Under the pieces are notes generated by a model. The model saw only the letters and a program-made list of their open reading frames with translations, did no database searches and had not been told where the DNA came from. From a virus, in the IMG/VR virus record IMGVR_UViG_3300028802_000042, positions 1-38,342 of that record: a stretch of 38,342 nt of DNA, one strand, 5' to 3'. The translations under genes and the position numbers were made by a program. Of this stretch, positions 1 to 38,342 are shown piece after piece. Every line of letters begins with the position of its first letter. The stretch's first letter is position 1.

Positions 1-113
1 CTTACCGCCCCTCACACTGTCCTGCCGGGCACCCCGTACACGCACCTTGCCCACACGCTGGCACCACGATACCTACACGTGCACCACGCGATAAAGGCAA
101 CTCGCCCTCTGCA
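1..113. other. left edge, no supported gene
   Basis: No convincing gene is seen. On the minus strand a frame from a GTG near 54 stays open to the window edge and could be the start of the next gene of the leftward operon, but it is too short to judge. Confidence 0.3.
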
Positions 114-575
114 TCATCGCATCGACTCCCCCGCACACACATACGGAACGCAGGTTACACCATCCCAAGCCTCAAGGGCCACGCGCTCAAGCAACCGGTC
201 GAGCTTGCGACTGAGGTCAGCCCAGTCGACCTTCGCACGCTGCTCAAACGGCCGAGCGGCGTCGCGCGCCTGGCACACGTGCAGTGGCGTCACGAAGATC
301 ACGAGCCTCGAGGCAGCCCCCAGCTGGCGCGCAAGGGCATGCCACATCATGCGCGTCCTCGGGTCCAGCGCACACGCGTCCACGATGACGTCGATGCCCG
401 TACCGAGGGCCCTTCGAGCGTTGAGCTCCATCGCCTCGAAGACGGCGCGCCCGTCCGCCCCGTGTGTGCGTATGGCGTCAGCCGTGACCACGTACACCCA
501 GCCCCCTGAAGCGCTCGCCGCCCACGTAGACTTACCCGAGCCCGGCAGCCCACATGTGACCGTCAGCATCGTCAC
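114..575 (-). CDS. small P-loop kinase (AAA_33/polynucleotide-kinase-like)
   Basis: A 153-residue P-loop phosphotransferase. Walker A is GLPGSGKST at residues 9-17, followed by a TADAIR segment (31-36) in the position of the substrate-contact motif of T4 Pnk-type kinases. A VIVDA strand (63-67) supplies the Walker B-like Asp, and a lid with spaced arginines (RDAARPFEQR) follows. These features fit the AAA_33/zeta/Pnk group, so a nucleic-acid-end or nucleotide kinase role is likely; the substrate cannot be read from the sequence. There is no phosphatase domain. The GTG start at 575 overlaps the upstream stop by four bases (GTGA), so the gene is translationally coupled at the distal end of the leftward early operon. 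An ATG two codons inside is the alternative start. Confidence 0.75.
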   Translation of the reverse strand: MTMLTVTCGLPGSGKSTWAASASGGWVYVVTADAIRTHGADGRAVFEAMELNARRALGTGIDVIVDACALDPRTRMMWHALARQLGAASRLVIFVTPLHVCQARDAARPFEQRAKVDWADLSRKLDRLLERVALEAWDGVTCVPYVCAGESMR

Positions 576-796
576 GGCCGCCCGCCCACATGCTTGCCCT
601 CAGTGCCCAGGGCTACTTTAGTATATCGAGCGCTCATATATTTGTCAAACGTAAATAGGCACGTCGCGTCGCAAGGCTCGACACGCCTCGGATGCAGCCG
701 GTCGTACACCATCGCCGCCAGCACCCCAAGCGCCAGCGCAACGGCGATAACGACGATCACGAGCCCCCGATCGATCACGCTCTCTGACACGTTCAT
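572..796 (-). CDS. small single-pass membrane protein
   Basis: A 74-residue protein starting at the ATG at 796, which overlaps the upstream stop (ATGA). It has a short polar N-terminus, one hydrophobic segment at about residues 11-30 (LVIVVIAVALALGVLAAMVY), then a basic stretch (DRLHPRR) and a soluble tail with two cysteines (CDATC). The positive charges after the membrane segment suggest N-out, C-in topology. No family is recognised. A lone early membrane protein in a phage can act in superinfection exclusion or as an accessory lysis factor, but nothing here decides that. A longer reading to 826 is less likely because it loses the four-base overlap. Confidence 0.6.
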   Translation of the reverse strand: MNVSESVIDRGLVIVVIAVALALGVLAAMVYDRLHPRRVEPCDATCLFTFDKYMSARYTKVALGTEGKHVGGRP

Positions 797-1089
797 GGCC
801 GTCCTCCCCCACGCTGCGCGCGCCATATCCCCCGCTGAATCCCAGCCGACAGCGCGTCGCTCTCGTCCGCCCTAAGCTCGTCCACGCACAGCTCCCCTTC
901 ACGCCGAACGTTCGCCCGAGCGAAGTGCCTTTCGCCCTCCACAGCCACGTGCCGCCCCAGCTGACACAACAGACACTGACACGACACGACGACCCACGCC
1001 GAGGCCCCGGCCTTACCGACCATGAGCCCCATCGAGTAGAGTGCCTTGCCCCGAAGCACGATGCGGTCGCCTGGCTCAAGCGCGTTCAT
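793..1089 (-). CDS. hypothetical protein with Cys cluster
   Basis: A 98-residue protein of unknown function. The N-terminus (GDRIVLRGKALYSMGLMVGK) looks like a small beta barrel, and a CQCLLC motif at about residues 38-43 could bind metal. The C-terminal third is charged, with alternating acidic and basic residues. It overlaps the gene upstream by 14 bases and the gene downstream by four bases (ATGA), which supports its being translated as part of the leftward operon. No domain family is recognised. Confidence 0.6.
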   Translation of the reverse strand: MNALEPGDRIVLRGKALYSMGLMVGKAGASAWVVVSCQCLLCQLGRHVAVEGERHFARANVRREGELCVDELRADESDALSAGIQRGIWRAQRGGGRP

Positions 1090-1774
1090 GCTGCTCCTTC
1101 CGCCGCCGATGTGCCGCCCTCTGCCGAGCGTTCACGCGCTCACGGTTCGCAACTCGGTAGGCCGCCTGCAGCGCCAACACACGCAAGCGATTTCGCTTGT
1201 ACAGCTCCCTCTGACGCGCGGCGCGATTCGCCCATCTGCCGGCCCTCGAGCAACGCGTCGAACAGTACCGAGCATCGCTACGCCGACCGGTGAAGCTCGT
1301 TCCGCACCGCTTACACGAGCGAGTCAACCCGACCGCCGCAGCACGCTCACGCGCCACCCGGTTGTCATTGGCCACAACACATCGGCATCGAGGCGAGCAA
1401 TACATGGTATCGCGTCGGCGGCTCGAAAATACCTGCTCGCAGACAGGGCACGTCCGTGCTGGCACGGGCTTGCGGCGCCGGTAGTACGCCTGCAAGGCCA
1501 GCTCACGGACTCGACAGAGGTCCGAGCAATAGAGCGTGTGCCCGCGGTAAGGCACAAACCGAACGCGACACTTCGCATTACCGCACTCAATCGCCGCTCG
1601 ACCGAACAGCCGCTTGCGCAGCGCGCGCAGCGAGTGCCGCTTCTTCGCCTGTTGCTTGCGCAGCACATAGAGCGAATGCGCAAACCACCAGTTACGGCGC
1701 AGCAAGTCCGCGAGGCGCGCTTGCGCCGACTCGAACTCACCTAACACCTCGGCGTGTAGATCATCCGTCCACAT
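1076..1774 (-). CDS. triple C2C2 zinc-finger protein, basic
   Basis: A 232-residue, very basic protein taken from the ATG at 1774. It carries three consecutive four-cysteine fingers: C64/C69 with C83/C87, C109/C112 with C126/C130, and C154/C157 with C171/C175. The second pair of each finger has the form YCSxxC. The fingers are joined by Arg-rich linkers, and the C-terminus (from about 176) is a highly charged helix rich in Arg and Ala. This is the look of a nucleic-acid-binding zinc-ribbon array. No catalytic HNH residues follow the fingers. It lies in the leftward early operon and overlaps both neighbours by 14 bases. The frame is open upstream to 1942, but that part would be antisense-like and inside the preceding gene. 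Confidence 0.7.
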   Translation of the reverse strand: MWTDDLHAEVLGEFESAQARLADLLRRNWWFAHSLYVLRKQQAKKRHSLRALRKRLFGRAAIECGNAKCRVRFVPYRGHTLYCSDLCRVRELALQAYYRRRKPVPARTCPVCEQVFSSRRRDTMYCSPRCRCVVANDNRVARERAAAVGLTRSCKRCGTSFTGRRSDARYCSTRCSRAGRWANRAARQRELYKRNRLRVLALQAAYRVANRERVNARQRAAHRRRKEQHERA

Positions 1775-2006
1775 GACGCCTGTGCCCTCTCCGATGCAGC
1801 CGAAGTCGCGGAAAGTAACCACTTCGGACTCGCGACAACGCATCACTAAGTCTGAGCCACTGCACCGTGACGCACGGGTAATCCTCGCAGACACCCACGA
1901 AGAACCACGCCCCCATGCACGGCGCGCGCGTGACCGGCACACCGTTCAACCACATTGGGATCCCCGGTGTCAGTTCGAGCAGCGCGACGCGCCAATCCTT
2001 CGCCAC
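1761..2006 (-). CDS. hypothetical protein, 81 aa
   Basis: A short gene that starts at a GTG (2006-2004) just two bases after the TAA of the gene upstream. It encodes a protein with beta-rich character (WRVALLELTPGIPMWLNG) and a basic C-terminal tail (RLRLHRRGHRRH). The open frame extends further upstream, but that part lies wholly inside the preceding gene. No family is recognised. Tight spacing on both sides supports co-translation in the leftward operon. Confidence 0.55.
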   Translation of the reverse strand: MAKDWRVALLELTPGIPMWLNGVPVTRAPCMGAWFFVGVCEDYPCVTVQWLRLSDALSRVRSGYFPRLRLHRRGHRRHVDG

Positions 2007-2008
2007 GA

Positions 2009-2491
2009 TTACCCCTCCGCCCCATCGGCAAACACCATCCCAAGCAGCGAAGCCCCCTCGATACGACCGAGCACACGCCCCTCGGCCCGCCCTCTCATGA
2101 GCGAGCGGTACTTCGCCAGCCAAGGCCCATAGTGCCCACTGCTGAGGTTCATCGCAGCGAACTGCTCCATGCGATAAGCGGTCCGGTGCTTCACCCGATA
2201 CGCCGAGTAAAACCAGTCACGCTCGACCGCGAAGTACGCCCGCCGCCCTTCGTGCATCATGCCTTGCCAGACGACGTGCTTCGGCCAGGTAGCGCGGTCG
2301 GGATCGGCCTCGACCACTTCTTCGACCCACCCGTGTGCGTACCCGATGCCCTCGCTCGAGAGACAGACGCCATGCACAAGCCGAAGCGTTCGAACCATGT
2401 CGGCTCGAACGACTGCGTTGTCCATGTCGAACATCTCGAAGAACTCCATCGCGTCGTCGAAACAGCTGTGTGTTGGTTGAATGGTCGTCAT
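2009..2491 (-). CDS. hypothetical phage protein, 160 aa
   Basis: A 160-residue protein with an acidic N-terminal half (FFEMFDMDNAVVRADMV) and aromatic patches (RDWFYSAYRVKH, GHYGPWLAKYRSLM) in the middle. It has no signal peptide or membrane segment. The ATG at 2491 is preceded by a good ribosome site (GGGAGG about six bases before), which fixes the start. It sits 15 bases after the RuvC-like gene in the leftward operon. I do not recognise the family, and the C-terminal part (GRVLGRIEGASLLGM) gives no further clue. Confidence 0.65.
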   Translation of the reverse strand: MTTIQPTHSCFDDAMEFFEMFDMDNAVVRADMVRTLRLVHGVCLSSEGIGYAHGWVEEVVEADPDRATWPKHVVWQGMMHEGRRAYFAVERDWFYSAYRVKHRTAYRMEQFAAMNLSSGHYGPWLAKYRSLMRGRAEGRVLGRIEGASLLGMVFADGAEG

Positions 2492-2506
2492 GCACGCCTC
2501 CCTGCG

Positions 2507-3175
2507 TTAGTCGCTCTGCCACTGCTTCATCGACTCCCTCTGCCCACGCTTCCCAATCGCCCTACCGACCTCACCGGCTTGCGCGCCCCACGCTGCGATC
2601 AACACCGCCGCGCTTTCATCGGGCCCAAGCACGCGCCCAGGCCCGACGAGCCACGCTGCAACCCTCTGCTCGAGCGCCCGAACCGCCTCTCTCTCAAGCC
2701 CGATGGCCTGCCGTCCTAGGACAGCAGCCCGCCACGTAGACGGGTTGACCCGCACCACCCGCCGCACCGTCTGCCCGGCATCCCGCCAAGCACGCTCCCA
2801 GCGCTCGCGTGCGACGCCCAGCGCCGCGACGACAGCCACGGAGCCACCCCAGGGCGCCTCGAGCACGAGAACGACCCTCAGCCCGCCCACACGCCCAAGC
2901 TCAATCGCCCAGCGCACCACGCGCTCGATGTCGGGCGTGTTGAGCGTGTCGACCTCGCCGCTGTCGACGCGCTTGCCCGACACGGCGATCGCCCAGCCCG
3001 ACCGAGCGGCCGTGTCAACTCCGAGCACTACGCAGGCCCAGGGCTTGGGGGCGGGCGAGGTGTGCCTGCGTGCCCGAGATGACCGGGTACGGCTAGGCGC
3101 ACGGCCTAACACGACAGCAGGTCGGTCGGGCTCCGACGCCCCGAACAGACCGAGCTGCTTCTTACGGGGCTTCAT
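2507..3175 (-). CDS. RuvC-like (RNase H fold) nuclease/resolvase
   Basis: A 222-residue protein with the signature of RuvC-type Holliday-junction resolvases. A VVLGVDTAARSGWAIA strand near residue 50 carries the first catalytic Asp. A central strand LVLEAPWGG carries the Glu, and a C-terminal GPDESAAVLIAAWG segment carries the last acidic pair. This is the D-E-DxxD spacing of the RNase H fold. The N-terminal 40 residues are basic and probably disordered. The expected role is resolving or trimming branched DNA during replication, recombination or packaging. It lies just downstream of the GTACCTG array and the RepA/DnaB-like ATPase gene. The start is taken at the ATG at 3175; a longer form from 3214 would run into the repeats. 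Confidence 0.8.
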   Translation of the reverse strand: MKPRKKQLGLFGASEPDRPAVVLGRAPSRTRSSRARRHTSPAPKPWACVVLGVDTAARSGWAIAVSGKRVDSGEVDTLNTPDIERVVRWAIELGRVGGLRVVLVLEAPWGGSVAVVAALGVARERWERAWRDAGQTVRRVVRVNPSTWRAAVLGRQAIGLEREAVRALEQRVAAWLVGPGRVLGPDESAAVLIAAWGAQAGEVGRAIGKRGQRESMKQWQSD

Positions 3176-3223
3176 GGCCAACCCCCATGAGTCTGTGCCC
3201 GTTCTGTCCCTCACTCAGGAGGT

Positions 3224-3368
3224 GTACCTGCGTACCTGCGTACCTGCCCTTTAGGAAAAGGGCAGGTACAGGTACACAGGTACACCCCCGTACCTGCGTA
3301 CCTGATAGCTGTACCCGACTATCGGGTACAACTAGCCGAATCAGCCCCGCACTCGGAAGGTGTACCTG
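3224..3368. repeat. GTACCTG motif array (iteron-like)
   Basis: Nine copies of the heptamer GTACCTG lie in 145 bases. Six are in plus orientation (3224, 3232, 3240, 3290, 3298, 3362) and three inverted as CAGGTAC (3263, 3269, 3277). Neighbouring copies are set eight bases apart (3224/3232/3240; 3290/3298). The array fills the gap between the helicase-like gene and the RuvC-like gene. Open frames across it are repeat translations. It could be a replication origin (iterons) or a multi-site operator. Confidence 0.8.
3240..3269. repeat. 13-bp perfect hairpin within the motif array
   Basis: GTACCTGCCCTTT (3240-3252) pairs perfectly with 3257-3269 around a four-base loop (agga). Each arm is one array heptamer extended by six bases. 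A second inverted repeat, GTACCCGA (3311-3318) with 3322-3329, lies 42 bases further on. On the minus strand the hairpin falls between the helicase and RuvC-like genes, so it could also act as a terminator or processing site. Confidence 0.7.
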
Positions 3369-3373
3369 ACCCA

Positions 3374-4996
3374 TCAGTCGACCTCCGAATACGGGGTACT
3401 CGGCTCGTCTTGCTCGATGACCCACTCGCGCTTCTTCGGATCGGTCGCCCGATTCACCATGCGCATCCCACCGATCCCAGCCTTGAGCCGGTTTTCGACA
3501 CGCTCACAGCGCGAGTTACCCCAACCGAGCCGTTCTTGGACGACCTTGCGCAGCTCCCGAGTGCCCATCCCAGGCACATCAAGGATCACCTCCGCCAGTT
3601 CGACAGCGTCCGACCCAAGCTTGTGCGCATGCGCCTCAGCAGCCGTCGGCTGCCCGTTCCGAACAGGCGCACTCTCTTGCGTCAGCACCCCCTCAACAAT
3701 GGAAAACGATTGTGGCGCCGGCCATCGCTCCCCCGGATCCTCTCTCAACTTCACCGCCGTCACCCGAGTCGAGAGCACACGCCCACCGTCACGAGTCGCC
3801 TCTGCGAGCAGCACCGTGTCAGCCTGCCCAACACGCTGCGTGCTTCCTGACACTCCCTCGATGTCCTCGGAGGCTGCGCCCTTTCGCGTATGCGCCACGA
3901 GCAAGCATGTCGGCGCCGGCACCTCTCCTCGAGGAGATGCCTCGAGCGCCTGGGCGACCTGATCATAGATCGCCACCTGCTCGGCCTCAGCGTTGGCATC
4001 GGCCGGCGCAAACCGAGCCACCGTATCCACTATCAAGTCGCTTACGAGCCCTGCCGCCATGAGCTGCACGACATCACGCCACGCCGGCGAGCCGAGCGTC
4101 ACGGCCTTGCGAGCGATGGTGATGACGCGTTCGCCGTCGAGCACCGAATCATCGAGACCAAGCAGCCGCAACGAAGCGAGGAGCTTGCGTGCTGCACTGG
4201 GCTCGCTGTGCTCGGCCTCAATGACGACAAGCCGCTGTGCCGGATGAGCTGGGTGTATCTCACGCCCGAGCAACACCACGCAGCCACACCGAGGCGCTCG
4301 AGCCGCCAGATACAGATACGCGAGCGTCGTCTTGCCCGACCCCGGCGCGCCTGCGAGCACGCCTATCGTGCCGGCGACGAGAATGTCTTGCCACGTATAC
4401 GCAACCGGCTGCGCAGCTAGCTCGAGGTAGCGCTCGCGCGATAGCAGAGAAAGCTTCGCCAAATGTGGCAACCCAGAGATTGGATCGACGACGCTCGGTT
4501 GCCAGCCATCCGGGTCGGCATTGTCGTTCGAAGGCTTGAGCGCGAGCTCAAGCAGTTCGAACGCCTTTACCGGATCGACGTTCGGCGGGATGAGTGCCAG
4601 GCGCGCTGCCAGCACGAGCTCGGCGCGCTTGCGCCGTTCGGCCCGCCGCTCGAGCTCGAGGACAAGCTGAGCGCGGTCCTGACCGGCAACGTTGACCAAT
4701 GCTGTTTGGAGCGTGGCCACAAGCTGTGCAGCGTCCACCGCCGACCGACCGGCATCGACCAATCTCGATTCCAGCACCGAGGGCTCAATCGGAACTTGAT
4801 TGAGCCGGTGCCACTCATGGCTGACTGTGAAGAGCACACGAGCACGGGCCCCACTGAAGTGCTCCCGATTCAGCTTTGCCGCGAGCGCTGAGCCCTCTTC
4901 GTCGAAGAGGACAACCGCAAGGACGCGGAACTCGAACCGCTCTGAGTCTGCGACATCCGGACCGAGCGACCCGTCGCTCCGCGAGGCGTCGCTCAT
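3374..4996 (-). CDS. RepA/DnaB-like AAA ATPase (replicative helicase/initiator)
   Basis: A 540-residue protein in three parts. Residues 20-150 resemble a DnaB N-terminal all-alpha domain. Residues 200-420 form an AAA_25/RepA-type RecA-fold ATPase with Walker A GAPGSGKT (216-223), Walker B LIVDT (321-325), a sensor-like VAHTRKG and a STQRVGQADTVLL segment typical of RepA-like ATPases. Residues 450-540 look like a winged helix (RELRKVVQERLGWGNSRCERVENRL). Such proteins load or act as the replicative helicase in phages and plasmids. It is the first gene of the leftward operon, about 70 bases from the XRE gene, and its 3' end abuts the GTACCTG array. That neighbourhood fits an initiator with its origin. 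Confidence 0.85.
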   Translation of the reverse strand: MSDASRSDGSLGPDVADSERFEFRVLAVVLFDEEGSALAAKLNREHFSGARARVLFTVSHEWHRLNQVPIEPSVLESRLVDAGRSAVDAAQLVATLQTALVNVAGQDRAQLVLELERRAERRKRAELVLAARLALIPPNVDPVKAFELLELALKPSNDNADPDGWQPSVVDPISGLPHLAKLSLLSRERYLELAAQPVAYTWQDILVAGTIGVLAGAPGSGKTTLAYLYLAARAPRCGCVVLLGREIHPAHPAQRLVVIEAEHSEPSAARKLLASLRLLGLDDSVLDGERVITIARKAVTLGSPAWRDVVQLMAAGLVSDLIVDTVARFAPADANAEAEQVAIYDQVAQALEASPRGEVPAPTCLLVAHTRKGAASEDIEGVSGSTQRVGQADTVLLAEATRDGGRVLSTRVTAVKLREDPGERWPAPQSFSIVEGVLTQESAPVRNGQPTAAEAHAHKLGSDAVELAEVILDVPGMGTRELRKVVQERLGWGNSRCERVENRLKAGIGGMRMVNRATDPKKREWVIEQDEPSTPYSEVD

Positions 4997-5063
4997 GCGC
5001 GACTCCCAGCGCCAACGCGCAAAGCAGCAGACGACGCTTCGACCGGGTCGAGCACGGTCGACC

Positions 5064-5342
5064 TCAACCTTTCTTCGCGCTGCTGCTCCGACGAAAGGGA
5101 CGCTTGGGCCCGCGCCCTAGCACTAGCCAGTCAAGACTGACGCCAAGGGCGGCCGCGAGCGCCACTACTGATGGCAAGCTCGGCGTCTTCCCGCACTCGA
5201 TACGGTATACTGTGACGGCGTTCAGCCCCACCTCGTAAGCGAGGTTAGCCTGGGTTAGCCGTTTGGAACTTCGTTTGGAGCCTTCCGCCTCGCGGGCTGC
5301 ACGAACGCGGGCTGCGACACGCTCCATTTCCAGGGAATCCAT
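5064..5342 (-). CDS. XRE-family transcriptional regulator (Cro/CI-like)
   Basis: A 92-residue single-domain regulator. The helix-turn-helix spans about residues 29-49 (TQANLAYEVGLNAVTVYRIE), followed by the PSLPSVVALAAALGVSLDWL helix pair typical of the XRE/lambda repressor-like family, and a basic tail. It has no oligomerisation or peptidase domain, so it resembles Cro or a small antirepressor-type regulator. The ATG at 5342 lies directly beside an 18-bp operator (5343-5360), so the gene is probably autoregulated. It is transcribed leftwards, towards the helicase gene, and divergently from the second XRE gene. An upstream extension to 5393 would translate the operators. Confidence 0.85.
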   Translation of the reverse strand: MDSLEMERVAARVRAAREAEGSKRSSKRLTQANLAYEVGLNAVTVYRIECGKTPSLPSVVALAAALGVSLDWLVLGRGPKRPFRRSSSAKKG

Positions 5343-5360
5343 TGCATTCGAGAATATGCA
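5343..5360. promoter_or_regulatory. phage repressor operator, copy 1
   Basis: TGCATTCGAGAATATGCA is an imperfect palindrome (TGCAT and ATGCA arms) that touches the start codon of the 5064-5342 regulator. It matches 15 of 18 bases with 6627-6644, in front of the recombination operon; only the central three bases differ. Two XRE proteins encoded alongside make a repressor site the natural reading. Confidence 0.7.
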
Positions 5361-5380
5361 TCGGCGCAGATTAGTCAACC

Positions 5381-5392
5381 TGCATATGCGCA
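5381..5392. promoter_or_regulatory. second operator-like site
   Basis: TGCATATGCGCA lies 20 bases from the first operator and 18 bases before the ATG of the 5411 regulator. Its exact reverse complement occurs at 6619-6630. The two sites could bind the two XRE regulators separately or form a low/high affinity pair. Confidence 0.6.
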
Positions 5393-5410
5393 AGTACAGT
5401 CTTGCTCACG

Positions 5411-5995
5411 ATGCGATTGCGTAAGAAGTCTCGTGCCGTGACACGGCAAGGAAAACCAGCGCTTGACCCTATTGCGGTCGAACTAGGGAAACGCCTTAAA
5501 GCTGCTCGACGAAAGAAGGGCATTCAGCAAGTTGATTTGGCGAAGCGGGCCGGCGTCTCCCAAATCACCGTCTTTAGAAACGAGAAGGGAGAGGTACACC
5601 CCGAACTCTCCACTCTCCGAAAGTACGCCGGAGTTCTGGGAGTCTCTGTTGAGAGCCTCGTCGGTGCAGAGGGAATGCAGTCGATGCAGGCACTGCAATC
5701 GAAGGAACCTCTTAAGGCAGACTCTCAAGATGTGCCTAGAAATGTAGCTCGATTGCTCGGCACCATCTCCGACATCACCGACGAAGAGTTGACGTTCCTT
5801 TCGCAGTTCTCTCGATTGGAGGAGGGAAGAACCACAGAGGAACTCGAAACGATGCTCCTCTCCATGCGTCTCGCCAAAGCTCCGACTGAGGAGGCAATAG
5901 CAGCCTTCAATGAGCACCTCGAAAGAAGAGCGACGGCAAGCGGAATGAGGAAGGTCGATATCGCCCCAAAGCCCGAACCGAAGAAGAAGCGCTAA
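5411..5995 (+). CDS. XRE-family repressor without peptidase domain
   Basis: A 194-residue regulator. It has a basic N-terminus, an XRE helix-turn-helix at about residues 39-58 (QQVDLAKRAGVSQITVFRNE), then a linker and a helical C-terminal region ending in PKPEPKKKR. Unlike lambda CI or LexA it shows no S24 peptidase domain with a Ser/Lys dyad, so self-cleavage on DNA damage is not expected. This is a good candidate for the main lysogenic repressor. Its codon use is visibly less GC-rich than its neighbours. The start is set at the ATG at 5411; a TTG three codons earlier is possible. No ribosome site is clear, so the message may be leaderless. Confidence 0.85.
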   Translation: MRLRKKSRAVTRQGKPALDPIAVELGKRLKAARRKKGIQQVDLAKRAGVSQITVFRNEKGEVHPELSTLRKYAGVLGVSVESLVGAEGMQSMQALQSKEPLKADSQDVPRNVARLLGTISDITDEELTFLSQFSRLEEGRTTEELETMLLSMRLAKAPTEEAIAAFNEHLERRATASGMRKVDIAPKPEPKKKR

Positions 5996-6002
5996 ATGCA
6001 AA

Positions 6003-6032
6003 GGGCTGCCCCCTCAATGAGAGGTGCAGCCC
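6003..6032. terminator. hairpin between convergent genes
   Basis: GGGCTGC (6003-6009) pairs with GCAGCCC (6026-6032), with an inner CCTC/GAGG pairing (6012-6015 and 6021-6024). It lies between the stop of the XRE repressor and that of the convergent gene 6049-6522, as expected for a two-way terminator. There is no T run, so strength is uncertain. Confidence 0.5.
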
Positions 6033-6048
6033 GCATTGAGCCTCCGTA

Positions 6049-6522
6049 TCAGCGGCAGACGATCAGCGTCACGACCTGCGAGTTCATGACCGATTGCATC
6101 GTTGCAGTGAACCACGCGCTGGGCACGTGATCGGCGTAGTAGTCGTCTAGCTTCTCGAGGTCCCCGTCGAACCGCAACCACGCGGCTTCGGCCTCGACAC
6201 GCGGAAACACGAGCTCGGTCGCCACCCCAACGATGGCCGGCTCACTGCGAGTGTAGGTGCATTCCTCCAACACGAATGCAGCTAGCTCACGCGCAACTTG
6301 CTCGCGCACGCCGACGAGCGATCGGTCGCGCAACACGGCGCTGTAGTCGACGTAGATCTCGTTGGCCCAGCGCCGAAGGGCGGGCAGCCCCGGCAATGGC
6401 TCCTTCTGCGGCGGCAGCTTAAAGCCAATCATCTTGGCCATTTCGAGCACGCAGGCCCGATCGCCAGCCCGGGCGTATCGACGCGTGTGGACTCCGAGAG
6501 TTTCCCACTCGTGACCCCTCAT
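6049..6522 (-). CDS. hypothetical protein, 157 aa
   Basis: A 157-residue soluble protein of unknown function, mixed alpha/beta by composition, with a PLPGLPALRRWANEIYVDYSA segment in the middle and a hydrophobic C-terminus (MNSQVVTLIVCR). The start is set at the ATG at 6522. A longer frame reaches 6660 but would read through the operator and promoter region of the divergent recombination operon. It converges on the XRE repressor gene and is divergent from the nuclease gene, so it may be expressed during lysogeny or controlled by the same operator. No family is recognised. Confidence 0.65.
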   Translation of the reverse strand: MRGHEWETLGVHTRRYARAGDRACVLEMAKMIGFKLPPQKEPLPGLPALRRWANEIYVDYSAVLRDRSLVGVREQVARELAAFVLEECTYTRSEPAIVGVATELVFPRVEAEAAWLRFDGDLEKLDDYYADHVPSAWFTATMQSVMNSQVVTLIVCR

Positions 6523-6618
6523 GCGTACAGACGATACGCGCCCGCCACACGCGAGTCGACAGTGTTTCCACATTTTGCCCGTCCATCCCGGATTTACGGG
6601 CACTTCAGAAATAACTTG

Positions 6619-6644
6619 TGCGCATATGCATTGTGGAATATGCA
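6619..6644. promoter_or_regulatory. phage repressor operator, copy 2 (compound site)
   Basis: Two sites seen in the repressor region recur here and overlap by four bases: TGCGCATATGCA (6619-6630) and TGCATTGTGGAATATGCA (6627-6644). A wider inverted repeat, GTGCGCAT (6618-6625) with ATGCGCAC (6653-6660), encloses them and includes the start codon of the nuclease gene. Binding here would shut off the whole recombination operon. Confidence 0.7.
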
Positions 6645-6652
6645 CGAATGCA

Positions 6653-7639
6653 ATGCGCACCGTAACCCAGAGCGAACAGCGGACCTTTCGGCGCTGCCCG
6701 CGAGAACATTTCCTTGCGTATGCGCAACGTTATCGGCCCGTCACGGACGCCGAGACGCTGCGATTCGGAACCCTGTGGCACCGAGCACTCGAAATTTATT
6801 GGCGACACCCGAATAAGGAACTTCGCCTCGAAGTAGCGTTGCAAGGACTTCGAGTAGACGGCGCGAGGTCCGGCTCCGATCCTTTCCAAACCGCCACAGT
6901 TGAAGCGCTCCTACTCGGCTACGACGCTCGATGGAAGGACGAGCATTTCGAAGTCCTCGCTGTAGAGGTGGAGTTTAGCGCTCCTCTCATCAACCCAGAA
7001 ACGGGCCACGCGAGTAAGACATTCATCCTTGGCGGCAAGCTCGACGCCATCGCACGCGCCCAAGACGGGCACGTCTATATCGTCGAGCATAAGACCTCCT
7101 CCGAAGACCTAGGGGCGGCCTCAACCTACTGGCAACGCCTGCGCATCGACTCGCAGGTCAGCACCTATTACGCGGGCGCACGCGCGCTCGGCTTCGACGT
7201 CGCCGGCTGCATCTACGACGTAGTGGCGAAGCCCTCCCTAAGACCGCTGAAGGCAACTCAGAATCCGAAGTACACGAAGGACGGTCGCCTCTACGCGAAC
7301 CAACGAGAGTTCGACGAGACGCCCGACGAGTACGAGGCACGCCTCCTCGCTCACATCACTGAGAACCCGGACCGTTATTACCATCGCGGCACCGTCGTCC
7401 GATTAGAAGCCGAAGAAGTCGAAGCCGCATTCGACAGTTGGCAGACCACTCGCCTCATTAGAGAGGCCGAGCTCGCCCAGCGCTACCCACGCAACGCGGA
7501 CGCGTGCCCGCGTTACGGCCGCATGTGCAGCTTCTTCGATGTGTGCACGGGCGCAGCGTCGCTCGACGACCCGTCGCGTTTTCGACAGCTCGACAACCCT
7601 CACGAGGAGCTGTCCAGTGACACCCAATCCTCCCGCTAA
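6653..7639 (+). CDS. Fe-S PD-(D/E)XK exonuclease (RecB/Cas4-like)
   Basis: A 328-residue nuclease of the RecB/PDDEXK_1 group. It shows the RecB-family His (LWH, H43), the catalytic GGKLDAI (D131) and VEHKTS (E145, K147) motifs, and a tyrosine/glutamine helix after them. One cysteine near the N-terminus (C15 in RRCPREHF) and three near the C-terminus (C285, C292, C298) form the split 4Fe-4S pattern seen in AddB- and Cas4-type nucleases. It probably produces single-stranded ends for the annealing proteins encoded next. It is the first gene of the rightward operon, directly under the compound operator. The start is placed at the ATG at 6653; ATG 6626 would put translation inside the operator. 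Confidence 0.85.
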   Translation: MRTVTQSEQRTFRRCPREHFLAYAQRYRPVTDAETLRFGTLWHRALEIYWRHPNKELRLEVALQGLRVDGARSGSDPFQTATVEALLLGYDARWKDEHFEVLAVEVEFSAPLINPETGHASKTFILGGKLDAIARAQDGHVYIVEHKTSSEDLGAASTYWQRLRIDSQVSTYYAGARALGFDVAGCIYDVVAKPSLRPLKATQNPKYTKDGRLYANQREFDETPDEYEARLLAHITENPDRYYHRGTVVRLEAEEVEAAFDSWQTTRLIREAELAQRYPRNADACPRYGRMCSFFDVCTGAASLDDPSRFRQLDNPHEELSSDTQSSR

Positions 7640-8546
7640 ACCGAAAGGCCGGATGCAGCTCGGGAACGTCGTCAAAGGACGAATCGCGAAGCCGCTGCGC
7701 ATCCTGCTCCACGGCCCCGAGGGCATCGGTAAGAGCACGTTCGCAGCCAACGCACCGGCGCCGATCTTCTTGGCAGGTGAAGACGGCACAGCCGAGCTCG
7801 ACGCCGTGCGCTTCCCAGAGCCGACCACGTGGACCGATGTGCTCGATGCCGTGAACGAGCTCGCCACGGTGCCGCACGACTATCAGACCCTCGTCACCGA
7901 CACGGTAAACTCGATTGAGCCGCTGTGCTGGCAGCACGTCTGCGAGAAGCATGGCTTCAAGACCATCGAGGCCCCAGGCTTCGGCAAGGGGTACCTCGCG
8001 GCGCTCGATGAGTGGCGCGTGCTTCTCGCACGGCTCGAGCACCTGCGCACGACGCGCGGGATGACGCTCATCTTCCTGGTGCACACGGTCGTGCGCAATT
8101 TCAAAAACCCCGAAGGCGAGGACTTCGGGCGCTACGTGCCGAAGATCAACCACAACGCGGCCTCGCTCCTGTGCGAATGGAGCGACATCGTTCTGCACGC
8201 TAAGCACGAGCAGTTCACCCACGAGGTCAACGGCCGAGCGCGCGGCATCTCGACAGGCGAGCGCGTGCTCTGCACGCAGCGCACGGCCGCCTACGACGCG
8301 AAGAACCGGCACGACCTGCCGGCCGAGCTCCCGCTCGATTGGCAGAGCTTCGCAGCGGCGCTCGCGCAGCGCCCAGCTGCCATCCAAGGCGAGCTCGACG
8401 CCGAGCTCGCTCGAGCCACGGACGACGTAGGGGCGCGCGTGCGCAAGGCCCTCGAGGCCGCCGGCGACGACTTCACGAAGCGTAAGCAGATCCTGATTCA
8501 CCTCGCGGCACTCAACAGCAGTCAGGCAAAGGAGACACCCAAGTGA
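7617..8546 (+). CDS. Sak4-like RecA-fold recombination ATPase (AAA_24)
   Basis: A 309-residue ATPase with Walker A GPEGIGKST (residues 33-41) and a Walker B strand ending in D95 (TLVTDT). The length and the run of motifs fit the AAA_24 group, to which the phage Sak4 single-strand annealing/RecA-like proteins belong. The GTG start at 7617 overlaps the nuclease gene by 23 bases and is preceded by GAGGAG at 7604-7609, which decides the start over the longer open frame. With the nuclease upstream and the SSB immediately downstream it forms a complete phage recombination module: resect, coat, anneal. The C-terminal 70 residues are helical and charged. Confidence 0.85.
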   Translation: MTPNPPAKPKGRMQLGNVVKGRIAKPLRILLHGPEGIGKSTFAANAPAPIFLAGEDGTAELDAVRFPEPTTWTDVLDAVNELATVPHDYQTLVTDTVNSIEPLCWQHVCEKHGFKTIEAPGFGKGYLAALDEWRVLLARLEHLRTTRGMTLIFLVHTVVRNFKNPEGEDFGRYVPKINHNAASLLCEWSDIVLHAKHEQFTHEVNGRARGISTGERVLCTQRTAAYDAKNRHDLPAELPLDWQSFAAALAQRPAAIQGELDAELARATDDVGARVRKALEAAGDDFTKRKQILIHLAALNSSQAKETPK

Positions 8547-9097
8547 TTCAACCCGGCACCTATCATGCTCGCGCAAAGAGCGCGGGGTACGGCATCACGA
8601 ACACCGGCACCGAACAAGTTGGCGTGAGCTTCGTTATCACGTCGAGCCCGAACGGCCAGTACGACGGAGCCGAGCTCGTTTGGTACGGCTTCTTCACGCT
8701 GAAGACCGAAGACCGAACGCTCGAAGCGCTCGTCACCTGCGGCTGCACGAACCTCGCGACACTCGAAGGCATCTCGAAGAACGAAGTAGCGATCGTCGTG
8801 GACCATGAGCCGCACTACCAGACCGGCGAGCTGCAACCTCGTATCCAGTGGATCAACAAGCTCGGCGGCATCGCCATGAAGACCCGCATGTCGGAGGGGG
8901 AAGCGAAGGCCTTCGCATCGAAGCTGCAAGGCAAGTTCCTCGCGCTGAGTCAGAAGGTCAATGGCGGAGGGAGCTCGCCGAACACGCGGCCTGTGTCGAA
9001 GGGATCTCCACACGACCCGCCGCGGAGCACGCCTCGAGCAGCAGTGCCTCCGCCGATCGATGCTCCGCCGCCGGGAGATGACGACATCCCTTTCTGA
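8543..9097 (+). CDS. single-stranded DNA-binding protein with acidic tip
   Basis: A 184-residue protein with a beta-rich N-terminal domain of about 140 residues compatible with an OB fold. A Gly/Pro/Ser-rich linker follows, and the C-terminus ends in DDDIPF, which is the protein-interaction tip of bacterial SSBs. The overall sequence is not close to the usual SSB family, so it belongs to a divergent phage SSB type. The GTG start overlaps the ATPase stop (GTGA), so the two are made together. It should coat ssDNA and recruit the annealing ATPase or host repair enzymes through the tip. Confidence 0.85.
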   Translation: MIQPGTYHARAKSAGYGITNTGTEQVGVSFVITSSPNGQYDGAELVWYGFFTLKTEDRTLEALVTCGCTNLATLEGISKNEVAIVVDHEPHYQTGELQPRIQWINKLGGIAMKTRMSEGEAKAFASKLQGKFLALSQKVNGGGSSPNTRPVSKGSPHDPPRSTPRAAVPPPIDAPPPGDDDIPF

Positions 9098-9137
9098 GTG
9101 AGGCGCGCGCGAGCGCGAGTGCAAGTGCGCGCCTCAC
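9098..9137. terminator. strong 11-bp hairpin after the SSB gene
   Basis: GTGAGGCGCGC (9098-9108) pairs perfectly with 9127-9137, starting at the base after the SSB stop codon. No T run follows. It may be a transcript stabiliser or partial terminator that lets the SSB and upstream genes be made in excess of the genes downstream. Confidence 0.6.
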
Positions 9138-9159
9138 GAGTCAGAGGAAATCAACAGCC

Positions 9160-9816
9160 ATGCAGATTGGGGACCGCACGTTCCCGAGCCAGCAAGCCGT
9201 GAAAGAGCACTGCAAGGGTATCCTCAGCTCGTATGTCCCGGGCTCCACGGTAAGCAACAACGAGCACATCGAGTTTCTAGCGGCGATGCTCGACCGGCAT
9301 CCGGACCGCGATCTGAAAGTGGGAGCGGGAATACGCTCCTTCGAAGTCGAGCGCACACAGTACGGAAACCACTGCTTCTGGCTCACTCGAGCTGATGGCA
9401 GTCGCACGGACTGGAGCGCCTGGTCGTGTCTGCGTCCGATGTCGCCAAAGGAACTCTCGACGAGTGCGTTCCGCAATGCCATCCATCAACAGGTCGCAGC
9501 GTTCAAGGCGCTCCAGTCGTTTCCGATGGCCTGCCCATTCACCGGCGAGCGTCTGACTGCAGACACCTGCGACGTCGACCATGAAGTGCCATTCGCTGCG
9601 TTGCTCGAGAGCTTTGTGACCAGAGAGGGACTCGAGCTCGAGCGCATTGAAACACGAGCACATCAAGACGGGGACACCTTCCGCAACCTTGCGAACGAAG
9701 GTCTCTGCGAACGCTGGCAGCTCTTCCACCGCGTCAACGCGCGGCTGCGCATCGTCTCTCGAAAAGCAAACCGCTCGATTCTCCGCCGGCAAGGCGCGTT
9801 GAAAGGTCACCCATGA
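9160..9816 (+). CDS. DCL-family (DUF3223) protein with HNH-like region
   Basis: A 218-residue protein in two parts. Residues 1-95 match the DCL/DUF3223 pattern (opening IGDRTFPSQQAVKEHCK, then FEVERTQYGNHCFWLTRADG). Residues 118-205 hold a CPFTGERL...CDVDHEVPF block (C125, C137, D140, H141) and a W..FH..NARLRIVS.KAN helix, which is the shape of a degenerate HNH endonuclease. DCL-family proteins have been linked to rRNA maturation in plants, and phage members are of unknown role. A nuclease or nucleic-acid-binding function is plausible. A ribosome site (AGAGGAAA) precedes the ATG, and the stop overlaps the next start. Confidence 0.75.
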   Translation: MQIGDRTFPSQQAVKEHCKGILSSYVPGSTVSNNEHIEFLAAMLDRHPDRDLKVGAGIRSFEVERTQYGNHCFWLTRADGSRTDWSAWSCLRPMSPKELSTSAFRNAIHQQVAAFKALQSFPMACPFTGERLTADTCDVDHEVPFAALLESFVTREGLELERIETRAHQDGDTFRNLANEGLCERWQLFHRVNARLRIVSRKANRSILRRQGALKGHP

Positions 9817-10205
9817 AACCCCAAAAAGAACCCCCCGAAGCCTTCAGTGAAGTCGTCCGCCGAGTAGCGGACGGCGAATGCGAGGTCAACTGTTCCCGCG
9901 AGCTGCAGCGTCTGCTGCTCGCGCTTAGAGGTCAGTCGACCGCACAGATGAAAGAGGTGAGTGGCAGCCTAACACTCAAGCTCTCGGTCGCATGCGACCC
10001 GCACGGCCTCTTGTCCATCGCGTACACGCTCGAGCGCAAGGACCCGAAGAAGCAAACCAGCCGCTCGGTCTGCTGGGTCACGAAGGGCGGCAACCTGTCG
10101 TTCGACATGCCGCGCCAAGAGAAGCTGCCGCTCATCGAGCCGCCGCGCCCGAGCTTCCGTGAAGTCGTCTACGACGCGACCGATGACGAAGCCGATTCGA
10201 ACTAA
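9813..10205 (+). CDS. hypothetical phage protein, 130 aa
   Basis: A 130-residue soluble protein that overlaps the DCL-like gene by four bases (ATGA). It has a helical N-terminal half (AFSEVVRRVADGECEVNCSRELQRLLLALR), a beta hairpin region (GSLTLKLSVACDPHGLLSIAYTLE) and an acidic C-terminus (DATDDEADSN). No catalytic motif is visible and I do not know the family. Its place between the DCL-like and DUF2303 genes suggests a helper in recombination or DNA metabolism. Confidence 0.65.
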   Translation: MKPQKEPPEAFSEVVRRVADGECEVNCSRELQRLLLALRGQSTAQMKEVSGSLTLKLSVACDPHGLLSIAYTLERKDPKKQTSRSVCWVTKGGNLSFDMPRQEKLPLIEPPRPSFREVVYDATDDEADSN

Positions 10206-10235
10206 CACCCGACCACACGCACAAAGGACATGACC

Positions 10236-11135
10236 ATGGACGATACAAACACCAGTGACGCCGCAGCCGTGATCGCCGCAGTCGAAGAGATGGCCAACGC
10301 CGAGATAGTGACGGTGCCGCGCGGCGACGCGGGCGCCGTCCCGCTGCTTATCCTTCCGAGCTCCAAGCAGGTCGTGGACGTCAAAACGTACCTCGACAGC
10401 CGCCTCGAGCGTCCGGTGCGTCGCGTCGGCACGGCGCGCTTGACCACACTCGGGAGCTTCATCGAGCACGTACAGCGCTTCGCCGACGAGCACACGGTCG
10501 TCTTCGCGGTCGACGATCCCAAGGAGCCCATGCTCGAAGCGGTGCTCGACTATCACCAGACCGGTGCGACTGGTGCCGCGAGCTGGTGCACGCACCGAAC
10601 GCAGTACAAGTTCCCGCTGAGCGATGAGTGGTCGGCATGGACGAAGGCGATGGACTTCGACCAGCGCGCCTTCGCGGACTTCCTCGAAGACCGCATCGGC
10701 GATGTCGCCGACCCCGAAGACGCCGGCGAGCAGACCCACGAGTTCGCCGAGCGGCTAGGCGTCACGCTCGCGACCCCATCGGCGCTCATGGCGCTGTCTC
10801 GCGGCCTAAGCATCCACGTCGGACAGAAGGTCGCGCAGAGCATCAACACGTCTTCGGGCGAAGTGCAGCTGCAGTTCGAAGAAGAGCACACCGCGAAAGC
10901 AGGCGGCCCGCTGAAGGTGCCAGGCGGCTTCGTGATCGGCATCCCGGTGTTCCGAGCGGGCGCGCTCTACTCCATCCCGGTGCGCCTTCGCTACAAGGTC
11001 GCGAGCGGCGCTGTGCGTTGGTCGCTCGCGTTGCACCGTCCGGACCTTGCCTTCCGAGATGCGTTCGAGATGGCGCTCGAGAGCGTGGCCAACGAGACCA
11101 AGTTGCTGGTGCTGCGAGGAAAGCCCGAGGCATGA
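10236..11135 (+). CDS. DUF2303 family protein
   Basis: A 299-residue protein with the features of DUF2303. These are an N-terminal acidic stretch, the central VDVKTYLDSRLERPVRR and LTTLGSFIEHVQRFADEHT blocks, and a C-terminal beta-rich half with GQKVAQSINTSSGEVQLQFEEEH and IPVFRAGALYSIPVRLRYK. The family is common in phage recombination operons and has no proven function. The ATG at 10236 is chosen because AAAGGA at 10223-10228 is correctly spaced for it; the ATG at 10230 is only one base from that site. It overlaps the next gene by four bases. Confidence 0.85.
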   Translation: MDDTNTSDAAAVIAAVEEMANAEIVTVPRGDAGAVPLLILPSSKQVVDVKTYLDSRLERPVRRVGTARLTTLGSFIEHVQRFADEHTVVFAVDDPKEPMLEAVLDYHQTGATGAASWCTHRTQYKFPLSDEWSAWTKAMDFDQRAFADFLEDRIGDVADPEDAGEQTHEFAERLGVTLATPSALMALSRGLSIHVGQKVAQSINTSSGEVQLQFEEEHTAKAGGPLKVPGGFVIGIPVFRAGALYSIPVRLRYKVASGAVRWSLALHRPDLAFRDAFEMALESVANETKLLVLRGKPEA

Positions 11136-11353
11136 CCGACCCCATCAACCACCCCCCGCACTACACCTATGCAGGAGACACGTACGAGTGCATCAAGGTG
11201 ATCGAGGCGTGGGCCCTCGGGTTCTGCCTCGGCAACGCCGTCAAATACATCTGCCGTGCCGGACGCAAGGGCGCCGAGAGTCGCGTGGCCGATCTGCGGA
11301 AAGCGCGTTGGTATATCGACCGTGAGATTGCGAACGCGGAGCAAAAACCATGA
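11132..11353 (+). CDS. DUF3310 small protein
   Basis: A 73-residue protein. The opening NHPPHY, then ECIKVIEAW, GFCLGNAVKYICRAGRKG and the final KARWYIDREI follow the DUF3310 pattern closely. This is the domain present in T7 gp1.7, a nucleotide-metabolism protein, and in many phages as a stand-alone protein. It starts in an ATGA overlap with the DUF2303 gene and ends the first block of the rightward operon, just before the G-rich tract. Confidence 0.85.
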   Translation: MTDPINHPPHYTYAGDTYECIKVIEAWALGFCLGNAVKYICRAGRKGAESRVADLRKARWYIDREIANAEQKP

Positions 11354-11355
11354 CG

Positions 11356-12085
11356 GCAGGCAAGGCAGGTTTAGGCACGGAATGGCAGGGCCGGGAGAGG
11401 TTTGGCGATGCAGGCCAGACGGGTTTAGGAATCATTAGGCGCGGTGAGTCGAGTCGAGGTTTGGCAAGGCAGGCGAGGCGTGGTTGGGCCTGACACGGCG
11501 AGGCCTGGCGCGGCGTGTTTAGGCAGGGCAATGCAGGCCGGCCAAGGCGCGGTGGGGCATGGAGCGGCTGGGCAACGCAGGTTTGTCGAGGCGCGGTGCG
11601 ATCAGGAGAGGCGTGGCGGGTACAGGCCTGGAGTCACATGGCCAGGCAGGCAAGGCGTGATCAACCACGGCAAGGTGTGGCGAGGCAACGCAGGCAAGTT
11701 GTGTCCCGGCATGACACGGCGAGGTGTGGCGAGGCAGGCAAGGAGTGGCCTGGCAAGGTCGGGTGAGGCGAGGCAACGCAGGCGTGGACTGGTGAGGTGC
11801 AGCCAGTAGCGGCGTGAAAGGGCATGGTTAGGCGCGGCTCCGCGTGGCGTGTTGAGACCGGGCAACGCAGGCAACGCAGGCAACGCAGGCATCGTGAGGT
11901 CGGGTGTGTCTAGGCGCGGTCAGGTCGAGCGCGTCAAGGAATGTCGAGGCAGGCGTGATTGGGCACGGCGAGGCTAGGACGGGCGATGCCCGATAAGGCG
12001 GGGTTAGGCAGGGCAACGCAGGCATGGCGAGTCCCGGCGTGACAAGGCGGAAAAAGGCAAGGCAAGGCGTGGCAGGCACGGAGCA
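11356..12085 (+). repeat. G-rich degenerate pentameric tract 1
   Basis: About 730 noncoding bases consist almost entirely of irregular GGCNN/GGTNN units, with GG repeating every five bases (sometimes four) on the plus strand, for example GGCGA GGTGT GGCGA in 11728-11742. Direct copies occur, such as the 17-mer at 11679-11695 repeated at 11767-11783. Open frames cross it on both strands but contain only repeat-derived residues. It begins right after the DUF3310 stop and ends before an A-rich leader (12086-12120) with an AGAGGG ribosome site for the next gene. Confidence 0.85.
11861..11890 (+). repeat. 9-bp perfect tandem repeat, 3.3 copies
   Basis: GGCAACGCA is repeated three times and followed by GGC, the only exact tandem inside the larger degenerate tract. 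It shows the tract can grow or shrink by slippage. Confidence 0.85.
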
Positions 12086-12123
12086 GTAACTAACAACAAC
12101 TAACAAACAGAGGGTAAACACCC

Positions 12124-12804
12124 ATGGCACGTAAGACAGCAGCAACGGCAACAGCAACTCTCGGGCTTCACGCAGTCACAGACCAGACGGTCACCATCTC
12201 AGCGCCACGCATCTCGACAGCGACGTTCGCTTGTCGGGGTACCGCTCCACTCATGGTGCACAGCTTCTCGCAGAAGTCGACCGAGGCCATGCGAGCTGCG
12301 CAGGAGGCAGGCAGTCAGTCGAAGAGTAAGAAAACCCGAGCACCGAAAGACTTCACGGAGGCATTCCAATCCGCGCGCTACCGCTCGGCGGAAGGAGATT
12401 GGGACGGCGTGAATGCAGCGGCGTTCCGCTGCGCGATGATCTCAGCGTGCCGTTTGGTCGGCTTCAAGATGACGCTGGCCAAGCTGTCGTTCTGGGTCCT
12501 TGCCGACGGCATCGACAGGAGCAAAACCGTTCCGCTGGTTCGCATCTTCGGCGCCGAGCCGGCGATGGACGTGCGCCCTGCACGCAACTCGAACGGCGGA
12601 ATGGACCTACGCGCTCGTCCCATCTGGCACGAGTGGAGCTGCAACGTCCGTGTGCAGTGGGACCTCGACCAGTTCTCCCTCGCTGACATCACCAACTTGC
12701 TGATGCGCGTCGGCATGCAGGTCGGTATCGGCGAGGGTCGACCGGACAGTCGCATGTCCGCTGGTCTCGGATACGGCACGTTCAGCGTCGTCGAGGGGTC
12801 GTGA
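12124..12804 (+). CDS. conserved phage protein, possible RAMP/Cas7-like fold
   Basis: A 226-residue protein between the two G-rich tracts. I know no function for it. Several features suggest a RAMP (Cas7/Csm3-type, ferredoxin-like) fold: a first strand reading ATFACRGTAPLMVHSF, a WDGVNAAAFRCAMISACR helix like the one after the specificity loop in RAMP proteins, and a C-terminal strand-helix followed by a glycine-rich loop (VGIGEGRP...GLGYGTFSV) in the place of the RAMP G-loop. The N-terminus is Ala/Thr-rich and probably disordered, and there is a Lys-rich loop near residues 61-73. It has an A-rich leader and a clear ribosome site. Fold assignment is inference; the gene itself is secure. Confidence 0.75.
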   Translation: MARKTAATATATLGLHAVTDQTVTISAPRISTATFACRGTAPLMVHSFSQKSTEAMRAAQEAGSQSKSKKTRAPKDFTEAFQSARYRSAEGDWDGVNAAAFRCAMISACRLVGFKMTLAKLSFWVLADGIDRSKTVPLVRIFGAEPAMDVRPARNSNGGMDLRARPIWHEWSCNVRVQWDLDQFSLADITNLLMRVGMQVGIGEGRPDSRMSAGLGYGTFSVVEGS

Positions 12805-13268
12805 GCCGACTTCGAATCAGCGAAGCCGCTGTGAGCGAGCTCAACGCGCTGAGTGAGTCCAACGGCGGACTGCTCAAGCCCGAGCACGTACTCGAACGAG
12901 CACGCTCGAAGCGGAGCGCTCTCCACACGTTGTTCACGTGGGACAACGCACGGGCCGGTGAGCTCCGCCGACTCGACGAGGCCCGAGCGATCATCATCTC
13001 CGTGAAGGTCCGGATCGAAGCACGTCCGCACGAGCCACCGATGAAGGTCCGGGCGTACGTCTCGCTTGCGGAAGATCGTGTAACGGGCGGCGGCTACCGC
13101 CCGATCACGGTCGTTCTGCGAGACTCATCTCAGCGAGCACAGTTGCTGCGGACTGCCATACAGGAGTTCGCGGCGCTGCGGAAAAAGTACGAGGCGCTCG
13201 CCGAACTAACGAAGCTGTACGACGAGCTTGATGCTGTCCTCTTTGCTCAGTCGCAGCAGACGGGGTGA
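12801..13268 (+). CDS. conserved phage protein paired with the RAMP-like gene
   Basis: A 155-residue protein whose GTG start overlaps the previous stop (GTGA), so the two are coupled. The N-terminal region (SEAAVSELNALSESNGGLLKPEHVLERAR) and the C-terminal region (ALRKKYEALAELTKLYDELDAVL) are helical, the latter a likely coiled coil. The middle (VRAYVSLAEDRVTGGGYRPITVVL) is beta. No enzyme motif is seen. The tight pairing with the RAMP-like gene and the shared flanking tracts suggest that the two act together, but their process is unknown. Confidence 0.75.
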   Translation: MSRLRISEAAVSELNALSESNGGLLKPEHVLERARSKRSALHTLFTWDNARAGELRRLDEARAIIISVKVRIEARPHEPPMKVRAYVSLAEDRVTGGGYRPITVVLRDSSQRAQLLRTAIQEFAALRKKYEALAELTKLYDELDAVLFAQSQQTG

Positions 13269-13500
13269 TAGCGCAGGCATGGCAAGCCGGGGCGCGTCGA
13301 GGTTCGGAACGGTACGGCGAGGCACGGCAGGCATGGAGGGTCAGAGCATGGACTGTCCAGGCGTGTTCTGGTGAGGCACGGAGCGGCAGGTCAGTCGGTG
13401 CATGGAGCGGCGAGGTTAGGTGTGGTCCGGCAGGCGACGTTAGGCGGGATTAGGCAAGGCGCGGTTGGGTAAGGCAGGCGAGGCGAGACGGGGCCGATTG
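13269..13500 (+). repeat. G-rich degenerate pentameric tract 2
   Basis: A second noncoding tract of the same kind follows the stop of the paired gene, for example GGTTC GGAAC GGTAC GGCGA from 13302, again on the plus strand with five-base spacing. Up to 13601 the sequence becomes ordinary and leads into the ribosome site (TAGGAG) of the next gene. It is not an exact copy of tract 1. Confidence 0.8.
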
Positions 13501-13601
13501 TGGAGTGTCATGTCGTGCCCAGGCGGAGTGTGGCAGAGGTCCGTTGGTCGATCGGACGTGAAACTCATCGACCGTTTTTCTACTGGCAATAGGAGACGCG
13601 A

Positions 13602-13943
13602 ATGTCCGACGACGACGAACACGACACGCTCATCCTCAACCGCCCGGCGAACGACAACGGCGCGGTGCGGAAGCTTGATGCTCGGCTGCTTGGCCACGCG
13701 CTTGAGATTCTCGAGGCGAGCCGCGAACTCGGGCTCGTCGAGAGGGACTTGTTCGACGCGCTGTCCGCGCTCGAGCGGGATGCGACGGCCGAGGACATCA
13801 ACGGCTCAATCCACGCCGCGCGCCAGTCCGGGTATGTGGTGCTGAGACTCGGCAGGCTCGCGCTCGAGAGGCGCGTGACCAAGTCACAACTGCGGTTTGT
13901 GCAGCGGCTGATTCGCGTCTTGAACGGGCGGACGCCGGCATGA
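13602..13943 (+). CDS. hypothetical protein, 113 aa
   Basis: A 113-residue, mostly helical protein with an acidic start (MSDDDEHDT) and a C-terminal half rich in Arg and Leu (LGRLALERRVTKSQLRFVQRLIR). TAGGAG seven bases before the ATG fixes the start. It is the first of five small genes that run into the integrase gene, most joined by four-base overlaps. No family is recognised. Confidence 0.65.
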   Translation: MSDDDEHDTLILNRPANDNGAVRKLDARLLGHALEILEASRELGLVERDLFDALSALERDATAEDINGSIHAARQSGYVVLRLGRLALERRVTKSQLRFVQRLIRVLNGRTPA

Positions 13944-14236
13944 CCGTCCGCCCCCGCAACCTCGAGGCCGAGCGCGCCCAACAGCGCGAGTACTACCGCA
14001 AGCACCGCAAGGTTCGCTGTCGCTATCAGCCGAAGCACAGACTCAAAGAGGCGAAGCGTCCGGACGCCCCGCCTATCCCCGCCAACTGGACCATCGTCGC
14101 CGAGCTCGGCGAGCGCGACGGCATCGAGTACGCCAAGTGCCGCTGCGCACAGGGACACCTCGCCGAGATAGCGATCGATGTCCGGCCGCAGCCCGAGTGC
14201 GTGAAGTGCTTGGCGTCTCGGAAGGAGCGGACGTGA
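13940..14236 (+). CDS. zinc-ribbon-like protein, 98 aa
   Basis: A 98-residue basic protein whose ATG overlaps the previous stop. The N-terminal 45 residues are Arg/Lys-rich (AERAQQREYYRKHRKVRCRYQPKHR). A CRC...GH...CVKC arrangement in the C-terminal half could bind one zinc ion. This suggests nucleic-acid binding, but no specific family is recognised. Confidence 0.6.
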   Translation: MTVRPRNLEAERAQQREYYRKHRKVRCRYQPKHRLKEAKRPDAPPIPANWTIVAELGERDGIEYAKCRCAQGHLAEIAIDVRPQPECVKCLASRKERT

Positions 14237-14469
14237 AGGAGCACCCCACAATAGTCGAACTCGACTACGGCCTGTCCGCGATGGTCGGCACGCTGCGCCG
14301 CGGGCGGCGACCGTTCTTTGTGCTCGGGCGGAGGTCTGCGACAAACGCGCGTCCGCGGCTGATTGTGGCGTCCGGACACTTCGAAGAGGGTCGCGTCGTA
14401 ATCACGAGCGGCATGCTCAGTGCGGCGAGCGTGGACGAGCTTGAAGTTAGATTGAGAGGGCAGACATGA
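14233..14469 (+). CDS. hypothetical protein, 78 aa
   Basis: A 78-residue protein starting at a GTG that overlaps the previous stop (GTGA at 14233-14236). It is beta-rich and basic (SAMVGTLRRGRRPFFVLGRRS, PRLIVASGHFEEGRVVITSG). The open frame continues upstream inside the previous gene, but the overlap makes the GTG start more likely. The family is unknown. Confidence 0.55.
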   Translation: MKEHPTIVELDYGLSAMVGTLRRGRRPFFVLGRRSATNARPRLIVASGHFEEGRVVITSGMLSAASVDELEVRLRGQT

Positions 14470-14747
14470 ACCGCCAAGAATCGCTCAACGTGGCATGGCA
14501 CGCGCGCGTGAACGGGCTCGACAGCCTGACACCGGAGCACATCCTCGGTGCGTTCGCCCGGCTGGAACTGATGGCCGAGCAAATGCGGAGCCTCGAACAG
14601 GATCTAAGCCTGCTGTCTACTGTGGTCGAGCGAACGCTTGAAGCGATCAAAGGCCGTCCGTTCCGACAGTTGCGCTCGGTCTACCGAAGCATCGCAGAGC
14701 GCCGACGTCCGGCTGCGAAACCGGAGGACGGTCATGCCGGCGAATGA
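14466..14747 (+). CDS. hypothetical helical protein, 93 aa
   Basis: A 93-residue protein linked to its neighbours by ATGA overlaps at both ends. It is predicted to be largely helical with a coiled-coil-like centre (FARLELMAEQMRSLEQDLSLLSTVVERTLEAI) and a basic C-terminus (IAERRRPAAK). No function can be assigned; the size and setting are those of a small early phage gene next to an integrase. Confidence 0.6.
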   Translation: MNRQESLNVAWHARVNGLDSLTPEHILGAFARLELMAEQMRSLEQDLSLLSTVVERTLEAIKGRPFRQLRSVYRSIAERRRPAAKPEDGHAGE

Positions 14748-14998
14748 CAACGGTGCAGCGGACCGCCAGACGCTGTAAAACCCGAAAAATCAGGCGCGAT
14801 ATGTCTGACAGCAATCGACTAACAGACGAGGAACTCGAGGCCATCGCCGACCGACTCCTTGCTAAGATAATCGGCAGACTGTCACGGCAGATCGCCAACG
14901 ATGCGAGCAAAGAGGTCGTTGCAGGCCGCGCAAGCGAGCCAACCGACGCCGACTTTGCTCGACTGCGGGCGAGACGCAGAAGGCTAGGGCGTAAGTAG
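14744..14998 (+). CDS. small protein before the integrase (excisionase candidate)
   Basis: An 84-residue protein from the ATG at 14744, continuing the chain of four-base overlaps; an alternative ATG at 14801 would give 65 residues. The body is a long helix (LTDEELEAIADRLLAKIIGRLSRQI) and the end is very basic (FARLRARRRRLGRK). It ends two bases before the integrase start. Its size, charge and position fit a recombination directionality factor, but no winged-helix motif is evident, so this is only a positional guess. Confidence 0.55.
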   Translation: MTTVQRTARRCKTRKIRRDMSDSNRLTDEELEAIADRLLAKIIGRLSRQIANDASKEVVAGRASEPTDADFARLRARRRRLGRK

Positions 14999-15000
14999 TT

Positions 15001-16221
15001 ATGAGTCGTCCCGCAACGGGTTGGGTACAAGAGAAACACGGCAAGCACATCGCTCGGCTGCGAGACGAAGATCTCGGCAGCTTCGACACCGAAGACGCAG
15101 CTTGGCGCGCAATCGCGACAGCGCTGCGTGAAGACGAAGGACTCGCGCCGGACGCGTTCTCGGACTTCGGTGAAAGCTGGATGTCCACGCGAGAAGCGGA
15201 CTTCGACCGGCGCAAGCGCTCCAAGTCGTTCTCGAAAGAGCGCAGCGTGTGGAACTCGCACATCGTGGACGCGCCGTTCTGGGATCTGCCTGTGCGGCGC
15301 ATCACTCCGAAGATCGTGCAGGCGTGGGTAGGGGAGCTGTTCAAGAAGCCGGCGATGCATGCTGTCCGGGACGGGAAGGGTTACAAGCGCGTGGAGCTCG
15401 ACCGGACAGTGACCCGGCGTGTGGTCGAGCAAGCGCTGAAGTATCTCAAGCTCTGCCTCGACGCGGCGGTCATCGAGGGCAAGCTCAAGGAGAACCCCGC
15501 TCGGCTCGTGAAGCTCCCTCGCGCTGAACCGGACGAGATCGACGGCGAGCTGATCGTGCATCTGTCGGTCGACGAGATCGACGCGCTCTTCGCGCTCCAG
15601 CTACCGCTGGTTGTCCGCGCGATCTACGCCGTGGCCATCTACGTCGGACTGCGCTCGGACGAACTGTGGGGGCTGAGACGACAGGACATCGTCGGGCTCG
15701 AGGGCTCTCGTCCGACCTGTCAGGTACGACGCAGCTATGACGGACCGGTGAAGACCAAGAACGCTTTGCGCGACGTGCCGATTCTGCCGCCGGCGGTGAG
15801 CGCGCTTCGTGCGTACTTTGCCACGGCGCCGGTCACGCGGATCGGCGGGCTTGTGTTCCCCGGACGCGACGGGTCGTGCCATGCCGAGAGCTACACGGCC
15901 CAGTGGCGCGACTCAAACCATCGCCCCTCGCCGTCGGGCAAGAGCGTCATCAAGTCGCCGGGCTGGCGCAGGAAGGCCGGCATCCGGAGCGAGGTCGACT
16001 TCCGAGACTTCCGCCACACGTGCGGCTGTCACCTCGCACAGGGCACGTGGACACGGCCCTTCACCCTGCACGAGATCAAGCGCTGGCTCGGTCACTCGAG
16101 CATCTCTGTCACCGAACGGCACTACGCCATGTTGACTTCGGACAACCTGCACGCAGCGGTCGCTTCGGAATCGATTACGGGATATAAACGGGAAGGCCGA
16201 AATGACCATACGCGTAAGTAG
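15001..16221 (+). CDS. int: tyrosine recombinase (phage integrase)
   Basis: A 406-residue integrase with an N-terminal arm-binding region, a SAM-like core-binding domain (about 50-175) and a catalytic domain (about 185-380). Catalytic residues seen are R218 (GLRSDEL), K253 (KTKNALRD), R338 (DFRDFRHT), H365 (WLGHSS) and nucleophile Y375 (ERHYA). The first His of the usual HxxR box is Arg here (R335), a variant tolerated in some family members. It should catalyse integration and excision of the prophage. The gene ends 15 bases before the tRNA-Arg-like sequence, the usual place for attP. No ribosome site is obvious, so translation may be coupled to the gene upstream. Confidence 0.93.
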   Translation: MSRPATGWVQEKHGKHIARLRDEDLGSFDTEDAAWRAIATALREDEGLAPDAFSDFGESWMSTREADFDRRKRSKSFSKERSVWNSHIVDAPFWDLPVRRITPKIVQAWVGELFKKPAMHAVRDGKGYKRVELDRTVTRRVVEQALKYLKLCLDAAVIEGKLKENPARLVKLPRAEPDEIDGELIVHLSVDEIDALFALQLPLVVRAIYAVAIYVGLRSDELWGLRRQDIVGLEGSRPTCQVRRSYDGPVKTKNALRDVPILPPAVSALRAYFATAPVTRIGGLVFPGRDGSCHAESYTAQWRDSNHRPSPSGKSVIKSPGWRRKAGIRSEVDFRDFRHTCGCHLAQGTWTRPFTLHEIKRWLGHSSISVTERHYAMLTSDNLHAAVASESITGYKREGRNDHTRK

Positions 16222-16236
16222 TTGAAATGATGGTCT

Positions 16237-16280
16237 GCACCCATAGCTCAGCCGGATAGAGCAGCGGCCTTCTAAGCCGT
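16237..16280 (+). other. 5' half of tRNA-Arg(TCT): candidate attP core
   Basis: Bases 16237-16280 fit the 5' half of a tRNA: acceptor strand GCACCCA (16237-16243), D arm with GCTC/GAGC stems (16246-16249 and 16259-16262), and an anticodon arm GCGGC/GCCGT (16264-16268 and 16276-16280) around anticodon TCT (16271-16273). The T arm and the 3' acceptor strand are absent; unrelated sequence follows. A non-functional tRNA part next to int marks the attachment site. Confidence 0.8.
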
Positions 16281-16344
16281 TACGGGCCCCTATAGTTTCA
16301 AAGACTTAGCTGGCGTTTCCCGTAATGTCCCGCAATCGAAAAAC

Positions 16345-16381
16345 AAGGGCATCTGTGCAGGTCGAACGCACAGATGCCCTT
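16345..16381. terminator. 14-bp perfect hairpin terminator
   Basis: AAGGGCATCTGTGC (16345-16358) pairs perfectly with 16368-16381 around a nine-base loop. The plus strand continues with TTCGTTTGT and the minus strand with TTGTTTTTC, so it can stop transcription from both sides. It isolates the integrase operon from the genes to the right. Confidence 0.85.
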
Positions 16382-16416
16382 CGTTTGTCAAGCGGCGAAT
16401 GCTTGGCTCGGGCGCC

Positions 16417-16557
16417 TCACGCCACCCCGACAGCGACCCGTCCAAGCACCCGTCCGCGCCACACGCAGTAAGCCCCGGACACGTCGACAAGCAGCCACGC
16501 GTCGAGCGCCTGCCACCTCACGACGAGCCCGCCGAACGGTTCCACCTCGATGGTCAT
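16417..16557 (-). CDS. possible small protein, 46 aa
   Basis: A 46-residue frame with regular amino-acid make-up (MTIEVEPFGGLVVRWQALDA... ending RVAVGVA) and GC-rich third positions lies on the minus strand and ends just before the strong terminator. No good ribosome site precedes the ATG at 16557. It is listed because the region has no other gene on this strand and the terminator is well placed for it. Function unknown. Confidence 0.35.
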   Translation of the reverse strand: MTIEVEPFGGLVVRWQALDAWLLVDVSGAYCVWRGRVLGRVAVGVA

Positions 16558-16701
16558 GGCGGACACATCGGGTGTCCGTCCGGCGGGTTGCCGGTTCTAG
16601 CGAGGCCTCGTGCCTCTCTCCTATGTGGGCATGGAAGCGAAATCCCCCGCTGCCGCTCGACGATTTCCACAATCCAGGCAGTCGGCTATCCTACTGCTCG
16701 C

Positions 16702-17010
16702 ATGAGCAGCCTACGCCCCGGCGCCGTCGACCCACCCAAGACCCGAGACGAGTTCCTCGCCACGCCGGTCGCCGAGCTCGCCGGGCTGTGGCTCGTGGTG
16801 ACGTGCGGCGGCTGTGGACAGGTGACGTGCTGCGCGCTCGGCGGGCCGGCGTTCGCTCGATACCGAGCGCGGCCCGTGCGTGAGGTCTTCACCCGACTGC
16901 GTTGCTCGCACTGCCGTGGTCCGGCGGTCGCGGTCCGACTCGCGAATACGCTGACAGGTCCACTGCCCGGGACGAGTGTCGCTGCGTGGGAGATCCGCCT
17001 CCTGCCGTAA
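16702..17010 (+). CDS. zinc-ribbon protein, 102 aa
   Basis: A 102-residue protein starting at the ATG at 16702. Two CxxC pairs (CGGCGQVTC near residue 34 and CSHCRG near residue 73) form a probable zinc ribbon. The N-terminus (PPKTRDEFLATPVAELAGL) is helical. The long open frame upstream has no coding character. It ends just before a two-way hairpin terminator. No family is recognised; such proteins often bind DNA or other proteins in phage accessory regions. Confidence 0.65.
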   Translation: MSSLRPGAVDPPKTRDEFLATPVAELAGLWLVVTCGGCGQVTCCALGGPAFARYRARPVREVFTRLRCSHCRGPAVAVRLANTLTGPLPGTSVAAWEIRLLP

Positions 17011-17015
17011 ACACA

Positions 17016-17049
17016 ACGGCCCGGTGAGAGGGGAGCTCCACCGGGCCGT
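17016..17049. terminator. 11-bp hairpin between convergent genes
   Basis: ACGGCCCGGTG (17016-17026) pairs perfectly with 17039-17049. It starts five bases after the stop of the zinc-ribbon gene and lies before the stop of the convergent gene 17103-17972. This is the layout of a shared terminator, although no long T run follows. Confidence 0.75.
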
Positions 17050-17102
17050 GGCACGTCTCGACCATTCCACTAGAGGGCGCGTGTAGTCTACCGCGGCGCC
17101 GC

Positions 17103-17972
17103 CTACTGCGCCGGCACGCTTTGCTGCACCGCTTCCCACCGCTCGACCAGCCACTGCCAGTACGCGGTCGACTTCGGTCCGCCGGCGACCACCGACCGAG
17201 CGCACGCCGGCAGCATGGCCGAGTCATCCGCGAGCTGCTCGCGTTCGAACTCATCGGCAGCGTGTCCGGCCGCTTCACGGTACCGTTGCCTCTTGCGGCG
17301 CCGGGCACGCCCTTCGCTCTCGTCGGCTGAGTCCGGCGCCGCCGGTACCCCGACCTCGGGCTTGTCCGCGTCGCCAGAAGCCGACGCCTCGACGACACCA
17401 GGAGCGCTGTCCACGCCGCCCTCAGCGTCACGGTCCGGCACGGCAGCAGGTACGACTTGCCGTGCCCGGCCGGGTCGCCGGCGAGCCCCCTGACCCGTCG
17501 GGGCCGCGCCGGCGAGCGGCTCTAGCACACTGACCGCCCGGCGCACTTCCGCCGGCGAGCCGTCCATGAGCTCGATGAACACGAGGCCGTGCCCGTCGGT
17601 CATGTAGCGGGTGCCGACCTGCCAGCCCTCGGGCGTTGCAGCGATCGCGCGCTCGAGCTCGGCGGCGAGCTCATACAGCGCAGCCTGCACCCAGCGCTGT
17701 CCGCGCGGGCCGCCGTCGAGGCGGACCATCAGGCGAGGCAAAGGTGTGCCGAAGGGCGAGCGCCCGACGTCGACAGAGCAGTGCACGGTGCCTGGACTCG
17801 AGGCGGCTGTCCGGGCTTCGACCTCACGCCGTGCTCGAGCACGTGTGGCGGCGTCGGGCCCGGTCTCGGCGAGACGTCGCAGCGTGTCGAGCGTGAGCGA
17901 CTCGAGCGGCGTCGATGTAGGTGTCGTAAACTTGGCAGCCCCGTTGGGCGCCGGACTAAGATCCTCGGACAT
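17103..17972 (-). CDS. hypothetical protein, 289 aa
   Basis: A 289-residue protein of unknown function in three parts. The N-terminal part (1-55) is low in order with a helix of alternating Arg and Ala. A compact domain (about 60-155) has HCSVDVGRSPFGTPLPRLMVRLDGG and WVQAALYELAAELERAI followed by YMTDGHGLVFIELMDGSPAE. A long disordered Ala/Asp/Glu/Pro linker leads to a helical C-terminus (YWQWLVERWEAVQ). The start at 17972 has a clear ribosome site (GAAGGAG at 17982-17988). It is divergent from the HicAB operon and convergent with the zinc-ribbon gene, so it is its own unit in the accessory region. Confidence 0.7.
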   Translation of the reverse strand: MSEDLSPAPNGAAKFTTPTSTPLESLTLDTLRRLAETGPDAATRARARREVEARTAASSPGTVHCSVDVGRSPFGTPLPRLMVRLDGGPRGQRWVQAALYELAAELERAIAATPEGWQVGTRYMTDGHGLVFIELMDGSPAEVRRAVSVLEPLAGAAPTGQGARRRPGRARQVVPAAVPDRDAEGGVDSAPGVVEASASGDADKPEVGVPAAPDSADESEGRARRRKRQRYREAAGHAADEFEREQLADDSAMLPACARSVVAGGPKSTAYWQWLVERWEAVQQSVPAQ

Positions 17973-18176
17973 TCGGAGATACTCCTTCGGGTGTCACGGT
18001 CGCGGACGATTGCAGTCGTCGCGCGGCCACTTCGTTTGGTCCGCCGCTGTTGGCTGCGGACACGTTTATCCTTGCAAGGCCGGACAGCTCCGTCAATGCG
18101 GCGTCCGCATTGTACGAGGACAAACGCACGCACTGCCTTGTCCGCCTCAGCGACTTGACGCGACCCTGATTCTGGT

Positions 18177-18192
18177 ACAACTTATACGTTGT
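18177..18192. promoter_or_regulatory. palindromic operator overlapping the hicA start
   Basis: ACAAC (18177-18181) and GTTGT (18188-18192) form an inverted repeat around TTATAC, which may be the -10 element or part of it. A TTGACG box lies at 18155-18160. The site covers the GTG start of hicA, where binding of the HicB helix-turn-helix would silence the pair. Confidence 0.55.
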
Positions 18193-18379
18193 GAGCAGCA
18201 AGGAAGTGATTCGGGCCTTGATTGCGGACGGCTGGTTCCTCGCGCGGTCAAAAGGTTCGCACCACCACTACGCTCACCCCACCAAGCCCGGCCTCGTGAC
18301 CGTGCCGCACCCGAAGAAGGACCTGCCGGAGGGAACGCTGCGCAACATCGAAAAGCAGGCCGGTGTCCGGCTGCGATAG
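18191..18379 (+). CDS. hicA: HicA-type mRNA interferase toxin
   Basis: A 62-residue toxin of the HicA/YcfA family with a dsRBD-like fold: SSKEVIRALIADGWFLAR, then KGSHHHYAHPTKPGLVTVPHPKKDLPEGTLRNIEKQAG. The catalytic His is the first of the HHH run (H24). HicA cleaves translated mRNA when free of its antitoxin. The GTG start at 18191 fits the family N-terminus and overlaps the probable operator; no ribosome site is present, so the message may start at or very near the GTG. It precedes hicB by 12 bases, the usual toxin-first order. Confidence 0.92.
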   Translation: MSSKEVIRALIADGWFLARSKGSHHHYAHPTKPGLVTVPHPKKDLPEGTLRNIEKQAGVRLR

Positions 18380-18391
18380 ACAGGAGCCGCC

Positions 18392-18943
18392 ATGCAGTAC
18401 GTTGCACACATTCATCGCGAAGGAAGCCAGTGGCTCGCGGACTTCCCGGACGCCCCGGGCTGCCAGACGTTCGCCGACTCGTTCGAGGAAATCGGCGCCG
18501 CCGCACAAGAGGCGCTCGAGGGTTGGCTCGAGGCGCACCTCGAGCTCGGGCGGGTTCCGCCCAAGCCGAAGGGTCATCAGGCGCCGCGCGGGGCGAAACA
18601 GCTGAGCATCTCGGTCTCACCGTCCGTCGCGGTTCGACTGGAGTTTCGCTGGGCGCGCCACGACCGCGGGCTGACTCAAGGCCAGCTCGCGAGGATCGTG
18701 GGCATGAGGCAGCAGATGATCGCGAAGCTAGAAAACCCAAAATCGAACCCGACGCTGGACAGCCTCGTGCGCGTGGCCGGTGCACTCAACCTCGAGATCG
18801 GCATTCTCAGTCGGTCGATTGAGAAGATGGCGGTTCCACGCAAGACCACAAAAACGGTCGTCGCTCGACACGTGGCTGCGACAAAAGCGCGCAAGTCCGC
18901 AGCGAAGTCTGTCTCAGCAACATCGCCGAAGCGCCCACATTAA
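18392..18943 (+). CDS. hicB: HicB-type antitoxin with XRE DNA-binding domain
   Basis: A 183-residue antitoxin. Residues 1-65 are a HicB domain (MQYVAHIHREGSQWLADFPD, PGCQTFADSFEEI), a partial RNase H fold that binds and blocks HicA. Residues 70-140 are a helix-turn-helix (RGLTQGQLARIVGMRQQMIAKLE) for autoregulation. The C-terminal 40 residues are Lys/Ala-rich and disordered, longer than usual, and could add DNA binding. AGGAG precedes the ATG. On a temperate phage the pair can stabilise the prophage or protect the lysogen against other phages. Confidence 0.9.
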   Translation: MQYVAHIHREGSQWLADFPDAPGCQTFADSFEEIGAAAQEALEGWLEAHLELGRVPPKPKGHQAPRGAKQLSISVSPSVAVRLEFRWARHDRGLTQGQLARIVGMRQQMIAKLENPKSNPTLDSLVRVAGALNLEIGILSRSIEKMAVPRKTTKTVVARHVAATKARKSAAKSVSATSPKRPH

Positions 18944-18992
18944 CCACAGCGCGCCGCCGTCAGCTTCCTCGTAGGATCAAGCTCGGAGGCAC

Positions 18993-19778
18993 ATGAAGAA
19001 GTCGACTGTGGCCGCAGGTTGTATCGCCGGGGTTGTTGCCGCTTGTAGCGGCGCTGGTCTCGAAGCGATCGGTGACACGATGCACGACGCCGGACACGCG
19101 ATGGCCGGTGTCGGCGGCCGACTCGAGGCCGCCGGCGGATTCGTCGCCGGAGCCGGACACCTGATAGCCGGTGCCGGCTCGAGCGTCGAGGCAGCGGGCA
19201 GTGCGCTCGCTGCCGGCGGCTCGGCAGGTGCGAGCGGTGCACAAGCGCAGGAAGCCGTGGGCGATGGGTTACCGCGGCCACGCTGGGTGCTGCGCGACAA
19301 GGACGGGACGCCGGTGCAGGCGGATGTTACGCCAAGCTATGCGCTTTCGAGTCCGCGATTCGAATCGACCCCGGATTGCGTGCACATGAACCACCTCGGT
19401 CAGAGACGGATCGGATTGACGTATACGCTGTCCGCCGGCGCGCTCGGAAAACACATCGCCGATCCATGCTCCGGACTTGCGGCAGAGCAAGCCGCGTGGC
19501 GGCCCGCGACCAACTGGTTGTTCGCCGACAAGGACTGCACGGTCCCTGTAACGTACGGGCCTTCCTACGTGGTTTCGATCGGCGGAAAGCTTTTCCACAG
19601 CGGAACCGCGCCGCTGACACCGACGCCGACGATGGTTTACGGATGGAGCAATTCGACGGAACAATGCGTAGAAAACACGCCTGTCGCTGGCACAAAGTAT
19701 TGGGCGTTCGCACCGATCCCTACCGATGTGCTGAACCTCCTGCCGAACCCGCCCTACACGCTCGAGCTCGCCTACTGA
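18993..19778 (+). CDS. exported lipoprotein, 261 aa
   Basis: A 261-residue predicted lipoprotein. The N-terminus MKKSTVAAGCIAGVVAACSG has a basic start, a short hydrophobic stretch and a lipobox ending in VAAC (C18). A Gly/Ala/His-rich region (residues 20-85) with repeated AGxG and AAG elements follows, then a globular C-terminal domain with at least four cysteines (DCVH, PCSG, KDCT, EQCV), likely disulfide-bonded outside the cytoplasm. No family is recognised. An exported phage lipoprotein outside the structural operon suggests lysogenic conversion, such as surface change or superinfection exclusion. It converges with the second lipoprotein gene. Confidence 0.75.
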   Translation: MKKSTVAAGCIAGVVAACSGAGLEAIGDTMHDAGHAMAGVGGRLEAAGGFVAGAGHLIAGAGSSVEAAGSALAAGGSAGASGAQAQEAVGDGLPRPRWVLRDKDGTPVQADVTPSYALSSPRFESTPDCVHMNHLGQRRIGLTYTLSAGALGKHIADPCSGLAAEQAAWRPATNWLFADKDCTVPVTYGPSYVVSIGGKLFHSGTAPLTPTPTMVYGWSNSTEQCVENTPVAGTKYWAFAPIPTDVLNLLPNPPYTLELAY

Positions 19779-19803
19779 CCGGCGCTCCCGAACTCGGTGA
19801 CTC

Positions 19804-20460
19804 TCACTCCGTGCGCACGCCAACCTGCGAAGCCGTTTGCGCCTCGCACGTGCCCGAGTAGCCCTTGCCGCCGATGAACACCCGGCACTGCCCGCCGTCG
19901 GCGCATGGGACGTCGGCAACGTGCCGCCGCTCGTACCGCGTGCAGTTCGCCGGCGACCCGTCGGCGCATGGCCACGTCGTCGGCGTAATGCAGCCGATCA
20001 AATCGCTCGGCTCGGTCGTCGGGTACTGCACGTTGCTCACCGTGGTCGGGTACGACCGGCAACCCCAAAGCTCACCATCGTGCGCCGAGCCCGTTGTCGC
20101 GATCCGGCAAAACGGGTCGTCGACGCTGTACACGGTGAGCGGTAGCACGACGGGCACGGGCGCCGGCAACACGGGCTCGGTCGGCGTGCATGCGACGGGC
20201 GCACAGTCGACCGGCGTGCAGTCGACCGCGGTACAGGCGACGGGCGTGCACGCGACGGGCGACGATGGCTTCGGCGCCACGCACGCAACGGGCTCGGCGG
20301 TCTTGACCGGTTGGGTCGTCGTCGTGCCGGCATCTCGCTCGGGCTCGTACGCGCCGCCGTCGAGCTCGACCTCGGCACCGGGCGGCACGCCGCCGTCGGC
20401 ACCACACGCCCACAGGACACACACGGACAACACACACAGGGTTTGCGATCGGTACAGCAT
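19804..20460 (-). CDS. Cys-rich lipoprotein with VACTP-type repeats
   Basis: A 218-residue predicted lipoprotein starting at the ATG at 20460. The signal peptide (MLYRSQTLCVLSVCVLWAC) ends in a lipobox with C19. An acidic linker is followed by about seven five-residue repeats of the form VACTP/VDCTP (about residues 70-95). A Cys-rich domain of about 100 residues follows (DDPFCRIATTG, WGCRSYP, GCITPTTWPCADG, PCADGGQC, SGTCEA). The many cysteines point to a disulfide-rich surface protein. It lies 57 bases after the collagen-like fibre gene in the same direction, so it may be made late with the tail genes, or from its own promoter. No family is recognised. Confidence 0.75.
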   Translation of the reverse strand: MLYRSQTLCVLSVCVLWACGADGGVPPGAEVELDGGAYEPERDAGTTTTQPVKTAEPVACVAPKPSSPVACTPVACTAVDCTPVDCAPVACTPTEPVLPAPVPVVLPLTVYSVDDPFCRIATTGSAHDGELWGCRSYPTTVSNVQYPTTEPSDLIGCITPTTWPCADGSPANCTRYERRHVADVPCADGGQCRVFIGGKGYSGTCEAQTASQVGVRTE

Positions 20461-20517
20461 GCCCGCCGATTGTCGCCGGCACGCGCGGTCGCATGCCATG
20501 CCACGTGTGCAACCCAG

Positions 20518-22719
20518 TCACCAAAACAGGTCAACGGCGAGGCCAGCGGCGGCAAGGCTCGTCGTGCCGTAGATGTGCGATGAGCCCGAGGTGCGCCCGA
20601 GCGTGGTTGCGAAGTGCGACCCGACGGCGGGCGTCACACCATGCGCAGCCACACCGGGCACGACGATGCCCGCTGCGCCCGAGGCATACCCGCGCAAGCC
20701 CGCGGGCGTCGTAGTCGAGTCGTACCCGATCGCAATGCCGACGTCGGCACCGGTCGGCACGAGCGCAGCGTGCGCAGCCATGCCGGCGTCTTCGACCGGT
20801 AAGCCCGTGACCCAGTCGACGCGGGCGTTGGTGTCGGCGTTCCACTGTTGCCACGACCCGGCGCTCGGTATCGCCCAGTCTGCCGTGTTGCTGACCCACA
20901 CGAACTGCGACCGCACGCGGTTGCTGACGTTCCAAATGCAGCACGACGCCTTAGCGCCACCTGTGCCACGACGCAGCATGGTCATTTGCGTTGCACTCGA
21001 CGGCAAGATCGATCCGCAGTAGCGCCGCGTGACGTCGCCGTTTTTGTGCCAAACACCATCTTGCGTGCGATTCAAGGTCGTGGCCCGCGTGGTCGCATCC
21101 GTCCACGGGATGAGCTCGAGCGCGACCGCTGACGCGCTCGTCGCGTACGCGTAGATGTCTGCGGGCACGCCCGCTGTTAGGCCCGTCAGCGCGACGGATG
21201 GCGGCGTGCCGATCGAGTACGAATACCAACTATCGCGCGCGTAAAAACCGCTTGAGGCCAGCACATAGAGCGAGATGAATTTGTCGATATGCGACGTCAG
21301 CCATACAGTCGAAAACACACCGTCAGGCGTCATGGGGTCGCTGCTGAAACCAGCCAAGCGCGCGCCGAAACGCTGCGGGAAGTTCAGTCGCGGATCTGAG
21401 CCTTCGCAGAACTGACCCACGTTCACGCCGAATGCCGGCAGCGCGTGGACATGGTCGGATCGCGTGAGCGACGCGTTGGTGCCCTGTACATTCGAGCCGC
21501 CCACTACGAGCGTGCTCGGGATGTTGGTACTGACGCTGTGCTTGTGGTCGCCTCTCGCGGCGACCGTCGCCGAGCCTAGCGCCGCAGTGCCGCTGTCCAC
21601 TGCGACCGGCGTTGTGGCAGTAAGCGCCGCTGCATTGGACGCCATGCCGTCGAGCCGCACCTTGTCGGTCGCGGCCATAAACCCATCCACCGTGGTGCTC
21701 ACGAGCGCGGGCAGCTGATGCACGTGGGTCGCGCGCGCGAGCCCGGTGCCGGTGCCTACCGTGTTGGTGCCACCCACGCCCAGTGTGACCGGCGTACTGA
21801 CTAACACCGCGTGCGTGTGATCCTCACGCGCGGCTGCCGTGCCGACGCCGACCACCGCCGTGCTCGCGCCTACGCTAGCGGGTACGACTGCGGTCAAAGC
21901 AGCTGCGCTCGCGGCGATGCCGTCGAGCTTGACCTTGTCGGTCGCCGCAAAAAAACCGTCAACCGTCGTCGTCGCAAGCGCCGGCAGCTGGTGTATGTGA
22001 GACGCGCGCGCGACCGATAGCGATGATCCTGACGAGTTAGTGCCGCCGATCCCGAGCGTTGACGGTGTCGCAGTGGCGATGCCGTGCATGTGATCGCGAC
22101 GAGCGGCATCGGTCGCGACGCCGACGACGGCAGCCGCGACCGTGATTTGCGTCGGCGCAGTGTTGGTCACCGCGGCGGCGTTGGCTTGGATGCCGTCGAG
22201 CTTGCTTTGGCTCGCCGCCGAGATAAACCCGGCATCGGTCACCGTAGCGACCGCGTGCATCGTCTCATCAGACTGCACACCATGCGCGTGCGCATGGTCT
22301 TCGCGCGCGGCGATGGTCGACACACCGATCGCCGCCGTCGCGCCAACGTCTAGCGGCGGCGTTGTCGCAAGCGGCGGTTGCGGGCCAGTCGCACCGACCG
22401 GCCCTTGGATGCCCTGCTCACCTTGCTCACCTTGCGGGCCACTTGCACCCGTCGCACCGACCGGCCCTTGGATGCCTTGCTCGCCTTGCGGGCCCTGCTC
22501 ACCTTGCTCGCCTTGCGGGCCGGTTGCACCGGTCGCACCGACCGGCCCTTGGATGCCTTGGATACCTTGCTCGCCTTGCGGCCCGACTGGCCCTTGCTCG
22601 CCTTGGATGCCTTGCTCGCCTTGCTCGCCTTGCGGGCCAGGACTACCCGCGGGCTGCGCGACCACCGTAAAAGTCGGCGTCTCGGGTACGACTACGTTTA
22701 TGATACAACAGTCAGACAT
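20518..22719 (-). CDS. collagen-like tail fibre protein
   Basis: A 733-residue fibre. Residues 24-115 are collagen-like Gly-X-Y triplets ([22 protein letters not shown]). From 125 to about 440 there are repeated units of about 80 residues, each with an AAREDH/RASHIH-type His motif (DHAHA, DHMHG, SHIHQ, DHTHA, THVHQ, DHKHS, DHVHA) and a [15 protein letters not shown] segment. Such repeats form trimeric shafts, and their His-x-His motifs often coordinate metal on the fibre axis. The C-terminal 290 residues form the tip that should bind the host. The start at ATG 22719 has AAAGGA seven bases before it. It is the last tail gene of the late operon. Confidence 0.85.
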
Positions 22720-22738
22720 GCGTAAGGTCCTTTCGGCG

Positions 22739-23095
22739 CTACGGTTGCAGTAGCCCGAGGTCGCCATGCGCAAACATCAGCCGCTCGGGCGCCGTCGCAT
22801 GGTCGAGCCAAACGACCCAATGCCACGTCGCCGACTTGCCCGCGGGCGCGAGCGTCGCCGTGTCTGCTTCGGTGAGTGACAGCAGTACCGACGAGCCATC
22901 GATGTTGACCAGCCAACCCGCGGGCATTGGTGCTGAGTTGCTGTTGGGCACGAACGGCGCCGTGATTGCGTACGGCGACAAGTCGAAAGCAGTGCCGTCG
23001 GGCTTGGTCGCCGTCATGCGAATGGCTACGGATGCGCCAATCGCGTAGCGCAGTTGGATGATGGTAGGGACGTGGTTGATTGCGGCTGTCGGCAT
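22739..23095 (-). CDS. tail-fibre-region protein, beta-rich (BppU-like)
   Basis: A 118-residue protein starting at the ATG at 23095, coupled by a TAATG overlap to the gene upstream. The sequence reads as a single immunoglobulin-like or BppU-type beta domain ([32 protein letters not shown], then [29 protein letters not shown]). Proteins of this type attach fibres to the baseplate. The upstream extension to 23131 would overlap the preceding gene. Confidence 0.65.
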
Positions 23096-24486
23096 TACGA
23101 TATCACTGCGCCGCGAGTACAGCGCCCCCATGACCCAGCCTTTACGATTGACAGGCCGTCGCGTCGTTCAAGAAATGGCCGCCAAAATATTGCTGGTCCC
23201 GCTGTCAGGGTTGCCATGAGATGGCATGTGCTAAGTCCTGACGTTGGGGCGACCCCTTGAACGGTGTGCAGATTCTGTAGGAAGGTGACGAGCATATATG
23301 CGGGTGTGATAGCTGCGGCAATAGTCCACTGGTTATAGATGTTGCATCGAGACACGCTGTGGGACGCTAAGTCGTGCTGTAGATACAAGATCGGCCTTCC
23401 CGGTCCTCCGCCAACACCGTTGCAGTCTATTTGCAGGAACCACTCGCACATCACCGTCTCGCCCGCCGCCACGCTGAAACCTAACTGTGTGAGATCGGTG
23501 TTGTCGCCCGTACCGTCTGATGACAGCAGCTTGGTTGCGATCTGCGCGCCGGCCGCGGGAGTCACCCCTACTATCGTTGCGCCCGACCGTTGCAGGTACT
23601 GACCTGTCGCGATCGCGCCGATGTCGAGGACAGTGGGTCCCGCCGACTCGGACAGCCGCGATGCTGCGACGATATCGGAACCGCCGCGTGCGTGCGTAGC
23701 GGCGTGTGCGGCGCTACCGCCGCTCGGCACTAACCACTCCGCGTGATCGGCATCGATCGCAGTCAGTACCGATCCACCTATCGGCGGGTCGGCCGAAGCA
23801 ATCTCAATCGTGCCGCCGCTGTACCGCAAGTGCTTGGCAACACCCGCGGTGTCGCTCACGAGCCCCCAAAGAGCGCTCTCGTCTTCGTGGTAAAATACCC
23901 ACTCATAGTCAGACCCAGGCAACAGCGTAGCGCTCGTGCCCAGCAAGCCGTCGAGACCTTGAATCTGCGATGCGCCGAGTACTTGCACCGTGACGGGTAC
24001 GGTCACGGTGCGACCAACATACAACCCAAACCGCGCGTCGACGGGCGGCGCTTCGAGCGACGACACGATGTACACGACGACCGGCGCCGTGCCCTCGGGC
24101 GGCTGCTGGATGAATCCCCATGTGCCCGGCAAGATCGTTGCCGAGCCCGCCGAGCTCGTCCAAAACTTAATGGATGGATCGTAGTGCAACCCGGGCACTC
24201 GCCACTCCGCATGCTCTGAGTCGGCTGCGGTCAGAACCTGGCCCGCGACGGGAGGCGCAGCGCTCGCAACGTCGATCGGGTCGCCGGTCGTTTCCAAGCC
24301 CGTCGCATCGCCACCACCGCCGCCGCTCGGTTGCCAGGTCGCGTGTGTGGAGTCGACCGCCGTGAGCACGTCGCCCGGGTTGGGCGGCGCTGATTCGGCG
24401 ACGTCGACCTCGACCGCGTCTTCGCTGGTCGCGAGCGAGCGCGCTTTGGTTTGGCCCGATAGCAATGCGTCTAAATACGTCGACAT
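23095..24486 (-). CDS. tail fibre/appendage protein with three repeats
   Basis: A 463-residue protein. Three repeats of the form PP(N/V/I)xGxVLTAxDSxHAxW occur at about residues 35-52, 78-95 and 235-252, the pattern of phage fibre proteins that trimerise. Gly-rich linkers follow the repeats, and a C-terminal receptor-type domain (about 320-463) has four cysteines. It lies between the 257-residue fibre and the BppU-like gene, and shares the single-base TAATG junction with the latter. It is probably part of the distal baseplate or a side fibre. Confidence 0.75.
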   Translation of the reverse strand: MSTYLDALLSGQTKARSLATSEDAVEVDVAESAPPNPGDVLTAVDSTHATWQPSGGGGGDATGLETTGDPIDVASAAPPVAGQVLTAADSEHAEWRVPGLHYDPSIKFWTSSAGSATILPGTWGFIQQPPEGTAPVVVYIVSSLEAPPVDARFGLYVGRTVTVPVTVQVLGASQIQGLDGLLGTSATLLPGSDYEWVFYHEDESALWGLVSDTAGVAKHLRYSGGTIEIASADPPIGGSVLTAIDADHAEWLVPSGGSAAHAATHARGGSDIVAASRLSESAGPTVLDIGAIATGQYLQRSGATIVGVTPAAGAQIATKLLSSDGTGDNTDLTQLGFSVAAGETVMCEWFLQIDCNGVGGGPGRPILYLQHDLASHSVSRCNIYNQWTIAAAITPAYMLVTFLQNLHTVQGVAPTSGLSTCHLMATLTAGPAIFWRPFLERRDGLSIVKAGSWGRCTRGAVIS

Positions 24487-24497
24487 AGTCTTGGCAC

Positions 24498-25271
24498 CTA
24501 TCGGTTGTTCAAGCCGTAGTTAGTGAATCCGAGTCGAAAGCCCCACACGGTACCGTTGTCAAATCCATCGTTGAAAACGATACGCGCGTAATACGACTCG
24601 TTGAGATTGTTGATCGTGTAGCTCGCGAGCGCGATCGAAGCGGTGTGCACGCCCGACGTCGACCCGACGGTGCCCACGCCGATCGCGGTATAGCTCGGAG
24701 TGCCAACGGGATTCGCGGCCCAGTCAGATATCGTTTGCCGAACAATGGTAAACGAAAACGCGCCGCCGCTCGGCCCTCCGTCGTACTGAAACTCGGCGTC
24801 GACCAACTGACAGCCCGACGGCAGTTCAATCGGCACAAACCACACGCCATCTTGAGCCGCCGCGAAGTTTTCAAGGATCGGGCTCGCGAGCTGCATTCGA
24901 ACGTTGTTGGCCGCCGCGACGTTGCCCGATCCACGTGCGAGCGATATCTGCTTATGCACCGTGACGACCGCGCCCATGTACAGCACGTCGTGCGCCGAAT
25001 CGACCCACAAGTTGCCCGCGACTTCGGTCGTGCTGTTGACGTGCAGTGTCTGCATCGTCGTCAACGCCGAAAACGTATTGGGTTGCGTAAACGTGTTGGT
25101 CGCGTTCTTGACCGCCGCGTTATCCGTAACCGCTTTGAGCGCCCGCGACCGGTTGGCGAGCCGCTGCGCGATGAGCTCGACGTCGCCCGCTCGGTTGGCG
25201 CCCGAGTCGCCGCCGTCGGGTACGACGATCGTTGCGTCGAAGGTTGCTGTCTCGGTGAGCGTGTGTGACAT
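24498..25271 (-). CDS. tail fibre protein, 257 aa
   Basis: A 257-residue protein. The N-terminal section (about 1-75) reads like the fibre shaft found in many phages (ELIAQRLANRSRALKAVTDNAA, then NTFTQPNTFSALTTMQTLHVN). A beta-rich C-terminal domain follows (about 110-257, QLVDAEFQYDGGPSGGAFSF to VWGFRLGFTNYGLNNR). It follows the gpI/gp48-like gene, where fibre genes begin in Mu-type operons. A ribosome site (GGGAGG) lies just before the ATG at 25271. Confidence 0.75.
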   Translation of the reverse strand: MSHTLTETATFDATIVVPDGGDSGANRAGDVELIAQRLANRSRALKAVTDNAAVKNATNTFTQPNTFSALTTMQTLHVNSTTEVAGNLWVDSAHDVLYMGAVVTVHKQISLARGSGNVAAANNVRMQLASPILENFAAAQDGVWFVPIELPSGCQLVDAEFQYDGGPSGGAFSFTIVRQTISDWAANPVGTPSYTAIGVGTVGSTSGVHTASIALASYTINNLNESYYARIVFNDGFDNGTVWGFRLGFTNYGLNNR

Positions 25272-25283
25272 GACGCAACCTCC

Positions 25284-25982
25284 CTAAATCAGATCGATGT
25301 AAACCGGCCCAATCGCCGAATCCCACAGCGCGGGCGCTGGCTCGTCCCATGTCGACGGCGACGGCGTACTCCAAAACTCGGCAGTCGTTTGCAGGATCGC
25401 CAAGTGCCCGACCGCGTGTGCGGCGTTCCACTCAATAGGGATTGCCTTGATGTCGTTGGTGCCGTCTTCGTCCAACGGAAACGTGAAAATGTCAGTGCGA
25501 AAGACCAGCCACCATTGCGCCCAACGCGTTGGCGTCGCGTCTGGGCTCCATGCGATGACGTCGGTTGTGACCTCGCCGGTCGCCGGGTTGAGCGTGTACC
25601 GCTTGCCCGTACGGTAAATCAGCTCAATCGGGAAGCCGTACGGCGCGTAGTGCAAGTGCAGTTGCGCGAGCATCGCGTATGGCCCGCCGCGGTACGGATG
25701 GTCACTCAACCATGACCGCAAGCGGTTGGCGTACGTCGCGTCGTCTTCGTAAATGCCGCGCCGAATGCGCCGCTCTTTGCCGATGAACGGCAACGTTTGG
25801 TAGTCGACCAAGCCCGGGAAACGCGACAACACACCGGCTTGAGTGCCCGCGCCCGTCGCGTCGATGAGCACGTGCGCGCCATACAGCACCGCTTCGTTGT
25901 TGCCCGTCGCCAACCAGGGCGGCGAGATCTTGCGGATCATATCGCGGAAAGTAAGCAGCGTGACGGCGACGGTATCGGGCAT
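25284..25982 (-). CDS. baseplate wedge protein, gpI/Mu gp48-like
   Basis: A 232-residue protein starting at the ATG at 25982. The position directly after baseplate J, together with the length and a mid-region YEDDATYANRLRSWLSDHPYRGGPYAMLAQL, fits phage tail protein I or Mu gp48. These close the baseplate wedge and carry the fibre attachment. The C-terminal part is aromatic (FWSTPSPSTWDEPAPALWDSA). The longer open frame upstream to 26291 lies inside gpJ and is not used. Confidence 0.75.
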   Translation of the reverse strand: MPDTVAVTLLTFRDMIRKISPPWLATGNNEAVLYGAHVLIDATGAGTQAGVLSRFPGLVDYQTLPFIGKERRIRRGIYEDDATYANRLRSWLSDHPYRGGPYAMLAQLHLHYAPYGFPIELIYRTGKRYTLNPATGEVTTDVIAWSPDATPTRWAQWWLVFRTDIFTFPLDEDGTNDIKAIPIEWNAAHAVGHLAILQTTAEFWSTPSPSTWDEPAPALWDSAIGPVYIDLI

Positions 25983-25990
25983 GGTTGGAC

Positions 25991-27184
25991 CTAACCTCCG
26001 AAGCCTTCCGTCGGCGGCACAGGGTGCACAACGCCGGTCACTGCGCCGAGCACGGGCACATCGCCGATCGCGAGCAGCACGTCGGCGCCGGGCGCGGTGA
26101 CTTGCAAGTGGAATATCTCGGGTATCGACGCATCGATCTCCGACAAGATGGCATCGCGGTACACGTAGCCCGGTGCGCCCGGTGTGATGGCAGCGCCGCC
26201 GATCGGCAACGCGGCAAACATCGCAACCAAGGCATCGTAGATGACCTCGATAGCCTGCGCGGGCGTGTAAGACGCCGTGTTGTACATCCAAACTTCATAC
26301 GTGATGTCGACCGTAACCTCATTCGCCGAGACCGTGTGCGCAGTGACACAAAGCGGCGCCGCCTTGCGCTGTATGGCGTCGTCGACGATGCCGAGGTCGG
26401 TATTCAAGTCGCCGACCGTACCGGGCACGCCGCCCGAGTCGGTCGCCACGTACGTCCATTGGTTGCCGTACCCGTCGCGGTCGTTTTGCGTGCGGGTCAC
26501 TCCGCAGTTCGAGCCGTCGGCGCGGGTCGCGTTGACTGCGGCGTACCGGTAGGCATCCCATGGCCCGAACGGGCTCAAGCTGCCGAGCTTTGAATAACAG
26601 CGGTCGCGCAACTCCGGGTCGCCCTCGATGTCATCGCCGACGACCGGGTTAGGGTTGGTCACGGTGACGTTGAGCAGTGACGTCACGAGCTCGTTGATTT
26701 CGCCAGTCGCCGCCGTGGAGTCTGCGCCCGCTTCGATGGCGATGATGGCGACGTCGGTCAACGTCGCGAGCGGGTTGAGCGTAAACGCCGCTTCGTTGCG
26801 GTAGGTCTTATTGTTCACCGGGCAACGCACGATCAAGTCGCCTGGCCCGAGCGTGTACAGTGCGCCGCCCGCGTTGACCAAGGTGAGCTTGCCGGTTGCG
26901 TACGTCGCCAAGTTGCGATCGACGCCGTACACGTAGTGAGCGACGGTCGTGAGCCAGTCGCCTTCGGAAAACTCGAGATAACCCGAGCGGGTCATCAGTG
27001 CCATCACTTCGGATAGCGACGCGACCAAGATCGAGGTGCCCGAAATATACGTGCGCAGGACCGAGCCCGGCGACCACTGGGTTGTGGTGACGCCGACCGC
27101 GCCGAGGATTGCAAAGTACTTGGCTTGTACCTCTTCGGCGGTCGCCGGTTCGATGAGCGTGTCGAAATCAAAAATGCTTGTCAT
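25991..27184 (-). CDS. baseplate J-like protein
   Basis: A 397-residue wedge protein of the baseplate J family (P2 gpJ, Mu gp47). Typical segments are the N-terminal SVLRTYISGTSILVASLSEVMALM, the YVYGVDRNLATYATGKLTLVNAGG block and the GDDIEGDPELRDRCYSKLGSLSPFGPWDAYRYAAVNA stretch (the ExDxEhRxR-type family signature). It assembles the wedge with gp25-like and gpI-like proteins. The ATG at 27184 overlaps the gp25-like stop by four bases; an upstream extension to 27409 is not used. Confidence 0.9.
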   Translation of the reverse strand: MTSIFDFDTLIEPATAEEVQAKYFAILGAVGVTTTQWSPGSVLRTYISGTSILVASLSEVMALMTRSGYLEFSEGDWLTTVAHYVYGVDRNLATYATGKLTLVNAGGALYTLGPGDLIVRCPVNNKTYRNEAAFTLNPLATLTDVAIIAIEAGADSTAATGEINELVTSLLNVTVTNPNPVVGDDIEGDPELRDRCYSKLGSLSPFGPWDAYRYAAVNATRADGSNCGVTRTQNDRDGYGNQWTYVATDSGGVPGTVGDLNTDLGIVDDAIQRKAAPLCVTAHTVSANEVTVDITYEVWMYNTASYTPAQAIEVIYDALVAMFAALPIGGAAITPGAPGYVYRDAILSEIDASIPEIFHLQVTAPGADVLLAIGDVPVLGAVTGVVHPVPPTEGFGG

Positions 27185-27654
27185 AGCAAACGCTCCACAA
27201 GCACGGCGCCGTCGATGACGCTGAAAACGAAGGTAAAATCGCTCAGTGCGTTGACCGGCGTGATCCGCAACTGAATCCGCAACGCGCGCGTCTCGTACGT
27301 ATACGCGCACTGACAGTCGACGCTCGATACTCGCTCGTCTTTGCGTGCCTCGGCAGCGATGTCGCTCGACAGTTGCGCGAGCCGACCCGCGGGCACGCCC
27401 GTGTTGCACAATCCGCGCACGTCGTACCCGTACGCCAAGTCGTCGGCGATCATACCGCGCGGTGTGATGAGTCGCCGTGCAACCGCTTGCCCGATCGCCG
27501 TCGGCGAGTCTGCGCGCACTTCGGTCGCGCGATTGTCGATGTCCGTGATGCAGCTCAAGTCAACGCCCCAACCGAGCGGCGGCTTCGGCGCTTTCACTCG
27601 GCGGGTCAAGCGCGCGGTGTACGCGTCGATCGAGGCTTCGAGCGTGGGATTCAT
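27181..27654 (-). CDS. gp25/W-like baseplate protein
   Basis: A 157-residue baseplate protein. VARRLITPRGMIADDLAYGYDVRGL is the recognisable core of the gp25/GPW family, and RIQLRITPVNALSDFTFVFSVIDG makes up the C-terminal beta sheet. In contractile tails this protein joins the sheath to the wedge. The neighbours on both sides overlap it by four bases (stop/start), so hub, gp25-like and gpJ are made as one translational chain. Confidence 0.85.
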   Translation of the reverse strand: MNPTLEASIDAYTARLTRRVKAPKPPLGWGVDLSCITDIDNRATEVRADSPTAIGQAVARRLITPRGMIADDLAYGYDVRGLCNTGVPAGRLAQLSSDIAAEARKDERVSSVDCQCAYTYETRALRIQLRITPVNALSDFTFVFSVIDGAVLVERLL

Positions 27655-28880
27655 ACTTTCACCGTTGGGCTACCCGTGACGATGTGACCGACGAGCACGT
27701 TTTGCGGCGTGACCGAGCCCGGCACGACAGTTGCCGAGAAGCTAAACGGGAATGTGCCGAGGCCCGTGAGCGTGATGGTCTGCGGCAACGGCAACAGTCC
27801 GGGCGCCGAGGTCACCGTGTCGCCAACGCTTGCCGCCGCCGTTGCAGTCAACGGGTCGCCGAGCACGAGCTCGACGGGCACGAAGCCGGGCGCTTGCTTA
27901 CCACCGAAGCCGGTCAAGATCGGCTGCGCCCGGTCGCCTTCGATGAACTCGACCAGCACCTCGGCGCCCGGTGTGAGCTCGGCGTGCGCACCGGCGACGC
28001 CGGGCCATGCAGACGCGCATCGCAAATCAGGCATGCCCGAGGTCTTGTTGACGGCTTGCAAGTCAACGCGCCCGTCGGTGAGCATGTTGACGACCCGATA
28101 CTTGAAACGCCCGACGAGCCGCTCGTCCATGATGCGCTTGACGATCGAGGTCATCAGCTGCGCCAAGTTGCCCGCCGTGAGCTCGTCGCCGCCGCAGTAC
28201 GCTTGCACGCGCAGTCGGTCTTCTTCGAGCTCGACCGTGTACTCGCGTATCACCGCCGCGCGATCGATGCGCTGGTCGACCAGCGTTGCGCCGATCGCGA
28301 TTGGTCCGATGTCGCTCGCGTTGACGCCGAGCGTAGCCATACGCAACCGCGGGTCGTACGCGAGCAACTCATACGTGCCCGCGTTGAGCTGTGTTGCTGG
28401 TCGCGTACCGACGTTGGTCAAGCCGGCTTGGTCGACCCACCAAGGCACGGCGCCGATCACATCGGCGAGTGAGCCCGCCGCCGTGATACCCGCTGCGCGC
28501 ACGTAGTCGACGCCGATGCGCTCGGCGGCGGGCACAAACGACCCGAGCGTTTCGCCGGTCTCACGGCACAAGTCGGCGACGACCTCTGCTGCGCGCACGG
28601 CAAAGTCGTTGTGATAGTGCTTGGGCGCGAGCGTGGTGCCCCATGCGCCCGCGCCGCCCTTGACCATGCACTTACGGGTCGCCGCGAAGACGCCATTTTC
28701 GCCGGGCGCTACGGTGCCGCGCCATAGCGTTGGGCCAATGCGCAAGTCGACCCGGGCGCCGTCGGTGAGTGCGGCGTCGTCGATGAGATCGACCTCGGCA
28801 CACCACACGCCCGTGTTAGGCACGGTGAGCGACAGGCGCCGCACGCGCGCGTTACCTAGTGTTGCGAAAGCGTCGGTCAT
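27651..28880 (-). CDS. baseplate hub/spike protein (gpD-gpV type)
   Basis: A 409-residue protein that appears to combine a hub domain (about 1-195, with VRRLSLTVPNTGVWCAEVDLI and VDQAGLTNVGTRPATQL) and a gpV-type OB domain (about 235-320, with VVNMLTDGRVDLQAVNK and ELTPGAEVLVEFIEGDRAQPILTGF). A C-terminal beta-rich extension of about 90 residues may form the spike tip or hold its cap. The role is to seal the tube end and puncture the host envelope. It overlaps both neighbours by four bases. Confidence 0.75.
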   Translation of the reverse strand: MTDAFATLGNARVRRLSLTVPNTGVWCAEVDLIDDAALTDGARVDLRIGPTLWRGTVAPGENGVFAATRKCMVKGGAGAWGTTLAPKHYHNDFAVRAAEVVADLCRETGETLGSFVPAAERIGVDYVRAAGITAAGSLADVIGAVPWWVDQAGLTNVGTRPATQLNAGTYELLAYDPRLRMATLGVNASDIGPIAIGATLVDQRIDRAAVIREYTVELEEDRLRVQAYCGGDELTAGNLAQLMTSIVKRIMDERLVGRFKYRVVNMLTDGRVDLQAVNKTSGMPDLRCASAWPGVAGAHAELTPGAEVLVEFIEGDRAQPILTGFGGKQAPGFVPVELVLGDPLTATAAASVGDTVTSAPGLLPLPQTITLTGLGTFPFSFSATVVPGSVTPQNVLVGHIVTGSPTVKV

Positions 28881-29404
28881 GGTCTCGACAGCTCGTTCAT
28901 CTGGTCGTTGTTGATCATCTGTTGTGCGGCGACCTTGGCTTGCAACGGGTCGTTAGGCGTCGCCTCGGCGCCGTCGATCTGTGACAGTTGCAGCTTCAGC
29001 CCGAGCGCTTCGACGAGCCGCACCTCGGCGACCCATAGCCCGGGCGATTCCTGCACGGGCGCCAAAAGATTCTCAACGTATACGGCTGTAATGCCGACGT
29101 GGTTGATAAGCTCGTGTTTGACTTCGATACCTTTCGAGTTGCCGCGAATCGGCAAGCGCTCCAGCAGCGGCTTGAACTCGAGCCACGCATCCCACTCTTG
29201 TTGGGTCGACAAGAAAAACTTGACTGTGAAATGACAGATTCCGCGACCCATGAACGCGACGCGCGCACCGGCGAGCCCGGGACCCGTTTGCTCGTCAAAC
29301 TTGCGTATTTCTTCGAGCCCGGAGATCTCGCAATAGCCCGGGCTCAACCGCCCGGCGAAGTAGATTTTGTCGAGCATCTCGGGCTCGATGAATGGGCTCG
29401 TCAT
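28877..29404 (-). CDS. tail/baseplate protein after tape measure
   Basis: A 175-residue protein of unrecognised family. It lies where other contractile phages carry the tube initiator or LysM hub connector. Its first 100 residues are beta-rich (CHFTVKFFLSTQQEWDAWLEF, GITAVYVENLLAP), which would fit a tube-like or gp53-like fold; the last 40 residues are helical (QAKVAAQQMINNDQMNELSRP). It overlaps the tape measure and hub genes by four bases each, so it is almost surely a tail component. Confidence 0.7.
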   Translation of the reverse strand: MTSPFIEPEMLDKIYFAGRLSPGYCEISGLEEIRKFDEQTGPGLAGARVAFMGRGICHFTVKFFLSTQQEWDAWLEFKPLLERLPIRGNSKGIEVKHELINHVGITAVYVENLLAPVQESPGLWVAEVRLVEALGLKLQLSQIDGAEATPNDPLQAKVAAQQMINNDQMNELSRP

Positions 29405-31368
29405 GTCGCGACCTCGCCGCCGCCGAGCTGGTCGTTGACGCCGCGTAACAAGGTCGTAAGCCGCTCGACAAACGCATCACCCATGCGCTTGCCGGTCGCG
29501 CTCGGGTCTTCGGCGTCGCGCGGCTCGATGACGATGTTGACGCCGCCGACTTGAATCGTGGTGCCCGCTTGCTTGGGCCCGCCGCCCGAGCTCGACGGCA
29601 CATCGAGCTTGGGCGGTTTGATGAGCGTCTCGACCGATGAGTTGACCTCGGGCGCGGTCGCGTTGATGCCTTGCTGCAACCCGTCGCCGATGGCCTCACC
29701 GTACGCCGCAAAGACCTTCGAAGGGCTCGATATGCCGAGCGCGTCTTTGAACGTCTTCGAGATGCCGTGCGCGAGGTCGGTAAACCACTGGGTCGCGCTA
29801 TCAAACGCGCTTGTGATGCCCGCCCATATCGCCTTGCCGAGGTCGGTCCAATCGATTTCTTTCCACAGCAGATACAATTGGTGAAAGAGCTCGATGACGA
29901 GCCATACCGCGACGCCAATCAACGCGAGCCACAACACCAACGGCGCAGCTACGACAACCCATGACGCGGTCGCGGCGACGAGCGCCCACACGGGCGCGAC
30001 CAACGCCCAAAACGCGACGACGAGCTTCGCCATCAACGCAATCGTGCCGAGCAGCGCGAGCCCAGCGAGCAACGGCCCAAAAACCACAAGCGCCGCGACA
30101 CACGCTTGAATGGCAGTCGCACCGCGGTCGAAGGCCTCGGCGGCGGCGTCGACCTGCTTGACGGCGGCGAGCCCGAAAGTCTTTTTCCACCATATCATCA
30201 CGCTCAACACCGCGCTTTCGAGCTTGAGCGCGCCGTAAACCATGCCCAAGAAAAACGCCCGCCCGGTCTTTGCTGCCGAGGTGATGCTGTGCACGAACGG
30301 TTGCAGGATCGACGTCAACAACGTCTTGAGCGCTCGACCCGATGCCGTCGACTGCGAAAACAGTTTGACGACCGCTTGCACCGCTTTGCCGAGCGGCTCA
30401 ATGTCGAGCTCGTCGAAGAGCTTCGACGTCACCTCGCCAAACTTCTTTGCGAGCACCGTCAAGCTCAACATCTGTCGAGCGGCGATGCCGCCGAGCCGCG
30501 CCTTGACGTCGTCGGCGAGCTTTTTGACCGAGCCGCCCGTGCGCCCGATCGCAGTCGCCCAACCGGCAAAGACCTGTGCTTGCGCCTCGCCTTGGGTCGA
30601 TGCCGTGATCGACATGGCTTCGAGCGCGTCGCCGAGCGCTGCGCCACGTAGCCCCGCTTGATACAGCTGCTGTTGGTACCGGGCGGTTTCCTCGCGCGCG
30701 CCCGCCGTTGACTCGCTCACACGGTCGAGCGACGCTTGCATCTCTTTGGCGTTGCCAGCGGCGATGCCCCACCAATTGCGCACCTTGGTCAAGCCTTCGA
30801 GCCGCAAAAGCTCGCTGCGCCGTGCCTCAGCCGAGGCGAGCCCGTACTTGAGCAAGGCGCCAACCGCGACAAGCGCCGCCGCTGAGGCGGCGTAAAACGC
30901 CGCGGCGATGGTGCGCAGTGACTGCGCCGTCTTGCCGCCTACGACGCCCGCGAACTCATCCCAAGCGGTCGTCTGCTTTTCGGTCGCGAGCGCCGCGATG
31001 TCGACCGTGCCCTTGAGCTCTTTGAGATCCTCGATAAGGATCTCAATCTCTTCGACGACGACCGGGATCTCTTTCTTGCCGATGTCGGCGAGCACGCCGC
31101 CTTGGTTGATGAATGCGGCCTGTGACTGCGCGAGCGCCGCACTTTGCGCTTTGATCTGCGCGGTGAGCGCTTTGGACTGTACGGCAGTCTCGGCGCCGCC
31201 CGCTTTGAGCAGACGCGACGCGCGTTGCATCTGATTGAGCTCTTTGGTGCCCGAGGCGATCGTGTCGGCGAGTTCTTTGATCGACTTGGTTGACGCTTCG
31301 GCGCTCGCCGTGAGCGCCGACGAGTCGAGCCCGAGGTCAAAAACTGCGCTTTGTCCGGTGCTCGCCAT
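29401..31368 (-). CDS. tail tape measure protein
   Basis: A 655-residue tape measure. Residues 1-150 are coiled-coil-rich (Ala/Lys/Gln/Ser). Hydrophobic stretches lie at about 153-172 and at 425-500, the latter long enough for two or three membrane passes. The ISSPSKVFAAYGEAIGDGL motif at about 545-563 is typical of phage tape measures. It is short for a contractile tail, suggesting a tail of roughly 100 nm by the usual 0.15 nm per residue (family rule, not measured). It is next to the frameshifted chaperone gene, as in other tailed phages. Confidence 0.92.
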   Translation of the reverse strand: MASTGQSAVFDLGLDSSALTASAEASTKSIKELADTIASGTKELNQMQRASRLLKAGGAETAVQSKALTAQIKAQSAALAQSQAAFINQGGVLADIGKKEIPVVVEEIEILIEDLKELKGTVDIAALATEKQTTAWDEFAGVVGGKTAQSLRTIAAAFYAASAAALVAVGALLKYGLASAEARRSELLRLEGLTKVRNWWGIAAGNAKEMQASLDRVSESTAGAREETARYQQQLYQAGLRGAALGDALEAMSITASTQGEAQAQVFAGWATAIGRTGGSVKKLADDVKARLGGIAARQMLSLTVLAKKFGEVTSKLFDELDIEPLGKAVQAVVKLFSQSTASGRALKTLLTSILQPFVHSITSAAKTGRAFFLGMVYGALKLESAVLSVMIWWKKTFGLAAVKQVDAAAEAFDRGATAIQACVAALVVFGPLLAGLALLGTIALMAKLVVAFWALVAPVWALVAATASWVVVAAPLVLWLALIGVAVWLVIELFHQLYLLWKEIDWTDLGKAIWAGITSAFDSATQWFTDLAHGISKTFKDALGISSPSKVFAAYGEAIGDGLQQGINATAPEVNSSVETLIKPPKLDVPSSSGGGPKQAGTTIQVGGVNIVIEPRDAEDPSATGKRMGDAFVERLTTLLRGVNDQLGGGEVAT

Positions 31369-31383
31369 GGTCGGTCGCCTGTG

Positions 31384-31653
31384 TCACTTCGTTTTGGACA
31401 GCCCGTGTGCAATCGCTCGAATGTTTGCCGCAAGCTCAACGATGAGCAGTGCGCCAACGTAAAGCTTGATTTCCGTAGCGTCGTCGTCTGATTCGAGCAC
31501 GCGTCTGTCGCCGCCGAAAAGCATCAACACCGACTCGGCTGCGATAGCCGCGTTGCCATGCGCGGCTTTGAACCGCTCGGCTATTTTGAGCTGGTTTCGT
31601 CGGCGCCTCCTTTCGCGAGTAGCGCCACGGCGCCGTAAAGCGGTTGAGCCGAC
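31384..31653 (-). CDS. tail assembly chaperone, -1 frameshift extension
   Basis: An 89-residue frame without a start codon until an internal GTG/ATG, read one base back from the chaperone gene and stopping 15 bases before the tape measure gene. From residue 20 it is clearly protein-like (NQLKIAERFKAAHGNAAIAA, then VLMLFGGDRRVLESDDDATE and LYVGALLIVELAANIRAIAHG). Its first part overlaps the end of the chaperone gene. Such an arrangement is made by programmed frameshifting in many tailed phages, giving a longer chaperone that binds the tape measure. A shift at CCCGGGG would give a 214-residue product (125 + 89). Confidence 0.75.
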   Translation of the reverse strand, partial: VGSTALRRRGATRERRRRRNQLKIAERFKAAHGNAAIAAESVLMLFGGDRRVLESDDDATEIKLYVGALLIVELAANIRAIAHGLSKTK

Positions 31654-32027
31654 CCCGGGTACTCATCGAGTATCTCTTCGAACGCCGCGACGTCGGGATA
31701 CACGCGGCACTGCCGCACGAGCTTTTCAGTCGCCGTTGTGTCGGCGTGCCCGAGCTTGAGTTGTTCGTCCAAGTGCTTGCGCCACGCCGCGTTGGTCGGC
31801 TTTTTCAGCACGACCGCGCCGAGCCGAGTGCGTACGACCGTGAGCTTTTTGCCGACGGGCCCGTGCTCGCCTTCGAGCCGCTCGATGGCCTCATCGTCGG
31901 CGAGCGCCCGCGACTCGTCTTCGAGTTGCTCATCGACGGTCGGCTCGGCGCGCGTCTGGCGCGCTTTGGCGAGTGCCTCGCGTTTGGCTCGCACTGCGGC
32001 GAGTTTTGTCTTTGCGTCTTCGGACAT
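31581..32027 (-). CDS. tail assembly chaperone (short form)
   Basis: A 148-residue acidic/basic helical protein (SEDAKTKLAAVRAKREALAKA; LEGEHGPVGKKLTVVRTRLG; EKLVRQCRVYPDVAAFEEIL) lying between tube and tape measure genes, the standard place of the tail assembly chaperone (lambda gpG, Mu gp41). It coats the tape measure before the tube polymerises. It ends at TAG (31581-31583); part of the ribosomes is expected to slip to the -1 frame before the stop. Confidence 0.85.
   Translation of the reverse strand: MSEDAKTKLAAVRAKREALAKARQTRAEPTVDEQLEDESRALADDEAIERLEGEHGPVGKKLTVVRTRLGAVVLKKPTNAAWRKHLDEQLKLGHADTTATEKLVRQCRVYPDVAAFEEILDEYPGSAQPLYGAVALLAKGGADETSSK
31653..31659 (-). promoter_or_regulatory. 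probable -1 ribosomal slippery site C CCG GGG
   Basis: The heptamer has the canonical X XXY YYZ form in the chaperone frame (C 31659, CCG 31658-31656, GGG 31655-31653). It falls just inside the open part of the -1 frame, which starts after a stop at 31663-31665. A seven-base stem (31629-31635 with 31601-31607) follows 17 bases downstream. A second possible slip point is AAAA at 31584-31587 beside the TAG stop, with AAAGGAGG upstream at 31607-31614. Confidence 0.6.
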
Positions 32028-32039
32028 GTTTGGTGCGTC

Positions 32040-32516
32040 CTACAGTGCCAAGGGCTCGTACAACGACAGACCGTTGCGGGTGATCCACATCGGTTGGAAC
32101 TCGATATCCTCTTGCAACCCGTCGGTGCCTTGCTGAAAGCTCGCCGAGTTGCTCACCCAAGTGCATCGCCCGAGGATGGCACTTTGTGCCGCCTCCGACC
32201 CGAGCTCGACAAACTGCGCCACCACTTGAAACTCCACGCCGCCGTAACTCGTACCCGATGGCGACAACTGCGCGAGCAACGTGCGCATCTCTTGTGTGGT
32301 CGACACATAGCCCGTGATTTTGCAAACGCCGGGCGTGTACTGGCCCGAGGTCTTGCCGCGCGGTATCTGCGCGTGACCCGCTCCCCATAGCAGCGCTTGC
32401 TCGCGCTTGTCGTCGTACGAAAGCGCGGTGAAGCCTGACAACAACATGCCGGCGACGCGCACTTGCAGCGACGCCCACGACATCTGAGACCCGTTGATTG
32501 TGACTTGGTCGGCCAT
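32040..32516 (-). CDS. tail tube protein
   Basis: A 158-residue tube protein directly after the sheath gene. It is beta-rich (VTINGSQMSWASLQVRVAGMLLSGFTALSYDDK; GVCKITGYVSTTQEMRTLLAQL; YGGVEFQVVAQF), with the length and order expected for Mu gpM-type tubes. The tube forms the inner channel through which DNA passes when the sheath contracts. The 14-base gap to the sheath gene and 12-base gap to the chaperone gene fit one late operon. Confidence 0.85.
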   Translation of the reverse strand: MADQVTINGSQMSWASLQVRVAGMLLSGFTALSYDDKREQALLWGAGHAQIPRGKTSGQYTPGVCKITGYVSTTQEMRTLLAQLSPSGTSYGGVEFQVVAQFVELGSEAAQSAILGRCTWVSNSASFQQGTDGLQEDIEFQPMWITRNGLSLYEPLAL

Positions 32517-32530
32517 GACGTGTTGTGTCC

Positions 32531-33991
32531 TTACGCGGCGGCGAGCACGCGCAGTGCTGGGTTGACGTACCCGATCGTGGTTTCGATGTACTCGACGTAC
32601 CCGAACGGCAAAATCCGCGCTTCGCCGGTCAACGTCTTGGTCGACAACACGTTGTCGAAGCGGCTGAGTTTGAAGTAGGCATCGCTCGCCATCGGTTTAG
32701 CGAGCAGCACGGCGACCATCGCGGCAGTCGCGCCCGCCTCGATTTCGAGCGCGACCGATTCCAGGATGTAGCCCGTTTTCTTGTTGACCTGCACACCTTG
32801 GTTGAGCCGCCGAATCAAGTACTGATACAGCGCATCTTCGCCGAGGTTCATGATCAACCGGTGCGGTACGAGATAAAAATCTGAGCCCGTCGCCGACATA
32901 ATCCGCGGGCGATTCACGTACACGCCTTCGGGCCCAACATGCGTACGCAAAGTCAGAAACCGTGCGTCGTCTAACCCCGGGTAAAGTGACTCGTCGTGAC
33001 AGCCTGGAATCGGGTTGCCGTTGTTGTCTGACAACCGCGCGCCCGGGATTTTGCCGATGTTTACGTCGGCGACGTCGACGTCTTCGTCAACGCTCGCGAT
33101 GAGCGGCGCCGCCGCATAGACGACCGGTGACTTGTACTGCCGACCCGAGACCGAGCTCGGCAGTTGCACCGCGCCCGCGCATATGGTGCCGAATGTGGTT
33201 GCGAAGTCGGCAAACGCCGTCGACATGCTCGACAAGTACGCCGCTTCGGATTGGCCCGCGATGAAATCGGGCAACGCCGTGTTGGCGCAGAAATACCGCG
33301 GCTTGTGCTTGGCTTGCAGTCCGACAAACTTCTGGTCGATCGTTGCCGCCGCCGCGGGCGTCACAGGACCAAGGATCGAGCACACACGCCACGAGATTTG
33401 CGATTGCCCGAGCGCATCGATCGCCGCGCTGTACGTGGTCGAATCCGGCTTGCCGGCGAAGCTCGAAAACGTGACGACGTCGCCGGCAATCAAAGTGCCC
33501 GCTGCGAACATGAGCTTGATGTTGGCGTCGGTGATGAGGAAAAAGTCATCGACGCCGAGCGCTTGCGGCTGGCTCGTCGTGAGCCCGTCGTCAAGGCTGT
33601 ATGTGATTTGAATCCCGGCAGCCGCGATCGTCCCGCCCGTCACGACCGTGACGACGACCTCATACGAGTCGTAGGGCAAGACGCTCGCGTCGACGGTGAC
33701 GACCGACGTACCCGTGACGCCCGTCACGTCGACGGCGCTGTACGTCGCCGGTGAGCCCTCGGCAGCTCGCACAACGCACACGGGTTGACCGTAGATGTCG
33801 ATCGCCCGGGCGGCGGCTTCGACCAAGGGGCCGGTGCCGAAGTTGGTTTTTAGATCGGCGATGCGCGCAAACGTCGCCGGCATGTTGAGCGGGCCGTCGG
33901 CGCTCACACCGATCAACGCCAGCAATCCGCCCGTCGCGAGATTGCCCAACGCGCCGTCGAGCTCGGTAATCGTAACCGCGGGTTGAGTCAT
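32531..33991 (-). CDS. tail sheath protein
   Basis: A 486-residue sheath protein starting at the ATG at 33991. The N-terminal LLALIGVSADGPLNMPATFARIADLKTNFGTGPLVEAAARAIDIYG matches the conserved sheath opening, and the C-terminal region (SDAYFKLSRFDNVLSTKTLTGEARILPFGYVEYIETTIGYVN) corresponds to the interlocking arm. It makes the contractile sleeve around the tube. The ATG overlaps the neck gene by four bases. The frame is open further upstream but lacks coding character. Confidence 0.92.
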   Translation of the reverse strand: MTQPAVTITELDGALGNLATGGLLALIGVSADGPLNMPATFARIADLKTNFGTGPLVEAAARAIDIYGQPVCVVRAAEGSPATYSAVDVTGVTGTSVVTVDASVLPYDSYEVVVTVVTGGTIAAAGIQITYSLDDGLTTSQPQALGVDDFFLITDANIKLMFAAGTLIAGDVVTFSSFAGKPDSTTYSAAIDALGQSQISWRVCSILGPVTPAAAATIDQKFVGLQAKHKPRYFCANTALPDFIAGQSEAAYLSSMSTAFADFATTFGTICAGAVQLPSSVSGRQYKSPVVYAAAPLIASVDEDVDVADVNIGKIPGARLSDNNGNPIPGCHDESLYPGLDDARFLTLRTHVGPEGVYVNRPRIMSATGSDFYLVPHRLIMNLGEDALYQYLIRRLNQGVQVNKKTGYILESVALEIEAGATAAMVAVLLAKPMASDAYFKLSRFDNVLSTKTLTGEARILPFGYVEYIETTIGYVNPALRVLAAA

Positions 33992-34866
33992 GGTGATTGT
34001 GTCCTTATCGGGCCAACTAGTTCGAAGACGATCGGCGAGGCGCCGACGACCACAGGATCGGAGGTAATCAGCTGGTAGCCCGTGTCGCCGTTGACCGCGC
34101 CGCCCGGCAACACCTGCACGTAAAAGCCTTGCACGAGCTCGTCGGCGGTACGCACCCAAGCGCCGTCAAGCACGACCGTGTACAGCCCATTCTCGCGCGA
34201 GTCGGCTTGATGGTTGACGAGCACGTGCGCGCCATCGAGGCACAACACGTCGTCGACCGTTTGCTCATCGGCAAGCACGAGCGGGCCGGTCGAGCACGCG
34301 GCGACCGCGATCGGTGCCTCGCCGACGATGACCTGCTCGGTCACATCGAGCTCGGTCACATCGATCACGCCACGCACCGGCGACGGCGCCGTCATGGCGT
34401 CATTCGATTGGTCGGCGATCGGCGACTGTATCGTCATCGTCACGACCAGGGCCGTGCCCGAGCGCCGCTCTTTGTGCAGCTGTATCCACTCGGGTCGCAA
34501 GAGCTCGAAGGTGCCGTGCGCGACGTAGGTTGCCGCCGTGTACCAACGGTCAAAGAGCTTGCGCGTCGAGCGCCATTGCAACAGCTCGGTCTCGGGCTCG
34601 ACGTCATCCGCCCAAGTCGAGATCAGCACGTAGAACGTTTCTTTGATGGTCGCGAGGTAGCGCGGCACACCGCCCGGTTGCGACGGGCCAATCATGTTGC
34701 CGATGAAGCCGCTTCGGTCGCCGGGCACCCACGCAATGCGATTGCGCGCGGTCTGTTGCTGCGCGGGCTCGCGCCAACCGAAAGGCTGGTAGCACTCCCA
34801 ACCCTGCGCATCGAAAAACGCGCGCACGCCGTTGTACAGGTTTTCGAGCGCCAAGATTTCGGTCAT
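33988..34866 (-). CDS. neck/tail-completion protein with extra C-terminal domain
   Basis: A 292-residue protein. The N-terminal half (1-160, ENLYNGVRAFFDAQGWECYQPFGWREP to YVAHGTFELLRPEWIQLHK) lies where Mu-type phages carry the tail-terminator or neck protein. The C-terminal part (about 195-292) holds an NGLYTVVLDGAWVRTADELVQGFYVQVLPGGAVNGDTGYQL block, a repeat type usually found in fibre proteins, where VLVN...TxNGxY...ADxGW is common. Such an extra domain on a neck protein is unusual and may decorate the collar. It overlaps the sheath and gpG-like genes by four bases each. Confidence 0.75.
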   Translation of the reverse strand: MTEILALENLYNGVRAFFDAQGWECYQPFGWREPAQQQTARNRIAWVPGDRSGFIGNMIGPSQPGGVPRYLATIKETFYVLISTWADDVEPETELLQWRSTRKLFDRWYTAATYVAHGTFELLRPEWIQLHKERRSGTALVVTMTIQSPIADQSNDAMTAPSPVRGVIDVTELDVTEQVIVGEAPIAVAACSTGPLVLADEQTVDDVLCLDGAHVLVNHQADSRENGLYTVVLDGAWVRTADELVQGFYVQVLPGGAVNGDTGYQLITSDPVVVGASPIVFELVGPIRTQSP

Positions 34867-35267
34867 GGCGTCGCCTCGACCGTGCGCTGGTACTCGGCGT
34901 CGAGCACTCTGCGAATCTCAACGATGAGCTCGGGCGGCAACTGCGGCTTGGTGAAAATCACCGGGCGCTTGGTCTTGCCTTTGACGAAGCCGTGATGGTG
35001 CCGCGCGTCGATGCCGTGGATCTCAGTGATGACGTGTTGCCCGATCGCCGTCACGGTGAGCGTCTGGTCGGCGTTCACGAGCGGGCGTGCCCCGTCGTGC
35101 TTACGCGGCGCCCATGGCGTGCCGTACGGGTCGGTGCCCGCGGCGATGGTCTTACGCAAGTGCGCTTCGACGACCTTGGCGACTTGGGGCGCCGCGCGCA
35201 GTGCGAGCGTCTCGAGGTCTTTGACCTTGCCGATGAGCTCTTCGAGTCGGGTGACGGCGGTCGTCAT
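34863..35267 (-). CDS. virion morphogenesis protein (Mu gpG-like)
   Basis: A 134-residue head-tail protein, from the ATG at 35267 that overlaps the DUF1320 stop. The DPYGTPWAPRKHDGARPLV and DARHHHGFVKGKTKRPVIFTKPQLPPELIVEI blocks are characteristic of Mu gpG/HK97 gp10-type virion morphogenesis proteins, which join the neck and the tail. The frame extends to 35330 but the extra N-terminus is only an Arg-rich read of the preceding gene. Confidence 0.85.
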   Translation of the reverse strand: MTTAVTRLEELIGKVKDLETLALRAAPQVAKVVEAHLRKTIAAGTDPYGTPWAPRKHDGARPLVNADQTLTVTAIGQHVITEIHGIDARHHHGFVKGKTKRPVIFTKPQLPPELIVEIRRVLDAEYQRTVEATP

Positions 35268-35749
35268 GAAAACGTGCCCCCACCGTTTGAGTCTTCTTCG
35301 CGCCCGCGGCGGCGTTGCACGCTCATCCAAACATACGGGCCAGCCTCGCTGTACACGTGCGGCGCCGCATTGATGATGCCGGTCGCCCGTGTGTCTGCGC
35401 GCAGCGGCAAGTCGAGGTAACCGTTCTCACTGTCGGCGGCTTCTTTGAGCTCGTCCAACGTTTGCGTGTACTGCTCTTGATAGGTCTTGGCGTCTTCGTC
35501 GGTCGGCGAAAAGCCTCGACGTAGCCACACACTCATCGTGACGAGCCGCGCAAGCCAACCCTGCAACACGAGCGCGTAAGGCGCCTTGAACGGTGCGTCG
35601 TACCGCTTGCGCAATCGCGCGTCGATGAATGCCGAGCCCAACTCGAGTTGCGCTTCGATGAAGCCGGGGTATTGCGTGTCGATGCGCGCGACGAACTCCG
35701 CTGGTACCAGCGTGTACAGTTGGAACTGTGCTTGCGTTAGGTAGGCCAT
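35264..35749 (-). CDS. DUF1320 family head-tail connector (Mu gp36-like)
   Basis: A 161-residue protein of the DUF1320 group: MAYLTQAQFQLYTLVPAEFV, IEAQLELGSAFIDARLRKRYDAPF and LQGWLARLVTMSVWLRRGFSP are the typical blocks. It corresponds to Mu gp36, thought to join the head to the tail. It follows the capsid gene by 36 bases and overlaps the gpG-like gene, consistent with the Mu-like order. Confidence 0.88.
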   Translation of the reverse strand: MAYLTQAQFQLYTLVPAEFVARIDTQYPGFIEAQLELGSAFIDARLRKRYDAPFKAPYALVLQGWLARLVTMSVWLRRGFSPTDEDAKTYQEQYTQTLDELKEAADSENGYLDLPLRADTRATGIINAAPHVYSEAGPYVWMSVQRRRGREEDSNGGGTFS

Positions 35750-35785
35750 GGAGTCACCGCGCGCGCCGTGTGCCGTGTGTGCGTG

Positions 35786-36805
35786 TCAGGTCGCCTTGAC
35801 GCGAAACAAGCCGTAGGGATGCAGCGGCAAAAGCCCGTTGCGGCCTTTGCAAGTCCACTGCAGTTTGTCCGCGCGCTCGAGCTCCGCATCGGTCATGCCC
35901 GAGTTGTAGCGAACGGCAAACGGTTGGCGATTGCTGTAGATGAACGCGGCTTCTTCGCCAACGAACTCGGTTGCGAGGTAGTACGTCGAGTCGCTTCCGT
36001 TGGTGAATGACGCGCTGAGCTCATCGGCGGCGATCGGTTGCCCGATACCCCACGATGCCGCCAAGGGCTTGTTGTCGGCCGTACCGCCGCCGCTCACCGC
36101 TGCGCCCGGCAAGAACGCACCCATAACGAGCTGCACCGCGCGACCGTACAGCGCGGGCGGCACGATCAACGCCTTGATGCGGAGCTTGCGCGGGTAGCCC
36201 GTCGGCGTCTTGAGTGACTTGATGTAGGCAATCGCCTTGGTCAAGTTGATCGCCGCGGCGTCCAGTGTGGTCGCGCCGCCGATCGGCAACGCGCCCGGGT
36301 ATGAGCCCGAAGCCGCGCCCGTGAGGTCGTTTGCGTAGACGCCGTCAGCAGTGTCGACGCCGTTCGTGTAGTGCGCCGAGTTGAAGTACGTCAACGCATC
36401 GTACGTGACCGGATTCGCGAGGAGCGCGGTCGCCAGCATCTGTTGCGGATGGTGCGCCGTGAGTTGGCCGATTTCGCCGATCCACTTGGTCGCCGACTGC
36501 ACGCCGTTGCCGTCGAGGTCCGACAGCTCGGCTTCGGTGAGCTCCAAGCCCGACTGCGTGTACTCGTTTTCGACCGCGGTGTTGAGGTAGCGAATCTCGT
36601 CGAAGTCTTTGAAACCGCCTTTGTACCCGCGGTGCAACTTCGCTGACTCGAGTGAGAAGTACACGATCTCTTTGAGCGAGCGGCTTGTGCTCTGGTAGGT
36701 GCAGACCTGCCACCAAGCTTCGTCGTTGAGCGCCTTGTACTTCTGGTCGAAAAGCACACGCATGTTCGACTCGAGTGAGCCGAGGAATGCTGGGTCGATA
36801 ATCAT
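35786..36805 (-). CDS. major capsid protein (Mu gpT-like)
   Basis: A 339-residue Mu gpT-type major head subunit of the HK97 fold. Family segments seen are SLESNMRVLFDQKYKALNDEAW near the N-terminus, YTQSGLELTEAELSDLDGNG in the elongated loop region, LRIKALIVPPALYGRAVQLVMGAFLPG, and the C-terminal FVGEEAAFIYSNRQPFAVRY. There is no separate scaffold domain inside the gene; the upstream protease/scaffold supplies that. The start is at the ATG at 36805. Expression is the highest of the late operon in most phages. Confidence 0.9.
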   Translation of the reverse strand: MIIDPAFLGSLESNMRVLFDQKYKALNDEAWWQVCTYQSTSRSLKEIVYFSLESAKLHRGYKGGFKDFDEIRYLNTAVENEYTQSGLELTEAELSDLDGNGVQSATKWIGEIGQLTAHHPQQMLATALLANPVTYDALTYFNSAHYTNGVDTADGVYANDLTGAASGSYPGALPIGGATTLDAAAINLTKAIAYIKSLKTPTGYPRKLRIKALIVPPALYGRAVQLVMGAFLPGAAVSGGGTADNKPLAASWGIGQPIAADELSASFTNGSDSTYYLATEFVGEEAAFIYSNRQPFAVRYNSGMTDAELERADKLQWTCKGRNGLLPLHPYGLFRVKAT

Positions 36806-36840
36806 ATGGCTTTCCCTATGTCCTTGGATCTGATGTTAGG

Positions 36841-37254
36841 TCAGGGCGCCGGTGCGTCGGCGGCGACTGGAGCGGCGATGATGCGAGGCGCGATGAGCAC
36901 TTGCGCCGAGTTGGCTTCGACCACGTAGCCTGCGACTTGACCCGCGGCGGTCGTCACGGTTGACCCGTTGAGGTAGTTCGCGCTCGTGAACGCGAGCGAT
37001 ACAGCGCCGCCCGTGTCGTTGGTGAACCAGTACGCTTGCACCTCGGCGAAGAGCCGAACGCCGACCTTGGTCGTGCCGTCGCCGGTCACCGTTGCCAGGA
37101 AGTGCCCGACCGCGATCGTGGTGAGCGACGGCGTGATGGTGAGCTTCCCAGTCGCCGGGTCGCCGAATGCGACGTTGCCTTGCACGGCGGCATCGGCCGC
37201 TTTGAGTGCGAACGAGTACTGACTAATCGAAACGTGGTTGATGAACCTAGCCAT
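36841..37254 (-). CDS. capsid decoration/stabilising protein
   Basis: A 137-residue beta-rich protein (FINHVSISQYSFALKAADAAV, AVGHFLATVTGDGTTKVGVRLF, VSLAFTSANYLNGSTV) with an Ala/Pro-rich C-terminus. It lies between the protease/scaffold and capsid genes, the usual place for a small decoration protein. No exact family is recognised. The ATG at 37254 lies three bases after the protease stop. Confidence 0.7.
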   Translation of the reverse strand: MARFINHVSISQYSFALKAADAAVQGNVAFGDPATGKLTITPSLTTIAVGHFLATVTGDGTTKVGVRLFAEVQAYWFTNDTGGAVSLAFTSANYLNGSTVTTAAGQVAGYVVEANSAQVLIAPRIIAAPVAADAPAP

Positions 37255-37257
37255 GAC

Positions 37258-38342
37258 CTAACCCTTTGCCCCGTCGACCGTCGACGGCAGTTGATAGTCT
37301 TCGGGGACGCCGACGAAGGTCGTGTTGCCGATGCGCTTGTTGACGAGCTTCGCCGCGGGCGCGAGACCCATGCGCGCGTCGAGCTTGGCTTGGAGCTCGG
37401 GCGGCAGCGTGCGCCCGGGCGTGCCGTGCGTCTTGCCTTGTGGCACGGGCAACGTCGTGATGACCGGCTTGAACGGCACAGCCGCCTTGGGCATCGCTTT
37501 CACGATCGCCTTGATCTCAGAGAGCTCGAGCCGCTCGAAGGTCGCAACGAGCTCGGCGGGCAAGTCGGGTCGAGATGCGACGAGCTCGGCACGCTCACGC
37601 GTCGCTTGCGCCGCTTCGAACTTGCGCACCTTGGCTTCCGACTCGGTCAACGCCTGTGCCAGAGCGACGAACGCATTTGCACTCACGTTGCGCGCAGCGG
37701 GCTTGCCTTCTTTGTCCTTGTCCTTGTCATCGGCGGGCGGGTCGTCGCCTTCGGCGGCGGGCGCTTCATCCCCATCGGGCTCGTCGTGAGCGGGCGGGTC
37801 GTCGCTTGCAGCGGCGGGCTCGTCTTTTTCGTCCATCGCGCTAAGTGCAGCGCGGGCTTGTTTGGCGACCGCGGCATCATCTGACTTCGATGCCTCTTCG
37901 AGCGCCGCCCGCGCCTTTTCCATGGCGGTCATGCTGATAGCTCCGTTCTGTATGTCAGCGAGCAGCGCACTCAACGGCGCTTGCTCATCGGCGAGCCCGG
38001 CGACTATCGCCGACTTACCCGCGAACACTCTTGCATCGAAGCCGGCGACCGCTTCGACTGCCAACCCGCGGTGCGCCGCGACGTGCTCGAAGAGCGCGCC
38101 CGCCATGGCGTCGACGAGCTCTTGCTGCGCGCGCAGCTCGTCATCCGTGATCGGTTGACTCGGGTTGCCGTCGAGCTTGCGCGCGCCCGATGCGATGACC
38201 GCGACCCGTACTCCTGCATTCGCGAGCCGTGCCGAGACGTCTTCGCGCGCGAGCGCTACACCGATCGACCCGGCAAACGACGTCGTGCCGATGTAGATGC
38301 GCTCGGCGACACACGCGAGCGCGTACGCCGCCGAGCACGCTT
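37258..38342 (-). CDS. S49 (SppA-like) head maturation protease with C-terminal scaffold, partial
   Basis: The gene is cut by the right edge; 360 residues plus stop are visible. The first residues in view (ACSAAYALACVAERIYIG) hold the S49 serine block (S in SAAY). Then follow GSIGVALAREDVSARLANAG, SGARKLDGNPSQPITDDELR and DARVFAGKSAIVAGLADE, all typical of the SppA/S49 phage protease family (Mu gpI type). The remaining 230 residues are a scaffold-like Ala/Glu/Lys/Asp-rich stretch with an extended DDDPPA-type linker and coiled-coil helix (AFVALAQALTESEAKVRKFEAAQATRER). The protease is expected to remove the scaffold after prohead assembly. The frame has no stop up to the edge, so the start lies outside. 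Confidence 0.88.
   Translation of the reverse strand, partial: ACSAAYALACVAERIYIGTTSFAGSIGVALAREDVSARLANAGVRVAVIASGARKLDGNPSQPITDDELRAQQELVDAMAGALFEHVAAHRGLAVEAVAGFDARVFAGKSAIVAGLADEQAPLSALLADIQNGAISMTAMEKARAALEEASKSDDAAVAKQARAALSAMDEKDEPAAASDDPPAHDEPDGDEAPAAEGDDPPADDKDKDKEGKPAARNVSANAFVALAQALTESEAKVRKFEAAQATRERAELVASRPDLPAELVATFERLELSEIKAIVKAMPKAAVPFKPVITTLPVPQGKTHGTPGRTLPPELQAKLDARMGLAPAAKLVNKRIGNTTFVGVPEDYQLPSTVDGAKG

What the first reader, a model, noticed from the sequence alone, without database searches (positions are those of the whole stretch)
12124..12804. Phage protein with RAMP/Cas7-like outline
The strand order, the AAFRCAMISACR helix and the C-terminal G-rich loop (VGIGEGRP...GLGYGTF) recall RAMP-superfamily RNA-binding proteins, although no Cas gene or CRISPR array is near. 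If right, it might bind nucleic acid made from the flanking periodic tracts; Cas7 proteins contact RNA with about six-base periodicity, which makes the five-base tracts interesting. This would be a new phage system.
Basis: inference. Interest (0 to 1): 0.8.

Follow-up and report, generated by a model that had tools for sequence, protein, structure and literature searches.

The report
Phage RNA-guided VIPR interference system
The gene is the RNA-binding protein of a recently described phage weapon (VIPR), and the repetitive DNA around it looks like its guide RNAs; one of those guides can be decoded here and points at a regulator gene carried by plasmids, phages and other mobile DNA.

Summary
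The 226-residue protein (12124-12804) is a RAMP/Cas7-like protein of phrog_4652 (no assigned function). It is a Vipr, the protein of the VIPR systems described in a 2026 preprint (PMC13142463). Its profile finds the solved SUSP1 Vipr (36pp_D, E 3.8e-5), and its AlphaFold model's 30 best PDB matches are all CRISPR Csm, Cmr or type VII effector chains. The flanking five-base tracts (11353-12082, 13274-13534) are vrRNA-type guide arrays: NNGGY pentamers in blocks of mostly 8-13, separated by a 4-base AGGY. Such tracts occur in 88 of 92 related loci, against 2 of 118 control viral loci. A partner gene (12801-13268) is conserved in 89 of 92.

New here: reading guides with the published 1-nt-skip rule gives interpretable targets. 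Window guide 11583-11647 matches XRE-ImmA/IrrE genes at 21-25 of 26 bases, at the HExxH motif, in wobble phase; other spacings give 14-16. Guides of related phages hit the catalytic boxes of tyrosine integrases, antisense and in wobble phase.

Verdict: a new member of a known kind, with an apparently unreported target logic. Expression and binding are untested, and most window guides have no target found.

The parts
11353..12082 (+). vrRNA-type guide array 1, upstream of vipr: NNGGY pentamers in blocks separated by AGGC/AGGT
   Evidence: Pentamer parser; lag-5 autocorrelation z 9.0
11583..11647 (+). Guide block of 13 dinucleotides TT.GA.GC.GC.CA.GA.GT.GG.CA.CT.GT.AT.CA; predicted target: HExxH codons of XRE-ImmA/IrrE genes
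   Evidence: 25/26 bases in L357 and 21-24/26 in ten homologues, 1-nt skip, sense, wobble phase; other skips 14-16/26
11696..11735 (+). Guide block of 8 dinucleotides; weak candidate for the C-terminal motif of the same XRE-ImmA genes
   Evidence: 13/16 in wobble phase in L357 and L394, background in most other genes
12124..12804 (+). vipr: RAMP/Cas7-like protein, 226 aa, phrog_4652
   Evidence: hhalign to SUSP1 Vipr E 5.9e-9; PDB 36pp_D E 3.8e-5; model and fold search
12801..13268 (+). vap-like partner, 155 aa, phrog_15946, start overlapping the end of vipr by 4 bases
   Evidence: Homologue in 89 of 92 clade loci; confident model, no fold match
13274..13534 (+). vrRNA-type guide array 2, downstream of the partner gene, five blocks
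   Evidence: Pentamer parser score 83.6; lag-5 z 5.1

Best explanation
This is a phage-borne VIPR locus: guide array, vipr, vap, guide array, all on one strand. By homology, Vipr subunits should coat a vrRNA. The GGY of each pentamer would be held by the protein, and the two N bases of each pentamer would pair with DNA, skipping one target base between pairs. The bound complex would block transcription of genes of competing mobile elements. Shown here by computation: the homology, the fold class, the array anatomy, the association of tract and gene, and that guides of this clade match coding DNA with the 1-nt skip falling on codon position 3. In the window, guide 11583-11647 is predicted to hit the HExxH codons of XRE-ImmA/IrrE regulators; sister phages carry guides against the catalytic boxes of tyrosine integrases. 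Inferred from the preprint: RNA production, RNP formation, DNA binding and repression.
For: Profile match to SUSP1 Vipr family E 5.9e-9 and to PDB 36pp_D E 3.8e-5. Fold search returns CRISPR RAMP complexes only in the top 30. Same locus plan as SUSP1. Tract on the vipr strand in 88/92 homologue loci vs 2/118 controls; 660 of 662 guide blocks on the vipr strand. Over 6081 pentamers, N positions have 1.93 and 1.96 bits, G positions 0.71 and 0.75. NN dinucleotides fit codon positions 1-2 best in 59 of 66 loci. Integrase targeting: 20 of 22 matches at 80% or more are antisense in wobble phase, other skips 1-3, shuffled 4. Window guide 11583: 25/26 in L357 and 21-24/26 in ten homologues, 1-nt skip only.
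Against: No expression or binding data for this phage. Only one of 17 window guides has a convincing target. The window array keeps its GG less strictly than many relatives: 0.62-0.88 of units per block. No structured 3' tail was found between blocks, unlike SUSP1. Broad searches found no general excess of 1-nt-skip matches and no hits in two bacterial groups. The ImmA/IrrE family was chosen after seeing the decoded peptide.
Confidence: 0.9

Rival explanations
1. A VIPR locus that is decaying in this phage: the genes are intact, but the guide arrays are too mutated to work apart from one or two blocks.
For: GG is kept in only 0.62-0.88 of units per window block, against about 0.87 per G position in the family; most window guides have no target found.
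Against: Relatives such as L015 also carry imperfect units, and their guides still match integrase motifs. The window guide with a near-perfect target has 0.69 GG units.
Confidence: 0.07
2. The tracts have another role (replication origin, recombination or packaging signal), and the RAMP protein binds them as DNA.
For: Repeats next to phage replication and recombination genes are common (general knowledge).
Against: The N positions are nearly random while GGY is fixed; arrays are on the strand of vipr; N dinucleotides carry codon-phase information and match genes of other elements.
Confidence: 0.03
3. The protein is a stray CRISPR Cas7 subunit taken from a host.
For: Fold search returns Cas7-type subunits.
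Against: Sequence profile hits SUSP1 Vipr and no Cas7 chain in the PDB. No PADLOC or NCBIfam hit. The family is widespread in phages with its own partner gene and tracts.
Confidence: 0.02
4. The decoded targets are chance or compositional matches; the system is VIPR but the targets named here are wrong.
For: N dinucleotides have a biased composition, and shuffled guides also favour the sense wobble phase to some degree; the 108 hits of one guide core were chance.
Against: Integrase matches collapse with other skips and with shuffled guides; different guides decode to catalytic motifs of one enzyme; guide 11583 gives 21-25/26 at one site in 11 genes, with other skips at background.
Confidence: 0.08

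Closest known systems
VIPR system of Escherichia phage SUSP1 (type II; PMC13142463; PDB 36pp)
   Same: Homologous Vipr protein; vipr followed directly by a small partner gene; tracts of GGY/NN pentamers on both sides, on the same strand; 1-nt skip with wobble alignment of targets
   Different: About 20% identity in the profile alignment; partner gene not detectably related to SUSP1 vap1; many blocks in one contiguous array with a 4-base AGGY slip instead of separate vrRNAs with a long structured tail; targets here look like integrase and ImmA/IrrE genes
Class 1 CRISPR Cas7/Csm3/Cmr4 backbone subunits
   Same: RAMP fold by structure search; RNA-guided mechanism by analogy
   Different: No cas genes, no CRISPR array, no adaptation genes; five-base instead of six-base periodicity; no detectable sequence similarity
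phrog_4652 and phrog_15946
   Same: The protein and its partner belong to these families
   Different: Both are listed as unknown function; this work assigns them to VIPR

Membership tests
VIPR system | Vipr protein homologous to SUSP1 Vipr | tested here: met
   hhalign prob 95.9, E 5.9e-9; 36pp_D E 3.8e-5
VIPR system | RAMP fold with RRM core, glycine-rich loop and thumb | tested here: met
   Fold search: CRISPR RAMP complexes only in top 30, TM 0.34-0.47; conserved Gly-rich C-terminal loop. Thumb not examined separately
VIPR system | Minimal locus: vipr plus vap, flanked by long non-coding stretches | tested here: met
VIPR system | vrRNA of 9-16 YNNGG repeats with fixed GGY and variable NN | tested here: met
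   Blocks of mostly 8-13 units; entropy 1.93/1.96 bits at NN, 0.71/0.75 at GG
VIPR system | 1-nt skip rule with the skipped base at the wobble position | tested here: met
   Computed only:
VIPR system | Invariable structured 3' tail on each vrRNA | tested here: inconclusive
   Only a short A-rich unit plus AGGY between blocks; the preprint reports other array types, supplement not available
VIPR system | vrRNA expression, RNP formation and transcriptional repression | not testable with these tools
   Needs experiments
Class 1 CRISPR-Cas | CRISPR array and other cas genes nearby | tested here: not met
   No PADLOC, NCBIfam or Rfam hit; no CRISPR-like array among the tandem repeats

The most novel reading that the evidence does not exclude
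VIPR guides of this clade are selected at the level of protein motifs. Because the skipped base is the wobble base and guides sit on catalytic codons (HExxH of ImmA/IrrE; conserved boxes of tyrosine integrases), one guide can recognise a gene family across genera and cannot be escaped by most synonymous changes. The 4-base AGGY slip marks the ends of individual guides in a contiguous array.
Probability: 0.55. Interest if true: 0.8.

Novelty: new member of a known kind. Interest (0 to 1): 0.68.

Why it matters
VIPR is proposed as the ancestor of CRISPR RAMPs, and only a few systems have been tested. This window ties a widespread unannotated phage family (phrog_4652; at least 260 viral relatives) and its partner (phrog_15946) to VIPR. 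It gives an independent computational check of the 1-nt-skip code in a divergent clade, and it names concrete, testable targets. If guides aim at catalytic motifs, one guide acts on a whole protein family, unlike the strain-level specificity of CRISPR spacers.

Tried and rejected
Rejected: a CRISPR remnant (no cas genes or array). Rejected: the 108 IMG/VR hits of the 8-dinucleotide core of guide 11583 as real targets; they are mostly out of phase and in unrelated genes. Not accepted: the terminase hit of guide 11475 (8 of 12 dinucleotides, no extension). Led nowhere: guides against about 1 Mb of loci; IMG/VR scans for three other window guides; pattern searches in 272 genomes of Bradyrhizobium and 301 of the family of Azohydromonas; Pfam search with concatenated guide peptides and X linkers (only the single ImmA-like peptide hit PF06114, E 0.12). 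The partner's model gave no confident fold match and no homology to SUSP1 vap1. The VIPR type number could not be assigned because the supplement was not available.

Full report
What the gene is. The window is one IMG/VR virus record of 38,342 bases. It carries an integrase, a repressor-like regulator, an exonuclease, a Sak4-like annealing protein, a tail sheath, a tape measure and collagen-like tail fibres, so it is a contractile-tailed and probably temperate phage. ORF 12124-12804 encodes 226 residues as stated. It has no Pfam family and belongs to phrog_4652, unknown function. A scan of IMG/VR found 260 relatives, of which 80 loci were kept. Among named phages the closest are in Cyanophage Cy-LDV1 (55% identity) and Gordonia phages.

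Literature. A search for pentanucleotide repeats in phages returned PMC13142463, a preprint of April-June 2026. It describes VIPR systems: a phage RAMP protein (Vipr), a vap partner gene, and vrRNAs made of GGY/NN pentamers. The NN pairs recognise DNA with one skipped base, usually the codon wobble base. No other paper on it was found in the library.

Homology and fold. In phage SUSP1 the two genes that fit vipr and vap lie between tract regions, the same plan as here. A profile of 36 window-type proteins aligns with SUSP1 Vipr and four relatives at probability 95.9, E 5.9e-9. It also finds the solved SUSP1 Vipr chain 36pp_D at E 3.8e-5. Gordonia phage Pipp gp42 is found by both the window protein and SUSP1 Vipr. 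The AlphaFold model (pLDDT 82.5, pTM 0.76) has as its 30 best PDB matches only chains of CRISPR Csm, Cmr and type VII effector complexes. TM-scores are modest (0.34-0.47), as expected for distant RAMPs.

The tracts. Period 5 is strong in both tracts and strand-specific. A pentamer parser recovers 11353-12082 and 13274-13534 on the + strand. In the family, 88 of 92 loci carry such a tract on the vipr strand, against 2 of 118 unrelated viral loci. Of the four without one, two (L041, L081) lie on contigs that end within about 500 bases of the gene, and two (L004, L005) carry a CGC variant of the repeat. Across 84 distinct tracts and 6081 pentamers, the two N positions have 1.93 and 1.96 bits of entropy, the two G positions 0.71 and 0.75, and the last is C (63%) or T (25%). 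Blocks of mostly 8-12 units are separated by a 4-base AGGY, a one-base phase slip, usually preceded by an A-rich unit (AAGGC; AACGC in the window). This may be the 'staggered' array type that the preprint mentions; the supplement could not be read.

The partner. The 155-aa gene at 12801-13268 (phrog_15946) has a homologue in 89 of the 92 clade loci; L057, L081 and L093 have none detected. Its model is confident (pLDDT 93.7) but matches no solved fold, and it is not detectably related to SUSP1 vap1. Weak hits to winged-helix proteins are not evidence by themselves.

Do the guides follow the 1-nt-skip rule? First, independently of any target: if NN are codon positions 1 and 2 with the wobble base skipped, their dinucleotides should look like codon positions 1-2 on either strand. 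They do so best in 59 of 66 loci. Reversing the dinucleotides costs over 400 log-likelihood units, and guides keep strand coherence beyond within-locus shuffles (z = 5.0; the 2-3 phase also shows z = 3.5). Caveat: NN G+C content is nearly independent of genome G+C, so other constraints on composition also act.

Second, targets in relatives. A guide shared by L025-L027, scanned in IMG/VR as an 8-dinucleotide core, had one hit of 26 that extended to all 22 bases. It lies antisense in a tyrosine integrase gene of L252, at RMKAGKEHKVPLS, with the skip on the wobble base. Guides from other loci, not used to find L252, match the same gene: L054 23/24, L015 18/20. Against 22 integrase genes, 22 of 370 guides reach 80% with a 1-nt skip, 20 of them antisense in wobble phase; other skips give 1-3, shuffled guides 4, and flanks of the same loci 17 with scattered phases. 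With a wider set of 42 genes the antisense wobble class is again the largest (20 guides, against 1-14 in the other five classes; at 85%, 9 against 0-4). Decoded, they read [IM][KN]AG[KN][DE][HQ][KN]VPL, [FL]V[HQ]G[FL][SR]ST[FL]R[DE][CW] and V[HQ]T[IM]A[KN][KN]V[DE]AAY. I read these as the catalytic Lys hairpin, HxxR box and Tyr box of integrases (box assignment from general knowledge). Some of these guides are related to each other, so the counts are not fully independent.

Third, the window. Guide 11583-11647 decodes to [FL][DE]AA[HQ][DE]VG[HQ]LV[IM][HQ], which resembles the ImmA/IrrE zinc-protease motif; Pfam's only hit for the peptide is PF06114, E 0.12. I then fetched PF06114 genes chosen by family only. 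In L357, an HTH plus Peptidase_M78 protein, the guide matches 25 of 26 bases, sense, wobble phase, at FDAAHELGHLVMH; other skips give 15-16. In ten homologues from plasmids and a phage it matches 21-24 of 26 at the same site, again only with the 1-nt skip. These homologues are not independent of each other, and the family was picked after seeing the decoded peptide. Allowing for a search over all families, a rough estimate of chance is of the order of 0.001 (my own calculation, equal base frequencies). A second block (11696) may hit the C-terminal motif of the same gene (13/16 in two genes), which is weak. The remaining window guides have no target.

What is shown and what is inferred. Shown: homology, fold class, array anatomy, gene-tract association, coding-phase matches. 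Inferred from the preprint: vrRNA production, RNP assembly, DNA binding, repression. That the phage represses integrases or regulators of rival mobile elements is inference; the L357 homologues lie on plasmids, phages and chromosomes, and the real target genome of this phage is unknown.

Novelty. The system has been public since 2026, so this is a new member of a known kind. What I did not find in the main text of the preprint is that guides of this clade concentrate on conserved motifs of integrases and on the ImmA/IrrE motif; the preprint does report lysogeny regulators as targets in the P. fulva clade.

Noticed in passing
L004 1951-2250 and L005 5101-5400: Arrays next to a close Vipr homologue with the repeat NNCGC instead of NNGGY, on the vipr strand and upstream of the gene: a variant code.
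   Followed up: partly
all clade loci (e.g. window 11353-12082): G+C of the guide NN positions stays near 0.47 whatever the genome G+C (slope 0.1), while codon positions 1-2 of the same genomes follow it (slope 0.8). Unexplained.
   Followed up: partly
L093 7625-7934, 8692-8998, 9791-10046: Three separate arrays around one vipr gene, with no detected homologue of the usual partner gene.
   Followed up: no
L129 5115-5570: A strong NNGGY tract in a viral contig with no detectable window-type vipr in the 11 kb held; perhaps another VIPR type or an orphan array.
   Followed up: no
L357 411-2142 and plasmid loci L387-L395: The XRE-ImmA gene is regularly preceded by a gene of about 210 aa, often near DNA methylase or restriction genes on plasmids: a conserved two-gene mobile unit.
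   Followed up: no
GU169904.1 91679-92263: A record named Staphylococcus phage SA1 holds a Vipr gene 98.5% identical to that of E. coli phage SUSP1; the record may be mislabelled or chimeric.
   Followed up: no
window 22411-22635: Tandem repeats of 9/27/81 bases inside the collagen-like tail fibre gene on the minus strand.
   Followed up: no
window 9160-9816: A DUF3223-domain protein (phrog_28887) of unknown role beside the recombination genes.
   Followed up: no
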